DNA from: Sanguibacter gelidistatuariae
GTDB lineage: Bacteria > Actinomycetota > Actinomycetes > Actinomycetales > Cellulomonadaceae
Assembly: GCF_900096585.1 (NCBI RefSeq)
Contig: NZ_FMYH01000001.1
Location: 620,001 to 684,000, forward strand
Direction: 5' to 3'
DNA: 64,000 nt
Shown piece after piece: positions 1 to 64,000 of the stretch. A model generated the notes under the pieces. It did not search any database, was not told the DNA's origin, and saw nothing but the letters and a program-made list of their open reading frames with translations. Position 1 is the stretch's first letter, and each line of letters begins with the position of its first letter. The position numbers and the translations under genes are program-made.

Positions 1-1
1 C

Positions 2-664
2 CCCGGAGCGGCCGCCGACCTGGGTCCTGCGGTGGCACCCGCCCAGCAGACCCCTGCTCAGCTGCCCCCGGCCCAACCCGCGCCGGAGGCCCCGCGGGGG
101 ACCGACGTCGTGCGTCTCAAGGCGGCCGGCCTCGACGTGGTGACCATGGGGGTGTGCGGGGCGCGCCGCGTGCCGGACTCCTCGCACCGCACCGTGCGAC
201 TGTCCGACCCGGCCGCCGGGCGGCACGTCGAGGTCGTCGTGGCCGGCGGGTTTGTCATCGGCGCGACGTGCGTGGGCGCGCCGCAGATCGGTGCGGACCT
301 CACGGCCGCGTACACCCGGCGCACCCCCGTGCCCGCGGACCCGGCCTACCTCCTGCTGCAGCCGGTCGCATCGGCGACCACGACGGCGTCGGATCCCACC
401 CACATGCCCGACCGCACGACCGTGTGCCGCTGCAATTCCGTGACCAAGGCGGGCATCGTCGAGTCGTGGCGTGGGGGAGCGCGGTCGGTCGCGGAGGTGG
501 CCAAGGCCACCCGGGCGACCACCGGATGCGGGGGGTGCAAGGACGTGGTGTGCGGACTCGTGGACTGGCTGGCGGCGACCGACCCCGCCCAGGAAGAGGA
601 CGCCCCCGCCGAGACGCGCGAGGTGGCGGCCGGAAACCTCACGGGCGCCCGAGGCCCCCTGTGA
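2..664 (+). CDS. C-terminal part of a BFD-domain FAD/NAD(P) oxidoreductase (nitrite/nitrate assimilation), 5' end outside window
   Basis: The frame is open from base 2, so the gene starts upstream of the window and only about 220 residues are visible; the GTG at 32 is in frame but is unlikely to be the true start. The segment around KAAGLDVVTMG matches the region after the pyridine-nucleotide domain of NirB (KLQGVDVASFG in the next gene). The end carries a BFD-type [2Fe-2S] motif, VCRCN followed by GCGGCKDVVC, with the CxC and CxxC spacing expected. This fits an electron-transfer oxidoreductase of assimilatory nitrate/nitrite reduction. It stops 8 bases before a GlnR box and 68 bases before nirB, so it probably belongs to the same nitrogen-assimilation locus. 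Its exact identity cannot be settled without the N-terminus. Confidence 0.75.
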   Translation, partial: PGAAADLGPAVAPAQQTPAQLPPAQPAPEAPRGTDVVRLKAAGLDVVTMGVCGARRVPDSSHRTVRLSDPAAGRHVEVVVAGGFVIGATCVGAPQIGADLTAAYTRRTPVPADPAYLLLQPVASATTTASDPTHMPDRTTVCRCNSVTKAGIVESWRGGARSVAEVAKATRATTGCGGCKDVVCGLVDWLAATDPAQEEDAPAETREVAAGNLTGARGPL

Positions 665-671
665 GCAGAAA

Positions 672-709
672 GTAACTACAGAGAAACTCCTCACGTACCG
701 GGCAGAAAT
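672..709 (+). promoter_or_regulatory. GlnR box upstream of nirB
   Basis: The segments read GTAAC-n6-GAAAC-n6-CGTAC-n6-GAAAT. This follows the actinobacterial GlnR consensus gTnAC-n6-GaAAC repeated twice with exact 6-base spacers; the second a-site keeps only its AC and the last b-site ends in T. It is centred about 42 bases before the probable nirB transcription start, a typical activator position. Confidence 0.8.
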
Positions 710-719
710 CCGCGCCTCC

Positions 720-725
720 TACCGT
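720..725 (+). promoter_or_regulatory. Probable -10 element of nirB
   Basis: TACCGT ends 7 bases before the nirB ATG at 733, which would place the first transcribed base at or next to the start codon (leaderless mRNA). No convincing -35 is visible, as expected for a promoter activated by GlnR bound just upstream. Confidence 0.55.
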
Positions 726-732
726 CGGTGAC

Positions 733-3321
733 ATGGCTCAGACACTCGCTCCCAGCAAGCACATGGTCGTCGTCGGCGGCGGTATGGTCGCGCAGCGTCT
801 CGTGGAGGCGCTGCGCTCGCGGGACACCGCGAACACCTGGCGCGTCACGATCTTCGCCGAGGAACCACGGTCCCCCTACGACCGGGTGGCCCTCACCTCC
901 TACTTCTCCGCACGCGACCCCGAGGACCTCTCCCTCGGTGACCCCGCCCTGTGGGACGACCCCCAGGTCACTCTGATCAAGGACTGCAAGATCGACTCGA
1001 TCGACCGGGCGGCCCAGCAGGTCACCGACCGCCTCGGCCGGGTGTGGGACTACGACGAGCTCGTGCTGGCCACCGGGTCGGACGCGGCCGTGCCGCCGAT
1101 CCCCGGGGCGGACCTGCCGGGCGTCTTCGTCTACCGCACGATCGACGACGTCGCCGCCCTGCGCGGCTGGGTCGAGGAACGCCGGCGCTCCGGCAAGCCC
1201 GTGCGCGGCGCAGTCATCGGCGGCGGGCTGCTCGGCCTCGAGGCCGCGGGCGCGCTCAAGGCCCTCGACGCCCAGGCCACGGTCATCCAGTTCGGCACGC
1301 ACCTCATGAACGCCCAGATCGACCTCGGCGGCGGCGAGGCGCTCAAGCGCCTCATCAACGCCATGGGCATCGCGGTGCGCGTGAGTACCGGCACCAAGGA
1401 GATCCGGGCGTCCCGGCGGTCCGGCTATGTGGGCCGCCTCGACTTCACCGACGGCGGGCGCCTCGACGTCGACGTCGTTGTCCTCGCCACGGGCGTCCGC
1501 CCCCGTGACGAGCTTGCCCGTGCGGCCGAGCTGCCCGTCGGCGAGCGCGGCGGCGTGGTCGTCGACCTCTCCTGCCACACCGAGGACCCCCGCATCTGGG
1601 CGGTCGGTGAGGTCGCGTGCATCGAGGGCCAGTGCATCGGCCTCGTCGCCCCCGGCTACGCGATGGCCGAGGTCGTCGCGGACCGCCTGCTCGGCGGCGA
1701 GGCGACGTTCCCGGGCGCGGACACCGCGACCAAGCTCAAGCTGCAGGGCGTGGACGTGGCCAGCTTCGGCGACGCCTTCGCCCGCACCGAGGGCGCCATG
1801 GAGCTCGTCTACGCCGACCCGGTCGCCGGCGTCTACAAGAAGCTCGTCCTGTCCGACGACGCCCGCACCCTCCTCGGCGGCGTGTTCGTCGGCGACGCCT
1901 CGGCCTTCGCGGGGCTGCGCCCGCTCACCGGCCGCGAGCTGACCGGCGACCCGGGTGCCTACCTCCTCCCCGAGGGGTCCGCCCCGTCCCCCGGCGCCGA
2001 CCTGCCCGACGACGCGAACGTCTGCTCCTGCAACAACGTCACTGCAGGCACCATCCGCAATGCGATCACCGCCCATGGCTGCACCGACCTGCCGTCGGTC
2101 AAGGCGTGCACCAAGGCCGGGACGAGCTGCGGGTCCTGCCTGCCGCTCGTGAAGAAGATCGTCACGACCGAGCTGGAGAAGTCGGGCGTCGAGGTGAGCA
2201 AGGCGCTCTGCGAGCACTTCGACCTCTCCCGCGCCCAGCTCTTCGGCGCCGTCCGGGTCACCGGGCTGCGGACCTTCTCCGAGATCATCGCCCGGCACGG
2301 GCGCGGCGGACGTGGCTGCGACATCTGCAAGCCCGTCATCGCCAACATCCTCGGCTCGACCGGCCCCGAGCATGTCCTCGCGGGGGAGATGGCTGCGCTG
2401 CAGGACACGAACGATCACGTCATGGCGAACATGCAGAAGGACGGCTCCTACTCCGTGGTCCCGCGGATCGCCGGTGGGGAGATCACCCCGGAGGGGCTCA
2501 TTGCGATTGGCGCCGTCGCCAAGGAGTTCGGGCTGTACACGAAGATCACCGGCGGTCAGCGCATCGACATGTTCGGGGCGCGGATGGACCAGCTGCCGGC
2601 CATCTGGACCAAGCTGGTCGACGCCGGCTTCGAGTCCGGCCAGGCTTACGGCAAGTCGCTGCGAACGGTGAAGTCCTGCGTCGGGTCGACGTGGTGCCGC
2701 TTCGGCGTCCAGGACTCCGTCGGCCTCGCCATCGAGCTGGAGAACCGTTACCGGGGGCTGCGCTCCCCGCACAAGATCAAGCTCGGCGTCTCCGGCTGCG
2801 CCCGCGAGTGCGCAGAGGCCCGCGGCAAGGACGTCGGCGTCATCGCGACCGACAAGGGTTGGAACGTCTATGTCGGCGGCAACGGCGGCTTCACCCCGCG
2901 CCACGCCCAGCTGCTCGCCGAAGACCTGGACACCGAGGCCCTCGTCCGGACGATCGACCGCTACCTCATGTACTACGTCCGCACCGCCGACCGCCTGCAG
3001 CGCACCGCGCCGTGGATGGAGGAGGTCGAGGGCGGCCTCGAGGGCGTCCGCCAGGTCGTCATCGAGGACTCCCTCGGCATCTGCGCCGACCTCGACGCCG
3101 CGATGGCCTCCCACGTGGACACCTACCAGGACGAATGGAAGGCGACGCTCGACGACCCGGAGAAGCTGCGCCGCTTCGGCTCGTTCATCAACGCCCCCGA
3201 GGAGACCGACTCCTCCTTCGCTTACGTCTCCGAGCGCGGCCAGCCCCGCCCAGCGACCCAGGCCGAACGCGAGAGCGGCACCGTCCTCATCGCTGGAACC
3301 ACTCTGGAAGTCCGTTCATGA
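733..3321 (+). CDS. nirB: Assimilatory nitrite reductase [NAD(P)H] large subunit NirB
   Basis: 862 residues, the usual NirB length. It reduces nitrite to ammonium in the cytoplasm with NAD(P)H. The N-terminus has an FAD-binding GGGMVAQR loop and a pyridine-nucleotide domain (GGGLLGLEAAG near 160-175). A BFD [2Fe-2S] domain follows with Cys431, Cys433, Cys466 and Cys469, then a second Cys-pair region (GCDICKP). The C-terminal nitrite/sulfite reductase half carries the 4Fe-4S/siroheme ligands Cys649, Cys655, Cys689 and Cys693 (C-x5-C, C-x3-C). The ATG is 7 bases after a TACCGT -10, with a GlnR box upstream. The stop overlaps the nirD start (ATGA), so the subunits are translationally coupled. 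The long antisense frame over this gene is a shadow. Confidence 0.97.
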   Translation: MAQTLAPSKHMVVVGGGMVAQRLVEALRSRDTANTWRVTIFAEEPRSPYDRVALTSYFSARDPEDLSLGDPALWDDPQVTLIKDCKIDSIDRAAQQVTDRLGRVWDYDELVLATGSDAAVPPIPGADLPGVFVYRTIDDVAALRGWVEERRRSGKPVRGAVIGGGLLGLEAAGALKALDAQATVIQFGTHLMNAQIDLGGGEALKRLINAMGIAVRVSTGTKEIRASRRSGYVGRLDFTDGGRLDVDVVVLATGVRPRDELARAAELPVGERGGVVVDLSCHTEDPRIWAVGEVACIEGQCIGLVAPGYAMAEVVADRLLGGEATFPGADTATKLKLQGVDVASFGDAFARTEGAMELVYADPVAGVYKKLVLSDDARTLLGGVFVGDASAFAGLRPLTGRELTGDPGAYLLPEGSAPSPGADLPDDANVCSCNNVTAGTIRNAITAHGCTDLPSVKACTKAGTSCGSCLPLVKKIVTTELEKSGVEVSKALCEHFDLSRAQLFGAVRVTGLRTFSEIIARHGRGGRGCDICKPVIANILGSTGPEHVLAGEMAALQDTNDHVMANMQKDGSYSVVPRIAGGEITPEGLIAIGAVAKEFGLYTKITGGQRIDMFGARMDQLPAIWTKLVDAGFESGQAYGKSLRTVKSCVGSTWCRFGVQDSVGLAIELENRYRGLRSPHKIKLGVSGCARECAEARGKDVGVIATDKGWNVYVGGNGGFTPRHAQLLAEDLDTEALVRTIDRYLMYYVRTADRLQRTAPWMEEVEGGLEGVRQVVIEDSLGICADLDAAMASHVDTYQDEWKATLDDPEKLRRFGSFINAPEETDSSFAYVSERGQPRPATQAERESGTVLIAGTTLEVRS

Positions 3322-3761
3322 CACTCGACGCCGCACCCCACGCCCTGCCCGACGCCGATCTTCTCGCCTCCGGCGACCGCTGGCTGCCGGTGTGTGCCCT
3401 GACCGACCTCGCCCCCGAACGCGGCGCGGTCGCCCTGGTCGACGGCGTGCAGGTGGCGGTCTTCCGCCTCGCCGACGACACGGTGCACGCCGTGCAGCAG
3501 CTCGACCCGTTCAGCGGCGCCTACGTCATGGCCCGCGGGATCGTCGGGACCCGCGGCGAGGTTCCCACGGTCGCCTCGCCCATGTACAAGCAGGTCTTCG
3601 ACCTGCGCACGGGCCGGTGCCTGGAGACGGTGGGCCGTGAACCGGTGAACCTGAGCACGTGGCCGGTGTGGGTCAGCGGCGGCACTGTCTACGTGGACCG
3701 CACCGGGGGAGCTGGTGGCGCTGCCGCCGGGGATACCGCCGACGTGGCGGGCGCCGCGTGA
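3318..3761 (+). CDS. nirD: Nitrite reductase small subunit NirD
   Basis: 147 residues. The ATG at 3318 overlaps the nirB stop by four bases. The protein has the Rieske-like fold segment of NirD (RGIVGTRGEVPTVASPMYKQ, then FDLRTGRCLE) but no CxH...CxxH cluster ligands, as in the NirD family, so it is a structural partner of NirB and not an iron-sulfur carrier. The last ~20 residues are a Gly/Ala-rich tail. Its stop overlaps the next start (GTGA), making nirB-nirD-chelatase a tightly coupled operon under the GlnR-type promoter. Confidence 0.95.
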   Translation: MTLDAAPHALPDADLLASGDRWLPVCALTDLAPERGAVALVDGVQVAVFRLADDTVHAVQQLDPFSGAYVMARGIVGTRGEVPTVASPMYKQVFDLRTGRCLETVGREPVNLSTWPVWVSGGTVYVDRTGGAGGAAAGDTADVAGAA

Positions 3762-4501
3762 GCGTTGCGCTCGTGGCCTGCTCGCACGGCACCAACGACC
3801 TCGGCGGACGCCAGGCGATCAGCTCGATCCTCGCCGACGTCCGCGCCCACCGCCCGGATCTCGCCGTCCACGACACGTACGTCGACGTGCAGCAGCCACA
3901 GCTCGCCGAGGTGCTGGCGGCTGTCCTGGCGCGGACCTCGGCTGTGGTCGTCCCGATGCTGCTCTCGGGCGGGTACCACGTCAAGGTGGACATCGCCGAG
4001 GCGGTGACCAGCGCCTCGGCAGCGCTGGGCCCGGTCGTCGCCGGTGCACAGCCCGCTGTGGGCGCGGGCCGGTCGGCCGCGGTGGCGGCCCCGCCGCTGG
4101 GCCCCGATCCCCGGATCGTGGCGGTCCTGCGCGAGCGCCTGGCAGAGGCCGGCGTCCGCGACGACGACTGGGTCGTCCTGGCCGCCGCCGGGTCGAGCGA
4201 CCCGGGAGCCGCGCGCGATGTCGCGCAGGTCGCCGCGGCGCTGCGGTCCACCCGCACCGGACCTGTCGTGTGCGGCTACGGGTCGATGGCCCGCCCGAGC
4301 GTGCGCGAGGCGGTTGACCAGGCCCGCAGCGCCCAGACGATCCCCGGCCGGGCCGTGGCTGTCGCGTCCTACCTGCTCGCGCCGGGGTTCTTCTACGACC
4401 GGGTGCTCGAGTCGGGCGCCGACGCCGTCACCGCCCCACTCGCTCCGCACCCCGCTCTTGCACGGATCGTGCTGGACCGGTACGACGCCATGCAGGGTTG
4501 A
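3758..4501 (+). CDS. Sirohydrochlorin chelatase-like (CbiX/SirB family) protein
   Basis: 247 residues from the GTG at 3758, which overlaps the nirD stop by four bases; the frame is open further upstream but this coupled start is the natural one. The N-terminus has the CbiX signature SHGTNDLGGRQAI with the metal-binding His, and a repeat of the fold follows (AAAGSSDPGAARDV near residue 145), so it looks like a two-half chelatase. Members insert Fe2+ or Co2+ into sirohydrochlorin. Placement directly behind nirBD argues for siroheme synthesis for NirB, by context rather than by a metal-specific residue. Confidence 0.88.
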   Translation: MSVALVACSHGTNDLGGRQAISSILADVRAHRPDLAVHDTYVDVQQPQLAEVLAAVLARTSAVVVPMLLSGGYHVKVDIAEAVTSASAALGPVVAGAQPAVGAGRSAAVAAPPLGPDPRIVAVLRERLAEAGVRDDDWVVLAAAGSSDPGAARDVAQVAAALRSTRTGPVVCGYGSMARPSVREAVDQARSAQTIPGRAVAVASYLLAPGFFYDRVLESGADAVTAPLAPHPALARIVLDRYDAMQG

Positions 4502-4821
4502 AGGCGGGGTGCCCGCGCCGACTGAGAGTGGCGGTGCGTCGTGGTGCAGCAGTCCCTCCCTTGACCTGCGGTGATGCTGCTGGACGATCCTGGGATCGAA
4601 CCATTGACCTCTTCCGTGTCAGGGAGTGGAGTGGCCTCCAAACGTGTCTGGTGTCCCGACACGCCGCTAGTCTGCGTTTGCGGCTTCCTGGACCCAACTC
4701 GGGCACCAGGTGATTCCTTCGCAGTAAGTCGTGATGACGCCCTTAGAGCTACGGCACGCGGCTGCGCGCGCGGCGGATGAGTAGCCGAGCAGTGCGCTTC
4801 CTGACATCGTCTGACCGTCGG
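4502..4821. other. Non-coding interval with a decayed tRNA fragment
   Basis: No frame here has a credible protein: the short frames do not resemble any family and overlap each other. The only recognisable content is the tRNA-Val 3' fragment at 4578-4627. A short GTGTCTGG...CCGACAC inverted motif lies just after it near 4643-4663. The interval separates the nitrite operon from a chemoreceptor that points back towards it. Confidence 0.5.
4578..4627 (-). pseudogene. tRNA-Val(GAC) 3'-half remnant, possible attachment-site scar
   Basis: On the minus strand this reads CTCCCTGACACGGAAGAGG, then GGTTCGATCCC, then ATCGTCCAGCA. That is the anticodon arm (anticodon GAC), T arm and acceptor 3' strand of a tRNA-Val. 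There is no matching 5' half: the D arm and 5' acceptor strand are absent, the 5' anticodon stem is mismatched, and the T stem has only about three pairs. It cannot be a working tRNA. Integrative elements commonly duplicate exactly this anticodon-to-3'-end segment. Confidence 0.6.
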
Positions 4822-4855
4822 GCGCCCCGTGTGAGCGGGACGCCGCACGGGGCGC
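4822..4855. terminator. Hairpin just downstream of the chemoreceptor gene
   Basis: GCGCCCCGTG and CACGGGGCGC form a perfect 10-bp stem with a 14-base loop, ending 5 bases past the chemoreceptor stop at 4861. There is no strong T run, so it could be a weak intrinsic terminator or an mRNA-stabilising hairpin. Confidence 0.5.
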
Positions 4856-4860
4856 GGCAT

Positions 4861-6504
4861 TCAGTACGTGAAGCGGGCCACCTGGCTGCGGAGGTCTGTC
4901 GCCAGGTCGGCGAGCTCGACGATCGCACCCCGGCTGTTGACAAGCGCGCGCGTCGTCGTCGCGGTGGCGTCCGAGACCCCGGTGATGCTCAAGGCGATGT
5001 CGGTGGACCCGCCGGCGGCTTCCGACACCGAGCGTGACATCTCGTTGGTCGTCGCAGTCTGCTCTTCGACGGCGGCCGCGATGGTCGTCTGGAAGTCGTC
5101 GATGCTCGCGATGATCGACGAGATCTCAGCGATGGCCGACACAGCACCGGCCGTGTCGGACGAGATGGTCGTGACGCGGCGCGAGATGTCCTCGGTGGCT
5201 CGAGCGGTCTCCTGAGCGAGCTCCTTGACCTCGCTCGCGACGACCGCAAATCCCTTGCCGGCCTCACCGGCTCGTGCCGCCTCGATCGTCGCGTTGAGCG
5301 CGAGCAGGTTCGTCTGCGCGGCGATGCTCGTGATGACCTTGACGACGTCGCCGATCTCGGCAGACGACGATCCGAGCCTGGACACCATCGACGTCGCGGC
5401 AGCGGCGGCAGCGACTGCCTCAGTGGCGACGCGGGCGGCGTCGTTGGCGTTCTTCGCGATCTCTCGGATCGACACGCCCATCTGCTCAGCCCCGGCCGCG
5501 ACGGTCGCCACGTTCCCGGACACCTCACCGGCTGCCGCGGAGACCGCACCTGACCGGGCGGAGGCCGCCTCGGCGGACGTGGCGATCTGCGCAGCGGTGG
5601 TCTTGAGCTCGGTCGACGCTGCGGCTACGGCGTCCGCGGAGGCGCCTATGGCGGCGAACGCTCCACCGACGGTCTCGGCTGCTTCGTTGAGGGCGGTGGC
5701 CATCTGGCCGGTCTCGTCACGGCTGGTGGCTGGCACGCGCACACCGAAGTCGTTGAGCGCCATGCGCTGCAGCCCGTCGCGGACGCGGCGGATGCCGGTC
5801 ATGATCCCGCGTGCCGTGACGACGGCGAGCGCGATGCCGAGGAGGACGGCGAGAAGAGCGACGACCAAGGTGGTGGTGCGGGTGCTGGACGAGATGCTTT
5901 CGCGTTCGGTCACGAGCTTGTCGACGCGTGCGTCGACCGAGGTGACGAGCTCGTCCATGCCGCCGGACAGCACGAAGTAGATATCCCACTTCTCGCCCGT
6001 CGAGACGGCGTCACCGGCGTCGAGCTCCTCGTCCGCCCAGAGGCCGAGAATATCCTCGTTGTACTCGGCCATCTCGGGCCACGACTCTGCGATGACCGCG
6101 AGGCTCGCACGGCCCTCGTCCGTGAGCAGGGACTGGTCGATGTCGAAGACCTTCTCGAACTCGACGACCGCGGCGCGATACGTCTTGACGTTGTCGCCGT
6201 CCGGGGCCGCAGCCACGGCGCCGCCGTCGACGCGTGACTTCCACGCGGTGATGTTCTGCCAGTTGGTCGCCCACAGGAGCTGGTACTTGGCGTCGGCGAC
6301 GTCCATCTGCACGCCGACCGCGGCGGTCACCCGGTCGTCGATATCCTTGACGCGCTCCTGACCGACGAGGGCGACGCCGCTGACCAGCCCGAGCCCGAGG
6401 CCCATGAGAGCGACGGTCACGCCGATGCGGGTGGCGATGCTGCGGTCTCGCCACCAGCTGGACGGTGTGCTCGCCGTGGTCGGTGCGGAATCTGTGGTCT
6501 TCAT
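4861..6504 (-). CDS. Methyl-accepting chemotaxis protein (transmembrane chemoreceptor)
   Basis: 547 residues from the ATG at 6504, preceded by GAAGGA about 10 bases upstream; the frame extends further but without a family match. TM1 is about residues 26-47. A ~160-residue extracytoplasmic sensor, probably a four-helix bundle, follows. TM2 is about 211-234, then HAMP (~235-290) and the signalling hairpin. The conserved tip ([18 protein letters not shown]) is near 397-414, where CheA/CheW bind. It ends FTY with no CheR-tethering pentapeptide. No che or flagellar gene lies in the window, so it is an orphan receptor here. The ligand is unknown. The signalling half is nearly identical in arrangement to the receptor at 57993-59642; the sensor domains differ. 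Confidence 0.95.
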
Positions 6505-6715
6505 GTGGTCGTGTCCTTCGAGTCGGCGGGGCACGACGCGGCGCTCCTGCTCCTGGCACGACCTATCGGCGACGGGGCTCCGCTGATGAGCGAACTGAGC
6601 TCGCGTGTTCGGGAGTGCTGATCCGGCCTGTGGAGCCATGCGCTCGCGCATCTGACGCCGCACGCGGCTGAGCGCAGCTCGGCGGGAGGCGTTCGACCGT
6701 ACGCCTCAGGGCTGT

Positions 6716-7000
6716 GGCCACCGGTTTCAGGTTCGTCGCCGTTCAGCTGCTGACGCACGGTGCTTGCGCTGCTTGCGAGTGCGACGCCTAGATCACGCTG
6801 CTGCGCCTCGCTGAGAGGGTCGAAGACCAGCTCTCGCACCCGTTCGACGTGGCCGGGCGCGCTGTCGACGACCTTCTGCAGCCCAGCCTCGGTCAGCGTG
6901 TAGCGCCCGCTGCCGGGGTCGGGGCGTCGAGCGACCCACCGGCGCCGCTCGAAACCGACCATCACCTTCGACAGTCGGGGCTGGCTGCTGTTGCACTGCG
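6716..7000 (-). pseudogene. MarR-family regulator remnant (C-terminal part only)
   Basis: The minus-strand frame here encodes the recognition helix and wing of a MarR protein (SSQPRLSKVMVGFERRRW, GRYTLTEAGL) and the dimerisation end (APGHVERVRELVFDPL). The N-terminal helices are missing. The wing looks three to four residues short, and the frame runs on without a stop towards the chemoreceptor start. Directly upstream, in another frame, lies a piece of a different gene (7008-7087). I read this as a broken gene, not a short functional regulator. Confidence 0.7.
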
Positions 7001-7007
7001 CAGCCAG

Positions 7008-7087
7008 GTGAAGTGCAGGCCCACGGCGTCGTGCGCTCCGGCGGGGCTGAGCCACAGGCGGTCGGCAGTCATCGTGCGGATCTCGTC
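7008..7087 (-). pseudogene. Fragment of an alditol-oxidase gene fused to the MarR remnant
   Basis: About 80 bases encode EIRTMTADRLWLSPAGAHD followed by AVGLHFTWL on the minus strand. This nearly matches a piece of the intact alditol oxidase at 9010-10398 (EFRTMAADGLWLSPAGQHD..., DNA at about 9225-9306), with similarity visible by eye at base level. Nothing else of that gene is present and the match stops abruptly where the MarR remnant begins. Confidence 0.75.
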
Positions 7088-7115
7088 ACCTGTGGACGCT
7101 GCGTTACGGCACAGG

Positions 7116-7149
7116 AGAGGGGGCGTCGCCTGTCGGCGACGCCCCCTCT
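7116..7149. terminator. Strong hairpin downstream of the surface-protein gene
   Basis: AGAGGGGGCGTCGCC and its exact complement form a 15-bp stem with a 4-base loop (TGTC). It lies 14 bases past the stop of the minus-strand gene ending at 7164. A T run is lacking. Confidence 0.7.
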
Positions 7150-7163
7150 AGCGCACGATCAGG

Positions 7164-8894
7164 TCAGGCGCGGGTGCCCAAGCGGCGACGCAGAACGACG
7201 AGCGCCGCACCGAGCGCCAGCAGGAGCGCTGCGACTCCGAGCAGCGGTGCCGCCTCGGCGCCGGTCGCGGCCAGGGCTGGCGCCGCAGCGGCCACGGTCG
7301 GCGCCTCCGCGATCGTGAGTGCGGCGGCCTGGATGGCCCCCGACTGCTGGCCGACGGCGACGAGAGTGTGCTCGCCGGCCCCGGCCGCGGCGAGCTGCTC
7401 GCCGGTCAGCTTGATCTGGGCGACACCGTTGACGACGGGGAACGTGCCGATGAAGAGCTGCTCCGAGAAGAGGTAGACGTCGACATGCCAGTCGCGGCTG
7501 TCCCCCCAGGCGAGGGGGGCGAGGCTCGGGAACAGCGCGGCTGTCGGGCCGGGTGCGGGCGCCACGAAGGGCGCGGGGAGGGCGCTACTGCCCACTGAAA
7601 TACCTCCGCGGCGGAGATAGTCCATCAGCTCAGCGGTGGTGCGCGGGTCGATGGGGGCGCGCACGACGGGTGGCGGCGCCTCGACCGCAGTGGTGAGGCC
7701 GGTGGTGACGCTCGTCGTTGCGAACTGTGACAGGGTGCCGGTGACGATGACGCCGAAGCGGCGACCGAGGTCTGCGGGAGCGAGGGTGTAGATCTTGCCG
7801 GTCGCCCCCTCGACGAGGTGGCTGCTCGTGCCGTCATGCCAGAACCACTGGTAGCTGAACGCCGTGCCGACCGGCCATCCGTACGTCTCGGCCTCCAACG
7901 TGCCGTTGATGAACTGCTGCCTCACCTGCGCCACCCCGTCCATCGGCCACAGGGCGAGAGGCACGATAGGGGCGGTGAGTGCGCTGTTCACGGTCGCCGT
8001 CGTCTCATCTCCGCGAATGCCCATGACGGCAACGCCGATCTGCACGCCGATGTCGGGCGACGCGTACACCCGTTGCGTTGCTCCGGCGATGGGTTCGCTC
8101 TGGCCGTCGCGGACGGAGAACCACTGGAAGCGCAGCGAGTCCGCGTTCCAGCCCTGAGTGTCGGCAGAGAGCGGCTGGTATTGCATCGGCGTGCCGCTGA
8201 TGGTGACGGTTCCCGTGACGAGAGGCGGCAGCTCCGGCGCCGGCGCACCGCCGAAGCTCGTGGCAGCCCCGTTCCAGCTCATCGTAGAGAGCGTGGTCGT
8301 GGCGCTGGCCGGGACACGGACGCCATAGGCCACAACACGTGGGTTCGACTGCGCGGTGAGCAGATCGAGCACCTCACCGAGCGTTCGGTCCGCGGAGCCG
8401 GTCTCAGCGCCGATGTCGCCGCTGAAGGTCCAGCGGTCGGCAAGTCTCACCACGGTGCTGCCCGAGACCGGGTCGACCGGGCTCAACGTCGTGACGGTCT
8501 CGTTCGCGCCGAAGGAGACCTGGACCAGGCCGAATGTCGGACCGCTGCCCGCTGCGGTGGTCCAGCCGAAGCTTGATCCGGTGATGGACGCCGAGAAGTC
8601 GGTGAGCGGCAGCGGGGACACGAGCCCGTTCAGCAGCTCTGCCTCGCCTCCGATCACGAGCGACCCGGGGGTGTCGGTGAGGGTGTGGCCCGCGTCGCTG
8701 GCACCGAGGTGCCAACCTGTTGTGGTCGCGTTCGCGCGGATGTCGGCCGCGGTGACGGCAACCGCCGACTCAGCCTGTACCGGCAGAGCCGCGGCGACGG
8801 CCGCCCCACCGACGACGGCCAGAGCGAGGACGAACGCGAGCGCACGTGACGTGTGCCGTGTGCCTGAATGGGCCGCCAGGGGCATGGGTTCCAT
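7164..8894 (-). CDS. Secreted, sortase-anchored surface protein with Ig-like repeats
   Basis: 576 residues. The start has a positively charged segment and an Ala-rich signal peptide (about 1-42, cut near PVQAES). The end has an LAATG sorting motif about 36 residues from the C-terminus, followed by a hydrophobic helix and an RRRLGTRA tail, the arrangement of class E-type sortase substrates. The middle holds at least two bacterial Ig-like modules with the same core (LRFQWFSVRDG... and FSYQWFWHDG..., each followed by GATxxxY and a GV-x-V-xG strand). The N-terminal ~190 residues resemble no family I can name. A second in-frame ATG lies at 8885. The ligand or function is unknown. It sits between gene debris and the alditol oxidase. 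Confidence 0.8.
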   Translation of the reverse strand: MEPMPLAAHSGTRHTSRALAFVLALAVVGGAAVAAALPVQAESAVAVTAADIRANATTTGWHLGASDAGHTLTDTPGSLVIGGEAELLNGLVSPLPLTDFSASITGSSFGWTTAAGSGPTFGLVQVSFGANETVTTLSPVDPVSGSTVVRLADRWTFSGDIGAETGSADRTLGEVLDLLTAQSNPRVVAYGVRVPASATTTLSTMSWNGAATSFGGAPAPELPPLVTGTVTISGTPMQYQPLSADTQGWNADSLRFQWFSVRDGQSEPIAGATQRVYASPDIGVQIGVAVMGIRGDETTATVNSALTAPIVPLALWPMDGVAQVRQQFINGTLEAETYGWPVGTAFSYQWFWHDGTSSHLVEGATGKIYTLAPADLGRRFGVIVTGTLSQFATTSVTTGLTTAVEAPPPVVRAPIDPRTTAELMDYLRRGGISVGSSALPAPFVAPAPGPTAALFPSLAPLAWGDSRDWHVDVYLFSEQLFIGTFPVVNGVAQIKLTGEQLAAAGAGEHTLVAVGQQSGAIQAAALTIAEAPTVAAAAPALAATGAEAAPLLGVAALLLALGAALVVLRRRLGTRA

Positions 8895-8969
8895 CGCTTT
8901 CGAGAGGCTGGGAAAGGTCGAGAACCAACCTAGCCGCGGGCGCGCTCCTGGCGATGGGAATCGTGGAAA

Positions 8970-8989
8970 CTAGCGACCTAGGTCGCTAG
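8970..8989. promoter_or_regulatory. 20-bp perfect palindrome
   Basis: CTAGCGACCTAGGTCGCTAG is perfectly symmetric. It lies 76 bases upstream of the surface-protein start and 20 bases past the end of the alditol oxidase. It could be an operator, or (8-bp stem, 4-base loop, followed on the minus strand by TTT) a small terminator for the MoxR operon. Confidence 0.55.
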
Positions 8990-9009
8990 GGTCGGTTGCG
9001 GAGGCGCTG

Positions 9010-10398
9010 TCAGCGCCCCAGCACCCGGTCCAGATAGTCGTTGGCGAACACTCCGGCCGGGTCGAGCCCGTCGGCCAGCGCTGCGAACTCACCCAGCCGC
9101 GGGAAGAGCTCGGCCAGCCGTGCGGCGTCGGTCGTGAAGAGCTTGCCCCAGTGCGGGCGCGCGTCGAAGGGCGCCAGAGCGGCCTCGATGGCCGGCAGCA
9201 GCGCCTCGACCTCGGTCTGGCGCGGCAGCCAGGTGAAGTGCAGGCCCACGGTGTCGTGCTGGCCGGCGGGGCTGAGCCACAGGCCGTCCGCGGCCATCGT
9301 GCGGAATTCGATGATCTGCAGGAGCGGGACGATGCGCTCGCGCAGCGCCCGCACGGCGGCGATCGCGGCGACGGCGTGCTCGCGCGGGACGAGGTACTCG
9401 CTCTGCAGCTCGGCCCCGTTGCTCGGGGTGAACTCTCTTCTGAAGTGCGCGAGGCGCTCGTGGCCCGGCCCGGGCACGCCCAGCTGCTCGGAGCAGTTCT
9501 CCGCGGAGATCCCCGGCAGCGGGTGCAGGGCCACGGCTGCGCGCCGCGCGCCGAAGAAGTCGTCGCCGTAGCCGAGGTCGCCGGTCTCGCCGAGGGCGTC
9601 CACCCGGCTCTTGAGCCACACCTGGTCGGCGGCGTCCTCGCGCAACCGGGTGAACACGCTCACCGAGTACGCGGCGCCGGTGATCGCGTCGAAGTTCTGC
9701 TCGAGGCTGGCCCACGGCAGGTCCTGGTAGACGTCCTGGCGGACGTCGAAGGTCGGCTCTACCGCGAGGGTGATGTGGGTGATGATGCCGAGCGCGCCCA
9801 GGTGCACCACGGCCGCGTCGAAGGGCACGGGGCCCTCTTCGTCGCGGCGCAGGGTGAGGAACTCACCGGTCCCGGTGACCAGCTCGAGCCCGACGACGGC
9901 ACCGCCCAGCCCCTGGTTCCCGTTCCCCGACCCGTGGGTCGCGGTCGCGATGGCCCCGGCGATCGAGATGTGCGGGAGGGAGGCGAGGTTGTGGACGGCG
10001 AGCCCGAGCGGGAACAGCGCCGCGGCGAGGTCCCCGTACCGGGTGCCCGCGCTGACCCGCACGGTCGGGATGCCCGCGGCGGTGGTCCCCAGCTGCAGGT
10101 GACCGGCCGCGACCGGCTCGAGGTCCTCGAGGCTGACCAGCAGCCCCGAGGTGTCGGCGAGGTCGTTGAAGCAGTGCCGGCTGCCCAGGGCGCGCAGCCG
10201 GGCGGTGCCCGCCGGAGCCCCCGATGCGGCGTCGGCCATCGCTGCGCCCGCGGCGAGGACGAGGTCACGGACCTCCGCGACCGTCGTCGGGCGCACCACC
10301 CCGTGTGCGGAGTAGCTGAGGTTGCCTGCCCAGTTCGTTCCTGCGAGCGTCGCTGCGTGTGTTCCTGCGGACTTCGTCGTCACGTCTGTCGTCACCAC
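9010..10398 (-). CDS. aldO: Alditol oxidase-like flavoprotein (AldO / xylitol oxidase family)
   Basis: 462 residues. The whole length resembles Streptomyces AldO: TNWAGNLSYSAHG at the start, GSRHCFND at 72-79 where His75 corresponds to the residue that binds FAD covalently, NLASLPHISIAGAIATATHG, and a C-terminal RPHWGKLFT. Such enzymes oxidise polyols such as xylitol or sorbitol at C1 with O2, giving an aldose and H2O2, usually in the cytoplasm. The GTG start at 10398 overlaps the stop of the preceding gene, so it is translated as the last member of the MoxR-VWA operon, an unexpected partner. The exact substrate is not determined by sequence. Confidence 0.9.
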   Translation of the reverse strand: MVTTDVTTKSAGTHAATLAGTNWAGNLSYSAHGVVRPTTVAEVRDLVLAAGAAMADAASGAPAGTARLRALGSRHCFNDLADTSGLLVSLEDLEPVAAGHLQLGTTAAGIPTVRVSAGTRYGDLAAALFPLGLAVHNLASLPHISIAGAIATATHGSGNGNQGLGGAVVGLELVTGTGEFLTLRRDEEGPVPFDAAVVHLGALGIITHITLAVEPTFDVRQDVYQDLPWASLEQNFDAITGAAYSVSVFTRLREDAADQVWLKSRVDALGETGDLGYGDDFFGARRAAVALHPLPGISAENCSEQLGVPGPGHERLAHFRREFTPSNGAELQSEYLVPREHAVAAIAAVRALRERIVPLLQIIEFRTMAADGLWLSPAGQHDTVGLHFTWLPRQTEVEALLPAIEAALAPFDARPHWGKLFTTDAARLAELFPRLGEFAALADGLDPAGVFANDYLDRVLGR

Positions 10399-11462
10399 TT
10401 CTGTGTGTCTGAGCCGGAAATATCCGGAGGCGAGACCATGTCTTCGGTCTGGCGCTGCTCATTCTCGCCCGCCTTGTTGCGCTCCTCAAGCTCGGCCTGG
10501 CGCTGCTCCTCGGGGGACGGCGTCGGCTCGGCGGGCGTGGGGTCGCCCGGATCGCTGGGGTCGCCCGGATCGCTGGGATCCGACGGGTCGCTCGGGTCCT
10601 GAGGATCCTGCTCGCCCTCACCGCCGCCGTCCGGGGGAGGCGGGTTCTCGAGCGCCTCGCGCTTCTCCCGCGCGGTCGTCTCCTTCTCGACGTTGCGCTC
10701 GGCTGCCGCGGTGTCGTCCGGGCAGTCGTTCCACGTCCGGACCTCGTTGGCCTTGCGGTAGAGCGCCTCGGACTCCAGGTACGTCGTGATCGCGAGGTCC
10801 TTGTACTGGCCGGGATCGGGTGCGGTGCCGTCGGTCGGGACATCGGCGCCGAGCGCATCCAGGGCGATCTGCTCGCGCTTCATCCGCTCGACGTGGGAGT
10901 CCGCGACCGCCTGGGTCACGTCCCCCTTGAGCTCGTGGGCGATCGCGAGGTTCGTCTGGATCGCACAGATGGGGGGGACGTCGCCGTCGGGCAGGTTCGT
11001 CATGTCCTCCGGCGCGGCCGGGGCCAGGCCGTGCGCGAGGAACAACGTGGCGATCGCCGCGTCGAGATGGTCGCCCGCGAGCTGCGCGGTGCCCTCGTTG
11101 AAGTACACCTTCCACTTCTCCGCGACGTTCCACGTCTGCAGCGTGTGGAAGGAGGACTCGGCGCCGTCGAAGTCGCTCGAGGCGTACTTGTCCTGGGCGG
11201 CGCCGGCGATGATCGGGACCGACAACGCCTTCCAGATCACCACGAGGGCGACCAGGATCACCGGGGCGGACCACAGGAGCATCCGCCGACGGCGCGCCAG
11301 GCGCTTCCCGCGGACCCGAGCCACCTGGTCGAACTCGTAGATGCGGCGGCGCTCGGCGGCCTGCTGCTCGAGCTGGGCGCGGCGAGCGGAGCGCCGGTCG
11401 GCCGGTACAGGCGCCCGGGAGGACGCCTTCGACGGGAGGTCGGGGCTGTTCAGGTCAGGCAT
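10392..11462 (-). CDS. Membrane protein with TPR-like region and Asp-Pro repeat tail (MoxR/VWA operon)
   Basis: 356 residues. A charged cytoplasmic N-terminus (Arg/Glu-rich, coiled-coil-like, 22-60) is followed by one membrane helix (~61-80). A helical region follows (FNEGTAQLAGDHLDAAIATL, TNLAIAHELKG) that reads like degenerate tetratricopeptide repeats. A low-complexity tail with tandem DPSDPGDP units (~285-320) and a Glu/Gln-rich end complete the protein. Genes of this type sit at the end of many actinobacterial MoxR-DUF58-VWA operons. It overlaps the VWA gene upstream by 8 bases and the alditol oxidase downstream by 4-7 bases. No catalytic residues are visible; a scaffold role is inference. 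Confidence 0.75.
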   Translation of the reverse strand: MPDLNSPDLPSKASSRAPVPADRRSARRAQLEQQAAERRRIYEFDQVARVRGKRLARRRRMLLWSAPVILVALVVIWKALSVPIIAGAAQDKYASSDFDGAESSFHTLQTWNVAEKWKVYFNEGTAQLAGDHLDAAIATLFLAHGLAPAAPEDMTNLPDGDVPPICAIQTNLAIAHELKGDVTQAVADSHVERMKREQIALDALGADVPTDGTAPDPGQYKDLAITTYLESEALYRKANEVRTWNDCPDDTAAAERNVEKETTAREKREALENPPPPDGGGEGEQDPQDPSDPSDPSDPGDPSDPGDPTPAEPTPSPEEQRQAELEERNKAGENEQRQTEDMVSPPDISGSDTQKW

Positions 11463-12480
11463 GCTCGACTCCGACCTTGCGTCCGAGGTGGGCGCCTCCG
11501 GCTACGGCCTCGGCTGCGAGCAGCACGGAGAGCAGCAGGGCGAAGGGCCACAGGAGCATCTGATAGGACGTCAACGACCGGCGGCCGTCGGCGGCGATCT
11601 GCTCGGGGTCCAGCCCGGCGATCATCTGGGTGGTCTCCCCGGCGGTCGTGCGGTGGACGAACTCGACTCCGAGCTCGTCGGCGAGGGCCGCGAGCTCGAC
11701 CGGGTCGTAGATCGACAGGGCGTCGGGGCTGCCGGGGAGGGACTCGTCCTTGAGGTAGGTGCCCTCGGTGCCGTCGCCGGCAGCGGAGAGGGCGTATTCC
11801 TTCATCCGCCCGCCTTCCTCGGTGCCGTAGCCCAGGACCGCGCCGCCGTCGATGAGCGGGGCGAGGTCCGCGAAGGACCGGCGGTCGCCGTCAGCGGTGT
11901 TCTCGCCGTCGGTCATGAAGAAGACGAGGCGGATGTTGGAGGGGTGCTGCTCGGCCGAGGCGGTCAGCGCCCGGCTGAGCTCGTCGAGCGGACGGTCCAC
12001 GAGGGAGCCTTGTGAGCGCGCGGTCACCTCACGGTCCATCGTCTGGGTCCAGGACTTCACCGCCCGGGCGTCGGTCGTCAGCGGGAGCTGGCGGCTCGCC
12101 TGGGAGTCGAAGGAGATGATCGAGTACCGGGCCCCGGGCACGTCGGCGACGAGGGAGTTGATATCGGCGCGGACCCCGTCCAGGCGTGGGGAGGTGCCGT
12201 CGTAGTCTTCGGCGGCCATCGACCCGGTGCGGTCCACGACGAAGAACATGTCGACCGCGGTGATGGACGTGTCCATGGTCGTCCGCGGCAGGCTCGGCCC
12301 CACGCCGATGACCGCGACGACGACCACGATCGCGAGCCTGCGCAGCCAGGACCAGGCCTGGTGGCGCCCGGCCGGGCTGTTCTGGCGGAAGCCTTGGACG
12401 GCGAGGGTGCCGGTCAGGACGAGCAGCGGGATGACGACGATCACCAGCAGCGCGACGGGCACGAGTGGTTGCAGGATCAT
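11455..12480 (-). CDS. VWA-domain membrane protein (second of the pair)
   Basis: 341 residues from the ATG at 12480, which overlaps the upstream stop (ATGA). A membrane helix lies at ~5-28. A von Willebrand A domain begins with a MIDAS-type VVDRTGSMAAEDYDG, with Thr in place of the first Ser of DxSxS. A further MIDAS segment is FMTDGENT. A second membrane helix lies near the C-terminus (WPFALLLSVLLAAEAV). VWA proteins in MoxR operons bind metal-dependent partners and are thought to work with the MoxR AAA+ ATPase on assembly or maturation of a target, which is not identified here. Confidence 0.88.
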   Translation of the reverse strand: MILQPLVPVALLVIVVIPLLVLTGTLAVQGFRQNSPAGRHQAWSWLRRLAIVVVVAVIGVGPSLPRTTMDTSITAVDMFFVVDRTGSMAAEDYDGTSPRLDGVRADINSLVADVPGARYSIISFDSQASRQLPLTTDARAVKSWTQTMDREVTARSQGSLVDRPLDELSRALTASAEQHPSNIRLVFFMTDGENTADGDRRSFADLAPLIDGGAVLGYGTEEGGRMKEYALSAAGDGTEGTYLKDESLPGSPDALSIYDPVELAALADELGVEFVHRTTAGETTQMIAGLDPEQIAADGRRSLTSYQMLLWPFALLLSVLLAAEAVAGGAHLGRKVGVEHA

Positions 12481-13592
12481 TCGCGGAGCCTCCATTGCAC
12501 CAGGACCAGCCCGACGACGGCGACCAGCACCCAGGCGAACCACGGGCCCGCCTTGTCGGTCGAGGTGACCTCGGGGGTCGCGTCGAGGTCGACCGCCTGC
12601 TGGGCCTGGACCTCCTTGACCATCTCGTCGACGGCGGTGGGGTCGTCGCTGTAGTAGTATCTGCCGCCGGCCCCCTCGATCGCGTCCTTGTACTCGCCCG
12701 CGTACTGGGCGTCCGGGCCGAAGTCGCCGGCGCCGTAGAGGCCGTTGATCGCGATGCCACGCTCCTGCGTGAAGTCCACGGCCTCCTGGAGCGTGTAGAT
12801 GGGGGTCCCCATGATCTCGTTGTCGGTCGCCAGGACGATCGAGCGCGAGCGTTCGGTCTCGGACTCGTCGAACTGCATGGCGCAGTTGGCCAGCCCGTCG
12901 CCGATGAGCGAGGAGCCTTCCATGGTGCCCATCGTCCCCGCGGAGAAGAGCAGGTACTTGTCGATGAGGTCGTTGTCCTCGCTGTAGAGGACCTCGGGGT
13001 CGAGCGCTTCCTTGGCCGCCTCGAGCTCGTCACGGACGAGGGCGTAGTCATCGGTCAGCGGAAACACCGTGCGCGAGGTCGAGTTGAAGATCGACAGGGC
13101 GATCCGCTCTCCCTCGAAGCTGTCCACCAGCTCGGCGAAGACGTCGACCATCTCCATGTCGTACTCGATCATCGAACCGGACACGTCGAGGCAGAGCACG
13201 ATGTCCCGGGTCGCGAGCTTGGAGTTGGAGACCGCGATGTCGACCGGACGGGCCGCGATGAACGCCGACGCGAGCGCCCCGAGGGCGATGGCGGCGATGC
13301 CAGCCCACTGCAGGCCCCGGTAGCGGCGCACCCACGAGCGGAACTCGGGGATCTGCTCGACGTAGTCGGAGTTCGCGACCCAGACGGCTTCTTCGGTGGG
13401 CTTGATCGTGGGGTTGCGGGCGAAGTACCAGGCGAGGCCGCCCGCGGCCGCGACCACCACGAGCACGACCGCGATGGCCCACGGCCACGCGATCGACGAG
13501 GTCACCTGCTCGGCGGCGAGGATGCGGCCGGCGGGGCCAGCGGGGCCAGCGGGGCCGGCCGCGAAGAGGACGGCGCCTGTTGCGGTCACCAC
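12477..13592 (-). CDS. VWA-domain membrane protein (first of the pair)
   Basis: 371 residues. The GTG start at 13592 (or 13589) overlaps the preceding stop. A short AGPAGPAGPAG collagen-like run near residues 12-22 precedes a membrane helix (~35-57). A second hydrophobic segment (~95-113) leads into the VWA domain with an intact MIDAS DVSGSM and a later LATDNE. A third helix is at the C-terminus (WFAWVLVAVVGLVLVQW). Two consecutive VWA genes in the same operon are common with MoxR. The extra Gly-Pro-Ala codons come from a 9-base DNA repeat and may vary between strains. Confidence 0.88.
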   Translation of the reverse strand: MVTATGAVLFAAGPAGPAGPAGRILAAEQVTSSIAWPWAIAVVLVVVAAAGGLAWYFARNPTIKPTEEAVWVANSDYVEQIPEFRSWVRRYRGLQWAGIAAIALGALASAFIAARPVDIAVSNSKLATRDIVLCLDVSGSMIEYDMEMVDVFAELVDSFEGERIALSIFNSTSRTVFPLTDDYALVRDELEAAKEALDPEVLYSEDNDLIDKYLLFSAGTMGTMEGSSLIGDGLANCAMQFDESETERSRSIVLATDNEIMGTPIYTLQEAVDFTQERGIAINGLYGAGDFGPDAQYAGEYKDAIEGAGGRYYYSDDPTAVDEMVKEVQAQQAVDLDATPEVTSTDKAGPWFAWVLVAVVGLVLVQWRLRE

Positions 13593-14074
13593 GAGGAGAT
13601 CACGGTCCTGGCGCCGTCGAGGCTCTCGGCGCCGGACTCGGCGGTGAACTTCGAGAACGCCGGCTGGTAGTACCCGGCGATGAGGTTGGCGAGCCGGCCC
13701 GCGCCGGTGAGGTGCTCGATGTCGGTCAGGGTCATCACAGACGTGTCCACTCCTCGTCGAAGTCCCGCGAACTCACGCACGATCGAGCTCAGCCGCAGGT
13801 GCAGCTCGCGGACGTCGATCTCCTGGGCGTGGAACGCCCGGTCGGCCTCGTCGACCTGGGCCAGGTACGTCAGGCGCAGGTCGACGAAGGGATCCCCGCC
13901 GGCCGCGTACGCCGCGGGAGGCGGCGCCTCCGGCAGGTCCGCCTCGGTGCGTCGGTGGCGGGTGTGGACGAAGACGAAGACCAGCCACGCGGCGATCGCG
14001 GCGATCAGGGCGATGCCGGTGACGGTCCACCACACGCTGAAGTCGACGGGCGCGACGATGTCATCGATTGGCAC
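13586..14074 (-). CDS. DUF4381-like membrane protein of the MoxR operon
   Basis: 162 residues. One membrane helix (~14-36, WWTVTGIALIAAIAAWLVFV) is followed by a basic stretch and a cytoplasmic helical domain. The domain has the pattern LHLRLSSIVREFAGLRRGVD and the end NLIAGYYQPAFSK, resembling the small membrane protein found between DUF58 and VWA genes in these operons. It overlaps DUF58 by 14 bases upstream and the VWA gene downstream. No enzymatic motif is seen. Confidence 0.75.
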   Translation of the reverse strand: MPIDDIVAPVDFSVWWTVTGIALIAAIAAWLVFVFVHTRHRRTEADLPEAPPPAAYAAGGDPFVDLRLTYLAQVDEADRAFHAQEIDVRELHLRLSSIVREFAGLRRGVDTSVMTLTDIEHLTGAGRLANLIAGYYQPAFSKFTAESGAESLDGARTVISSW

Positions 14075-14960
14075 GACGTTGCCTCCCCAACAGCTCGATG
14101 AACTGGGTGATCGCGTGGTCGGAGCTGTCCGCGATCATCCCCTGGATCTGCTGACGGCGCAGCAGCTCGGCGACCATCCTGCGCCGGGCGAGGACCACCT
14201 GGTCCCCGGAGTGCTGGAGGTTGCGGCGCTGCTGAAGGTACGGCGGAAGCTGGAGGTCGGCGTCGACGTCGCGCACCGGCTTGTGGGTGGGGCCGCCGGT
14301 GAGGGTGAGCGCGGAGGCGTCCGCGACGGCCAGCACCATGACCTCGTGGCGCACGCGCAGCTGGCGGAGCAGCCGCTCGTGGCCGGGCTCGGGCCGAGCC
14401 TCGTCGGTGACGACAATCATGAGGGAGCGACGCTGGAAGGCGTTCATCGCCCGCTCGAGCGGCCGGTTGAGGTCACTGGGCGGGGCGTCGATGTCGTAGG
14501 CGTTCGCGATCATGTGGAGCATCACCTCGAGCTCCTGCGTGCTCGAGCGCGGGGGACGCTGGATGAGCCGCTCGGAGTCGCCGGCGACCATGGCGACCCG
14601 GTCTCCACGGTCCCGGGCCAGGTAGGCGACGAGCGAGGACATGAACAGGGCAACCTCGGACTTCTCCTGACCGCCGGCGGCCAGGGCCGCCATGTTGCGC
14701 CCGGTGTCCACGACGAGCACGAGGTTGAGGTTCGACTGCCGGGCGAAGCGCCGGATGATCGGGATGCCCGCGCGGGCGCTCGACTTCCAGTCGACGTCGC
14801 CGACGTCGTCCCCGGGGGAGTAGAGGGACAGGTCGTCGAAGTCCTGCCCGTGCCCCTTGAGCAGGGAGCGGTGGCGTCCCTCGAGCAGCCCCGCGGCGCG
14901 GCGCGCGAGGGGCAGGTCGAGGCGAGCCCGCACCTGTGCCAGCCGTGAGATGTCGTTCAT
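14061..14960 (-). CDS. DUF58-domain protein
   Basis: 299 residues from the ATG at 14960; the frame upstream is only a shadow of the MoxR gene. It has the DUF58 core (LSLYSPGDDVGDVDWKSSAR) leading into a VWA-like fold with VVDTGRNMAAL. It is soluble, without membrane helices. DUF58 proteins are constant partners of MoxR ATPases and are thought to recognise or present their client. It starts 17 bases after moxR ends, so the two are cotranscribed. Confidence 0.92.
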   Translation of the reverse strand: MNDISRLAQVRARLDLPLARRAAGLLEGRHRSLLKGHGQDFDDLSLYSPGDDVGDVDWKSSARAGIPIIRRFARQSNLNLVLVVDTGRNMAALAAGGQEKSEVALFMSSLVAYLARDRGDRVAMVAGDSERLIQRPPRSSTQELEVMLHMIANAYDIDAPPSDLNRPLERAMNAFQRRSLMIVVTDEARPEPGHERLLRQLRVRHEVMVLAVADASALTLTGGPTHKPVRDVDADLQLPPYLQQRRNLQHSGDQVVLARRRMVAELLRRQQIQGMIADSSDHAITQFIELLGRQRRANR

Positions 14961-14977
14961 GTCGGGTGCCGGTCGCC

Positions 14978-15976
14978 TCAGGGAGTCGGGACGGCGTCGA
15001 AGATCGCGTCGATGAGCTGCTCCGGCTGGACGTTGTTGGCGAGCGCGTCGAAGGTGCGCACCAGGCGGTGTCGCAGGACCGAGTGGCGGACGGCCTTGAC
15101 GTCGTCGGGAATGACGAAGCTGCGCCCGGCCTGGATCGCGAGCGCCTGCGCGACGCGCATGAGGGCGATCGAGCCACGGGGGCTGGCCCCGACGCGGATG
15201 TGGTTGGACAGTCCCTGGATGGGGCGCGGGCCGGAGAACCGGCTCGTGTTGATGACGTCGACGATGTACCGCTTGATCGACGTGTCGACGTAGACGTCGT
15301 CGACGAGGCGCTGGAGGAAGCGGACGTCGTCGAGGGAGATCGGCTCGACCGTGATCGGGGCGCTCTGGCGACCGGAGGAGATCCGCTCGAGGATCTCGAC
15401 CTCGTAGTTCGCGGCCGGGTAGGTGAGGACCTCCTTCATGAGGAAGCGGTCCATCTGCGCCTCGGGGAGCACGTAGGTGCCCTCCTCCTCGATGGGGTTC
15501 TGCGTGGCCAGCACCATGAACGGGTCGGGCAGCGGGTACTCCACGCCGCCGATCGACGTCTGGCGCTCCTGCATCGCCTCGAGCATCGCGGACTGGGTCT
15601 TCGCGCTCGACCGGTTGACCTCGTCGAGCAGCACGAGGTTCGCGTGCACCGGACCGAGCTGGGTCGTGAACGAGCCGGTCCCGTAGTTGTAGATCTGCGT
15701 GCCGACGATGTCGTTCGGCATGAGGTCCGGGGTGCACTGGATGCGGTGGAACGTGCCGCCGACGCCCGCGGCGAGGGTCTCGGCCGCCGTCGTCTTCGCG
15801 AGCCCGGGGACGCTCTCCAGCAGGATGTGCCCACGGCTGATGAGCGAGCTCACCAGCGCGGTGCGCAGCGCCTCCTGCCCGACGACGCGCTGATCGAACA
15901 CCGTGGCGACACGGGCCAGGAGAACCTTGGCCTGGTCGAGGTCGGCGGGGGAGATGCTGCCTTGGCCTGAACTCAT
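14978..15976 (-). CDS. MoxR-family AAA+ ATPase
   Basis: 332 residues from the ATG at 15976, which has AAAGGT 9 bases upstream; an earlier in-frame ATG at 15994 has no such site. Walker A is VPGLAKTT, Walker B is LVLLDEVNR, sensor 1 is LATQNP, and a C-terminal lid domain follows. It is a cytoplasmic chaperone-like ATPase. As the first gene of the minus-strand run 15976-9010, it heads an operon of MoxR, DUF58, DUF4381-like, VWA, VWA, TPR-like membrane protein and alditol oxidase. The client is unknown; the operon-terminal oxidase is a candidate. Confidence 0.95.
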   Translation of the reverse strand: MSSGQGSISPADLDQAKVLLARVATVFDQRVVGQEALRTALVSSLISRGHILLESVPGLAKTTAAETLAAGVGGTFHRIQCTPDLMPNDIVGTQIYNYGTGSFTTQLGPVHANLVLLDEVNRSSAKTQSAMLEAMQERQTSIGGVEYPLPDPFMVLATQNPIEEEGTYVLPEAQMDRFLMKEVLTYPAANYEVEILERISSGRQSAPITVEPISLDDVRFLQRLVDDVYVDTSIKRYIVDVINTSRFSGPRPIQGLSNHIRVGASPRGSIALMRVAQALAIQAGRSFVIPDDVKAVRHSVLRHRLVRTFDALANNVQPEQLIDAIFDAVPTP

Positions 15977-16115
15977 GCGGGACGCACCTTTCATCGCTGG
16001 TCATCGGGGATCGGTTCAGTATGCCAGCGCGCACCCCGCCTGAGCGGCTCGGCGCATGGACTCAGGTCCCCATCCGCGGTTATCCACCGGGTGCCGGGCA
16101 ACTTACCCTGGAGGG

Positions 16116-18128
16116 GTGACGGCAGGCCTGAAGCATGATGTTGTGAAACCCACCCGAGCGCCCCGATCCCTGACCTGGTCGCTGCCGGGTGCCGTGGCGG
16201 CGGCTGTGGCTGCGCTCGTCGTCGGCGGGTTGTTCTCCGCGGCCTTCGCGCCTCAGCTCCTGCTCGACCCCGGGACGGTCGTGCGGTGGGGCCTGCCGAT
16301 CGCCACGGTGGCCTCCGAGCTCGCGATCGCGGTGACCCTGGGTGGCTTGATGCTGGCGGCCTTCGTCGTGCGGCCAGGGGTGGTGCTCAGCCGCACCCTC
16401 ACCGTCTCCGGGATCGGCGCCGGGGTGTGGGCGGTGAGCGCGCTGGCACGGGTGGTCTTCTCCGGGGCGAACACCGTGGGCCTCTCGCTCGGCAGCGAGG
16501 GCTTCGGTGACCAGCTCGGTGTCTACCTCTCCCAGATCCCCTCCGGCCGGGCGCTGCTGGCGATCGCGGTGATCGCCGCGGCGACCGCGGTCCTGGCCCT
16601 GCTCGTCTCGACCGCCACGGGTGCGTTGTGGGCGGCCGTGCCAGCCGTCGTCGCGCTTGTGCTGCAGTCCCTCATGGGCCACGCCTCCGGGTCTACCAGC
16701 CACGAGCTGGCCGTCTCGGCGATGTTCATGCACCTCGTGGGGGCGGCGGTGTGGATCGGGGGGCTCGCGGTGATCGCGGTGCTGCGCACCCGACGGGTCC
16801 TCGACGGCGACGACCTGGCCGTCACGGTCGCACGCTACTCGCCGATCGCCAGCTGGTGCTTCGTCATCGTGGCGATCTCCGGTCTGGTCAACGCCCTGGT
16901 CCGGCTCGGCGGCTGGTCCGGACTGAGCACCGACTACGGCGTGCTCATCATCGCCAAGACCGTGTTGTTCGTGGTGTTGGGCGGCTTCGGCTGGGCCCAC
17001 CGGACGTGGGTCGTGGGCAAGCTGGCGGGTGGCCCCGCCCACGCGACCGCGCTGTTCTGGCGGCTGGTCGCCGCCGAGCTGATCGTCATGGGCGCGGTCA
17101 GCGGCGTGGCCGTCGCGCTCGGTGGGACGAACCCGCCCGACGACAACGCCCCGCCCGTCGACCCCACCCCCGCCTACCTCATCACCGGCTACCCGATGCC
17201 GCCCGAGCCGACGTTCTCGAGCTGGTTCACCCAGTGGCGCTGGGACGTGCTGCTCGGCTTCGCGTGCGCGGCGGGCCTCGTGGTGTACCTGCGCTGGGTG
17301 GTCCGGCTGCACCGGCGCGGCGACTCCTGGCCGTGGCTGCGCACTGCGTCCTGGGTCGTGGGAATGATCGTCATGTTCTGGGTCACCAACGGCGGGCCCG
17401 TGGTCTACGGCCGGGTGCTGTTCTCCGCCCACATGCTCCAGCACATGATCCTGGCGATGGTCGTGCCGATCTTCCTCGTCTCGGGCGCCCCGGTCACGCT
17501 GCTGCTGCGCGCGGTCCCGGTGCGCAAGGACGGCACCCGGGGCCCGCGCGAGTGGATCCTGGCGATCATCGGTTCCCGCTACGGGCGCTTCTTCTCCCAC
17601 CCGCTCGTCGCCGCGATCAACTTCGCCGGCTCGATGATCGTCTTCTATTACACCCCGGCGTTTGAGTACGCGCTGTCCACGCACATCGGGCACATCCTCA
17701 TGACGGTGCACTTCACGATGGCCGGGTACTTCTTCGCCAACGCCCTCATCGGCATCGACCCGGGACCCTCGCGTCCTCCGCACGCCCAGCGCCTGCTGCT
17801 GCTCCTGGCCACGATGGCCTTCCACGCCTTCTTCGGCGTGACGCTCATGTCCGGAGATATCCTGCTCGTTCCGGAGTGGTTCGGCCTGATGGGCCGCGAG
17901 TGGGGCCCGACGGCGATCGCCGACCAGCAGAAGGGCGGCGGCATCGCGTGGGGCGTGGGGGAGATACCCACCCTGCTGCTCGCGCTCATCGTCGCCGTCT
18001 CCTGGTCCAAGGACGACGAGCGCTTCGCCAAGCGCCGTGACCGCAAGGTCGACCGCGAGGGCGACCTCGAGATGGACGAGTACAACGACATGCTCAAGAA
18101 GCTCGCCGATCGGGACGGGCGGTCGTAG
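16116..18128 (+). CDS. CopD-CtaG fusion membrane protein (copper transport / cytochrome oxidase assembly)
   Basis: About 670 residues with 13-15 predicted membrane helices. The N-terminal half is CopD-like (ARVVFSGANT..., MHLVGAAVWIGGLAVIAVL). The C-terminal half is the caa3-type CtaG domain (SAHMLQHMILAMVVPIFLVS, and later HFTMAGYFFANALIGIDPG) with conserved His residues likely to bind copper. Such fusions are typical of actinobacteria and are linked to copper delivery to heme-copper oxidases. The start is uncertain: an ATG at 16056 is in frame, but a TACCCT -10 ends 6 bases before the GTG at 16116, supporting a leaderless start there; a GTG at 16143 is a third option. Confidence 0.9.
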   Translation: MTAGLKHDVVKPTRAPRSLTWSLPGAVAAAVAALVVGGLFSAAFAPQLLLDPGTVVRWGLPIATVASELAIAVTLGGLMLAAFVVRPGVVLSRTLTVSGIGAGVWAVSALARVVFSGANTVGLSLGSEGFGDQLGVYLSQIPSGRALLAIAVIAAATAVLALLVSTATGALWAAVPAVVALVLQSLMGHASGSTSHELAVSAMFMHLVGAAVWIGGLAVIAVLRTRRVLDGDDLAVTVARYSPIASWCFVIVAISGLVNALVRLGGWSGLSTDYGVLIIAKTVLFVVLGGFGWAHRTWVVGKLAGGPAHATALFWRLVAAELIVMGAVSGVAVALGGTNPPDDNAPPVDPTPAYLITGYPMPPEPTFSSWFTQWRWDVLLGFACAAGLVVYLRWVVRLHRRGDSWPWLRTASWVVGMIVMFWVTNGGPVVYGRVLFSAHMLQHMILAMVVPIFLVSGAPVTLLLRAVPVRKDGTRGPREWILAIIGSRYGRFFSHPLVAAINFAGSMIVFYYTPAFEYALSTHIGHILMTVHFTMAGYFFANALIGIDPGPSRPPHAQRLLLLLATMAFHAFFGVTLMSGDILLVPEWFGLMGREWGPTAIADQQKGGGIAWGVGEIPTLLLALIVAVSWSKDDERFAKRRDRKVDREGDLEMDEYNDMLKKLADRDGRS

Positions 18129-18222
18129 CCGCGGTCTGCGCGGCCTCCCGTCTCCTCGCCCTTCAGCCGTGCCGGCATCCAGCCGGCCCGGCTCCTGAGT
18201 GCGTTGACCCCGGCGAGCGTCG

Positions 18223-18292
18223 TACGGGGCGTGCTCTTGCATACAGAACGTGCTCTTAAAAGCACGCCCCGTAGACAAGAGCACGCCCCGTA
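18223..18292. repeat. Nested palindromic element, family A copy 1
   Basis: The outer arms TACGGGGCGTGCTCTTG (18223-18239) and its exact complement (18276-18292) enclose an inner hairpin (CGTGCTCTTAAAAGCACG, 18249-18266). The inner arms repeat the same core, so the order is two direct units followed by two inverted units. A second copy is at 63494-63559. It lies between the CopD-CtaG gene and the kinase gene, which converge here. Confidence 0.85.
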
Positions 18293-18331
18293 TGAGCTCG
18301 GGGTGGCGCTGGGCCGGGGGAAGCGTGCGGA

Positions 18332-19342
18332 CTACCGGGGTTCGGCCGCCAGGAGCGCCTCAGCGCCCTGCCCGACGGCGAGCACGGCCGCCGCGGCCGT
18401 CTCACCTTCGGGGGCGGGCATCGACGTGTCGCCCAGGTACCAGGTAGCGGACAGTCCGGTCCACGCCACGATCCAGCGCAGCAACCGCCGACGGTCCAAC
18501 CCCGCGGCCGCGCAGATCACCGACACCTGACGGTCCAGGCGGCCGGGCACGACGGCGATCGCATGGCTCGGGTTGCAGACGATGTTGGTGTAGTCGAAGG
18601 CGCGGTCCCCGACGAGGAACTTCGGGTCGATCGCCCGCCACTCAGCGGAGGCGTCGTCACCGAAGTCGATCACGTTCCCGTGGTGCAGGTCCCCGTGCAG
18701 CACGACGACGTCCCGCTGGTCGGCGAGCAGCTCGCGGACCGTGGCCGCGGCCCGGCCGAGGAACCCGTCGTGGCCGGCCACCCCGGTCAGCAGGTCCGCG
18801 AACCAGCGGTCGAGGGGCACGAGGCCGGCGGGTGGAGGGTCCAGCCGTGACCGCGCATCCCCGCCCTTCGTCGACGCGACCTCGGCAGAAGCGCCCTCCG
18901 CAGACGCGCCCTCCGAGGACGGCGCGCCGCCCACCGCGTGGAGCTGTTCGGCGATCTCGCACAGCACCTGCGTCGCCCGGTCGTCGCACGCAATCAGGTC
19001 GTCGCACGCAGCCAGGTCGTCGCGGGCCCCCGGGCCAGCTGCCATGGCACCGAGGCTGGCCCAGGCGGTGAGGGAGCGTGGTCCGAGCGCGCGCTCGAGG
19101 ACGATCGCTGCGTCGTCGTGCAGGAGGACGCGGGCGGCGCCGCGGCCCGCCCACCAGACCATGAGGCGGGCTCCGTCGCGTTCCTCGGCGATGCGGGCGA
19201 CCTTGAGCATCGCGGGCACGCCGTCGTGGCGCACGGGTAGGAGGTGGCTGCTCGGGGTTGAGAACGGCGCGCCGTCAGGGACCAGTCCCCAGCGGCGCAC
19301 GTACGTCGCGGGGTCGGGCGGGGCCCATGGGTGATCGGTCAC
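18332..19342 (-). CDS. APH(6)/hur-type small-molecule kinase
   Basis: 336 residues from the GTG at 19342, which lies 7 bases after a minus-strand TACCGT -10 (leaderless). It has the aminoglycoside 6-phosphotransferase/hydroxyurea-kinase layout: an N-terminal lobe with MLKVARIAEERDG and WWAGRGAARVLLHDD, the catalytic HGDLHHGNV and the metal-binding IDPK in WRAIDPKFLVGDRAFD. A low-complexity insert (SSEGASAEGASAEVAS) near the middle is unusual and comes from short DNA repeats. Family members phosphorylate streptomycin-like drugs, but many chromosomal copies have unknown substrates, so no resistance phenotype is claimed. Confidence 0.85.
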   Translation of the reverse strand: MTDHPWAPPDPATYVRRWGLVPDGAPFSTPSSHLLPVRHDGVPAMLKVARIAEERDGARLMVWWAGRGAARVLLHDDAAIVLERALGPRSLTAWASLGAMAAGPGARDDLAACDDLIACDDRATQVLCEIAEQLHAVGGAPSSEGASAEGASAEVASTKGGDARSRLDPPPAGLVPLDRWFADLLTGVAGHDGFLGRAAATVRELLADQRDVVVLHGDLHHGNVIDFGDDASAEWRAIDPKFLVGDRAFDYTNIVCNPSHAIAVVPGRLDRQVSVICAAAGLDRRRLLRWIVAWTGLSATWYLGDTSMPAPEGETAAAAVLAVGQGAEALLAAEPR

Positions 19343-19448
19343 CCGGTCAACGGTAGGCGGTCCGCGCAAGGCCTGGGCCTGCGACCGGAGCTTCCGTGAG
19401 CGCTTGCTCTTGTGCACCCTCTCCCCGCGCACGTGATAGGACGGGGGG

Positions 19449-21593
19449 ATGACCCCTGACGACGCGACACCCGCACCGTTCCATGATCTTGAGCAGTACA
19501 TCGCCCTCCCGCGGCTGAGCGGGCTGGTCCTCGCCCCGGACGGCTCACGGCTCGTGACCTCCGTGGCGACCCTCGACCCGGCCCGCACCGGCTACGTCAC
19601 CGCGCTGTGGGAGGTCGACCCGGAGGGCCACCGCCCGGCCCGGCGGTTGACCCGCAGCGGCAAGGGCGAGCAGAGCCCGTCCTTCACCGCCGGAGGCGAC
19701 CTGCTCTTCACCTCCGCGCGGCCCGACCCGCAGGTCGCCGCGGACGACGACACGCCCGCCGCGCTGTGGCTGCTCCCGGCCGGCGGCGGCGAGGCGCGCG
19801 TCGTCGCGAGCCGCACGGCCGGGGTGAGCGCCCCGCGCGCCGCCGCCGGTGCACCCGTGGTCCTGGTCAGCTCGGGCGTGCTGCCGTCGGCGACCGACGC
19901 CGACCATGACGACGAGCTGCGCGCGGAGCGCAAGAAGAAGAAGGTCTCCGCGATCCTGCACACCGGCTACCCGGTGCGGTACTGGGACCACGACCTCGGC
20001 CCGGCCGACCCGCACCTGTTCCTGGGTGCGCTGCCCGGCGTCGGCGGCGTGCAGCTGCATGGGGAGATCCCGGGCGTCGCGGCCATCCCCGAGGAGGTCG
20101 ACCCGGCGATCACGCTGCGCGACCTCACCCCCGACGCGGGCACCGCCCTGCGGGAGCAGTCCGCCACCTTGTCCGACGACGGCACGACCGTCGTAGCGAC
20201 GTGGATCGTCGCCGAGTCCGGCGGCGGGCACCGCACGGTTCTCATGGCGATCGACACCGCGACCGGGGAGCGCCGGGTGCTCGTCGACGACGGCGAGTCG
20301 AGCTTCGGTTCCCCGCGGATCGCCCCGGACGGCTCGCGCGTGGCCTTCGTCCGGGAGAGCCGCAGCACGGGCGAGCGGGCACCGGCCGTGACGCTCGGCG
20401 TCGTCGACCTGCTCGGCGGGCCGACCCACCAGCTCGCGGGTGGCTGGGACCGCTGGCCGTCCTCGATCACCTGGCTGCCGGACTCGAGCGGCCTGCTCCT
20501 CACGGCCGACGACGACGGGCGCGGCCCGATCTTCCACCTCGCGCTGGGCGAGGGAGACTCCGCCGGAACCGACGGTTCCGACGTGACCCGCGTGACCAGC
20601 GACGACGCCGTGTTCACCGACGTGCAGATCTCACCTGACGGCTCGCGGGTCTACGCCCTGCGGGTCAGCTACCTGGAACCGCCGGTTCCGGTCGTCGTCG
20701 ACCTGGCCGCCGCGCTGGCGACGGGCGCCCCCGTCCCGGCGACCGCGCTGCCCGGCCCGACGACGTCGCCCACCCTGCCCGGCGTGCTCACCGAGGTGGA
20801 GACCACCGCGGCCGACGGCTCCCGGGTCCGGGCGTTCCTTGCCTTGCCGCACGGCGCCGGTCCCGAGACCCCGGCGCCGCTGCTGCTGTGGATCCACGGC
20901 GGGCCGCTCAACTCCTGGAACGCGTGGAGCTGGCGCTGGAACCCGTGGCTGCTCGTCGCGCAGGGTTACGCCGTGCTGCTGCCGGACCCGGCCCTGTCGA
21001 CCGGGTACGGGCAGGAGTTCATCCAGCGTGGCTGGGGTGCGTGGGGCCAGGCGCCCTACACCGACCTCATGGCGATCACCGACGCGGCCGAGGCGCTGCC
21101 GGAGATCGACGAGACACGCACGGCCGCGATGGGCGGGTCTTTCGGCGGGTACATGGCCAACTGGGTCGCCGGTCACACCGACCGGTTCAAGGCGATCGTC
21201 ACGCACGCGAGCCTGTGGGCGCTGGACCAGTTCGGCCCGACGACGGACTCCGCCACGTACTGGGAGCGGGAGATGACGCCGGAGATGGCGCTCGCGAACT
21301 CCCCGCACCTCTTCGTGGAGAACATCGTCACGCCGATGCTCGTGGTGCACGGCGACAAGGACTACCGGGTGCCGATCGGGGAGGGTCTGCGCCTCTGGTA
21401 CGAGCTGCTCGCCAAGTCCGGGCTGCCGGCCGACGCGAACGGGGAGACCGTGCACCGGTTCCTCTACTACCCCGACGAGAACCACTGGGTGCTCAGCCCC
21501 CAGAACGCGATCGTCTGGTACGAGGTCGTCGAGGCCTTCCTGGCCGACCACGTCCTAGGAGAGTCCCACACCCTCCCCAAAACCCTCGGCTAA
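19449..21593 (+). CDS. Prolyl oligopeptidase (S9) family serine peptidase
   Basis: 714 residues without signal peptide, so cytoplasmic. The N-terminal ~430 residues form a beta-propeller with repeated LAPDGSR/ISPDGSR motifs. The C-terminal alpha/beta-hydrolase domain carries the nucleophile Ser564 in GGSFGGYM, Asp638 in GDKDYRVPIG and His679 in ENHWVLSP. It most resembles acylaminoacyl/dipeptidyl peptidases (S9B/C). The ATG lies 6 bases after TAGGAC, a possible -10, and also after a G-rich stretch. It is monocistronic. Confidence 0.94.
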   Translation: MTPDDATPAPFHDLEQYIALPRLSGLVLAPDGSRLVTSVATLDPARTGYVTALWEVDPEGHRPARRLTRSGKGEQSPSFTAGGDLLFTSARPDPQVAADDDTPAALWLLPAGGGEARVVASRTAGVSAPRAAAGAPVVLVSSGVLPSATDADHDDELRAERKKKKVSAILHTGYPVRYWDHDLGPADPHLFLGALPGVGGVQLHGEIPGVAAIPEEVDPAITLRDLTPDAGTALREQSATLSDDGTTVVATWIVAESGGGHRTVLMAIDTATGERRVLVDDGESSFGSPRIAPDGSRVAFVRESRSTGERAPAVTLGVVDLLGGPTHQLAGGWDRWPSSITWLPDSSGLLLTADDDGRGPIFHLALGEGDSAGTDGSDVTRVTSDDAVFTDVQISPDGSRVYALRVSYLEPPVPVVVDLAAALATGAPVPATALPGPTTSPTLPGVLTEVETTAADGSRVRAFLALPHGAGPETPAPLLLWIHGGPLNSWNAWSWRWNPWLLVAQGYAVLLPDPALSTGYGQEFIQRGWGAWGQAPYTDLMAITDAAEALPEIDETRTAAMGGSFGGYMANWVAGHTDRFKAIVTHASLWALDQFGPTTDSATYWEREMTPEMALANSPHLFVENIVTPMLVVHGDKDYRVPIGEGLRLWYELLAKSGLPADANGETVHRFLYYPDENHWVLSPQNAIVWYEVVEAFLADHVLGESHTLPKTLG

Positions 21594-21702
21594 CCGTCGC
21601 CGCTCCGCTGAGTGTAAGAAAATGTGCGTGTCATAACGGTGTGTCGCGTACAAAATCGTGCACTCAACGGGGGCTTCGGGGGCGCCTGGAGAAGTGGGTG
21701 GG

Positions 21703-22071
21703 TCAGTTGGGGGCGGTGATCTTGTCGTCGGCCTGAATGTCGAACTTGGCGTGGCCGTCCTCGACAGAGGTGACGACGACATCGATACCCAGACGGGATC
21801 CCTCCGGCACGCCCTGGTCGGCGAGTCCGTCGAGGATCCGCCAGCAGCGCTGGGTCCCGTCCACCTTCGCCTTGAGGTCACCGTCGCACTCGACCGGGAA
21901 TGAGTTGCCGGTCAGATCATCCATGGTCGAGGCGACCTGCGTCTCCAGATCGGACTGGTCGATGCTCCCGGAGACGCTGGCGGAGACCGAGCAGGCGCCG
22001 AGCGCAGCGGCGACGGCCAGCCCACCCAGGACGGTGAGGGCACGGTGGGTGCGGTGGGTACGTGCGGACAT
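21703..22071 (-). CDS. DUF4333 lipoprotein
   Basis: 122 residues from the ATG at 22071 with GGAG 5 bases upstream. The signal peptide ends in a lipobox LGAC with Cys27 as the lipidated residue. The mature part is a single DUF4333 domain with its characteristic Cys pair (VECDGDL... and TQRCWRI) that can form a disulfide. These are small actinobacterial cell-envelope lipoproteins of unknown role. It converges with the S9 peptidase gene and is divergent from the thioredoxin-NHL gene. Confidence 0.87.
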   Translation of the reverse strand: MSARTHRTHRALTVLGGLAVAAALGACSVSASVSGSIDQSDLETQVASTMDDLTGNSFPVECDGDLKAKVDGTQRCWRILDGLADQGVPEGSRLGIDVVVTSVEDGHAKFDIQADDKITAPN

Positions 22072-22271
22072 CGTGACTCCAGGTGATCGAGGGTTCTTCA
22101 ACGTATCGGGCGCCGGAGCGGGCGTGAAGCGAGGACGATGGGGACCTGTGCCCATGCCCATCTCGCGGCTGGCCGGCGCACGGCGACCCATCCAGGCCCT
22201 GTGACCAGCAGTAACAGCCCCGAGGCGCGACCGATGCCGGACCCGGACCGTGACGGTGATTGACTGAGGTC

Positions 22272-24197
22272 GTGACTACTTCACCCCCCGCGACCCACCC
22301 GAACCGGCTGCCCCGGGTCCGCGCCTCCGAGCTGGTCGGGCGCGGTTGGCTCAACACCGGCGGGAAGGACGTGCGGCTCGCGGACCTGCGCGGGACGATC
22401 GTCGTGCTCGACTTCTGGACCTTCTGCTGCGTCAACTGCCTGCACGTCCTCGACGAGCTGCGCGAGCTCGAGGAGGCCCACCGCGACGAGCTCGTCATCA
22501 TCGGCGTGCACTCCCCGAAGTTCGTCCACGAGGCCGACCCCGCCGCGCTCGCGGCCGCTGTCGACCGCTACGAGGTGCACCACCCCGTCCTCGACGACCC
22601 CGACCTGGTCACCTGGTCCGCGTACACGGCGCGGGCCTGGCCCACACTCGTGGTCATCGACCCCGAGGGGTACGTCGTGGCGCAGATGGCGGGGGAGGGA
22701 CACGCCCACAACCTCGAGATCCTCGTCAGCGACCTCGCCGCCGAGCACCGCGCCAAGGGCACGCTGCGCCCCGCCGCGCAGGGCGCTGGTCCATACGTGC
22801 CGCTCGCGCCGACGTCGGGCACGCTGCGCTTCCCGGCCAAGGCGATCGCGCTGGCGGGAGGCAATTTCCTCGTCGCGGACGCGGGTCACCACTCGCTCGC
22901 CGAGCTCCTGCCCGACGGCGAGACGCTCGTGCGCCGCATCGGCTCGGGCGAGCGCGGGCTGGTCGACGGCGGGCCGGACGACGCCCGGTTCAGCGAGCCG
23001 AACGGCCTGTGCCTGGTGCCGCAGGAGCTGCGCGAGCGGCTCGGCTACGACGTCCTCGTCGCCGACACGGTCAACCACGCCCTGCGTGGCGTGCGGCTCG
23101 CGGACGGTCACGTGACGACGGTTGCGGGCAACGGCCAGCAGTACATGGTCGGGGCCACCGACAACGTGCTCGCCATGCCCGACGCCGGAGCGCCCGAGGG
23201 CGGCGCCGTGCGGCAGAAGCTGTCGTCGCCGTGGGACGTCGCCTGGGTCGAGGCGATGGGGGCCTTTGTCGTCGCCATGGCAGGCAACCACTCCCTGTGG
23301 GTCTTCGACGACGAGCAGGATTCGATCGCCGTGGTCGGCGGGACCATGAACGAGGGCCTGCTCGACGGGCCGCTCGCGCAGGCGTGGTTCGCCCAGCCGT
23401 CGGGCCTCGCGACCGGGCCTGACGGACGGGTGTGGGTCGCGGACTCCGAGACGTCGGCGCTGCGTGTGGTGACCCCGGTCGCGGGGTCGACGCGGGGCGA
23501 GGTGGGGACCGTCGTCGGGCAGGGCCTGTTCGACTTCGGTCACCGCGACGGCCCGGCCGACCAGGCGTTGTTGCAGCACCCGCTTGGGGTGGCGGTGCTG
23601 CCGGACGGATCTGTCGTCGTGGCCGACACCTACAACGGGGCGCTGCGTCGCTACGACCCCGTCACCGACTCCGTGACCACGGTGGCGACGGGGCTCTTGG
23701 AGCCGAGCGGCGTCGTCGTGGCCGTCGAAGGGGACCGGGTGCTGCTCGTGGTGGTCGAGTCGGCCGCCCACCGGCTCACCCGGGTGGCGCTGCCGGCCAC
23801 CCTGGCCGGCCAGGTGCTCGACGCCGGTGCGCACCGCACGCGGCGCCCCGTCACCGAGGTGGGCCCCGGCGAACTCCTGCTCGACGTCGTCTTCACCCCC
23901 GCCGCCGGGCAGAAGTATGACGACCGCTACGGTCCCTCGACCCGGCTGCAGGTCTCGGCCACACCGCCCGAGCTGCTGCTCGAGGGAGCGGGCGACGGCG
24001 GTCCGCTCGAGCGGCGCCTCGTGCTGAACCCCGCGATTGGTGAGGGGGTTCTGCATGTGACCGCGCAGGCCGCGAGCTGCGATGCCGACCCGGAGATCGC
24101 CTACCCGGCCTGCCACCTGGCCCAGCAGGACTGGGGCGTCCCGGTTCGGCTGGTCGCCGGCGGGCCGGCCACGTTGACCCTGCCGCTGCACGGCTGA
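22272..24197 (+). CDS. Thioredoxin-like / NHL-repeat protein (NHLRC2-like)
   Basis: About 641 residues. The N-terminal thioredoxin-like domain (~20-150) has FWTFCCVNCLHVLDEL, a CCxNC variant of the redox motif shared with NHLRC2. It is followed by NHL/SMP-30-type beta-propeller repeats (PNGLCLVPQE, PSGLATGPDGRVWVADSE, PLGVAVLPDGSVVVADTYNG) and a C-terminal beta domain. There is no signal peptide. The start is uncertain: GTG at 22272, or TTG at 22260 giving four more residues. A role in redox or protein quality control is inferred from the domain pair; bacterial members are uncharacterised. Confidence 0.88.
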   Translation: MTTSPPATHPNRLPRVRASELVGRGWLNTGGKDVRLADLRGTIVVLDFWTFCCVNCLHVLDELRELEEAHRDELVIIGVHSPKFVHEADPAALAAAVDRYEVHHPVLDDPDLVTWSAYTARAWPTLVVIDPEGYVVAQMAGEGHAHNLEILVSDLAAEHRAKGTLRPAAQGAGPYVPLAPTSGTLRFPAKAIALAGGNFLVADAGHHSLAELLPDGETLVRRIGSGERGLVDGGPDDARFSEPNGLCLVPQELRERLGYDVLVADTVNHALRGVRLADGHVTTVAGNGQQYMVGATDNVLAMPDAGAPEGGAVRQKLSSPWDVAWVEAMGAFVVAMAGNHSLWVFDDEQDSIAVVGGTMNEGLLDGPLAQAWFAQPSGLATGPDGRVWVADSETSALRVVTPVAGSTRGEVGTVVGQGLFDFGHRDGPADQALLQHPLGVAVLPDGSVVVADTYNGALRRYDPVTDSVTTVATGLLEPSGVVVAVEGDRVLLVVVESAAHRLTRVALPATLAGQVLDAGAHRTRRPVTEVGPGELLLDVVFTPAAGQKYDDRYGPSTRLQVSATPPELLLEGAGDGGPLERRLVLNPAIGEGVLHVTAQAASCDADPEIAYPACHLAQQDWGVPVRLVAGGPATLTLPLHG

Positions 24198-24274
24198 AGC
24201 GGGCCGCTGAGCCGGGCCGACCGCGCCGCACGGCGGCGGGAAGGGCCGCGCGCCAGCGATGAGAGGATCGGGGG

Positions 24275-24940
24275 ATGGCCTACTCCCTTGCGCTCGTCGA
24301 CCTCGACGGGACCCTCACCGATTCCGCCCCCGGCATCATCGCCTCGATCACCTACGCCTTCGACACCCTGGGCCTCCCGCGCCCGAGCGAGGAAGACCTG
24401 CGTCGCGTCGTCGGCCCCCCGATCGAGGAGAGCGCCCTGCGGCACGGGGTCCCTGGAGAACGGCTGACGGAGTTCGTCACGGCCTACCGGGCCGCGTTCA
24501 CGGGCGGCGGGATGCTCAACAACTCCGTCTACCCGGGCATCCGGGAGGCGCTCACGACGCTGCTCGACGGCGGCATCCGCCTCGTCGTGGCTACCTCCAA
24601 GCCGGAAGTGTTCGCCCGCCAGATCCTCGAGCACTTTGACCTCGACCAGTTCTTCGAGGCGATCTGCGGTTCCACCCTCGACGGCACCCGCAGCACCAAG
24701 GCGGACGTCATCGAGCACGCGCTCAAGACCGTGGCGGCAACCGAGGGCGGGTTGCCGCAGGTGTCCGACATCGTCATGGTTGGCGACCGTGAGCACGACA
24801 TCCTCGGGGCGCGCACCCACGGCATCGAGACGATCGCCGTCACCTGGGGCTACGCCGCCGCCGGCGAGCACGCCGCCGCCCGGCCCCGTGCGGTGGCGTC
24901 CACCCCGGACGAGCTCGCCGCCGCGGTCCTCGCCCCCTGA
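24275..24940 (+). CDS. HAD-superfamily hydrolase, phosphoglycolate phosphatase-like
   Basis: 221 residues. HAD motif I is DLDGTLTDS (nucleophile Asp in DxDGT), motif II VVATSKP, motif III a Lys in STKAD, motif IV GDREHDILGA. An alpha-helical cap is inserted after motif I, as in the Gph/PGP group. A 5'-nucleotidase or general sugar-phosphate phosphatase role is equally possible. The ATG follows GAGGAT by 6 bases and a GGGGG stretch. It starts 77 bases after the thioredoxin-NHL gene on the same strand. Confidence 0.9.
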   Translation: MAYSLALVDLDGTLTDSAPGIIASITYAFDTLGLPRPSEEDLRRVVGPPIEESALRHGVPGERLTEFVTAYRAAFTGGGMLNNSVYPGIREALTTLLDGGIRLVVATSKPEVFARQILEHFDLDQFFEAICGSTLDGTRSTKADVIEHALKTVAATEGGLPQVSDIVMVGDREHDILGARTHGIETIAVTWGYAAAGEHAAARPRAVASTPDELAAAVLAP

Positions 24941-25051
24941 CCCCCGATGAGCCCGACCTCGAGGTCGTCAGCCTGGCGCGAGTGCACCCGTCTGAACTGA
25001 CGTACTCACGCCAGTGACTACCTCAGCCGTGCCCGCCCCGCCCCGCCCCGC

Positions 25052-25822
25052 TCAGCGCAGGGCGGCGCGGAAGGCTGCCCGGTTGCGGGTGATGTACTCC
25101 GACGCTGGGCCCCAGTGGTCGGCGTGGCCGTCGGCGTGGAGCGCGGCCCAGGGTTGCGCGCCGGTGCGTGCGCCGTCGATCAGGAGGTCGTACATCGCGC
25201 GGGTGTGGTCCGCGGTGAGCTGGACGAGCTCGGGCCGCAGGTGGGCGCTGACCCCGTAGCCGTCGACGAGGGCACGCAGCCGCGGCCCGTCGACCGCGGG
25301 GTCGCCTCCCGCGTGCATCGGCACGAATCCGTGGGCTACGTAGGCGAGGTCCCACAGCCGGGAACCGGGACCGGCGCCGTCCCAGTCGATGATGACCCAC
25401 CTGTCCCCGTCGCGGACCAGGTTCCATGGCGCGATGTCGTGGTGGCAGATCAGGTCGTCGCGGTCCGCCGGGATGGCCACGTCCCATACCGCTCCCGGCG
25501 GCGGGACGAAGGACGCGGTGGCGTCGTGCAGGTCGCGGACGAGGGCGCCGACCCGGGCGAGCTCGGCGCCCGTCATGGCCGGCATGGCGTTGGCCATGGT
25601 GCCGGGGACGTACTCGAGCACGTGGCGGTTCTGGTCGTCGATCCCGAAGGACCGAGGTGCGCCGTCGAAGCCGACGTCGGCGAGGTGGATGAGCAGGGCA
25701 TGAACCGTGGGCGTCGCGGGTGTCGCCGGCTTTCGCACGGTCGCCCCGAGCACGGGATCGGTCACGAGAACCACGCTGGCGGCAACGTTGCCGCCAGTCA
25801 GGGTCTCTTCGGAGAGGGACAT
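25052..25822 (-). CDS. Aminoglycoside phosphotransferase-family kinase
   Basis: 256 residues from the ATG at 25822. It has the APH/choline-kinase fold: a short N-lobe, the catalytic loop CHHDIAPWNLV (HxDxxxxN) and the metal-binding DWDGAGPGSRLWDLA. The spacing of these motifs is that of PF01636. It differs clearly from the APH(6)-type kinase at 18332. The substrate is unknown; in actinobacteria such genes range from drug kinases to homoserine or choline-like kinases. It ends about 110 bases past the HAD gene end, converging with it. Confidence 0.86.
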   Translation of the reverse strand: MSLSEETLTGGNVAASVVLVTDPVLGATVRKPATPATPTVHALLIHLADVGFDGAPRSFGIDDQNRHVLEYVPGTMANAMPAMTGAELARVGALVRDLHDATASFVPPPGAVWDVAIPADRDDLICHHDIAPWNLVRDGDRWVIIDWDGAGPGSRLWDLAYVAHGFVPMHAGGDPAVDGPRLRALVDGYGVSAHLRPELVQLTADHTRAMYDLLIDGARTGAQPWAALHADGHADHWGPASEYITRNRAAFRAALR

Positions 25823-25899
25823 GGGGCCAGTGTGCCGCACTTGTCCACGTGGTCATAGTCGCCTATGAGCACGGGTGAGAGGGGCCTCCACGCCCGCCC

Positions 25900-25930
25900 T
25901 TGACCTTGACGCGACGTCAACCTCTACCGT
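25900..25930 (+). promoter_or_regulatory. MerR-type promoter/operator of the TipAS-like regulator
   Basis: TTGACC (25900-25905) and TACCGT (25925-25930) are separated by 19 bases, the over-long spacer typical of MerR-controlled promoters. The spacer holds a symmetric TTGAC-GCGAC-GTCAA. Transcription would start about at the ATG (25938), so the mRNA is probably leaderless and autoregulated. Confidence 0.85.
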
Positions 25931-25937
25931 CAATGTC

Positions 25938-26705
25938 ATGAAGGAACGCGACTGGTCTATCCAGGAGATCGCCCGAACCGCCGGGACCACGAGCCGCACG
26001 CTGCGTCACTACGACGACATCGGGCTGCTCCGGCCGAGCCGGACGGGTGGGAACGGGTACCGCTACTACGACGCGGCGACGCTCGTCCGCCTTCAACGGG
26101 TGCTCATGCTGAGGGACCTCGGCCTTGGGCTGCCCGCGATCGCGGTCGCACTCGATTCCGACGACGACGAGGCGCGTGCGCTGCGCACGCACCTGCGGTG
26201 GTTGGAGTCTGAGCACGACCGGCTCGACCATCAGATCGCCTCCGTCCGGAGCACGATCAGATCTCTTGAGAACGGTGAAGAACTCATGGCACAGAACATG
26301 TTCGACGGATTCGACCACACCCGCTACCAGGGCGAGGTCGCCGAGCGGTGGGGCGCCAAGGCCTATCAGGCTGGCGACTCCTGGTGGGCCTCTCTGCGGG
26401 AGGTGGAGCGGTCCGCCTTCCTCGACGAGCAGCGCGCGATCGCCGAGGGCTTCGCGGCCGCGAAGCAGGCGGGGCAGGCGCCGGGCGACGACGCACCGCA
26501 GGCCCTGGCCCGGCGCCAGCACGACTGGCTCGCGGCGTCCGCCCACGGCACCGGGCAGCCGGAGATCACCGCGGAGTACTTCATCGGCCTAGCCGAGATG
26601 TACGTGGACGACCCCCGGTTCACCGCCGCCTATGACTGGGCAGGCGAGGGGACGGCAGTGTTCGTCCGGGATGCCATGACGGTCTACGCCGACCGGAACC
26701 TGTGA
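25938..26705 (+). CDS. MerR-family regulator with TipAS ligand-binding domain
   Basis: 255 residues from the ATG at 25938; the frame is open further upstream but across the operator. The N-terminal MerR winged helix (IQEIARTAGTTSRTLRHYDD, YRYYDAATLVRLQ) is followed by the dimer coiled coil and a TipAS domain (MFDGFDHTRYQGEVAERWG, to the end). TipAS proteins bind hydrophobic peptides or thiopeptide antibiotics and activate their own promoter and efflux genes. No transporter is adjacent. The target seen here is its own 19-bp-spacer promoter. Confidence 0.93.
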   Translation: MKERDWSIQEIARTAGTTSRTLRHYDDIGLLRPSRTGGNGYRYYDAATLVRLQRVLMLRDLGLGLPAIAVALDSDDDEARALRTHLRWLESEHDRLDHQIASVRSTIRSLENGEELMAQNMFDGFDHTRYQGEVAERWGAKAYQAGDSWWASLREVERSAFLDEQRAIAEGFAAAKQAGQAPGDDAPQALARRQHDWLAASAHGTGQPEITAEYFIGLAEMYVDDPRFTAAYDWAGEGTAVFVRDAMTVYADRNL

Positions 26706-26721
26706 GCTGCACCGGCCAGTT

Positions 26722-27372
26722 TCAGCAGTGGATGGCGCCGAGGTCGGCGAAGAGCTCCTGGTTGAGGCGGAAGGCGCCCTGCGCCTCGGTGATCGCCCGA
26801 GCCATCTCCTCCTCGGTGAAGACCAGGGCGTCCAGGCGCTCGCGGTAGACGTCCTTGAAGGGCTTCGCCTTGGGGATCTCGGCGAAGGTGTAGAACGCCA
26901 GCCCTTCCGGCCCGACGCCGTAGTGGCGCTCGAGCATGCGCTTGATGATCTGTCCGCCGGACAGGTCGCCGAGGTAGCGGGTGTAGGCGTGCGCGGCATA
27001 GCGCGGGAGCGAGGTCGCGCACGCCTCGAGGACGGCCACGTACCGTACGGTCGCGGGCAGCGGGGTGATCTGCGACTGCCAGTCCGGTCCGATGAAGAAG
27101 GCGAGGTCCTCGGCGATGGAGGGAGTGCGGAGCAGCTCGTCGAAGAGCAGCGTCTCGCCCTGGGGGAGGCCACGCACGGCGTCGTTCAGGGCCTCGAGTG
27201 CCTGGTAGACGAAGTACTGCTGCGCGGCGAGCGCTACGTACGCGGCGGTGTTGAGCTCGCCGCCCATGAGCTTGCTGATGTAGCCGGAGTGCTCGGCGTC
27301 CTCGTGCTCGGAGCGGGTGCCTTCCCGCAGTCGCAGGGACAGGGTGGGCTGTTCCGTGGCGAGTGTGGTCAC
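26722..27372 (-). CDS. hmuO: Heme oxygenase (HmuO-type)
   Basis: 216 residues from the GTG at 27372 with GAGGAG 7 bases upstream; the frame runs further up but lacks a start with a binding site. The heme-ligand His23 is in SEHEDAEHS, the same context as His20 of Corynebacterium HmuO. The distal-helix glycines are in YLGDLSGGQIIKRM, and the protein ends in FADLGAIHC. It opens heme to biliverdin, CO and Fe2+ in the cytoplasm, an iron-acquisition step. It lies 193 bases downstream of a TetR gene on the same strand; the gap contains an iron-box-like site and a TetR half-site. Confidence 0.95.
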   Translation of the reverse strand: MTTLATEQPTLSLRLREGTRSEHEDAEHSGYISKLMGGELNTAAYVALAAQQYFVYQALEALNDAVRGLPQGETLLFDELLRTPSIAEDLAFFIGPDWQSQITPLPATVRYVAVLEACATSLPRYAAHAYTRYLGDLSGGQIIKRMLERHYGVGPEGLAFYTFAEIPKAKPFKDVYRERLDALVFTEEEMARAITEAQGAFRLNQELFADLGAIHC

Positions 27373-27415
27373 CGTGGGCTCCTCGATCGGCTGGTCGACG
27401 GGCTCCCGACGGAGA

Positions 27416-27444
27416 TGACAAGGTGTCATGACGACCTGTCAGAA
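27416..27444. promoter_or_regulatory. Candidate TetR operator half-sites at the heme oxygenase promoter
   Basis: TGACA-AGG-TGTCA (27416-27428) is followed by TGTCAGAA (27437-27444), the same 8-mer that forms the arms of the palindrome at the TetR start. The last site covers the likely transcription start if TACCGT (minus strand, 27446-27451) is the -10. Confidence 0.6.
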
Positions 27445-27460
27445 ACGGTACCGCATGAAT

Positions 27461-27479
27461 TTAGGGTTGCCTATCCTAG
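27461..27479. promoter_or_regulatory. DtxR/IdeR-like iron box upstream of heme oxygenase
   Basis: TTAGGGTTGCCTATCCTAG matches 15 of 19 positions of the DtxR/IdeR consensus (TTAGGTTAGCCTAACCTAA), including both outer TTAGG/CCTA arms and the GCCTA core. It lies about 90-108 bases before the heme oxygenase start, over the probable -35. Confidence 0.75.
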
Positions 27480-27565
27480 TGGTCGAGGATTCCGATCTGC
27501 GAGACGACGCGGGCGCGACAAGGGCGCGATCGCGCCGTCTGGAGGGGGCCGGCGTCGGGCCTTGT

Positions 27566-28168
27566 TCAGGCGTTCACGAGGCCCGCGCCGACGGCGCGCA
27601 GCACAAACGCCTCGGTCGCCGTGATCGCGGCGTCGCGGGCGGTCTGCTCCTCGGGAAGCTGGCGACCGGACAGGCATGCGTTGACCAGAGCCACCGAGGT
27701 GGGGATGTCCTGGTTGGGGAACTCCCCACGGGCGATGCCGGCGGTGAGGATGTCGCGCAGGATCTCCTCGATCACGACGGCATGCTCGCGCAGGCGCTGC
27801 TGGGTGCCGCGGGAGAGCACGGTGCGCAGGTCCGGTCCGGGGGCGAGGTGGAAGACGCGCTTGAGCCGGGCTTGGGCTCGGACGTAGGTGCGCAGCTGCT
27901 GGAGCGGGTCTTCCACGCCCTCGAGCGAGCGCTTGAGGGTCTCGACGTAGCGCTCGGTCTCGAAGGTGATGAACCCCATGAGCAGGGCTTCTTTGTCGGA
28001 GAAGTGGTTATACACCGCGGTGCGTCCAACCCCGGCCGCCGAGGCGATGTCGGCGAAGGAGATGGCGTCGAAGCCGCGCTCGGCCATGAGCGCGGACAGG
28101 GCGGTGAAGAGTCGCTGGCGGGTCTGCTCGCGGTGCTCGTGGAGTGATCCACCAATGATCTTCGGCAT
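27566..28168 (-). CDS. TetR-family transcriptional regulator
   Basis: 200 residues from the ATG at 28168, which has GGGAG about 10 bases upstream. The N-terminal helix-turn-helix is typical (ISFADIASAAGVGRTAVYNH, FSDKEALL). The C-terminal ligand domain is all-helical and not assignable. Its start overlaps an 8-bp-arm palindrome whose half-site recurs at the heme oxygenase promoter downstream, so it probably represses itself and heme oxygenase. The ligand may be heme or another metal-related signal, which is inference. Confidence 0.9.
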   Translation of the reverse strand: MPKIIGGSLHEHREQTRQRLFTALSALMAERGFDAISFADIASAAGVGRTAVYNHFSDKEALLMGFITFETERYVETLKRSLEGVEDPLQQLRTYVRAQARLKRVFHLAPGPDLRTVLSRGTQQRLREHAVVIEEILRDILTAGIARGEFPNQDIPTSVALVNACLSGRQLPEEQTARDAAITATEAFVLRAVGAGLVNA

Positions 28169-28196
28169 TCTGACAGTCTCCCACATCGTGTCAGAA
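28168..28196. promoter_or_regulatory. TetR autoregulatory operator
   Basis: TTCTGACA (28168-28175) and TGTCAGAA (28189-28196) are exact inverted repeats with a 13-base spacer, covering the start codon and leader of the TetR gene. Confidence 0.7.
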
Positions 28197-28202
28197 CGCG
28201 CA

Positions 28203-28220
28203 TGGAAGGGTACCCTTCCA
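28203..28220. promoter_or_regulatory. 18-bp perfect palindrome between TetR gene and unknown gene
   Basis: TGGAAGGGTACCCTTCCA is perfectly symmetric and sits 7 bases from the TetR operator in the divergent gap before the unknown gene at 28349. It is probably an operator for a different regulator, or a second control site of the same region. Confidence 0.6.
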
Positions 28221-28348
28221 CGAACCTTCTACGGCCCAGCGAGGGCGGCCGGGCGGGCAGCGCGACGCCTGAGCGCCGCCGAAAGCGTACGCACAGCCGT
28301 TTCATACCGGAAACGTCCTGGCATTCTTCGCTGCGTAGCGTGACCAAG

Positions 28349-29254
28349 ATGACAACAGCCTTCGGCGTCACCGGCCCCGACCCCGTAGCAGGTCCCGTGT
28401 TCGCGGTGCCGGCGAGCGCGCCGATCGAGACGCTCGCCCGGGCCTGGTACCCGGCCGCCCGCTGGCTCCGTGAGCCCGTCACCGCCGAGGCGGTGGCCGC
28501 CCGCACGGTCCCGTTGCGCGGTGCACGGTTCCGCGGCATGTCGACCGTGGCGGAGCCGGAGCCTGGTGAGCTCGAGCTCGAAGACGGCGTCGTGCTCACC
28601 GGCCCGAGCCCGCTCCCGCCGGACCGCTACCAGGGGCTCGGCCTGACGGCCCAGCGGGTTGACGTCTTCGGCGTGCGCATCGACGGGGCCGACGCGGCGT
28701 CCCGCGCGGAGCGCGAGGTCAGGGTGCTGCGGTGGATGGTCGCGGCCGCCCGGCACGCCCGGGGTGCTGTCGTCGTCGAGGGCGCAGACACGGCGATCCC
28801 CCTCGACCCCAGGCGCTCGGTCAACCGGCATCTCTTCAGCGCCCTCACGCTCGACCCCGGCCACGCCCTCGCGCTCGTGCGCACGGTCCTGGTGCAGGCC
28901 ACGCTCGAGACCGTGGGCCCGGATCCGAGCGCCCCCCAGAACTTCGAGATCGTCACGCACACTCCCTACGACGGGTCTGTCGTCGTGCGCTGCGAACGGG
29001 CAGGCAGCCTTCCCCCGGCGTTGCGCACCATCCCCTGGCGGGAGTCCGGCCCCTTCGGCTACTCGGTGCGGTGGTTGTCGGGAGACGCTCACCAGGAGCG
29101 ATCGGAGAGCCCGTCCCACATGTATCAGATTGCCCGCCACCGGATGGCGCCGGTCGTGGTCGACGTCGTCTCTGTCCTGCGTGACGCGGTCGCGGGCACC
29201 GTGCTCGACGACGACGGCTTCATCTGCACGGATCCGCCCGTCCGGTCCCGCTGA
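28349..29254 (+). CDS. Hypothetical protein, paralogue of the protein at 39937-41016
   Basis: About 301 residues from the ATG at 28349 (a GTG at 28340 adds three). I do not recognise a family. No membrane helix or signal peptide is seen. It shares a layout with the 359-residue protein at 39937. A WMVAAARHARGAVVVEG segment parallels WLVAVGRRLGGSLFFEV, an SVNRHLFSALTLDPGHA segment parallels SVDLTVYSDVWLDPAAA, and the ends have similar TYEVRW/GYSVRW strands before a final helix. It is divergent from the TetR gene across two palindromes. Function is unknown. Confidence 0.75.
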   Translation: MTTAFGVTGPDPVAGPVFAVPASAPIETLARAWYPAARWLREPVTAEAVAARTVPLRGARFRGMSTVAEPEPGELELEDGVVLTGPSPLPPDRYQGLGLTAQRVDVFGVRIDGADAASRAEREVRVLRWMVAAARHARGAVVVEGADTAIPLDPRRSVNRHLFSALTLDPGHALALVRTVLVQATLETVGPDPSAPQNFEIVTHTPYDGSVVVRCERAGSLPPALRTIPWRESGPFGYSVRWLSGDAHQERSESPSHMYQIARHRMAPVVVDVVSVLRDAVAGTVLDDDGFICTDPPVRSR

Positions 29255-29326
29255 GCTCGGCGCGCACCACCGCCAGCACATGAACGTCCGGCGACCTCCG
29301 GGTGAACAGGCGTCCCGCGTCCCGAG

Positions 29327-29405
29327 TTGTCCACAGAATTTGTCCACAGGCCTGTGCGTATGTGGAGAAGTACAGTGCACAGGCTGTGGATAACACTGTG
29401 GACAA
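29327..29405. promoter_or_regulatory. Cluster of four DnaA boxes
   Basis: TTGTCCACA occurs at 29327-29335 and 29340-29348. The complementary orientation occurs as TGTGGATAA at 29385-29393 and TGTGGACAA at 29397-29405. All four are perfect high-GC actinobacterial or classical DnaA boxes. The pairs face each other, with start spacings of 13 and 12 bases, across a 36-base centre. The surrounding gene-free interval (29255-29552) also has a GCCTGTGCGTA direct repeat (near 29350 and 29439) and a tandem GCCACAGTGA (29499-29518). No dnaA, dnaN or gyr genes are nearby. Confidence 0.85.
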
Positions 29406-29552
29406 CAGCCCGGGCGATCACCTCCGAACGCCTGTGCGTAGGTGTTTGTACCGGTCCCGCGAACTGCTCGACACGTCGTCCGAGCCTGCGCAATGCCACA
29501 GTGAGCCACAGTGAGCGGTGCACCGGCCGAAGGAGGCGGCTAGCCTCGACAG

Positions 29553-30632
29553 ATGAGCAACCTCGAGACCGCGCCGCAGGAAGAGATCTGCGCGGCCGGG
29601 CACGCCGGTCCGCGCGAACGCAGCCTCGAGATCCTGGAGCCCCGCCTGGTCCCGCTCGGCGGCCCCCGCGCCATGACCGTCCGGCGCACGCTTCCCCAGC
29701 GCCAGCGCAGCATGGTGGGTGCGTGGTGCTTCCTCGACCACTACGGGCCCGACGACGTCTCGACCGGACCTGGCATGCACGTCCCGCCCCACCCGCACAC
29801 CGGTCTGCAGACCGTCTCCTGGCTGTTCGCCGGCGACGTGCTCCACCAGGACTCCGTGGGATCGGTGTGCATGGTGCGCCCCGGGGAGCTCAACCTCATG
29901 ACGGCAGGGCGCGGGATCTCCCACTCGGAGCAGTCGCCGGACCCGGCGGCCACCCGGGTGCCGGTCCTCCACGGCGTCCAGCTGTGGACGGCGCTCCCGG
30001 CGGCCCACCTGGATGCCTCGCCCTCCTTCGAGCACCATGGCGACCTCCCTGTCCTGCACGCACCGGGCGCCAGCGTCCGGGTGTTCCTGGGCGAGCTGCC
30101 CGCGCAGGCGCGCCTCGGCGCGCCCGACGGCCTGCGCTCGCCAGCGACGATCTTCTCCCCGCTCGTGGGCGCCCAGATCGACCTCGCCGCCGGCGCCGAG
30201 CTGACCCTTGAGCTCGACCCGACCTTCGAGCACGCCGTGCTGCTGGACACCGCCGAGCAGGTCCTCGTCGACGGCGACCCGCTGGCCCGCTCCGAGCTCG
30301 GTTTCCTCCCCGCCGGAGCACGCCAGGTCACGCTGCGCACGCCTGACGCCGCTGCCCGCCTCCTCCTCATCGGCGGCCGACCCTTCGAGGAGGAGATCGT
30401 CATGTGGTGGAACTTTGTCGGCCGCACGCACGAGGACATCGTCCAGGCACGTGCCGACTGGGAGCGTCAGCTGAGCGAGCCGAGCGCGGCGGGGATCGGT
30501 GGAGAGAAGTCACCATCGCCAGATCCCGTCGACGTGGCTAGGTTTGGCACGGTCGTCGGGTACGACGGCCCGTCGCTGCCAGCCCCGGTGCTGCCCGCCG
30601 TGCGTCTGACTCCCCGAAGGAACGCCCCCTGA
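29553..30632 (+). CDS. Pirin-family protein
   Basis: 359 residues. The N-terminal cupin holds the pirin metal site PPHPHTGLQT and HSEQ (two His in HxH, then His and Glu), and the C-terminal pirin_C domain ends with EEEIVMWWNFVGRTHEDI. Pirins are Fe-binding, some with quercetinase-like or regulatory activity. The substrate cannot be read from sequence. The ATG is 6 bases after TAGCCT, suggesting a leaderless mRNA. The ~50-residue C-terminal extension is Pro/Ser-rich. Confidence 0.92.
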   Translation: MSNLETAPQEEICAAGHAGPRERSLEILEPRLVPLGGPRAMTVRRTLPQRQRSMVGAWCFLDHYGPDDVSTGPGMHVPPHPHTGLQTVSWLFAGDVLHQDSVGSVCMVRPGELNLMTAGRGISHSEQSPDPAATRVPVLHGVQLWTALPAAHLDASPSFEHHGDLPVLHAPGASVRVFLGELPAQARLGAPDGLRSPATIFSPLVGAQIDLAAGAELTLELDPTFEHAVLLDTAEQVLVDGDPLARSELGFLPAGARQVTLRTPDAAARLLLIGGRPFEEEIVMWWNFVGRTHEDIVQARADWERQLSEPSAAGIGGEKSPSPDPVDVARFGTVVGYDGPSLPAPVLPAVRLTPRRNAP

Positions 30633-30670
30633 CGATCCAACCGACCGGCCCCGAGGCTTTGGCCGTCTCG

Positions 30671-31834
30671 ATGCCCGCGCCGACCCCGCCGGGTTTCTCG
30701 GTCTCCGCGCCCCGGGACCGCTTCGCCGATCTGCTGCGGACTCTCGCGCTCGGTGCCGTCATCCTCGGGCACTGGACCATGGCCGCGATCGGCCGCAGCT
30801 CCGCCGGCGAGCTGACGGTCGACAACATCCTCAACATCGAGCGATGGATGTGGCCGATCACCTGGGTGCTCGTGATGATCCCGCTGTTCTTCTTCGTCGG
30901 AGGCTTCTCCAACGCGACGAGCTGGAACCGGGTGGTCGAGCGCGAGCGCACCCGCCGCGGTGACGTGCCGCCGACCTTCGGGCAGGCCTACCGGGTGTTT
31001 GTCCACCGCCGTCTCGGTGGACTGTTCACCCCGCTCATCCCGTTCGTGCTGCTCGTCGCGGTGGCCGTCGCACTCGCGCTGTGGCTGGGGGCGCCCAAGA
31101 CTCTGACGCTCACCGTGGCGGTCGTGGTCGTCATGCCGCTGTGGTTCATCGCGGTCTTCGCCGCCCTGGCGCTCATCGCGCCGGTCATGCTCGTCCTCCA
31201 CGAACGGTTCGGCTGGTGGGTCGTGGCGGCGTTGTCGCTGGCCGCGGTCGCCGTCGACGTGGTGCGGATCGTCACGGACAACCCGTATCCGGGGTACCTC
31301 AACTACGTGCTGGTCTGGGGCGTGGCGCAGCAGATCGGCTTCGCCTACTTCGACGGCACACTGCAGCGGATGAGCCGCACCCGAGTCGCGGCGTGGGCCG
31401 CGGTGGCCTTCGCCGCCCTGGTCGCGGCGACCGCCTCGTCGATCTGGCCGGAGTCGATGATCGGTCTCTCCGGGGAACGGTCGAACTTCAGCCCGCCCGG
31501 GACCGTGCCGTTGCTGTTGACTCTGGTGCAGATCCCGGTCGCGCTCCTGCTGCGCCCGGTCGTCGCGCCGTGGCTGGACCGCCCGCGCGTGGCCGCAGTG
31601 CTCGATACGGCGTCGAACAACTCGATGCGCGCCTTCCTGTGGCACCTGCCGGTCCTGGTCGCCGTCACCGGTCTGCTGCTGCTTGCCGGAGTCCCGTTCC
31701 CCGACCCGGGCAGCGCGGCCTGGTGGTGGAGCCGGCTGCTCTGGTTCCCCCTCCTGGCCCTCGCCCTGTGGGGCCTGCTCGCCACGACCGATGCGCTCAG
31801 GCGGCGGCGTCTTCCTCGCGCCGGGTCCAGGTGA
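30671..31834 (+). CDS. Acyltransferase-3 family integral membrane protein
   Basis: About 387 residues from the ATG at 30671 (a TTG at 30659 is the alternative). It has ten or so membrane helices. The first helix has RDRFADLLRTLALGAVILGHW, where the His is the catalytic candidate of the family, followed by the FFFVGGFSNATSW signature of actinobacterial members. It transfers acyl groups to an envelope carbohydrate, target unknown. It begins 38 bases after pirin and its 3' end overlaps the convergent SprT gene by 38 bases. Confidence 0.85.
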   Translation: MPAPTPPGFSVSAPRDRFADLLRTLALGAVILGHWTMAAIGRSSAGELTVDNILNIERWMWPITWVLVMIPLFFFVGGFSNATSWNRVVERERTRRGDVPPTFGQAYRVFVHRRLGGLFTPLIPFVLLVAVAVALALWLGAPKTLTLTVAVVVVMPLWFIAVFAALALIAPVMLVLHERFGWWVVAALSLAAVAVDVVRIVTDNPYPGYLNYVLVWGVAQQIGFAYFDGTLQRMSRTRVAAWAAVAFAALVAATASSIWPESMIGLSGERSNFSPPGTVPLLLTLVQIPVALLLRPVVAPWLDRPRVAAVLDTASNNSMRAFLWHLPVLVAVTGLLLLAGVPFPDPGSAAWWWSRLLWFPLLALALWGLLATTDALRRRRLPRAGSR

Positions 31835-32258
31835 CCAGGAACCGCCGATCGAAGGTCGGGCTGCAGCGCAGGCAGGAGACCTCGGAGCGCGGGCGCCGGA
31901 ACCGGTCGACCTCGTGCCCGCCGCTGCACACGCCGATCCACGGTGCGGCCGGGCGAGGAGCCTCGGGTCCGATGACACGTTTCCCCGAACAGCCCACCTG
32001 ACGAGCCATGGCACGCCAGCGGGGACCGTGCCCGGCCCCGTGCCCCACGAGCGCGTGGGCGATCTCGTGCAGCAGCGTGTCCGTGACCAGGGGCTCGTCG
32101 TACAAGGCCATCAGGTGTCGGGAGACCGAGATCTTCCGGGAGGCGTAGTGGCACGCGCCGGCGCGGCGCCGGGCGTGGTCGAACGTCAGCTCCCAGGTCT
32201 GCAGGCCGTGCAGCGCCATGAGCCGCAGGCCGATCTTCCGGACCTCGCCGAGTTCCAT
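31797..32258 (-). CDS. SprT-like zinc metalloprotease-domain protein
   Basis: 153 residues from the ATG at 32258, preceded by GGAGGAG 7 bases upstream; a GTG at 32285 is in frame but lacks that site. The active-site helix is LLHEIAHALVGHGAGHGPRW (HExxH plus a third His). A C-terminal zinc-ribbon-like pair follows (GVCSGGH, SCLRC). SprT-like proteins resemble the protease domain of Spartan; bacterial roles are poorly known. Its 3' end overlaps the acyltransferase gene. Confidence 0.9.
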   Translation of the reverse strand: MELGEVRKIGLRLMALHGLQTWELTFDHARRRAGACHYASRKISVSRHLMALYDEPLVTDTLLHEIAHALVGHGAGHGPRWRAMARQVGCSGKRVIGPEAPRPAAPWIGVCSGGHEVDRFRRPRSEVSCLRCSPTFDRRFLVTWTRREEDAAA

Positions 32259-32422
32259 GCCGGTCTCCTCCGGAGCCAGGGTCACCGCCGGTCGGGGACC
32301 ACGCAGAGGACACTATGCGGTGGCGCCGACAGAGTCGTAGTCGCGCCTGTGTGATCGGTGGATAACCGTGGCTGACCCGCGCCCCCCGACGCGGGCCAGC
32401 CACTCTCAGCAGTGCCGAACCG

Positions 32423-33412
32423 TCATAGGGAGACGGTGAACGTCCCCGTCTTGGACTCGCCCGGTTCGAGCACAAAAACACCGCTACCGGCCACGCCGCG
32501 CTCGGCCAGGGCGAAGCCGCCGTTGGCGTTCGTGGCGGGTTCGACCGCGAAGTACGTGCGCGCCACTGGGACGTAGACCACCCAGTGGGAGTACACGTCG
32601 TCGGCCGTGATGCGGACCTCGACATCCGAGCCGTCGGCGCGCGCGCCCGGGTAGACGATGCGGACCGGGCCGGGAACCCGTCCGGTGAGGCAGTCGTCCA
32701 CGAACTTCCCGCCGAGCGGGCGCAGGGTCGAGTAGTCGGCGCGGGCCGGCAGCGGGCCGGCCTCGTCGACTGCCATGGCCGACTCGAGCGCGTATCCGCA
32801 GGTCACGGGAATCTCGAGCTGCGGCTCGCCGCAGTCGGGCGTGATGCTCCGGACGAAGTACGGGTGGTGCCCGAACCCGGCGGGGAAGGCATCAGCGTCG
32901 ACGTTGGTCACCGTCGTGGTGACCGTGAGGCCCTCATCGGTGACCGTGTACGTGAGCTCGGTTGTGAACGCCCACGGGAAGCCCATCCCGACGACGCTGC
33001 GCGAGTCCAGCCCGAGGCGCACCGAGGAGCCGGTCCGGTCGAGCACCGTGAAGCCGAAGGGCAGCACGGAGCCGTGCATCGCCGTGCCGTCGGGGGAGGT
33101 GCGCGGCAGCTGCCACGTCTGCCCCCCGAAGGTCAGCTTGGCATCGGCGATCCGGTTGGACCAGGGGATCAGCGGGAAGCTCGCGCACGACCCCGGGCTG
33201 TCCAGCTTGGTCGCCTTGGTGGGACGCAGCAGGTCCCGCCACACGCCGTCGACCAGGACCTTCGCGTAGGCGATCGCCCCAGCCGAGCAGGGCAGGATCC
33301 CGACCCGCCACGTGGCCGACTCGAGGTCGACCACGCGGGGGTCGCCACCGGCCGCCGAGAAGGCCGACGAGACGGCCTCCTCGGAGCGGGTGGCAAGGGC
33401 GAGCGTGCTCAC
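32423..33412 (-). CDS. Aldose 1-epimerase-family protein linked to cellobiose phosphorylase
   Basis: 329 residues from the GTG at 33412, which overlaps the cellobiose phosphorylase stop (GTGA). It shows the galactose-mutarotase fold pattern: [30 protein letters not shown] with the conserved His, AGFGHHPYF with the second catalytic His pair, and a C-terminal [13 protein letters not shown] with a Glu. It probably interconverts anomers of the glucose released by the phosphorylase, in the cytoplasm. Translational coupling to the phosphorylase supports this; the substrate is inferred. Confidence 0.9.
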
Positions 33413-35898
33413 AGGACGACGGAGACCTTCACGGTCGCCCCGGCGGGCGCGTACGGGACGTGGTTGCCCTCGACGGCGACGCCGTCGACGGTCAGCACAC
33501 CGCGTGCCCCCGGGGTGCCCGAGTTCACGACGGAGATCTCGTAGGTCGCCCCGCGGGCGGTGCGGGTGACCGTGTACGCGGGGACGTCCGGGCCGATCTG
33601 GGGGTCGATGACGAGACCGTCGTAGTCGGGACGCACGCCCAGCAGGTACTGGGAGACCGCGACGAAGTTCCATGCGGCCGTGCCGGTGAGCCAGGAGTTC
33701 TTGGCCTCGCCGTGGCGCACGGCCTCCTTGCCCGCGATCATCTGGGCGTAGACGTACGGCTCGAGGCGGTGCACGTCGGAGATGTCCTCCCGGTACGCCG
33801 GCGTGATGCGCTTGTAGTAGTCGAAGGCACGCGCGCCGCGACCCAGCACGGTCTCCCCGATGATGACCCAGGGGTTGTTGTGGCAGAAGATGCCACCGTT
33901 CTCCTTGTAGCCCGGCGGGTAGGTGGTGACCTCGCCCATCTCGATCTTGTAGCTCGTGTACGCGGGGTACTGGAGCACGAGGCCGTGCTCGGTGCCCAGC
34001 ATCTCGCCCACGGAGTCGAGCGCGCGCTCGGCGATGGACGGGCCGCCGTCGGCCGGCTTCTCGATGCCGATGCCGGCCATGACCGCGAAGCCCTGCGGCT
34101 CGATCCAGATCTTGCCCTCGGCGGTCTCGTCGGTGCCGATCTTGTTGCCGTAGAAGTCGTAGGCGCGCAGGAACCACTCGCCGTCCCAGCCGTGCTCGAG
34201 GACGGCCTTGTGCATGTCGGCGATGGCCTCACGGGCCTTCGCCGCGACGTCGGACAGGCCGCGGCGCTCGGCGAGGGCAACGTACTCGGGGCCGATGAAG
34301 GCGAACATCGCCGCGATGAAGACGGACTCCGCGACGCCGCCGGCCTGGTTCTCGGTGGTCTGGAAGGACTCGCCAGGCGTGGAGGAGAAGCAGTTGAGGT
34401 TGAGGCAGTCGTTCCAGTCGGCGCGCCCGATGAGCGGCAGGCCGTGCGGGCCGCGGTTGTTGACCGTGAAGTCGAAGGACCGGGTCAGGTGCTCGAACAG
34501 CGACTCGGCGAGGGACTCGTCGTTGTCGAAGGGCACCTGCTCGTCGAGGATCGAGAAGTCACCGGTTTCCTTGATGTAGCCCGCGACGCCGAGGATCAGC
34601 CACAGCGGGTCGTCGTTGAAGCCCGAGCCGACGTCGTTGTTCCCGCGCTTGGTGAGCGGCTGGTACTGGTGGTAGGCCGAGCCGTCGGGGAACTGCGTCG
34701 AGGCGATGTCGATGATGCGCTCGCGGGCGCGCTCGGGGATGAGGTGCACAAAGCCCAGGAGGTCCTGGTTGGAGTCGCGGAAGCCCATGCCGCGCCCGAT
34801 CCCGGTCTCGAAGAACGAGGCGGAGCGGGACATGTTGAACGTGACCATGCACTGGTACTGGTTCCACACGTTGACCATGCGGTCGAGCTTCTCGTCGCCG
34901 GAGGTCACCGCGAAGCCGGAGAGCAGGGTGGTCCAGTGGACGCGCAGCGCCTCGAAGGCGGCGTCGGTCTGCTCGGTCGTGGCGAAGCGGCCGAGGAGGG
35001 CGTGCGCGCGGTCCTTGTTGATGACCTGCAGGGCCGCGATGCCGGCGGCCTCGTCGGCCGGGGCCCACTTCTCGTCCTCGGGGTTCTCGACGTAGCCGAG
35101 CACAAAGACGAAGGTCTTCGACTCGCCGGGCTCGAGGGTGACCTCGAGGTTGTGCGAGGCGATCGGGTACCAGCCCGAGGCGACGGAGTTGGTGGACTCG
35201 CCGGCGAAGGGCACGGCCGCCTCGCCGAGGGAGTTGTACGCGCCGACAAAGCTGTCGCGGTCGGTGTCGAAGCCCGCCGCGGTCGCGTTGACGCCGTAGA
35301 CGGCGTAGTGGTTGCGACGCTCGCGGTACTCGGTCTTGTGGTAGATCGCGGTGCCGTGGGGGCCGGACTCCTCGACCTCGACCTCGCCGATGTTGAGGTT
35401 GCGCTGGTAGTTCGTCTGGTCGTCCTGGGCGTTCCACAGGCAGAACTCGGCGAAGCTGAAGAGCTTGACGGACTTCGCGGCGTCGGACGTGTTGGTCAGC
35501 GTGACCTTCTGGATCTCCGCGGTCTCCCCGAGCGGGACGAAGAAGAGTGTCTTGACGGACAGGCCGCCGCGCTCGCCGGTGATCTGCGTGTATCCCATGC
35601 CGTGGCGGGTCTCGAAGTGGTCGAGCTCCGCCTTGATGGGCATCCAGGACGGGGTCCAGACGTCGCCGCCGTCGTTGATGTAGAAGTAGCGGCCGCCGGC
35701 GTCGCCCGGGATGTTGTTGTAGCGGTAGCGCGTGAGGCGGCGCATCTTGGCGTCACGGTAGAACGAGTAGCCGCCGGCCTGGTGGGAGATCAGCGAGAAG
35801 AACTCTTCGGAACCGAGGTAGTTGATCCACGGGTACGGGGTGTGGGGGGTGGTGATGACGTACTCGCGGGCCTCGTCGTCGAAGTGTCCGTAACGCAT
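33409..35898 (-). CDS. cbp: Cellobiose phosphorylase (GH94)
   Basis: 829 residues from the ATG at 35898 with AGAGG upstream. By eye it matches Cellvibrio/Cellulomonas gilvus cellobiose phosphorylase almost throughout ([20 protein letters not shown] at the start, [33 protein letters not shown]). Asp497 in WND corresponds to the catalytic acid Asp490 of the gilvus enzyme. It splits cellobiose with phosphate into alpha-glucose 1-phosphate and glucose in the cytoplasm, saving ATP. No signal peptide is present, so cellobiose must be imported by a transporter outside the window. A CebR/CelR-type operator lies 48 bases upstream. Confidence 0.97.
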
Positions 35899-35945
35899 GG
35901 GAGTGCCTCTCAGCAGGTGATGGGGGAGGCGGTCTCTCGTCCGAG

Positions 35946-35959
35946 TGGGAGCGCTTCCA
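35946..35959. promoter_or_regulatory. CebR/CelR-type (LacI family) operator
   Basis: TGGGAGCGCTTCCA differs by one base from the actinobacterial cellobiose-repressor operator TGGGAGCGCTCCCA. It stands upstream of cellobiose phosphorylase, in the gene-free interval 35899-36330. Confidence 0.88.
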
Positions 35960-36065
35960 CGATGGTGTGTCACGATCATAACGTTCCGTGCCCACAATGC
36001 GAAGCGTTAGGTCCCATGTTCGCGCGAGCGGGCGCCTGCGGCCCGGTTTCCCGTGGATCCGCGGC

Positions 36066-36232
36066 ACGAGGTCGTCTATCCAGACAGACGACCCGTGCAC
36101 AATGGACGACCTTGTGGGTCGATAGGGCCCGCCCGCCGTCGCTCTGCCGCCGCGTTTCCTCGCCGAGGTCGTCACTTTGGCTCCAGTACTGCGGTTCAGA
36201 CCGAAGTCCTCGACCCAAAGTGACGACCTCGG
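36066..36232. repeat. Double hairpin locus built on AGGTCGTC
   Basis: Four units alternate: AGGTCGTC at 36069 and 36166, and its complement GACGACCT at 36105 and 36222. The second pair belongs to 18-base perfect arms, CCGAGGTCGTCACTTTGG (36163-36180) and its complement (36215-36232), enclosing a weaker inner hairpin (ACTGCGGT...ACCGAAGT). It fills most of the remaining gap between cellobiose phosphorylase and the exonuclease fusion gene, which diverge. No gene is visible in it. Confidence 0.75.
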
Positions 36233-36330
36233 CCCCCGCGCGGGGCGCTACGATTCGGGCGGATCTGGTTGGACCGGGCGATGTGAGCGGGCGGAGTGCC
36301 CGCGCGGGCTCGAGACGTTCGGGGGAACAC

Positions 36331-38289
36331 ATGATCGTCGGTACGTCCCAGGGGATGATCCCCGCGTCGATGTCGTCGCGGTACCGGCAGGGCTACGCGG
36401 TCGTCGACGTCGAGACGTCCGGCCTCTCGCCCGCCTCCCACCGCGTGCTGCAGGTGGCGATCTCGCAGATCGCACCGGATGGTTCGTCCGAGCGGACATG
36501 GTCGACACTGCTCGACCCGGGCTGCAACCCTGGACCCGTCCACATCCATGGCCTCACGCGCGAGCGCCTGGCCGGATCGCCGCAGTACGCCGACGTCGCC
36601 GCGGAGGTCGCGGACCTGGTCGACGGCAGGATCCTCGTCGCCCACAACGCCCAGTTCGACTGGAACTTCCTGGCGGCCGAGGCGAATCGGGGCAACGCCC
36701 CGTTGACGGTCGACTCCCGCCTCTGCACCATGGCGCTGACCCGCCGACTGGACCTTCCCCTGCCGAACCTCAAGCTCGAGTCGGTCGCCGCCTACTGGGG
36801 TGTGCCCCAGCTCGCCGCACACGACGCCGTCGATGACACCCGGGTCCTCGTCGAGGTGCTCCGCCACTCCCTGGTCGCCGCCGACCGACTTGGCCTCGCG
36901 CTTCCGCTGACACCCTGCGACGGACCGCCACCGGTCGTGTATCCGGCCGCGCCCGCGAGGCCGCCGTGCCGGTGGGTCTACGCGGGCCGCTGGACGCCGT
37001 CCACCCCGCTCGTCCAGGGGATGAAGGTCGTGTTCACCGGCGAGACCCGGATCCCGCGCGAGACCCTGACCGCCCGGGCCGCGGCGGCCGGTCTGGACGT
37101 CATGAGCTCGGCGAGCTCCCGGACGTCGGTCGTCGTCTGCCCCGACCCCGGATACCGAACGCGCAAGCTCGAGGCCGCGCGCAGCCACGGGACCCCGGTC
37201 GTCTCGGAGGAGGAGTTCCTGCGGCTCCTTGCCCAGGTCGCTCCCGGGACGGACAAGTCGGCTGCGTCGTCGCGCGCGACCATCTCCCGGTGCCCGACGC
37301 CGGCCGACACGGTTTCGCAGGTGCCCTCACCCCAGGAGGGGGTGCCATCTCTAGTTGCGCCGTCCCGGGTCGCGTCGCCGCACGTCGCACCACCCTCGGC
37401 CGCGCCAGTGCGGCGTGGTCCGTTGACCGGCCATCGGGTGCTCGTCCTGGGCGGACCGCACACGGATGCCGCCGCGCTCCGGACCCGAGTTGGGCTCGCG
37501 GGCGGTCAGGCCGCAGCGAACTTCACCTCGTCGGTGACTGACATCGTCGCTCTGGACGGGGCCGACGCCGATCCCCGGTGGCACCGTGGACGTGCCGTCG
37601 GACTGCAGTTCCTCGTACCTGAGACGCTGCTGCCTGTGCCGAGTCCCGCTCAGGCGGCCGGTGCGACGGGTCTCGGTGAGGCCGAGTCGTGGCCTGCCGA
37701 AGGCGCCTTGGGCACGGCGCGGGCCGGCATCGCAGCGGCCGTTCCTGAACCCGTGGTCCTGCCGCGAGGCGGCGTGGTGGATCTCCCGTCCGGTGACAGC
37801 TGGTCGCTGGGCGTGTGCTGGGCTGACGGCGCCGCGACCTACCCCGACGACGTCGCTGAGGTCGACGTCGTCGCCTTCGTGACTGACGACGGCGAGGAGG
37901 TCGGCGGAGACGACGACTTCGTCTTCTTCAATGCACCGACCCACCGCTCGGGCGCGGTTGCCCTCGAGCTGGACCTGCCCGGCGAAGTGCTCGTGACCAT
38001 CCGCCCGGAGGCACTGCCGGCGGCCACCCGACGCGTCATCGTCGCGGCGACCGTCGCCGACGGGAAGGCATTCGGCGACATCGGGCCGATCGAGCTGACA
38101 CTGCGCGACGACGACGGCGCCACGCTCGCCCGAGCCACCCTGGACGCCGCGACCGAGGAGCAGAGCCTGATCATCGCCACGCTCTACCAGCGAGGTGACA
38201 GGTGGCGCTTCCGCGCGGTCGGGCAGGGCTACGCCTCGGGTCTCGCCTCGTTGGCCGTCCGGCACGGCGTGGACATCGACGAGGACTGA
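36331..38289 (+). CDS. Exonuclease-BRCT-BRCT-TerD fusion protein
   Basis: 652 residues from the ATG at 36331 with GGGGGA 5 bases upstream; the same frame is open for another 950 codons upstream but only as a shadow of cellobiose phosphorylase. Residues ~20-185 form a DEDDh 3'-5' exonuclease with Asp26 and Glu28 (VDVETSG), Asp110 (HNAQFDWNF), His164 and Asp169 (AAHDAVDDTRVL), all catalytic positions present. A BRCT domain at ~228-302 (VQGMKVVFTGETRIPRE) and a second BRCT-like domain at ~364-432 follow. The end (~479-650) is a TerD-like domain with Asp-rich calcium-site residues (VGGDDDFVFFNAPTHRSGAV). DNA repair or stress/phage-response roles are inferred from the domains. Confidence 0.88.
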   Translation: MIVGTSQGMIPASMSSRYRQGYAVVDVETSGLSPASHRVLQVAISQIAPDGSSERTWSTLLDPGCNPGPVHIHGLTRERLAGSPQYADVAAEVADLVDGRILVAHNAQFDWNFLAAEANRGNAPLTVDSRLCTMALTRRLDLPLPNLKLESVAAYWGVPQLAAHDAVDDTRVLVEVLRHSLVAADRLGLALPLTPCDGPPPVVYPAAPARPPCRWVYAGRWTPSTPLVQGMKVVFTGETRIPRETLTARAAAAGLDVMSSASSRTSVVVCPDPGYRTRKLEAARSHGTPVVSEEEFLRLLAQVAPGTDKSAASSRATISRCPTPADTVSQVPSPQEGVPSLVAPSRVASPHVAPPSAAPVRRGPLTGHRVLVLGGPHTDAAALRTRVGLAGGQAAANFTSSVTDIVALDGADADPRWHRGRAVGLQFLVPETLLPVPSPAQAAGATGLGEAESWPAEGALGTARAGIAAAVPEPVVLPRGGVVDLPSGDSWSLGVCWADGAATYPDDVAEVDVVAFVTDDGEEVGGDDDFVFFNAPTHRSGAVALELDLPGEVLVTIRPEALPAATRRVIVAATVADGKAFGDIGPIELTLRDDDGATLARATLDAATEEQSLIIATLYQRGDRWRFRAVGQGYASGLASLAVRHGVDIDED

Positions 38290-38326
38290 GCCCAAAGAGC
38301 TCCCAGCCTCGCCGCCTCGCCGCCTC

Positions 38327-38427
38327 GCCGAACTCGTGAACCAGCCGCCGAACTCGTGAGCCACGGGGGTTCCCACCCGGGAAACGGGCCAGGCTCACGA
38401 GTTCGGCGAGCGGCTCACGAGTTCGGC
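38327..38427. repeat. Nested palindromic element, family B copy 1 (101 bp)
   Basis: Two direct copies of GCCGAACTCGTGA (38327-38339, 38347-38359) are followed by two copies of its complement TCACGAGTTCGGC (38395-38407, 38415-38427). The inner pair extends to 17-bp arms. It sits between the exonuclease fusion gene and the tRNA-Gly gene, which converge. A second copy of the same length is at 47949-48049. Confidence 0.9.
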
Positions 38428-38491
38428 GCCTTGGATGCGGGAACGCAAAAGGCCAGGTCCGAGTGAACTTCTCGGGCCTGGCCTGGCAATC

Positions 38492-38565
38492 TGGAGCGGA
38501 TGACGGGAATCGAACCCGCGCTACGACCTTGGGAAGGTCGAGTTCTACCATTGAACTACATCCGC
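38492..38565 (-). tRNA. tRNA-Gly (anticodon CCC)
   Basis: On the minus strand the acceptor arms GCGGATG and CATCCGC pair fully. The D arm is TAGTTCAATGGTAGA, the anticodon stem CGACC/GGTCG encloses TTCCCAA (anticodon CCC), and the T arm is GCGGGTTCGATTCCCGT. The encoded 3' end is TCCA (discriminator T plus CCA), total 74 bases. All stems are intact. Confidence 0.96.
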
Positions 38566-38630
38566 ATGTCACAGGTACTGCGTAACCTGTGTGCGTAGAT
38601 GATCATACCCATAGGACGGGAGCGTGCGAA

Positions 38631-39275
38631 GTGAGTACGACGCCAGGCTACGGAGAGACCCCACAGGGCTCCGATCCCGAACAGCCCGAGTGGTTGCGCA
38701 AGGCCTTCGACGGGCAGCCGTCCGGCAGCTCTCCCTATGGTGCTCCGCAGTACGGCCAGACTGACGACTCACCGTCGAGCCAGAACGGTTACCCCGGCGG
38801 CGGCCAGGGCCAGCACGCGGGCTTCCAGGGCCAGAACGCGGGTGGCCAGGGATACGCGGACCCCAACGCCTACCCGCCATCCGGCGGCTACCCCGCTCAG
38901 AACGGCTACCCCGCTCAGAACGGCTACCCCGCGCAGGGCGCGTACCCGCCGCCTGGTGGCTACCCCGCCCAGAACGGTTACCCCGCCCCCGGTGGCTACC
39001 CGCCTCCCGGCTCACCGTGGGCCCCCGTCGACCCGTACGCGAAGTCTCGCCTGGCCGCGGGCCTGCTCGGGATCTTCCTCGGGGCGTTCGGCATCCACCG
39101 CTTCTACCTCGGGTACACCGGCGTCGGCGTGGCGATGCTGCTCATGACCGTGCTGTCCCTCGGGATCTTGTCGATCGTCACGTCGATCTGGGGCCTGGTC
39201 GAGGGGATCCTCTACCTCACGGACAAGACCGGCAACTACTCCCGCGATGCGACCGGCCGCCCCCTCCGCGACTGA
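38631..39275 (+). CDS. TM2-domain membrane protein with Gly/Tyr/Pro/Gln repeat N-terminus
   Basis: 214 residues from the GTG at 38631 with GGGAG 8 bases upstream. The N-terminal ~130 residues are low complexity with tandem GYPAQN/GYPPPG units, encoded by visible DNA repeats. A TM2 domain follows (AAGLLGIFLGAFGIHRFYLG, two helices with the DxF-like HRFYLG turn). The repeat tail is presumably disordered and cytoplasmic or periplasmic. Function is unknown; TM2 proteins with such tails are frequent in actinobacteria. Confidence 0.88.
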   Translation: MSTTPGYGETPQGSDPEQPEWLRKAFDGQPSGSSPYGAPQYGQTDDSPSSQNGYPGGGQGQHAGFQGQNAGGQGYADPNAYPPSGGYPAQNGYPAQNGYPAQGAYPPPGGYPAQNGYPAPGGYPPPGSPWAPVDPYAKSRLAAGLLGIFLGAFGIHRFYLGYTGVGVAMLLMTVLSLGILSIVTSIWGLVEGILYLTDKTGNYSRDATGRPLRD

Positions 39276-39356
39276 CCGCGTGTCGCCGCCACCCCGCACC
39301 GCCACCCGGGACGACCCGCCCACCCCGCACCGCCCACGATCGGCTACCGTGGGCAG

Positions 39357-39932
39357 GTGCTGCTCTCCGACCGCGACATCCGCGAAGAACTCAACCTCGG
39401 CCGTGTTCGTCTCGAGCCTTACGAGCCGGAGATGATCCAGCCGTCGAGCATCGACGTCCGGCTGGACAAGTTCTTCCGGCTGTTCGACAACCACAAGTAC
39501 CCCTTCATCGACCCGGCCGCCGAGCAGCCCGACCTCACCCGCAGCGTCGAGGCCGAGCCGGGCGACCCGTTCATCCTGCACCCGGGGGAGTTTGTGCTCG
39601 GCTCGACCTTCGAGGCCATCACCCTGCCCGACGACGTTGCCGCGCGTCTGGAGGGGAAGTCGTCCCTGGGTCGCCTCGGCCTGCTCACCCACTCCACGGC
39701 CGGGTTCATCGACCCCGGTTTCTCCGGGCACGTGACCCTCGAGCTGAGCAACGTGGCGACGCTGCCGATCCTGCTGTGGCCCGGGATGAAGATCGGACAG
39801 CTGTGCTTCTTCCGGCTGTCCTCCCCGGCCGAGCACCCCTACGGCTCCGAGCGGTACGGCTCGCGGTACCAGGGCCAGCGCGGCCCGACGGCGTCGCGCT
39901 CGTGGCAGAACTTCCATCGCACCGATATCTGA
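39357..39932 (+). CDS. dcd: dCTP deaminase
   Basis: 191 residues. The trimeric Dcd/dUTPase-fold motifs are present: [15 protein letters not shown], the nucleotide-binding [20 protein letters not shown] and the C-terminal [13 protein letters not shown] that closes over the substrate. It deaminates dCTP to dUTP for dTMP synthesis; an actinobacterial member may be bifunctional to dUMP, which sequence alone does not settle. The GTG start lies 6 bases after a TACCGT -10, indicating a leaderless mRNA. Confidence 0.96.
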
Positions 39933-39936
39933 GCGC

Positions 39937-41016
39937 ATGCCCACCGTCCCCGACGCCCTCGAGCTGACCCCGCTGCCGAGCGTGTCCGCGCTGCCGATCG
40001 CCGACCTCTACGCCCGCCACCTGCTGGGGGTGAGCGACGACGTCGAGCCGTCCGAGGTGGAGACGCTCGCGCTCGCCCGGTTCGCGGCCGCCGCATGGGA
40101 GGTCCCCCCGGTCGAAGAACGGACGGCCACCGGCGGGCGTCTGCTCCCCGGGATGCTGCGGATCTCACGCCACATCCTCCTCTCCGGCCCCTACGCCCCA
40201 CTCGACGAGCACGGCTCCTCGCTCGGCTTCACCCCCGACGTCGAGATGGTGTATGACGTCGTGTGCCCGCGCGAGCGCGGCGCGGCGCCCCACCCGGGCG
40301 GAGACCAAGACGGCCTCGGCCGTGTCTTCGCCGACGCGCTGCCCGTCCGTGGGGAGTGGAGGGTCGCCTCGTGGCTGGTCGCGGTCGGACGCCGGCTCGG
40401 CGGGTCGCTGTTCTTCGAGGTGACACCTGGCGTGCGGTCCATGATGTCCCCGGACCCGGCGGTCTCGGTCGATCTGACCGTCTACTCCGACGTGTGGCTG
40501 GACCCGGCCGCGGCCGAGCGCGTGTGCCAGGACGCCCACGCCGGTGCCCGGTTGGCCAGCTCCGGGGAACCGTGGGGCGGACCGCCCCCCTCGACAGGGC
40601 TCGTCCCAGCGATCGAGAACTCGGATCTGACCCCCGACCAGCTGTATGCGCTCCACGCGCGCGCCGACGCCTTCGACATCGAGGCGCTGAGCACCCCGCA
40701 GACCCTGAGCAGCTACGGGGTCCAGGTGGACCTCGGCAAGGACGGCATCGTCTCGGTCGAGGTCGGCGGGATCGAGAAGCCCCCCGTCGTGCTGCGCGGG
40801 CTGGACTGGGCGGAACACGGCGCAGTGACCTACGAGGTGCGCTGGACCCCCGTCGATCTCGTCGACTGGCAGCGGGAGATCCCGTCCTTCGACCACCGCC
40901 TCGCCCGGACCCGTGCGACCGGGGTCGTGGCCCAGCTGGCCCGGGCGATCTTCGCCGCGGTCGGCGGCGAGGTCGCCGACCAGGACGACTTCCTGGTCGA
41001 CCCCGAGGACGTCTAG
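39937..41016 (+). CDS. Hypothetical protein, paralogue of the protein at 28349-29254
   Basis: 359 residues, starting 4 bases after dcd ends, so likely cotranscribed. It is soluble, acidic and Asp-rich. I recognise no family, but it shares segment order with the protein at 28349: a central SWLVAVGRRLGGSLFFEV helix-strand unit, SVDLTVYSDVWLDPAAA, a VQVDLGKDGIVSVEVGGIEK strand region, VTYEVRW, and a final long helix. The N-terminal ~100 residues are extra. No catalytic motif is evident. Confidence 0.75.
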   Translation: MPTVPDALELTPLPSVSALPIADLYARHLLGVSDDVEPSEVETLALARFAAAAWEVPPVEERTATGGRLLPGMLRISRHILLSGPYAPLDEHGSSLGFTPDVEMVYDVVCPRERGAAPHPGGDQDGLGRVFADALPVRGEWRVASWLVAVGRRLGGSLFFEVTPGVRSMMSPDPAVSVDLTVYSDVWLDPAAAERVCQDAHAGARLASSGEPWGGPPPSTGLVPAIENSDLTPDQLYALHARADAFDIEALSTPQTLSSYGVQVDLGKDGIVSVEVGGIEKPPVVLRGLDWAEHGAVTYEVRWTPVDLVDWQREIPSFDHRLARTRATGVVAQLARAIFAAVGGEVADQDDFLVDPEDV

Positions 41017-41195
41017 CCCCGCTGCGGCCCGCCCGTCCCGGGGGGATCATGAATTCCATGTCGTGACCGGCCCTTGGCTGTTGATAAACTGCTGATCACA
41101 CAACTTCACACGCTCGTCAGCCCTGCGTGTGCACCCATAGGTGCCGCCCTGGCCAGAACTGACCGACCACCGCCCCCAAACAGGACGGAGCGGAC

Positions 41196-44100
41196 GTGCT
41201 TCTTTTGCTCGTTGCCCACGCTGTCTTGGCACTAGCCGCGCCCGCACTGGTCTCCTGGATGGGCCGCCGCGCGTTCCTGGTCATGGCCATCGCGCCGGCC
41301 TCCGCAGCGATCTATGCGCTCAGCTGGACCGGCCGCGTGATGAACGGTGAGCACCCGACCCAGGTGGTCGAGTGGATCCCCACGATCGGGCTCAGCCTCT
41401 CCTTCCGCATGGATACCCTGACGTGGCTCATGCTGCTGCTGGTCGGCGGCGTCGGCGCGCTCGTCCTCGTCTACTGCTCGGCCTACTTCGCGGCGTCCGC
41501 ATCCGGGCTGCGCAAGTTCGGCGGCGTGCTCACCGCCTTCGCCGGCGCGATGGTCGGCCTGGTCACCGCGGACGACATGCTCTTGATGTTCATGTTCTGG
41601 GAGCTGACGACTGTCTTCTCCTACCTGCTCATCGGCCACTATCACGAGCGCAAGGCGAGCCGCCGGGCGGCCATGCAGGCGATCATCGTCACCACGGCGG
41701 GCGGCCTGGCGATGCTCGTCGGAGTCGTCATCCTCGGCCAGACCTCCACAACCGGCTACAGCCTCTCCGGCCTGCTCGCGAACCCACCGGAGGGCACCGC
41801 CGTCACCGCCGCGGTCGTCTGCCTGCTCGTGGGCGCGGCGTCGAAGGCCGCGCTCATCCCGACCCACTTCTGGCTGCCCGCGGCGATGGCCGCCCCGACC
41901 CCGGTCAGCGCGTACCTGCACGCCGCCGCGATGGTCAAGGCCGGCGTGTACCTCGTCGCCCGCTTCGCCCCCGCCTACTCCCACCTGTCCGTGTGGGTCA
42001 CGATCGTCGTCGCGGCCGGATGCGGGACGCTGCTGCTCGGGGGATACCGCGCGCTTCGCCAGAACGACCTCAAACTCATCCTCGCCTACGGGACCGTGTC
42101 CCAGCTCGGCCTGATCGTGCTCCTGGTTGGCCTCGGTTCGCAGGCCGCGGCCCTCGCCGGGCTTGCGATGATCGGCGCGCACGCGATGTTCAAGGCGGCG
42201 CTCTTCCTCACGGTCGGCATCGTCGACGCCGCGACCGGCACGCGTGACCTGCGCCGCCTCACCGGGGTGGGCCGGGCCATGCCGCTGACCGCGGTCGCGG
42301 GCGTGCTCGCGACCGCGTCCATGATCGGCTTTCCCCCGCTTGCCGGATACGTCGCCAAGGAGGCAGCCCTCGAGGCGCTCGTGCACGACGGCGTCCCGGT
42401 CGGCCCGTCCTGGTTGGGCACCCTGGTCGTCGCGGCGGTCGCGGTCGGTTCTCTGCTCACGGTCGCCTATGGGCTCCGGTTCGTCTGGGGTGCCTTTGCC
42501 ACCAAGAAGCTCCCGCCAGCCATCCCGATCGCGCCGTACACCGCGGAGGGGCACGTGGTCGAGACGACGATGATCGACCCGGCGCACATCAAGAGGCAGT
42601 CCCCGCTGCTCATCGGTCCCGCCCTGACCCTCGCCGTGCTCGGCCTGGTCACGGCCGCCGCCCCGAGCCTGGGGGAGAAGCTGCTCGCTCCGCACGCCGC
42701 GAGCTACGGCGTGGGCGAGCCGGGTCACCTGACACTGTGGGGCGGCGTCGGACCGGCGCTGCTGCTGACCGTCGCGATCCTCGGCCTGGGCGGGGTGCTG
42801 TTCTGGCAACGCCGCACGGTCGAGCGCTTCCAGGCCTCGCTGCCGCACCCGGTCGAGGCGGACCGCGTCTACCGCCGGTCCATGCGCCTGCTCGACGACT
42901 TTGCGGCCGACGTCACCGCCGTAACCCAGCGTGGCTCCCTTCCCTTCTACCTCGGCGCGATCCTCATCGTCCTGGTGATCGGGCCCGGCGGGGTCCTTCT
43001 CGCCCAGACGTCCCTACCGGAGAAGGTCCGGCTCTGGGACAACGCCGCGCAGGTGGCCCCGGTCATCATCATCGTCGTGGCCTCGATCCTCGCCGCGCGC
43101 TCCCGACGGCGGCTCAAGGCCGTCCTGATCATGGGCTTCGCCGGATACTCGGTCGCCTTCCTCTTCCTCCTGCACGGCGCCCCGGACCTCGCGCTGACCC
43201 AGGTGCTCGTGGAGACCGTGACCCTTGTGGTCATGGTCCTCGTGCTGCGTCGCCTCCCGCCGTACTTCTCCGACCGCCCCCTGGCGATGAGCCGGTGGGT
43301 CCGGCTCGGCATCGCGGTCGCGGTCGGCATCGTGGTCATGGGGCTTGCGCTGATCATCCCGGGCGCGCGGATGCACGAGGCAGTCTCGGCGAACTTCCCG
43401 GAGGAGGCCTACAAGTTCGGCGGCGGCAAGAACATCGTCAACGTCACGCTTGTCGACATCCGCGCCTGGGACACGATGGGGGAGATCTCGGTCCTGCTCG
43501 TCGCGGCGACCGGCGTCGCCTCCCTCGTCTTCCTCAGCCGCCGCGGCGGGGAGATCTTCCGTGCGCAGAACGTCATCGACGACACGTCGAAGACGTACCG
43601 CGTGTGGGCCGCCCAGACCGAGGCCGACGCCCCGGCCGGGGTCCCCGCCTTCTACAAAGAGCGTTTCACCGCCCGTGCGGCCACGGCCGGACTGTCCACC
43701 GCAGCGGAGATATCAGCCGCCGCGGTCGCGGCAGCCTCGGCCGAGAAGCAGGCCGCACCCCAGCGCCAGCGGGTGTGGCTGCCCGCCGGCAAGACCCTCG
43801 CGCCGCTGCGCCGCTCGGTGATCTTCGAGGTGGTCACCCGGCTGCTCTTCCACTCGATGATCATCTTCGCTGTGTTCCTGCTCTTCTCCGGGCACAACGC
43901 ACCCGGAGGCGGCTTCGCGGCCGGGATCGTCGTCGGCATCGCGCTGATCGTCCGCTACCTCGCGGGCGGGCGGTACGAGCTCGGCGAGGCGCTCCCGGTG
44001 CAGCCGGGTGTCCTGCTCGGGACGGGACTCTTCCTCTCCGCCGGGGTCGGGCTCGGTGCGCTGATCCTCGGGGGTGAGGTGCTGCAGAGCGTCATCGTGC

Positions 44101-44375
44101 AGTTCGACCTGCCGGCCTTCGGCCAGGTCAAGCTGGTCACCTCGCTGTTCTTCGACCTCGGGGTGTTCCTCGTGGTCATCGGGCTGATCCTGGACATCCT
44201 GCGTTCGCTCGGCGCCGAGATCGACCGGCAGATCGACATTGCGCTCCCGGAGAGCTCGCTCTTCGCCGCGGTCACGAAGGGCGGCGGCACGACGGCGCCT
44301 GCCACGGCCATGCCGACCAGCACGACGCCGGCCGCTCCCACGACACCCGGCGCCGGCGAAGGGAGCCAACCGTGA
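41196..44375 (+). CDS. mrpA: Na+/H+ antiporter subunit A, MrpA-MrpB fusion
   Basis: 1059 residues with over 20 membrane helices. It is homologous to NuoL/MrpA: GGLAMLVGVVILG, KAALIPTHFWLPAAMAAPTP with its conserved Lys and SAYLHAAAMVKAGVYL. The C-terminal ~200 residues are the MnhB domain (LLFSGHNAPGGGFAAGIVVG), so no separate mrpB is needed. With the next five genes it forms the multi-subunit Mrp complex that exchanges Na+ for H+ in the membrane. The GTG start is preceded by GGAG. The 179-base leader upstream is AT-richer than its surroundings (TTGATAAACTG near 41084) and may hold the operon promoter. Confidence 0.96.
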   Translation: MLLLLVAHAVLALAAPALVSWMGRRAFLVMAIAPASAAIYALSWTGRVMNGEHPTQVVEWIPTIGLSLSFRMDTLTWLMLLLVGGVGALVLVYCSAYFAASASGLRKFGGVLTAFAGAMVGLVTADDMLLMFMFWELTTVFSYLLIGHYHERKASRRAAMQAIIVTTAGGLAMLVGVVILGQTSTTGYSLSGLLANPPEGTAVTAAVVCLLVGAASKAALIPTHFWLPAAMAAPTPVSAYLHAAAMVKAGVYLVARFAPAYSHLSVWVTIVVAAGCGTLLLGGYRALRQNDLKLILAYGTVSQLGLIVLLVGLGSQAAALAGLAMIGAHAMFKAALFLTVGIVDAATGTRDLRRLTGVGRAMPLTAVAGVLATASMIGFPPLAGYVAKEAALEALVHDGVPVGPSWLGTLVVAAVAVGSLLTVAYGLRFVWGAFATKKLPPAIPIAPYTAEGHVVETTMIDPAHIKRQSPLLIGPALTLAVLGLVTAAAPSLGEKLLAPHAASYGVGEPGHLTLWGGVGPALLLTVAILGLGGVLFWQRRTVERFQASLPHPVEADRVYRRSMRLLDDFAADVTAVTQRGSLPFYLGAILIVLVIGPGGVLLAQTSLPEKVRLWDNAAQVAPVIIIVVASILAARSRRRLKAVLIMGFAGYSVAFLFLLHGAPDLALTQVLVETVTLVVMVLVLRRLPPYFSDRPLAMSRWVRLGIAVAVGIVVMGLALIIPGARMHEAVSANFPEEAYKFGGGKNIVNVTLVDIRAWDTMGEISVLLVAATGVASLVFLSRRGGEIFRAQNVIDDTSKTYRVWAAQTEADAPAGVPAFYKERFTARAATAGLSTAAEISAAAVAAASAEKQAAPQRQRVWLPAGKTLAPLRRSVIFEVVTRLLFHSMIIFAVFLLFSGHNAPGGGFAAGIVVGIALIVRYLAGGRYELGEALPVQPGVLLGTGLFLSAGVGLGALILGGEVLQSVIVQFDLPAFGQVKLVTSLFFDLGVFLVVIGLILDILRSLGAEIDRQIDIALPESSLFAAVTKGGGTTAPATAMPTSTTPAAPTTPGAGEGSQP

Positions 44376-44842
44376 TCGACATGAGCCCCAACATCGTCCT
44401 CGTGGTCGCCATCGGCGCCCTGTTCATCACCGGCGTGTATCTGCTCCTCGAGCGCAGCCTGACGCGGGTGCTGATCGGGTTCATCCTCATCGGCAACGGG
44501 GCGAACCTGCTCTTCCTCGTCGCCGGTGGACGGGCCGGTGGCCCGCCGATCATCGGGCAGACGCCCGTGGAGGACATGAGCGATCCGCTGCCGCAGGCGA
44601 TGGTGCTCACCGCGATCGTCATCACGCTCGCCCTGACCGCCTTCATCCTCGCCATGGCCTACCGCTCGTGGCAGCTGCACGGCCACGACGAGGTCCAGGA
44701 CGACCTCGAAGACCGCCGCATCGTGCGCCTCGCGGCAAAGAACGCCCCGACGTACAACGACACCGACTCGATCGAGGACTCAGAGACCATTGACGAACAG
44801 GCAGCCGAGGCTCGTGACGAGACCGGGAACGGTGTCGCGTGA
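44372..44842 (+). CDS. mrpC: Na+/H+ antiporter subunit C
   Basis: 156 residues, NuoK-like, with three membrane helices (NIVLVVAIGALFITGVYLLL; GFILIGNGANLLFLVAGG; TAIVITLALTAFILAMAY) and the family motif LIGFILIGNGANL. The GTG start overlaps the mrpA stop (GTGA) and its end overlaps mrpD. The ~50-residue acidic tail is longer than in most MrpC proteins. Confidence 0.95.
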   Translation: MIDMSPNIVLVVAIGALFITGVYLLLERSLTRVLIGFILIGNGANLLFLVAGGRAGGPPIIGQTPVEDMSDPLPQAMVLTAIVITLALTAFILAMAYRSWQLHGHDEVQDDLEDRRIVRLAAKNAPTYNDTDSIEDSETIDEQAAEARDETGNGVA

Positions 44843-46434
44843 GTGAGTTCACCTGGCTCGTGCCGCTGCCCGTCGTCATGCCCCTGTTCGCCGCGGGGCT
44901 GACCCTTGCCCTGTACCGGCACCCGCGCGCCCAGCGGATCATCTCCGTCGTCGCGCTGTCCCTCATGGTGGTGGCCGGCGTCGGCCTGCTGGTCCTGGCG
45001 GACTCAGGCCCGGTCATCGTCGACATCGGTGGCTGGGCGGCCCCGGTGGGCATCGACCTGGTCGCCGATCGACTCTCCTCGCTCATGCTCACCGTGTCCA
45101 GCACGGTCCTGCTCTGCGTGCTCCTGTACTCCCTCGGCCAGGGCGTGACCGACGGCGACGAGGCCGCGCCGGTCTCGATCTACCACCCGACGTACCTCGT
45201 GCTGGCGGCCGGTGTCTCGAACGCCTTCCTCGCCGGTGACCTCTTCAACCTCTACGTCGGCTTCGAGATCCTGCTCGCGGCGAGCTACGTGCTGCTCACC
45301 CTGGGCGGGACGGGGGAGCGGATCCGTGCCGGGTCCATCTACGTCGTGGTCGCGCTGCTGTCGTCACTGATCTTCCTCGTGGCGATCGCGATGATCTACG
45401 CGGCCACCGGCACCGTGAACCTGGCCCAGCTCGCCCAACGCCTGCCCGAGATCGACCCGGGCGTGAGGCTGGTGCTCCAGCTGCTCCTGCTGCTGGCCTT
45501 CGGGATCAAGGCCGCCATCTTCCCGCTCTCGGCGTGGCTGCCGGACTCCTACCCGACCGCGCCAGCCCCCGTCACGGCCGTGTTCGCGGGCCTGCTGACC
45601 AAGGTCGGCGTGTACGCGATCATGCGGACGCAGACGTTGCTGTTCACCGACGGGCGGCTGGACACCCTGCTCATGTGGCTCGCGCTGGCCACGATGGTGA
45701 TCGGGATCCTGGGTGCGGTCGCGCAGAACGACATCAAACGTCTGCTCTCCTTCACCCTGGTCAGCCACATCGGCTACATGATCTTCGGCATCGCCCTGGC
45801 CTCCAAGGCCGGGCTGGGCGCCTCGATCTTCTACGTCGCCCACCACATCACCGTCCAGACGACGTTGTTCCTCGTCGTCGGGCTCATCGAGCGCAGAGGC
45901 GGCACGACGTCGCTCGAACGCCTGGGCGGGCTGGCCAAGCTCGCGCCCGGGCTGGCGATCTTGTTCTTCATCCCGGCGATGAACCTCGCCGGCATCCCAC
46001 CGCTGTCCGGCTTCCTCGGCAAGGTCGGCCTGCTCGAGGCGGGGGTCGCCCAGGGCACGCCGCTCGCCTACACCCTGGTCATCGGCAGCGTCGTCACCTC
46101 GTTGCTCACCCTGTATGCGATCGTCAAGGCCTGGAACAAGGCGTTCTGGCAGACGCCGCCCGAGGCGCTCCCCGAGGCACTCCTGCCCGGGACGATGGTC
46201 GGCCCGACGGCGGCCCTGGTCGGCCTGGGCCTGCTGCTCACCGCGGTCTCCGGCCCGCTCTACGCCTATGCCGACCGGGCGGCCGGGACGATGATGGAAC
46301 CTTCGAACTACATCGACGCGGTGCTCGACTCGACCGGCCGGGGGCAGGGCGACTCGACGCTGACCACGGACGGCACCTCGCCCGCCGACGATCCCACGTC
46401 CACCGACGACGCGACCCAGGGAGGCGACTCATGA
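44839..46434 (+). CDS. mrpD: Na+/H+ antiporter subunit D
   Basis: 531 residues, NuoN/MrpD-like with about 14 membrane helices. Conserved segments are FLAGDLFNLYVGFEILL with the essential Glu, FGIKAAIFPLSAWLPDSYPT with the Lys, and a TKVGVYAIMRT segment. It begins in the mrpC stop (GTGA) and ends in the mrpE start (ATGA). The C-terminal 45 residues are a hydrophilic Asp/Thr/Ser tail. Confidence 0.96.
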   Translation: MSEFTWLVPLPVVMPLFAAGLTLALYRHPRAQRIISVVALSLMVVAGVGLLVLADSGPVIVDIGGWAAPVGIDLVADRLSSLMLTVSSTVLLCVLLYSLGQGVTDGDEAAPVSIYHPTYLVLAAGVSNAFLAGDLFNLYVGFEILLAASYVLLTLGGTGERIRAGSIYVVVALLSSLIFLVAIAMIYAATGTVNLAQLAQRLPEIDPGVRLVLQLLLLLAFGIKAAIFPLSAWLPDSYPTAPAPVTAVFAGLLTKVGVYAIMRTQTLLFTDGRLDTLLMWLALATMVIGILGAVAQNDIKRLLSFTLVSHIGYMIFGIALASKAGLGASIFYVAHHITVQTTLFLVVGLIERRGGTTSLERLGGLAKLAPGLAILFFIPAMNLAGIPPLSGFLGKVGLLEAGVAQGTPLAYTLVIGSVVTSLLTLYAIVKAWNKAFWQTPPEALPEALLPGTMVGPTAALVGLGLLLTAVSGPLYAYADRAAGTMMEPSNYIDAVLDSTGRGQGDSTLTTDGTSPADDPTSTDDATQGGDS

Positions 46435-47069
46435 CGTTCCACCGCCGACGGGCCAAGCTCGCCGCGCAGTGGCCCACGATCCTGTGGCTCGCCGTCGTGT
46501 GGGTGCTGCTCTGGGGCGACATGAGCTGGGGCAACATCGTGGCCGGCATCATCATCGCGGTGATTGTCACCGTCGTGATGCCGCTGCCGCCCATCGCCTT
46601 CCACGGCCGGGTCCGCCCGCTCGGCGTCCTGGCGCTGTTCGTGCGTTTCGCGGCCGACCTGGTGGTCGCCTCGATCCAGGTGAGCATGCAGGCGTTCAAC
46701 TTCGGCCACACCCCGCGCGGCGCGGTCGTGGGTGTCCGCCTACGCAGCTCCTCCGACCTGTACCTGACACTCGTGGCCGAGCTCAGCACGTTGGTCCCGG
46801 GGTCTCTGGTGATCGAGGCGCACCGGCTCACCGGGATGCTCTACCTCCACGTCCTCGACCTGGAGAGCTACGGCGGCGTCGACAAGGTCCGTGACGACGT
46901 CCACGCCCTGGAGGCGCGGGTGCTGCGTGCACTGGCCTCGGACGAGGAGCTCGCGCTGGCCGGGGTGGCACGGACGCGACGCGGACAGGCTGCCCTCGAC
47001 GCTCAGCGGGCGCTCGAGGCCCATGGCGCACTCGACGTACACGACCGCACGACGAAGGAGCCGTCATGA
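46431..47069 (+). CDS. mrpE: Na+/H+ antiporter subunit E
   Basis: 212 residues. The MrpE family pattern is seen with two or three N-terminal helices (ILWLAVVWVLLWGDMSWGN, GIIIAVIVTVVMPLPP) and the conserved VRLRSSSDLYLTLVAELSTL followed by PGSLVIE. The ATG overlaps the mrpD stop. A ~45-residue charged C-terminal extension follows the core. Confidence 0.95.
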   Translation: MTFHRRRAKLAAQWPTILWLAVVWVLLWGDMSWGNIVAGIIIAVIVTVVMPLPPIAFHGRVRPLGVLALFVRFAADLVVASIQVSMQAFNFGHTPRGAVVGVRLRSSSDLYLTLVAELSTLVPGSLVIEAHRLTGMLYLHVLDLESYGGVDKVRDDVHALEARVLRALASDEELALAGVARTRRGQAALDAQRALEAHGALDVHDRTTKEPS

Positions 47070-47503
47070 TCTTCGTCGCGATCGTCTGCGCTGCCCTGCT
47101 GATGGGTGCGGCCGTCCTGGCCCTCATCCGTGCCGAACGTGGGCCGAGCATGCTCGACCGCACGGTCGCGCTCGACGTGTTCGTCACGGCCCTGGTGGGT
47201 GGGGTGGTCCTGGAGTCTGCGATGACGGGGCGGACGGACACGTTGCCCCTCCTCGTGGTGCTGTCCCTGGTCGGCTTCGTCGGATCGGTCACGATCGCTC
47301 GCTTCGCCTCGGCAGAGCCCAAGGGCGAGGGCCGGGTGCGCAGCGCCGAGGAGATCGCCCTCGAGGAGGCCATCCGGGAGGGCAGGGAGGTCGACACGTC
47401 CATAGTGGCCCCTGCGGCGCGGGACTTCCATGAACCCAAGTACCCCAGCGGTCCGCGCACCGGCGTGGACCAGGACCCGCAGGAGAAGGCAGGGGAGCGA
47501 TGA
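47066..47503 (+). CDS. mrpF: Na+/H+ antiporter subunit F
   Basis: 145 residues with three membrane helices and the MrpF motif AERGPSMLDRTVALDVF. The C-terminal ~55 residues form a charged extension. The start overlaps the mrpE stop and the end overlaps mrpG, keeping the operon gapless. Confidence 0.94.
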   Translation: MIFVAIVCAALLMGAAVLALIRAERGPSMLDRTVALDVFVTALVGGVVLESAMTGRTDTLPLLVVLSLVGFVGSVTIARFASAEPKGEGRVRSAEEIALEEAIREGREVDTSIVAPAARDFHEPKYPSGPRTGVDQDPQEKAGER

Positions 47504-47910
47504 GCTGGACGACGGTTGCTGATGTGGCCGCGGGGATCTGCCTCGTGTCCGGTGCGTTCCTCGCCTTCGCGGCCGGCGTCGGCGTGCTCCGGTTCCCGGA
47601 CCTACTGGCCCGCATGCACGCCGGCACCAAGCCGCAGGTGCTGGGGCTCATCTTGCTGCTCACGGGTGAGGCGCTGCGGGTGCGCAACATGCAGGTCGTC
47701 GGCATGCTCGTGCTCATCGCGATCTTCCAGCTGCTCACTGCTCCGGTGGCCGCGCACATGGTCGGCAGGGCCGGTTACCGCACGGGCAAGGTTCGCAGCG
47801 ACTTGCTCGTCGTCGACGAGCTCACCGCCGACCACTTCCAGTCCGCGGTCCCCACCCCGCGCCCCGAGGCCGACCACGGCCTCGACAACCCCGCCCCCCG
47901 CAAAGACTGA
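47500..47910 (+). CDS. mrpG: Na+/H+ antiporter subunit G
   Basis: 136 residues with three membrane helices and the MrpG/MnhG signature GVLRFPDLLARMHAGTKPQ, followed by a VLGLILLLTGEALR helix and TAPVAAHMVGRAGYR. It is the last gene of the operon; the palindromic element at 47949 begins 39 bases after it. Confidence 0.95.
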   Translation: MSWTTVADVAAGICLVSGAFLAFAAGVGVLRFPDLLARMHAGTKPQVLGLILLLTGEALRVRNMQVVGMLVLIAIFQLLTAPVAAHMVGRAGYRTGKVRSDLLVVDELTADHFQSAVPTPRPEADHGLDNPAPRKD

Positions 47911-47948
47911 TGCCCAGCCCCTCCGCCCCGTCCGCTCCCGCCCCGTCC

Positions 47949-48049
47949 GCCGAACTCGTAAACGGTTCGCCGAGCTCGTGAACTAGGCCGGTTTCCCCGC
48001 CAGCTCGGCCTGTGGCTCACGAGTTCGGCGACTGATTCACGAGCTCGGC
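47949..48049. repeat. Nested palindromic element, family B copy 2 (101 bp)
   Basis: GCCGAACTCGTAA (47949-47961) and GCCGAGCTCGTGA (47969-47981) are followed by TCACGAGTTCGGC (48017-48029) and TCACGAGCTCGGC (48037-48049). Unit order, spacing and total length match the copy at 38327-38427, while the loop sequence differs. It lies between mrpG and the LppM-like lipoprotein gene, which converge. Confidence 0.9.
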
Positions 48050-48183
48050 CGGGGGACGGACCGGGCGGGAGTCGGACCGGTCGGGAGTCGGACCGGGCGG
48101 GGGCGGACCAGGGCGCTCCCGACTTTGCCCGGCGCAGGATCCCGATCCGATCCACATGTTTCGGCCGGTGACCCGCGATGCGC
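48050..48183. other. Gene-free spacer with GGTCGGAGTCGGACC-type repeats
   Basis: Between the palindromic element and the terminator hairpin there is a short run of imperfect ACCGGGCGGGAGTCGG / ACCGGTCGGGAGTCGG units (about 48060-48105). No credible coding frame is seen. Confidence 0.4.
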
Positions 48184-48221
48184 GCACGTGTGGCCCGTCG
48201 CCTGAGCGACGGGCCACACGT
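48184..48221. terminator. Hairpin terminator after LppM-like gene 1
   Basis: CACGTGTGGCCCGTCGC and its exact complement form a 17-bp stem with a CTGA loop, 30 bases past the stop at 48251. The upper stem GTGGCCCGTCGC is the same as in the hairpin after the second LppM-like gene (50649-50674). Confidence 0.75.
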
Positions 48222-48250
48222 GTCTACGGGGTGTTCTCTGGGTCAGAGCG

Positions 48251-49357
48251 TCACGGCTGCTGGCCCCATTGTGGGGGCTGCTGGTCGCCGGACTGCGCGG
48301 GCGGTCCCCAGGCCTGTCCGGGCTGAGCGGCCTGACCGGGCTGGCCCGCCTGACCTGGCTGCTGACCGGGCTGGCCCGCTTGGCCGGGCTGCTGCCCATA
48401 CTGCTGACCAGGCTGTTGTCCGTACTGGCTGGGTGCCTGGCCATACTGCTGACCGGGCTGACCGGGCTGACCGGGCTGACCGGGCTGGCCGTACTGCTGG
48501 CCCCACGGCTGCTGCGCGCCGGGCTGGCCCGGACCCTGCTGGTAGGAGTCCCACGCCTGTGGCGCACCGGGAGCTCCGGGGCCACCCTGACCGCCGTTGT
48601 TGCGGCCCCGGAGCGCGAGCCAGACGACCAGTCCGATGATCACGAGGGCGCCGACGCCGATGCCGCTCCACAGGATCCAGTTCACGCCGTCGGAGTCGTC
48701 GGCCGTGTCAGCGTCGGCCTTGTCGGTGGCCGCATCTGTGGCGCTGTCCGTCGCGTCGTCCGCTGCATCTGTCGTCGCGTCGTCGCTGGGAGCGGACCCG
48801 CCGGACCCGCTCGCCTCGCCGCGGGCGTCGAGGGTGAGGAGCTCGCCGTAGGTCGCGACCCACGTCACGGTGTTGCCGCTGACCTCGCCGTTGGACTCGA
48901 GGACCTCACCGGGGAAGGTGACGCTGAACTGGATGTCCATCGAGTCCGCGATGTCGGCCCCGCCCATGCCCGAGCTGTCGAGCTCGTCCTCGGTGAGGTC
49001 CAGCTCGCCAGAGACGACGAACTCGTCGCCTTCGCGCGTGATCGTCATCCCGGATCCGGAGGTCTCGCTCAGCGGAGTGTTGTCGAAGACGAACTCTTGA
49101 CCGGTGTAGCCGTCCTGCTTGTAGGGGAGGGTCGTGACCTCGGATGGCATGTCCGTGGCGAGGGAGTCCGCCGCCTGGCCCCACAGCTCGTCGGCGGTCA
49201 TCCCGGCCGCCTCGGCGGCCTCGTCCGAGATCGCCATGATCATCGAGCCGTCGATCGTGTCGTCCTCGTTGATGACGAACGCCGTGTGCATCCGCATGCA
49301 GCCGCTCAGCGTGAGGGCCAGCACCGCACCCGCCGCGATCGCTGTGGCTCTTTTCAT
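48251..49357 (-). CDS. LppM-like lipoprotein with C-terminal membrane helix and Gly-Gln-Pro tail (copy 1)
   Basis: 368 residues from the ATG at 49357. The lipobox is LSGC with Cys20. The LppM-like domain (~21-185) has the pattern FVINEDDTIDGSMIMAIS, and ends with a beta strand region. An Asp/Ala/Thr-rich linker, one membrane helix (WILWSGIGVGALVIIGLVVW) and a ~110-residue tail of GQPGQ/QQYGQ repeats complete it. With both lipid anchor and helix, the domain would be held outside the membrane and the tail inside. Function is unknown. A paralogue with the same plan is at 50720-51820. A bulk shadow frame upstream is not part of the gene. Confidence 0.88.
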   Translation of the reverse strand: MKRATAIAAGAVLALTLSGCMRMHTAFVINEDDTIDGSMIMAISDEAAEAAGMTADELWGQAADSLATDMPSEVTTLPYKQDGYTGQEFVFDNTPLSETSGSGMTITREGDEFVVSGELDLTEDELDSSGMGGADIADSMDIQFSVTFPGEVLESNGEVSGNTVTWVATYGELLTLDARGEASGSGGSAPSDDATTDAADDATDSATDAATDKADADTADDSDGVNWILWSGIGVGALVIIGLVVWLALRGRNNGGQGGPGAPGAPQAWDSYQQGPGQPGAQQPWGQQYGQPGQPGQPGQPGQQYGQAPSQYGQQPGQQYGQQPGQAGQPGQQPGQAGQPGQAAQPGQAWGPPAQSGDQQPPQWGQQP

Positions 49358-49533
49358 CGTTCCGCGCGTTCGTCCCACTGTGTAAGCCTTTCGTCCCCGG
49401 GGCCCGCTGGCCTCTCCGGCAGGTCCTTCTACCGAACCCTCGCACGGTGGGACCAGGGAAGTCTCGCACCAGAGCGGGTGAGGGTACTTCTCCCCACCTG
49501 GCTGACCCGCAGCCCGCGGGCAGTCTCTGTCTG

Positions 49534-50526
49534 TCAGTCGGTCGCGACGTGCTCCGCGAGCCAGCCGAAGACCTCGGCAAAGAAGGCCGACCGGGCAGGC
49601 TCGGGTGAGAGCGTGAGGTCGTGGGCGCCACCAGGGATCACTGCGACGGTCACGTCGTTGCCCAAGCCCGGTGCGCGGGCCTGGATCTGGGCGACGTCGA
49701 GCACGCTGTCCGTCGTGGTGATGGCGTCGTGCCAGTTCTTCGCGTCGCCGGAGGCGTCGGAGGTGAGCACGAGGACGGGGCAGCGGATCGAGAGGCCGTG
49801 GGCGATCCGGGCGTGGCCGCGGCGGATGGCCCGGAACCAGCCGGCCCGGACCGGGAAACCCTCGTGCGGCTTGAGGGCGAGGTCGTAGTCCCACTCCCCG
49901 CCGGTCGCCGAGTGCAGCGCCCGGCCGTAGTGAGGGGCGAGCGAGCCGACCTGCACACGCGGCGCCAACGGGCCGAGGATGTCGATGATCGGTGTGACGA
50001 CGGTGCGCGTGAACCAGGGCTCGTTGAGGTCGAACCAGGGGCTGTTGAGCACGAGGGCATCGATCACCGGGTCGGCGCCGGGCTGGGTCCGGGCGTCGGC
50101 CCACAGGCTCGCGACCAGCCCACCCGTGGAGTGCCCGACGACGATGAGCTCGTCGTGATGCTCCTCGGCGCGGATGATCCGGGCGGCCTTGTCGAGCTCT
50201 TCTGCGTAGGCGGACAACCGGGTGACGTAGTTCGGGGTGTGGTGAGGTCGCAGGGACCGACCGTACTTGCGCAGATCGATCGCATAGAAGTCGTAGCCGT
50301 GCGCCTCGAAGGCGTCAGCCATGTGGGTCTGGAAGAAGTAGTCCACGAAGCCGTGGACATAGAGGACGGCCTTCCGGGTGGACGGGCGGCCGGAGCGTCG
50401 CACGAGGGTCGCGACCACCTCGCCCTCCTCATCGGGTGCCAGGTGGAGGATGCGGGCCACCCAGTCGTTGCCGAGGATGTCAGGCTCCCAGGCGATCTCG
50501 GGTGCAGACGGGTGGTGAGCATCCAT
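49534..50526 (-). CDS. Alpha/beta-hydrolase (serine hydrolase) of monoacylglycerol-lipase type
   Basis: 330 residues from the ATG at 50526 with GGAG 8 bases upstream; the longer frame to 50601 lacks a binding site. Alpha/beta-hydrolase motifs are AVLYVHGFVDYFFQ (oxyanion-hole strand), the nucleophile elbow VVGHSTGGL, an Asp in VLTSDASGDAKNW and the catalytic His in PGGAHDLTLS. There is no signal peptide. The substrate is not evident. It lies between the two LppM-like genes in the same orientation, but hairpins and spacers separate them. Confidence 0.88.
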   Translation of the reverse strand: MDAHHPSAPEIAWEPDILGNDWVARILHLAPDEEGEVVATLVRRSGRPSTRKAVLYVHGFVDYFFQTHMADAFEAHGYDFYAIDLRKYGRSLRPHHTPNYVTRLSAYAEELDKAARIIRAEEHHDELIVVGHSTGGLVASLWADARTQPGADPVIDALVLNSPWFDLNEPWFTRTVVTPIIDILGPLAPRVQVGSLAPHYGRALHSATGGEWDYDLALKPHEGFPVRAGWFRAIRRGHARIAHGLSIRCPVLVLTSDASGDAKNWHDAITTTDSVLDVAQIQARAPGLGNDVTVAVIPGGAHDLTLSPEPARSAFFAEVFGWLAEHVATD

Positions 50527-50648
50527 GGGGGTGGCTCCAGACGGCGTAGCTGCAAGCACGCGGGAAGCGTGCGAATCCAGTGTGCCGGGTCCGGCCGACA
50601 CCGTGCCACCTGGTTGGGGCTCGGGGCCGCCCAGCAGGGTTACGACAA

Positions 50649-50674
50649 GTGGCCCGTCGCATGCGACGGGCCAC
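50649..50674. terminator. Hairpin terminator after LppM-like gene 2
   Basis: GTGGCCCGTCGC, AT, GCGACGGGCCAC is a perfect 26-base palindrome 46 bases past the stop at 50720. It shares its stem sequence with the hairpin after LppM-like gene 1. Confidence 0.75.
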
Positions 50675-50719
50675 TCGGCTTGCGGTCACAGGCCCCTATG
50701 GGCCGCGCTTTGGCTGGGA

Positions 50720-51820
50720 CTACTGGGGCTGGCCCCACTGAGGAGGCTCAGGCGGCTGGGGCTGACCGGGCTGGGGGGCCTGCGGCTGCCCCCACTGCTG
50801 ACCCGGCTGGGGTGCCTGGCCTGGCTGCTGGGGCTGACCCCACTGCTGTGTCTGGTCCGGCTGGCCCCACGGCTGCTGCCCCTGCTGCGGTGCCTGCTGA
50901 CCGGGCTGACCCGGCTGGCCCCACGGCTGCTGCCCCTGCTGCGGCGCGCCCGGTGCCTGCTGGCCCGGCTGTCCGGGCTGGCCCGGCTGCCCTGGGTATC
51001 CCCAGGGCTGGGATGCGCCGTAGGCGCCGGGGGCGCCCGGCCCGCCGTTGTTGCGGTTGCGCAGGATGAGCCAGACGACCACACCGATGATCACGAGCGC
51101 GCCGACCCCGAGGCCGACCCACAGGATCCAGCCAGCGCCGCCGTCGTCCTTCGCGGCCTTGGTGGAGGCCTTCGGCGTCGGCTTGTCGGTTGCCTTGTCC
51201 GTCGCCTTGTCGCTGGCTCCGTCCGTCGCCTCGTCCGTTGCCTCGTCGGTGGGCAGCGTTGATCCGCCCGAGAGGCCAGAGGAGGCGGTGTAGTCGAGGT
51301 CGGAGGAGCCGTTGCCCGTCCACTCCACGGTGTAGTCGTTGACCAGCGTCCCGTTGTAGTCGGTCACCGGGTCGGGGAAGGTCACCGTCGTGGTGAGCAC
51401 GATGGCATCGGTCTGCTCAGGCGTGAAGCTCGAGGTCACCAGCGTGATGGGGTACTGAAGGTCGAAGTGCAGGCCGTCGGAGTCCGTGCTGACGACCCCG
51501 CGTCCGAACATCCCGACGTCGTCCCCGGGGATGTCGTAGCCGGTGATCTCGACCCCGGCGAAGCCGTCCTCCCGGTAGTCGGTGACCATGAAGTCTTCGA
51601 TGCCGGGCTGCTCCGCGAACTGATCGGTCATGAGGGCGATGAACGAGTCGGCGGTCTGACCGGCCGTCGCCAGGTCGGTCTCCGATGCCGCCATGACGAG
51701 GTTCATGTCGTAGGTGCCGTCGTCGTACACGGCGATGTCCGTGGTGACCTTGCCGCAGCCGGCGAGCGCCATCACGAACAGGGCTGCCCCCGCAATCCAG
51801 GCCAGTGGTTTCCTACGCAT
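50720..51820 (-). CDS. LppM-like lipoprotein with C-terminal membrane helix and Gly-Gln-Pro tail (copy 2)
   Basis: 366 residues from the ATG at 51820 with GGAG 8 bases upstream. The lipobox is LAGC with Cys22. The domain plan is the same as copy 1: a beta-rich LppM-like domain (IAVYDDGTYDMNLVMAASE), a Thr/Asp/Lys-rich linker, one membrane helix (WILWVGLGVGALVIIGVVVW, nearly the same as in copy 1) and a tail of GQPGQPGQQ and QQPWGQP repeats. The paralogy includes flanking DNA. The role is unknown. Confidence 0.88.
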   Translation of the reverse strand: MRRKPLAWIAGAALFVMALAGCGKVTTDIAVYDDGTYDMNLVMAASETDLATAGQTADSFIALMTDQFAEQPGIEDFMVTDYREDGFAGVEITGYDIPGDDVGMFGRGVVSTDSDGLHFDLQYPITLVTSSFTPEQTDAIVLTTTVTFPDPVTDYNGTLVNDYTVEWTGNGSSDLDYTASSGLSGGSTLPTDEATDEATDGASDKATDKATDKPTPKASTKAAKDDGGAGWILWVGLGVGALVIIGVVVWLILRNRNNGGPGAPGAYGASQPWGYPGQPGQPGQPGQQAPGAPQQGQQPWGQPGQPGQQAPQQGQQPWGQPDQTQQWGQPQQPGQAPQPGQQWGQPQAPQPGQPQPPEPPQWGQPQ

Positions 51821-52011
51821 TCGTGTCTCCTCAGTGTGCCGGGCGTGAGCCCGGTGGTGTAGATCTTCCGCCAGCACTGTTTCACAGTCGATCCACTAAA
51901 GTCCTGCCGCTAAGGGGGGAAGGGGAGTTCTCCCCACCCGTTCCCGCGCGTCACTGAAGCCGCCTGTGCGCCGCAGATCGACTGCTCGGATCTCAGGTTG
52001 GCCGTCGGGCG

Positions 52012-52047
52012 AGGCGACGGCCAGGCGACGGCCAGGCGACGGCCAGG
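52012..52047. repeat. 11-bp tandem repeat
   Basis: AGGCGACGGCC is repeated three times head to tail (52012-52044) with a partial fourth unit, in the gene-free interval 51821-52201 between LppM-like gene 2 and nrdD. Apart from this and the NrdR-like boxes no gene or RNA is apparent in the interval. Confidence 0.85.
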
Positions 52048-52080
52048 ACCCGCGGGACCTAAGACCTATCTCCGTCCGAG

Positions 52081-52128
52081 CCACCATATGTAGTGTTGCA
52101 GTCCCGATATAAGCACTACATATGCCAG
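52081..52128. promoter_or_regulatory. Tandem NrdR-like boxes upstream of nrdD
   Basis: CCACCATATGTAGTGT (52081-52096) matches 13 of 16 positions of the NrdR box ACACwATATATwGTGT. GCACTACATATGCCAG (52113-52128) matches its first half well. Their starts are 32 bases apart, three helical turns, the usual spacing of paired NrdR boxes. Seen another way, CATATGTAGTG and CACTACATATG are exact inverted repeats. Confidence 0.75.
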
Positions 52129-52151
52129 TCGGGCGTCCGTGGCGACGATCT

Positions 52152-52234
52152 GGCACACCATCGTCTTCGGCACACCATCGTCCTCAAGGAGCCATGCACT
52201 TGTGAAGAACACGTCTTCCACCACGTCTTCCACC
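52152..52234. repeat. Short tandem duplications around the nrdD start
   Basis: GGCACACCATCGTC occurs at 52152-52165 and 52169-52182 in the leader. ACGTCTTCCACC occurs twice in tandem at 52211-52234, encoding the Ser/Thr run at the NrdD N-terminus. Confidence 0.7.
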
Positions 52235-54487
52235 ACGCCGACCCCAGGCGCAGCGCTCGCCGGGATGATGGTCGCCAAGCGTGACGGCCGTCGGCTCGAG
52301 TTCGACGACTCGAGGATCTACGCGGCGCTGGCCAAGGCATTCGTCGACGTGCACGGCGACCTCGACCCGCTCACGCACCGAGCCCTGGCCGGACTCGTGG
52401 CGCGGATCAGCAAAGAGATCGGCGAACGCTTCACGGTCGACGTAAAGATCTACGAGATCCAGAACGTCGTCGAGCACGTGCTGCTGGACAGCAAGGAGTA
52501 CGACGTCGCCGAGGCCTACATCAGCTACCGGACCCAGCGGGACTTCGCCCGGAGCAAGGCCACCGATATCGACCACTCCATCCTCAAGCTCATCGGCAAG
52601 GACCAGGCGGTCGTCAACGAGAACGCCAACAAAGACAGCGACGTCTTCAACACCCAGCGGGACCTCACGGCCGGCGCCGTGGGCAAGGCCATCGGCCTGA
52701 AGATGCTCCCCTCCCACGTGGCGAACGCGCACCAGAAGGGCGACATCCACTATCACGATCTGGACTATCACCCCTATGCGCCGATGACGAACTGCTGCCT
52801 GATCGACTTCCAGACGATGCTCAGCCAGGGCTTCCGGATCGGCAACGCCGAGGTCGAACCCCCGCGCTCGATCCAGACCGCGACCGCACAGATCGCCCAG
52901 ATCATTGCCAACGTCGCCTCGAGCCAGTACGGCGGGTGCTCGGCCAACCGCATCGACGAGCTTCTGGCGCCCTACGCGCGCAAGAACTTCGACAAGCACC
53001 TCGTCGACGCCCGGCGGTGGATCTCTGAGGAGTCCGCGCACCGCGAGTACGCCGAGGAGAAGACCCGCAAAGACATATACGACGCGATGCAGAGCCTCGA
53101 GTACGAGATCAACACCCTCTTCACCTCCAACGGCCAGACGCCGTTCACGTCGCTGGGCTTCGGCCTGGGCACCGACTGGTTCGAGCGTGAGGTCCAGAAG
53201 GCGATCCTCGCCATCCGCATCGGCGGTCTCGGCAGCGAGAAGCGGACGGCGATCTTCCCCAAGCTCATCTTCACGCTGCGGCGGGGGCTCAACCTCGACC
53301 CGACCGACCCGAACTACGACATCAAGGAGCTCGCGCTCGAGTGCGCGACCAAGCGGATGTACCCCGACGTCCTCAACTACGACAAGCTCGTCGAGCTCAC
53401 GGGCAGCTTCAAGGTCCCGATGGGCTGCCGCTCCTTCCTGCAGGGATGGCAGGACGCCGACGGCAACGACGTCTCCGAGGGTCGGATGAACCTTGGTGTG
53501 GTGACCCTCAACCTGCCACGGATCGCGCTCGAGGCGGCGGGAAGCAAGGAGAAGTTCTGGACCATCCTCGACGAACGGCTGAGCACGACGCGTGACGCGC
53601 TGCTCTACCGGATCGAGCGCTGCGCGGAGGCGACCGCGGCGAACGCGCCGATCCTCTATATCTTCGGTGCCTTCGGGCAACGTCTGGCCCTCACCGACCC
53701 CGTGACCACCCTCTTCAAGGACGGGCGCGCCACGGTCTCGCTCGGCTACATCGGTCTCTATGAGGCGGCGGCCGCCTTCTACGGCGGAGCCTGGGAGGGT
53801 GACCCCGAGGCCAAGGAGTTCACGCTCGAGATCCTCCGCGAGCTCCAGCGCAGCGCGGCGGCCTGGACCCGTGAGCACAGCTACCAGTTCTCGGTCTACG
53901 CGACGCCGAGCGAGTCCCTCACGGATCGCTTCTGCCGGCTGGACAAAGCGAAGTTCGGGTCGGTCGCCGACATCACCGACAAGGACTACTACACGAACTC
54001 CTTCCACTACGACGTGCGCAAGAACCCCACGCCCTTCGAGAAGCTCGACTTCGAGATGGACTACCCCCAGTACTCCTCGGGCGGATTCATCCACTACTGC
54101 GAGTACCCGATCCTCCAGCAGAACCCGGCCGCCCTCGGTGCGGTGTGGGACTACGCATACGACCGGGTCGGCTACCTGGGCACCAACACCCCGATCGACC
54201 GGTGCTACGAATGCGGGTACACGGGCGACTTCGACGCCACCGCCCGCGGCTTCGAGTGCCCCGAGTGCGGCAACGCCAACCCCGCGACCTGCGACGTCGT
54301 CAAGCGGACCTGTGGGTACCTGGGCAATCCCCAGGCGCGCCCGATGGTGCACGGACGCCACAGTGAGATTGCCTCCCGGGTCAAGCACATGCCCGGTGCC
54401 GTGGGCAGTCCCGCAGGCAGCAATGCTGTGCCCGACGCCGGCAGCGCGGCCGGGAGCGCCGGCGTCGGGCAGGCCGGGCGTGCCTGA
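52202..54487 (+). CDS. nrdD: Anaerobic ribonucleoside-triphosphate reductase NrdD
   Basis: 761 residues from the GTG at 52202, with AAGGAG 10 bases upstream; an upstream in-frame GTG at 52139 lies before the site. An N-terminal ATP-cone (VAKRDGRRLEFDDSRIYAAL) follows a Ser/Thr run. The glycyl-radical core ends with a zinc site Cys668, Cys671, Cys686 and Cys689, and the radical Gly705 in RTCGYLGNPQARP. It makes dNTPs without oxygen, activated by NrdG from the next gene. The ~30-residue Ala/Gly-rich C-terminal tail is extra. Paired NrdR-like boxes lie upstream. Confidence 0.97.
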   Translation: MKNTSSTTSSTTPTPGAALAGMMVAKRDGRRLEFDDSRIYAALAKAFVDVHGDLDPLTHRALAGLVARISKEIGERFTVDVKIYEIQNVVEHVLLDSKEYDVAEAYISYRTQRDFARSKATDIDHSILKLIGKDQAVVNENANKDSDVFNTQRDLTAGAVGKAIGLKMLPSHVANAHQKGDIHYHDLDYHPYAPMTNCCLIDFQTMLSQGFRIGNAEVEPPRSIQTATAQIAQIIANVASSQYGGCSANRIDELLAPYARKNFDKHLVDARRWISEESAHREYAEEKTRKDIYDAMQSLEYEINTLFTSNGQTPFTSLGFGLGTDWFEREVQKAILAIRIGGLGSEKRTAIFPKLIFTLRRGLNLDPTDPNYDIKELALECATKRMYPDVLNYDKLVELTGSFKVPMGCRSFLQGWQDADGNDVSEGRMNLGVVTLNLPRIALEAAGSKEKFWTILDERLSTTRDALLYRIERCAEATAANAPILYIFGAFGQRLALTDPVTTLFKDGRATVSLGYIGLYEAAAAFYGGAWEGDPEAKEFTLEILRELQRSAAAWTREHSYQFSVYATPSESLTDRFCRLDKAKFGSVADITDKDYYTNSFHYDVRKNPTPFEKLDFEMDYPQYSSGGFIHYCEYPILQQNPAALGAVWDYAYDRVGYLGTNTPIDRCYECGYTGDFDATARGFECPECGNANPATCDVVKRTCGYLGNPQARPMVHGRHSEIASRVKHMPGAVGSPAGSNAVPDAGSAAGSAGVGQAGRA

Positions 54488-55082
54488 CCCGCGTCCGGGA
54501 CAGTGGCTCTCGGAGAAGCTCAGCCAGCATCGCGTCGCCGACTACAAGCCCGACGTCTTCGTCGACGGCGAGGGAGTGCGGTGCAGCCTCTACGTGAGCG
54601 GCTGCCCCTTCGCCTGTGTGGGCTGCTTCAACGAGGCAGTCTGGAGCTTTCGCTACGGCCAGCCCTACACCCGTGAGCTCGAAGACCGGATCGTGGCGGA
54701 CCTGTCCAAGGACTACGTCCAGGGGCTCACGCTGCTCGGTGGTGAGCCGTTCCTCAACACCGAGGTCTGCTTGTCCCTGGTCGCCCGGGTCCGCGCCGAG
54801 CTCGGCGACAGCAAGGACGTGTGGTCGTGGACCGGGTACACCTTCGAGGAGCTCCTGCTCGAAAGCCCGGACAAGCTCGCGCTGCTCGACGAGGTCGACA
54901 TCCTCGTCGACGGCCGCTTCGAGCTGACCTTGCGGGACCCGGGCCTGCAGTTCCGGGGCAGCCGCAACCAGCGGGTGCTGGACGTCAAACGGTCCTTGAA
55001 CGCCGGTGAGGCGGTCGTATGGGCGAAGAGCCGCGACAGCGAGCAGTCCTACGAGCAGATCGAGAGGCGCGCGCTGATCTAG
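54480..55082 (+). CDS. nrdG: Anaerobic ribonucleotide reductase activase NrdG (radical SAM)
   Basis: 200 residues from the GTG at 54480, overlapping nrdD by 8 bases. The radical-SAM cluster motif is SGCPFACVGCFN (CxxxCxxC), followed by LTLLGGEPFLN, the SAM-binding GGE. It generates the glycyl radical on NrdD using SAM and an electron. The protein is slightly longer than E. coli NrdG. Start choice is based on coupling to nrdD; further in-frame starts lie inside nrdD. Confidence 0.95.
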   Translation: MPDPRPGQWLSEKLSQHRVADYKPDVFVDGEGVRCSLYVSGCPFACVGCFNEAVWSFRYGQPYTRELEDRIVADLSKDYVQGLTLLGGEPFLNTEVCLSLVARVRAELGDSKDVWSWTGYTFEELLLESPDKLALLDEVDILVDGRFELTLRDPGLQFRGSRNQRVLDVKRSLNAGEAVVWAKSRDSEQSYEQIERRALI

Positions 55083-55149
55083 AACCGGGCGAGGTCCAGG
55101 GGAGGGTGCAGCGCCCCGGGTTGCGTAGAAAGTACGGTGGCGAGACAGA

Positions 55150-55170
55150 GTTGAGTGGAATACGCTCAAG
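55150..55170. promoter_or_regulatory. HAIR (HspR operator) upstream of clpB
   Basis: GTTGAGT-n7-GCTCAAG differs at two positions from the HAIR consensus CTTGAGT-n7-ACTCAAG. It is 54 bases before the clpB start. The overlapping GCTCAAGTTTGAGC adds a second small palindrome. Confidence 0.85.
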
Positions 55171-55223
55171 TTTGAGCATGTTGGCGACAGTAGACATCGG
55201 CTCGAACGTCACACGGAGGACCC

Positions 55224-57854
55224 ATGGATCTGAACCTCACCACCCTCGCCCAGGAAGCGCTCGCCGGGGCCGTCCAGGGCGCGACCGCCGCTGGCAACCC
55301 CCAGGTGGAGCCCGTCCACCTGCTCGACACCCTGCTCGCCCAGCAGTCCGGCACCACGCCCGGCCTGCTCAAGGAGGCCGGCGTCGACGCCCAGGCGATC
55401 GGCGCCGCGACCCGCCGCGCCCTCGTGGCGCTGCCCGCGGTCTCCGGCTCCGCCGTCGTGAAACCCACCCTGTCGCCCGCGATGTCCGCAGTCCTGCAGC
55501 GCGCCCGCAAGGAGCAGTCGGACCTCGAGGACGACTTCATCTCGACCGAGCACCTGCTGCTCGGCCTGGCTGCCGCGCCGTCCCCGGCCGCCGACATCCT
55601 CAAGAACGCTGGCGCGACCCGCGACGTGCTCGCCGTAGCGGTCCCCGTCGTGCGTGGGGGCAAGCGCGTGACCAGCGCCAACCCGGAGGGCACCTACGAG
55701 GCGCTGGGCAAGTACGGCGTCGACCTCACGGAGGCGGCTCGCGAGGGCAAGCTCGACCCGGTCATCGGGCGCGACGCCGAGATCCGCCGGGTGGTCCAGG
55801 TGCTCAGCCGCCGGACGAAGAACAACCCCGTGCTCATCGGTGACCCCGGCGTCGGCAAGACTGCCGTCGTGGAGGGCCTCGCCCAGCGGATCGTCGCCGG
55901 CGACGTGCCCGACTCGCTCAAGGGCAAGCGGCTGATCTCCCTCGACCTGGCGGCCATGGTCGCCGGCGCGAAGTACCGCGGCGAGTTCGAGGAGCGCTTC
56001 AAGGCGGTCCTGGAGGAGATCAAGGGGTCCGAGGGCGAGGTCGTCACCTTCATCGACGAGCTGCACACGGTCGTGGGTGCCGGCGCCGGCGGCGAGGGCG
56101 CGATGGACGCGGGCAACATGCTCAAGCCCATGCTCGCGCGCGGCGAGCTGCGCCTGGTCGGGGCGACCACCCTCGACGAGTACCGCGAGTACATCGAGAA
56201 GGACCCCGCGCTCGAGCGCCGCTTCCAGCAAGTATTTGTGGGCGAACCGTCGGTCGAGGACACCGTCGCGATCCTGCGCGGGCTGAAGTCCCGCTATGAG
56301 GCGCACCACCGGGTGACCATCTCCGACGCCGCGCTCGTCGCGGCCGCCTCCCTCTCCGACCGCTACATCACCGGCCGCAAGCTGCCCGACAAGGCCATCG
56401 ACCTGATCGACGAGGCCGCCTCCCGGCTCCGGATGGAGATGGACTCCTCACCGACCGAGATCGACGAGCTCCAGCGCGCGGTCACGCGCCTGGAGATGGA
56501 GGAGCTCGCCCTGGAGAAGTCCGACGACGAGGCCACGCGCGCGCGCCTCGGTGTGCTGCGGGCCAACCTTGCCGACCGCAAGGAGGAGCTCGCCGCGCTC
56601 AACGCCCGCTGGGCCGCCGAGAAGGGCGGCTTCAACCGGGTCGGTGAGTTGCGCGAGCAGCTCGCCGACCTCGACGCACGCGCCGCCCGCGCCGAGCGGG
56701 ACGCGGACCTGGAGACGGCGTCGCGCATCCGCTACGGGGAGATCCCGGCCCTGGAGCGCGAGCTGGCAGATGCCGAGCGCGCGGAGAGCTCCGAGAACGC
56801 CGCCGACGCTGGCGACCGACCCGCACCGCTCGTGGGGGACAAGGTCGACGCGGACGAGATCGCCGAGGTCGTCTCGGCCTGGACGGGGATCCCGGCCGGC
56901 CGGATGCTCCAGGGCGAGAGCGAGAAGCTGCTGTCCATGGAGAAGGTCATCGGTGAGCGGCTGATCGGGCAGAAGGCCGCCGTGGCGACCGTGGCCGACG
57001 CCGTCCGGCGCGCCCGGGCCGGGGTCTCCGACCCCAACCGGCCCACCGGCTCGTTCCTCTTCCTCGGCCCGACCGGGGTTGGCAAGACCGAGCTCGCCAA
57101 GGCGCTCGCGGACTTCCTGTTCGACGACGAGCGCGCCATGGTGCGCATCGACATGTCCGAGTACGCCGAGAAGCACTCGGTGGCCCGCCTCGTCGGCGCG
57201 CCCCCGGGCTACGTCGGCTACGAAGAGGGCGGCCAGCTCACCGAGGCCGTGCGTCGTCGGCCGTATTCGGTTGTGCTCTTCGACGAGGTCGAGAAGGCCC
57301 ACCCGGAGGTCTTCGACATCCTGCTCCAGGTGCTCGACGACGGCCGCCTCACCGACGGCCAGGGTCGTACAGTCGACTTCCGCAACGTCATCCTCGTGCT
57401 GACGTCGAACCTCGGGTCGCAGTTCCTCGTCGACCCGCTGCTCGACGCGGGGGCCAAGCGCGCCGCGGTCATGCAGGCCGTGCGGGAGGCGTTCAAGCCG
57501 GAGTTCCTCAACCGGCTCGACGACGTGGTTCTCTTCGACCCGCTCGACCTCGACGAGCTCGGCTACATCGTCGACATCCAGGTGACCGAGCTCGGTCAGC
57601 GGCTGGCCGACCGCCGGCTGGTCCTGGAGGTCACGGACGCGGCCCGGGAGTGGCTGGCGATCGAAGGCTTCGACCCGGCGTACGGCGCGCGTCCGCTGCG
57701 CCGCCTGGTCCAGCGCGAGATCGGCGACCGGCTCGCCCGCAAGATCCTCGCGGGGGAGATCGCCGACGGCGACCACGTCGTGGTCGACCGTCCGCTCGAC
57801 GAGGCCGACGGCGCGGTCCCGGCCCAGGGGCTCACGCTCGAGGTTCGCGCCTGA
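55224..57854 (+). CDS. clpB: ATP-dependent disaggregase ClpB
   Basis: 876 residues, full length. Two Clp_N repeats (1-150), AAA-1 with Walker A GDPGVGKT, the middle coiled-coil domain (~400-530, LERRF... to ELADAERAE) that distinguishes ClpB from ClpA/C, AAA-2 with Walker A GPTGVGKT and the C-terminal D2-small domain. It rescues aggregated proteins with DnaK in the cytoplasm. GGAGGA lies 5 bases before the ATG. HspR control is indicated by the upstream HAIR element; no dnaK operon is in the window. Between nrdG and clpB lie 141 bases. Confidence 0.98.
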
Positions 57855-57865
57855 CCCCATGACAG

Positions 57866-57899
57866 CAGGGCCCACCGCCTCGGCGGTGGGCCCTGTTTT
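57866..57899 (+). terminator. Rho-independent terminator of clpB
   Basis: CAGGGCCCACCGCC and its complement form a 14-bp stem with a 2-base loop, followed by TTTT, 11 bases past the clpB stop. Confidence 0.92.
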
Positions 57900-57992
57900 G
57901 TCGCGGGGCGCAGGCCCGGCGGTGCGGTGGTCACGGCGCGGAGGGGGGGAACCGCGCCGTGACCAGTTCTGGGGGCTCTCGGAGCCGTGGGG

Positions 57993-59642
57993 CTAGTAGG
58001 TGAACGCGGCCATGCGCATGCGCAGGTCGCCGGAGAGGCGAGCCAGCTCCTCGACCGAGGTGCTCATCTGCCCGACCACCTCGGAGGCCGTGCCGGCTGC
58101 CAATGCGACGCCGGTGATGTTGCTCGCGATCTCGCCCGAGCCGGTCGCGGCCTCGGTCACCGAGCGGGACATCTCGTTCGTGGTTGCGGTCTGCTCCTCC
58201 ACAGCCGAGGCGATCGTCATCTGGTAGTCGTTGATCGAGGCGATGATGTCGGAGATCTCAGCGATCGCATCGACCGCCCCGGACGTCTCCTGCTGGATCG
58301 CCTCGACCCGGCGGGCGATGTCCTCGGTCGCCTTCGCGGTCTCCTGGGCCAGCTCCTTGACCTCGCCGGCGACGACGGCGAAGCCCTTGCCAGCCTCGCC
58401 GGCCCGGGCGGCTTCGATCGTGGCGTTGAGGGCGAGCAGGTTGGTCTGCTCGGCGATGTTCGTGATGACCTTGACGACGTTGCCGATCTCCTGGCTCGAG
58501 GCACCGAGCTTGGTGACGGTCTCGTTGGTCGAGGCAGCCATGACCGTGGCGCGGGCCGCGACCTTCGCGGCGTCGTTGGCGTTCTGGGCGATCTCACGGA
58601 TCGAGGCGCCCATCTCCTCCGCGCCGGCGGCGACGGTCTGCACGTTGCGTGAGACCTGCTCGGCGGCGGCGGCGACCACGCCGGCCTGCGCGCTGGTCTC
58701 CTCGGACCCGGCGGCGACCTGGGTGTTCGCGGCGGCGAGCTCCTCGGCTGCTGCTGCGACGGTTCCGGCGGTCTCTGTCACCCCGGCCAGGGTTTCGGTG
58801 AGGTTGATCTGCGCGGAGGTCAGGGCGTGCGCCATCTGACCGATCTCGTCCCCGTTGGTGTTGTCGACGCGGACGGTGAGGTCCCCGGAAGCCAGGGCGT
58901 CCAGGGCGGCCCTCACGGCGTTGACCTGGCGACGCATGATGTTCGCGATCGCCACGCCGACGACGACCGCGAGCACGACGCCGGCCGCGGCGAGGGCGAT
59001 GAGCAGGATGGTGGCGTTCCTCGCGCGGGAGTCGGCGTCGGAGGAGACCTTCTCCAGCAGCGCCGTCACGTCGTCGGAGACGGCTCTGAGGCCGCCGATC
59101 ATCGCGTCACCGGCGACGGCCCCCTCTTTGACACGGACCTCTTGGAAGAGGTCGAAGTCGCCTGCCAGTGCAGCGGGAATGAGCTTGGTGCGCTGGAGGT
59201 CGACGTACTTCTCCCATCCAGTCCCCAGCGCCTCCCAGGACTCGGGCATCTCCCCGGCGGCAGCCAGATACACGGCGCCGAACGAGTCGGAAACCTTGTC
59301 CACCAGCGCCAGCGCCTCCTCGACCTTCGCGGCCTGACCGGGGCGGTCCGCCTCGTCGAAGGTGGCACCCATCTGGGTAGCGGCGTTGCGCGCCACCCAG
59401 ACGGTGTCCTTGAGGTCTGAGAGCGCACCGCTGACTTCGGTCTGCGTCTTTGCCATCTCGGTCGTGGCGGCGTTGAGGGTGGTCATCGACCCGGCGCCCA
59501 TAGCTGTCAGGCCCACCGAGACTAGAGCGCCGAGAGCGACGATTGCGAGGACCTTGGTCCTGATGGACCAGTCGGCGAAGCGAACTCTCGACCGCCGACC
59601 TTGTCGATCGGTTCCTCGGCCAGCTGACGGTAGTGCACTCAT
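57993..59642 (-). CDS. Methyl-accepting chemotaxis protein (second transmembrane receptor)
   Basis: 549 residues from the ATG at 59642, with GGGAGAAG 8 bases upstream; the longer frame to 59726 has no such site. TM1 is ~31-50 after an Arg-rich N-terminus, a ~155-residue extracytoplasmic helical sensor follows, TM2 is ~209-235, HAMP ~236-290, and the signalling domain has the same tip ([18 protein letters not shown]) and FTY ending as the receptor at 4861. The sensor halves are unrelated by eye, so the pair likely share CheA/CheW but not ligands. Confidence 0.95.
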
Positions 59643-59807
59643 GCGAACTTCTCCCTCAAGAAATCGTGATGTCGACCCCCTATCGAACGGTCGCGGTCCG
59701 CCGTGACGCTTTCTGACAAAGTTCACCCGCCGTGCGGGTCAAGTCGGTCATAGCGCCGGGTCGGCTTGCACGTCCCGGGCGCTCTCGGGAGCCACGCGGA
59801 CACACGA

Positions 59808-59847
59808 ACGGGGCCGGGCGCGGCTCGATGCACGCGTCTGGCCCCGT
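59808..59847. terminator. Hairpin after the septum-formation-like gene at 59864
   Basis: ACGGGGCC...GGCCCCGT with an extended, imperfect GCGC/GCG inner stem lies 16 bases past the stop of the minus-strand gene ending at 59864. There is no T run. Confidence 0.5.
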
Positions 59848-59863
59848 CCAGGGCTCGATCAGA

Positions 59864-60853
59864 TCAGCCGAGGAGGCTTCCGGTCAGCTTGCCGTCCGGG
59901 CTTGCGGCGATGCACAGGCCCTTGCGGTCGCCTTCGCCCCAGGAGTCCTCGCTCGGGGTCCACACGAGGAAGTCGAGGGCCTCCGGCGCGGTGTCGGAGG
60001 TGATCGACTTCCCGGGGCAGATCGCCGTGGTCTGCTCGATGACCTTGGCATCACCGGGGAACTTCTCACCGGAAAACTTCTTGGCCGCGACCACCTGGGC
60101 GTCGTGGGCGTCTGCGCACGGGACGACGGTCACTTCGGCGATCGATTCGCCCGTTGGCAGTGACAGCAGGCAGTTGCCCACGGTGAGCTCACGTGAGTGC
60201 GCGGTGGTCTTGGCGTCGACGTCCTTGGGCAGCGACTCGACGTCAGAGGACGACAGCAGGAAGTACGCCGCGACGGCGAGACTGACGACAACGACGGCGG
60301 CGATCACGGAGACGACGATGATCACGGTCTTGTTCCGGGAGCCTGCCGCAGGCGGCTGCGCGCCCCATGGGCCGGGCTGACCGGGCTGGGCGTACTGACC
60401 GGGCTGGCCCTGATGCGGGTACTGACCTGGCTGACCCGGCTGGGCGTACTGACCGGGCTGGCCCTGCTGGGCGTACTGATTTGGCTGACCCGGCTGGGCA
60501 TACTGGCCCGGCTGCCCCTGCTGGGGATATTGACCGGGCTGGCCTGGCTGCTGGGACCGCCCCCACTGCTGACCGGGCTGGCTGGGCGGGGCGTACTGTC
60601 CGGGCTGCGCGTACTGCCCCTGCTGTCCCTGCTGTCCCGGCTGTCCCTGCTGAGGAGCTGCCCACGGCTGCGCCGACGCGGGCTGGCCGTACTGACCAGG
60701 GGCTGCGGGCTGTGCGCCCCACTGAGCAGGCGGACCGGGAACCGCTCGTGGCTGACCGGGCTGGCCAGGCTGAGCGTACTGTCCGGGCTGCTGCGGCTGT
60801 CCAGGGTTCTCCGGGTCGACAGGGCCGGGCGGAGGAGGAGGGACTGAGGTCAC
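59864..60853 (-). CDS. Membrane protein with septum-formation-like domain and Gly-Gln-Pro repeat N-terminus
   Basis: 329 residues from the GTG at 60853. The first ~175 residues are tandem [10 protein letters not shown] repeats. One membrane helix ([20 protein letters not shown]) is followed by an extracytoplasmic domain with the septum-formation (PF13845-like) pattern: [24 protein letters not shown], and [12 protein letters not shown], with four Cys likely in two disulfides. The function of the domain is not established; the name comes from one actinobacterial member. It is the last of three related genes in tandem. Confidence 0.82.
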
Positions 60854-60948
60854 GGGGCGCTACCGCCTTCGATCTGCGTCCGGAGAGTGGACGGGTGGAT
60901 TGTCGTGTCTGAAGACTAGCGCCGCTTCTGTGTGCGGGGGCTCCTCGC

Positions 60949-61656
60949 TCAGTGCGCTGGGGCGACTGTGTCGTCGCCTGAGCTGCCGGTCACCTTGCCG
61001 TACTTGGACTCGGCGAAGCACCACGTCTCGGTGTAGCCCTCGTCCCACAGGTCCTCGGGCGGGACGAGAGGGACCGGGCGCAGATAGGAGAGGGCAGAGT
61101 CGGGGAGGGTGTCGAAGTACTTTGTGCAGGCCGCGGTGCCCTCCTGGAAGCTGGACCCCGAACCGGGGTACACGCCGTCGGGCCCGCTCTGCACGGGCAC
61201 CATGGTGAGCAACTCCCAGTTGTGCGGCTGATCGCACGGCACAACCGTGACCCTGCCCGCGCCGAAGTGCCCGAAGTTCGCGCAGTGGCCCGGGTTGAGG
61301 GAGGTGAAGTAGATCTCGGCCGGCTCGGTGACCTGCGCCGGATCTGCGAAGCGATCGCTGCGGTCGCTCAGCTGCACCGCCCACACGACGAACCACACGG
61401 CCGCGGCCCACAGCGCCGTCACCAGGACGCCGACGACGATGCCCGCGACGGCCTGGCCCGTGCCGCGCTGGCGCACTCCCGCACGGGCGGCCCGCGAGAT
61501 CTGCACCAGCGCCGCGACCCCGAGGACTGCGCCGAGGGGCGCGGTAAGCCCGAACATCGCGAAGGGAGTCGCCAGGGCTGCGACGGCGAGCCCGTTGCGC
61601 GGGCGGGACGCAGGCGTGCCCGCCTCGCCCGGCCGTGCCGTCATCTCAGCGACCAT
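60949..61656 (-). CDS. DUF4190/septum-formation-like membrane protein
   Basis: 235 residues from the ATG at 61656 (61644 is an alternative). An N-terminal DUF4190-type pair of helices (ALATPFAMFGLTAPLGAVLG; QAVAGIVVGVLVTALWAAAV) is followed by an extracytoplasmic domain with the same Cys pattern as its neighbours: PGHCANFG, VVPCDQPHNWELL, and a final WCFAESKYG. It lacks the long repeat tail. The gap to the upstream paralogue is only 16 bases, so the two are cotranscribed. Confidence 0.8.
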   Translation of the reverse strand: MVAEMTARPGEAGTPASRPRNGLAVAALATPFAMFGLTAPLGAVLGVAALVQISRAARAGVRQRGTGQAVAGIVVGVLVTALWAAAVWFVVWAVQLSDRSDRFADPAQVTEPAEIYFTSLNPGHCANFGHFGAGRVTVVPCDQPHNWELLTMVPVQSGPDGVYPGSGSSFQEGTAACTKYFDTLPDSALSYLRPVPLVPPEDLWDEGYTETWCFAESKYGKVTGSSGDDTVAPAH

Positions 61657-61672
61657 CGCCCCAGCCGTGCCG

Positions 61673-62563
61673 TCAGTTCAGCACTGCGTCGCCGACGACG
61701 AACGAGCCCGTCATCGTGGCATCGTCCGACGATGCCGCACACAGGTATCGAGTCAACAGCTTGTCGTCCGGGTCAGCCGGGATGATCGGGAGGACGTAGG
61801 TGGTCAGGCGCCCGGCGTCCCGACCGGCGATCGCGGTCACCTGCTCGGCGCATTCCAGACCGAGTGCCGTCGTGTCGCCCCACGAGGCCTGCGCATCCTT
61901 GCCCAGATCCGCGATGATCTCGATGTCATGGGCGTCGCTGCACGGCACAACCGGGACGCGTTCGCCGGCGCCGTCGACATCCGCGAAGTTCGCGCAGTGC
62001 CCCGGCTCGAGCTTGTCAGCGGCGATGGAACGCCCCTCGGAGATGTTCGACGGACTCGTATTGAAGGCGCCCGTCGCGACGAAGACCACGAGGACTGCCG
62101 CGGAGACGAGCGAGATCGCGCCCAGCACGATCCCGGTGATCGCCAGACCGCGACCTTTGGCTCCCGAACGACGGATCCTCGCCAGCGCCACGATTCCCAG
62201 GATGAGCCCCACGGGCCCGACGACCAGCCCGCAGACCAGCGCGGCGATGGCCGTGCCGTCTGTGGGCGGCGGCATGCCGGGCGGGTAGTACGGCCCGCCG
62301 TAGCCGGCTTGGGGAGCGGACGGGTAAGGGACGTTGCCCACCGGAGTTGCGTACGGATCCTGGGGTCCGCCGGCGTAGGGGTTTTGTGGTCCGCCGGAGT
62401 ACGGCGGTTGCGGTGTGCCGGAGTGCGGCTGGGCGGGGTACGGCTGCGCCGGTGTCGACTGCCCCGGGAAGGGGTGGCCCGGAGCAGGCTGGCCAGACGG
62501 CGGCTTGTCGAAGGATGGCTGACCGGGCGGGCCGGAAGGAGCATGTTCGGGAGGCTGGGTCAC
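61673..62563 (-). CDS. DUF4190/septum-formation-like membrane protein with Pro-rich N-terminus
   Basis: 296 residues from the GTG at 62563, 6 bases after a minus-strand TACTGT -10 (leaderless). A Pro/Gly/Tyr-rich ~100-residue N-terminus leads to DUF4190 helices (AALVCGLVVGPVGLILGIVA; LAITGIVLGAISLVSAAVLV). The extracytoplasmic domain repeats the motif PGHCANF, VVPCSDAHDIEII, and has later ECAEQ and YLCAAS cysteines. It heads the three-gene run 62563-59864. A role at the cell envelope is inferred from topology. Confidence 0.83.
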   Translation of the reverse strand: MTQPPEHAPSGPPGQPSFDKPPSGQPAPGHPFPGQSTPAQPYPAQPHSGTPQPPYSGGPQNPYAGGPQDPYATPVGNVPYPSAPQAGYGGPYYPPGMPPPTDGTAIAALVCGLVVGPVGLILGIVALARIRRSGAKGRGLAITGIVLGAISLVSAAVLVVFVATGAFNTSPSNISEGRSIAADKLEPGHCANFADVDGAGERVPVVPCSDAHDIEIIADLGKDAQASWGDTTALGLECAEQVTAIAGRDAGRLTTYVLPIIPADPDDKLLTRYLCAASSDDATMTGSFVVGDAVLN

Positions 62564-62621
62564 GGACCCACAGTAACGAATGCCTCTTCGCCCCTGCGGC
62601 GGGGACCGCCACGCGGACCTC

Positions 62622-63413
62622 TCAGTCGGCGATGTCCAGGATCACCGGGACGTGGTCGGAGGCGCCCTTGCCCTTGCGCTCGTTGCGGTCGATCTCCACG
62701 GCTGTGACGGCCGTGGTCAGCGCGGGTGACGTGTACGCGAAGTCGATGCGCATGCCCTCGTTCTTAGGGAAGCGCAGCTGCTGATAGTCCCAGTAGGTGT
62801 ACTTGCGGTCCTCGGGGATGAACTGGCGGCTGATCTCCGTGAAGCCCGCGTTCTCGAAGGCGGCGAAAGCGTCCCGCTCGGGCTGGCTCACGTGGGTCTG
62901 CCCCTCGAAGACGGCCATGTCCCACACGTCGGTGTCCCGCGGGGCGACGTTCCAGTCGCCGACCAGGGCGAGCTTGGCAGCCGGGTCCGCCTCGACCCAG
63001 CCGCGAGCGTTCTCCTCCAGCGTCCGGAGCCACTCGAGCTTGTAGGGGTAGTGCGGGTTGTCCAGCGTGCGCCCGTTCGGGATGTACAGGCTCCATACCC
63101 GCACCCCGCCGCAGGTCGCACCGATCGCGCGGGCCTCCAGAGCCGGCTCCTCTCCAAAGTGCGGCTGCCCCGGGAAGCCGAGCTCGACGTCGTCCAGGCC
63201 GACCCGGCTGATGATCGCGACGCCGTTCCACTGGGACAGGCCGAAGTGCGCCACCTGGTAGCCCGCGGCCTCGAAGGCCTCGGTGGGGAACTGGGCGTCC
63301 TTGCACTTGGTCTCCTGCAGGGCCAGCACGTCCGTGCCGCTGCGGTCGAGGAAGGCGACCGCGCGGTCGACGCGGGCACGGATCGAGTTGATGTTCCAGG
63401 TGGCAAGGCGCAT
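62622..63413 (-). CDS. xth: Exodeoxyribonuclease III
   Basis: 263 residues. All ExoIII/APE motifs are present: WNINSIRAR, LQETKCKDAQFP with the metal-binding Glu, GDWNVAPRDTDVWD with the Asp/Asn pair, and the C-terminal GKGASDHVPVILDI with catalytic Asp-His. It cleaves at abasic sites and trims 3' ends during base-excision repair. The ATG lies 7 bases after a minus-strand TAGCCT, indicating a leaderless mRNA. Confidence 0.97.
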   Translation of the reverse strand: MRLATWNINSIRARVDRAVAFLDRSGTDVLALQETKCKDAQFPTEAFEAAGYQVAHFGLSQWNGVAIISRVGLDDVELGFPGQPHFGEEPALEARAIGATCGGVRVWSLYIPNGRTLDNPHYPYKLEWLRTLEENARGWVEADPAAKLALVGDWNVAPRDTDVWDMAVFEGQTHVSQPERDAFAAFENAGFTEISRQFIPEDRKYTYWDYQQLRFPKNEGMRIDFAYTSPALTTAVTAVEIDRNERKGKGASDHVPVILDIAD

Positions 63414-63493
63414 GGGTACCAGGCTAGCGCCGGACCGTGTTCGGCGACGCCGTTCGCCCCTCTCCGCCCCACCACCCGACCGCTCCCTCCATT

Positions 63494-63559
63494 CGGGGCG
63501 TGCTCTTGACTACGGGGCGTGCGTTCAACCGCACGTCCCGTAGTCAAGAGCACGCCCCG
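63494..63559. repeat. Nested palindromic element, family A copy 2
   Basis: A 30-base left arm starting CGGGGCGTGCTCTTGACTAC (63494-63523) pairs with the right arm (63530-63559) around a 6-base loop, with a single mismatch. Each arm contains two direct units, GGGGCGTGCTCTTG and GGGGCGTGCG. The units match those of 18223-18292. It lies between exonuclease III and the SDR gene, which diverge. Confidence 0.9.
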
Positions 63560-63615
63560 TACATCCCCAGGCGCCGGTGACTGTGGCGGGACCGCCCCGT
63601 CGGTAGGCTGGCGGC

Positions 63616-64000
63616 ATGGCAACAGCACTCATCACCGGCGCGAGCGCCGGCCTCGGGCTCGAGTTCGCATGGCAGCTCGCCGCCGCCCAGCACGACCTCG
63701 TGATCGTCGCGCGCGACACCGAGCGGCTGGACCGGCTGGCCGACCACCTGCGCGCCGCGGCGGGGATCCAGGTCGAGGTGCTCCCGGCCGACCTGGCTGA
63801 CCGCGAGCAGACCGAACACGTCGCCGAGCGCCTGCGCGCCCTGGACAACCCGGTGAGCCTGCTGGTCAACAACGCCGGCTACGCCGTCGACGAGCCGTTC
63901 CTGGGCGGAGACCTGGCCAAGCAGGAAGCCTCCCTCGACGTCATGGTCCGCGCCGTCATGGTGCTCTCGCACGCCGCCGCCGGCCAGATGATCACGCGTG
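63616..64000 (+). CDS. Short-chain dehydrogenase/reductase, 3' end outside window
   Basis: 128 residues are visible and the frame is open at the window end. The NAD(P)-binding TGASAGLGLEFA (TGxxxGxG) and the NNAG motif in LLVNNAGYAV identify a classical SDR; the following ARDTERLDRL with Arg suggests NADP preference. The catalytic YxxxK lies outside. The ATG is 6 bases after TAGGCT, again suggesting a leaderless mRNA. The substrate is unknown. Confidence 0.9.
   Translation, partial: MATALITGASAGLGLEFAWQLAAAQHDLVIVARDTERLDRLADHLRAAAGIQVEVLPADLADREQTEHVAERLRALDNPVSLLVNNAGYAVDEPFLGGDLAKQEASLDVMVRAVMVLSHAAAGQMITR

Follow-up and report, generated by a model that had tools for sequence, protein, structure and literature searches.

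What is the role of a compact group of DnaA boxes that lies in a non-coding gap, far from dnaA? The question is raised by a 79-bp element of a Sanguibacter genome. The window, that is, the whole 64-kb stretch of DNA analysed here, corresponds to C17:620001-684000 of a 4.04-Mb genome, and dnaA is located at C17:437133, approximately 212 kb from the element. The element lies within a 298-bp intergenic gap (29255-29552) and is thus, like datA, a non-coding cluster outside oriC. A DnaA with the C-terminal DNA-binding domain is encoded in the host genome. In a preliminary description of the window, the boxes were considered as a site of datA or DARS type, as an accessory site flanking oriC, or as a means of controlling the adjacent pirin gene by DnaA. 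According to the analysis described here, the element probably serves to control the initiation of DNA replication from a distance.

Arrangement of the boxes

The preliminary description placed four perfect DnaA boxes in two facing pairs within 79 bp, with start spacings of 13 and 12 bp around a 36-base centre. All four boxes are present at these places, and both the spacings and the centre (29349-29384) are confirmed. The features of the region are as follows.

28202..29254, + strand: upstream gene, assigned to no family of Pfam or NCBIfam, used as the anchor for the ortholog survey
29327..29405, unstranded: whole DnaA-box element, from the box scan; profile match at 29322-29412 (70 bits)
29327..29335, + strand: DnaA box 1, TTGTCCACA, perfect TTRTCCACA
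29340..29348, + strand: DnaA box 2, TTGTCCACA, 13 bp from box 1
29353..29356, - strand: TGTG half-site, starting 13 bp after the start of box 2; a third box, degenerate and reversed (TGTGCGTAT)
29361..29369, - strand: extra box TTCTCCACA with one mismatch, from the box scan
29370..29384, unstranded: remainder of the 36-bp centre, with moderate conservation among the Sanguibacter genomes; a partner protein may bind here
29385..29393, - strand: DnaA box 4, TTATCCACA, perfect TTRTCCACA
29397..29405, - strand: DnaA box 5, TTGTCCACA, 12 bp from box 4
29553..30632, + strand: downstream pirin gene, given as context; its link to the element is lost in genome G001

The sequence TTGTCCACA is a high-affinity box type in M. 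tuberculosis and S. coelicolor, according to the available text of PMC4285127. The one-mismatch box TTCTCCACA is found at the same place in G005, the closest species, and is not general to the element. In an alignment of 28 elements, the TGTG at offset 26 is invariant (28/28, 2.0 bits per position), and the linker after box 1 (GATT, positions 18-21) shows 1.39 bits per position. The four boxes show means of 1.66, 1.48, 1.65 and 1.07 bits per position in 5' to 3' order, the centre 0.7-0.9 and the flanks 0.23-0.36. As the 28 elements were chosen for their layout, the conservation of the boxes is partly by construction; this does not apply to the TGTG, the centre or the linkers.

The pattern TTNTCCACA occurs five times in the 64-kb window, and all five sites are inside the element, against 0.40 expected and at most two in 100 shuffles. 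In the host genome (4,040,166 bases), 38 sites of TTNTCCACA are present, 28 of which are TTRTCCACA, compared with 21 for the pattern read backwards. At this genome density, a simple Poisson estimate gives approximately 5e-10 clusters of at least four boxes within 79 bp. Both the shuffles and the Poisson expectation are exceeded by a wide margin, and the earlier judgement that a chance origin of the four boxes is very unlikely holds.

The flanking direct repeats that had also been mentioned are present as short two-copy families, one of 22 nt at 82% (29343 and 29423) and one of 10 nt occurring twice (29495 and 29505). The consensus of the Gram-positive LexA box is CGAAC-N4-GTTCG. Just 3' of the element, at 29425-29438 of the window, CGAACGCCTGTGCG resembles this box, and at the corresponding place in G005 (locus L055, reverse strand) CGAACGCCTGTTCG is a perfect LexA-type box.

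Conservation of the element

The preliminary description proposed that close relatives be inspected for loss of the boxes. The element is kept in all six Sanguibacter genomes, and its spacing is conserved. A 601-bp DNA search detected it in G001, G002, G003, G005 and the genome of the window itself, that is, in five of the six; in the sixth, G004, it was located by the profile and then read directly. Over the 15 genome pairs, the mean identity of the element is 75% ungapped and 77% gapped, whereas the adjacent 79-bp flanks give 28-32% ungapped and 52-55% gapped, which is the chance level. The contrast between element and flanks is smaller in G005, because the whole region still aligns there at 73%.

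At the family level, 111 loci of relatives of the upstream gene were surveyed. Counting paralogs, 217 of 221 family genomes contain a relative of this gene, for which neither Pfam nor NCBIfam has a family. In the 111 loci, 378 sites differ from TTRTCCACA by one letter at most; the reversed pattern gives 46. The most frequent distances are 13 for boxes of equal orientation (57 loci) and, for boxes that face each other, 45 and 58 (each in 43 loci). The layout 0(+), 13(+), 58(-), 70(-), called when at least 28 of 36 letters match, is present in 52 of the 111 loci, which represent 12 genera by kinship labels. It is found in none of them with reversed letters, nor with any of eight random layouts, a control that is partly post hoc since the layout was picked after the box survey had been seen. 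The layout is below the threshold at the other 59 ortholog loci, 43 of which belong to one large genus, g4. In this genus, boxes near the anchor gene, when present, are mostly upstream of the gene with the 13/45 spacing. In several genera (L133, L135, L155, L160 and other loci), tandem pairs of elements, approximately 170-330 bp apart, are located downstream of the anchor gene.

The element was also searched for with a profile built from sequence only. Matches were obtained in 216 of 221 family genomes (E<=0.01), 208 of 396 order genomes (E<=1e-3) and 46 of 394 class genomes (E<=1e-5); the three samples overlap, and the weak matches may represent DnaA-box clusters of the ordinary type. Matches of up to 60 bits occur in one class-level family, whose genomes measure 4.7-7.9 Mb. 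When named genomes were scanned for the exact pattern, 98 stretches were obtained. The matches listed include Promicromonospora, Isoptericola, Cellulosimicrobium, Cellulomonas, Actinotalea and Georgenia, as well as Occultella, Myceligenerans, Demequina, Paraoerskovia, Schaalia and Phytoactinopolyspora.

Genomic position and neighbouring genes

The preliminary description located the boxes away from any replication gene, and this is correct for the annotated part of the window: dnaA is approximately 212 kb off and a dnaB-like gene approximately 181 kb off. Because of the 212-kb distance from dnaA, the proposed role as an accessory site flanking oriC is unlikely. The distance was compared among 22 contigs of at least 2.4 Mb for which the place of dnaA, the best match and the contig size were all known (for one of them, G127, the contig was assumed to close into a circle). 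In all 22, the best profile match is located within 16.8% of the contig from dnaA, on either side, with a median of 10.7% and a range of 84-654 kb. Two genomes, G165 and G167, have their relative of the upstream gene approximately 1.87 Mb from dnaA (44-45% of the chromosome) and the best element at 12.5%; it is not certain that these two gene matches are true orthologs. On the dnaA-bearing contig C17, 18 of the 38 TTNTCCACA sites are present on 26% of the genome. Boxes are thus denser near the origin, and the nearness of the element to oriC may partly reflect this. Since the genomes are related and the boxes crowd near the origin, no probability was put on the position.

Outside the 22 contigs, the best matches of G055 and G075 (L363 and L364) are partial and lie 28 and 30 kb from dnaA. 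These cover only positions 22-87 of the model, and the second matches are at 15%. They were considered as clusters of the type located upstream of dnaB, and this assignment was rejected, as tblastn detected no dnaB within 3.0-3.5 kb around them.

The element is independent of its neighbouring genes. In the window, the pirin gene starts approximately 150 bp beyond the element. In G001, the element adjoins the upstream gene and a TetR gene; pirin is absent from the 5.5 kb examined and is located instead at C1:181398-182339, with no TTRTCCACA box in the 600 nt around the gene start. In G004, the genes before the element are a TetR gene, with 82% identity, and one like DinB. Many genera of the family have relatives of TetR and pirin as neighbours, part of family f13 has TetR, a CopD/CtaG gene takes this place in family f9 and in Demequina, and a cytidylyltransferase-like (NadD-like) gene in f17. 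In a Cellulomonas record, an MMPL gene is located approximately 1 kb from the element. Because G001 keeps the element without an adjacent pirin gene and without a box at its pirin gene, and because the neighbours differ in other families, the control of pirin by DnaA that had been suggested is unsupported.

Possible functions

Judging from sequence, we consider on balance that the element acts as a DnaA assembly site outside oriC, which would adjust initiation at oriC in trans. A DnaA oligomer of defined form would be held by the facing pairs of high-affinity boxes across the fixed centre, and the centre would probably take a bend or a partner protein. DnaA would be held in a fixed face-to-face complex. 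As the element is near the origin, it would double in copy soon after initiation, and the duplicated element would leave less DnaA free or active, so that re-initiation would be held back. A comparable effect is exerted by datA in E. coli and by clusters of DnaA boxes in Streptomyces and Bacillus. We infer that DnaA binds the boxes, and repression is favoured as the sign of the effect over reactivation or mere titration.

Reactivation of the DARS type would mean that the opposed boxes assemble ADP-DnaA head to head, that ADP is released and that initiation is promoted. Opposed boxes with fixed spacing are the stated hallmark of the DARS core in the available part of the review PMC5742627, and the layout of the element is rigid. 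However, the element has two + boxes facing two - boxes, 36 bp apart, and no more than a half-site at +26, and the origin-proximal position is more like that of datA as far as this source describes it; we regard reactivation as unlikely, although it deserves consideration. Passive titration, in which the boxes would hold DnaA and leave its nucleotide state unchanged, agrees with the presence of four perfect boxes in 79 bp, and origin-proximal boxes are argued to titrate in E. coli (PMC12371093, available text). For such a role, however, neither the fixed 13/45/12 geometry nor the conserved linkers (1.39 bits against 0.23-0.36 in the flanks) are required, and passive titration is judged to be distinctly unlikely.

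Transcription of pirin or of the upstream gene could instead be controlled locally by DnaA. The short distance to the pirin start and the same upstream gene beside the element in many genera are consistent with such control, whereas G001 has the element and not pirin, the element elsewhere adjoins a CopD/CtaG, NadD-like or TetR gene, and in most g4 loci the boxes are upstream, not downstream, of the anchor gene; local control is thus quite improbable. A hairpin RNA, a terminator or another palindrome, in which the DnaA boxes would be incidental, is very improbable. The strand folds unusually well (z -6.5, with 0 of 200 shuffles as good), but no covariation was observed: paired cells amount to 84.3% versus 83.8% in shuffles, the covariation score is 0.123 versus 0.122, and the 3' box varies independently. 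Pairing without covariation indicates conservation of the set of boxes rather than of the hairpin, despite the good fold of the single strand. The search against Rfam gave two matches only, both far below the gathering scores, and no terminator or promoter was found at the element when these were looked for. DnaA-box clusters are the core of replication origins according to the part of PMC4285127 available, and a secondary or ectopic origin, or what is left of an integrated replicon, was also considered. Such an origin is extremely improbable, because dnaA and dnaN do not adjoin the element, the element is just 79 bp in length, and an AT-rich unwinding region is missing (the 40-mer of lowest GC in 29001-29800 has 47.5% GC). 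A second oriC is unsupported, with dnaA 212 kb away and no AT-rich unwinding element.

The reading of the element as a DnaA assembly site outside oriC can be extended to other genera. It is possible, although we put this forward tentatively, that actinomycetes share an old, dedicated cis-acting site for remodelling DnaA, a counterpart of datA and DARS that is derived from neither. Its rigid layout of facing pairs across a conserved centre would stay origin-proximal while the neighbours change, and would assemble a DnaA oligomer in order to switch or inactivate DnaA. The suggestion of a role like that of datA or DARS is well motivated, since the element and its spacing are kept in all six genomes of the genus and the element far beyond. 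Little is known of how actinobacteria limit initiation to a single round per cycle. Should the element work as proposed, it would offer a defined 79-bp target across many laboratory-tractable genera, and the geometry of DnaA assembly and the question of titration versus switch would become testable outside E. coli. The profile is a means of finding the element in other genomes.

Comparison with known systems

The preliminary description regarded loci of this kind as barely described in actinobacteria. This needs qualifying: a DnaA-box cluster near oriC of S. coelicolor represses untimely initiation (Smulczyk-Krawczyszyn et al. 2006, as cited in the available text of the reviews PMC4585315 and PMC5742627). 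The particular layout was not found described in the literature searched, including that on Cellulomonas and Micrococcales, and this is weak evidence of absence as subscription papers are mostly outside that literature. In the same two reviews, as far as their available parts go, datA-like clusters are given for both B. subtilis and S. coelicolor. The clusters of S. coelicolor and of B. subtilis (Okumura et al. 2012) are likened to the element through these reviews. The element and the Streptomyces-type clusters share multiple boxes of the TTGTCCACA type close to oriC yet outside it.

Another cluster is present in the same genome, at C17:467903-467978 of G000 (L033:1404-1479). It contains three perfect boxes and is located approximately 130 bp upstream of a gene with the DnaB N- and C-terminal domains. 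Like the element, it has TTATCCACA twice facing TTGTCCACA, within 76 bp. It differs in its 12-bp spacing and extra boxes, and scores 26 bits with the profile, against 70 for the element.

The likeness to datA and DARS is one of described features. In the case of datA, which is approximately 10 min from oriC in E. coli (PMC5742627, available text), the element shares the features of a non-coding, origin-proximal DnaA-box cluster outside oriC (PMC5742627), and of sequence and spacing under selection (PMC4585315), as the accessible parts of these reviews describe them. However, the essential boxes of datA have one shared direction (PMC5742627), whereas the element has two + and two - boxes that face each other, an arrangement that DARS has only partly; the boxes of datA flank an IHF site, and an IHF-type site is not obvious in the 36-bp centre of the element. 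In the case of DARS1 and DARS2 of E. coli, the same available text (PMC5742627) gives a compact core with fixed spacing and opposed box orientation. Opposed boxes and a fixed spacing are seen in the element as well, but the number of boxes and the geometry differ: the DARS core consists of three boxes with box I opposite to II and III, and the element of two pairs of facing boxes and the TGTG half-site across 36 bp. As the opposed boxes recall DARS and the position recalls datA, the element is assigned to neither. DnaA-box clusters as a kind are already known; what is new in the element is its conserved layout.
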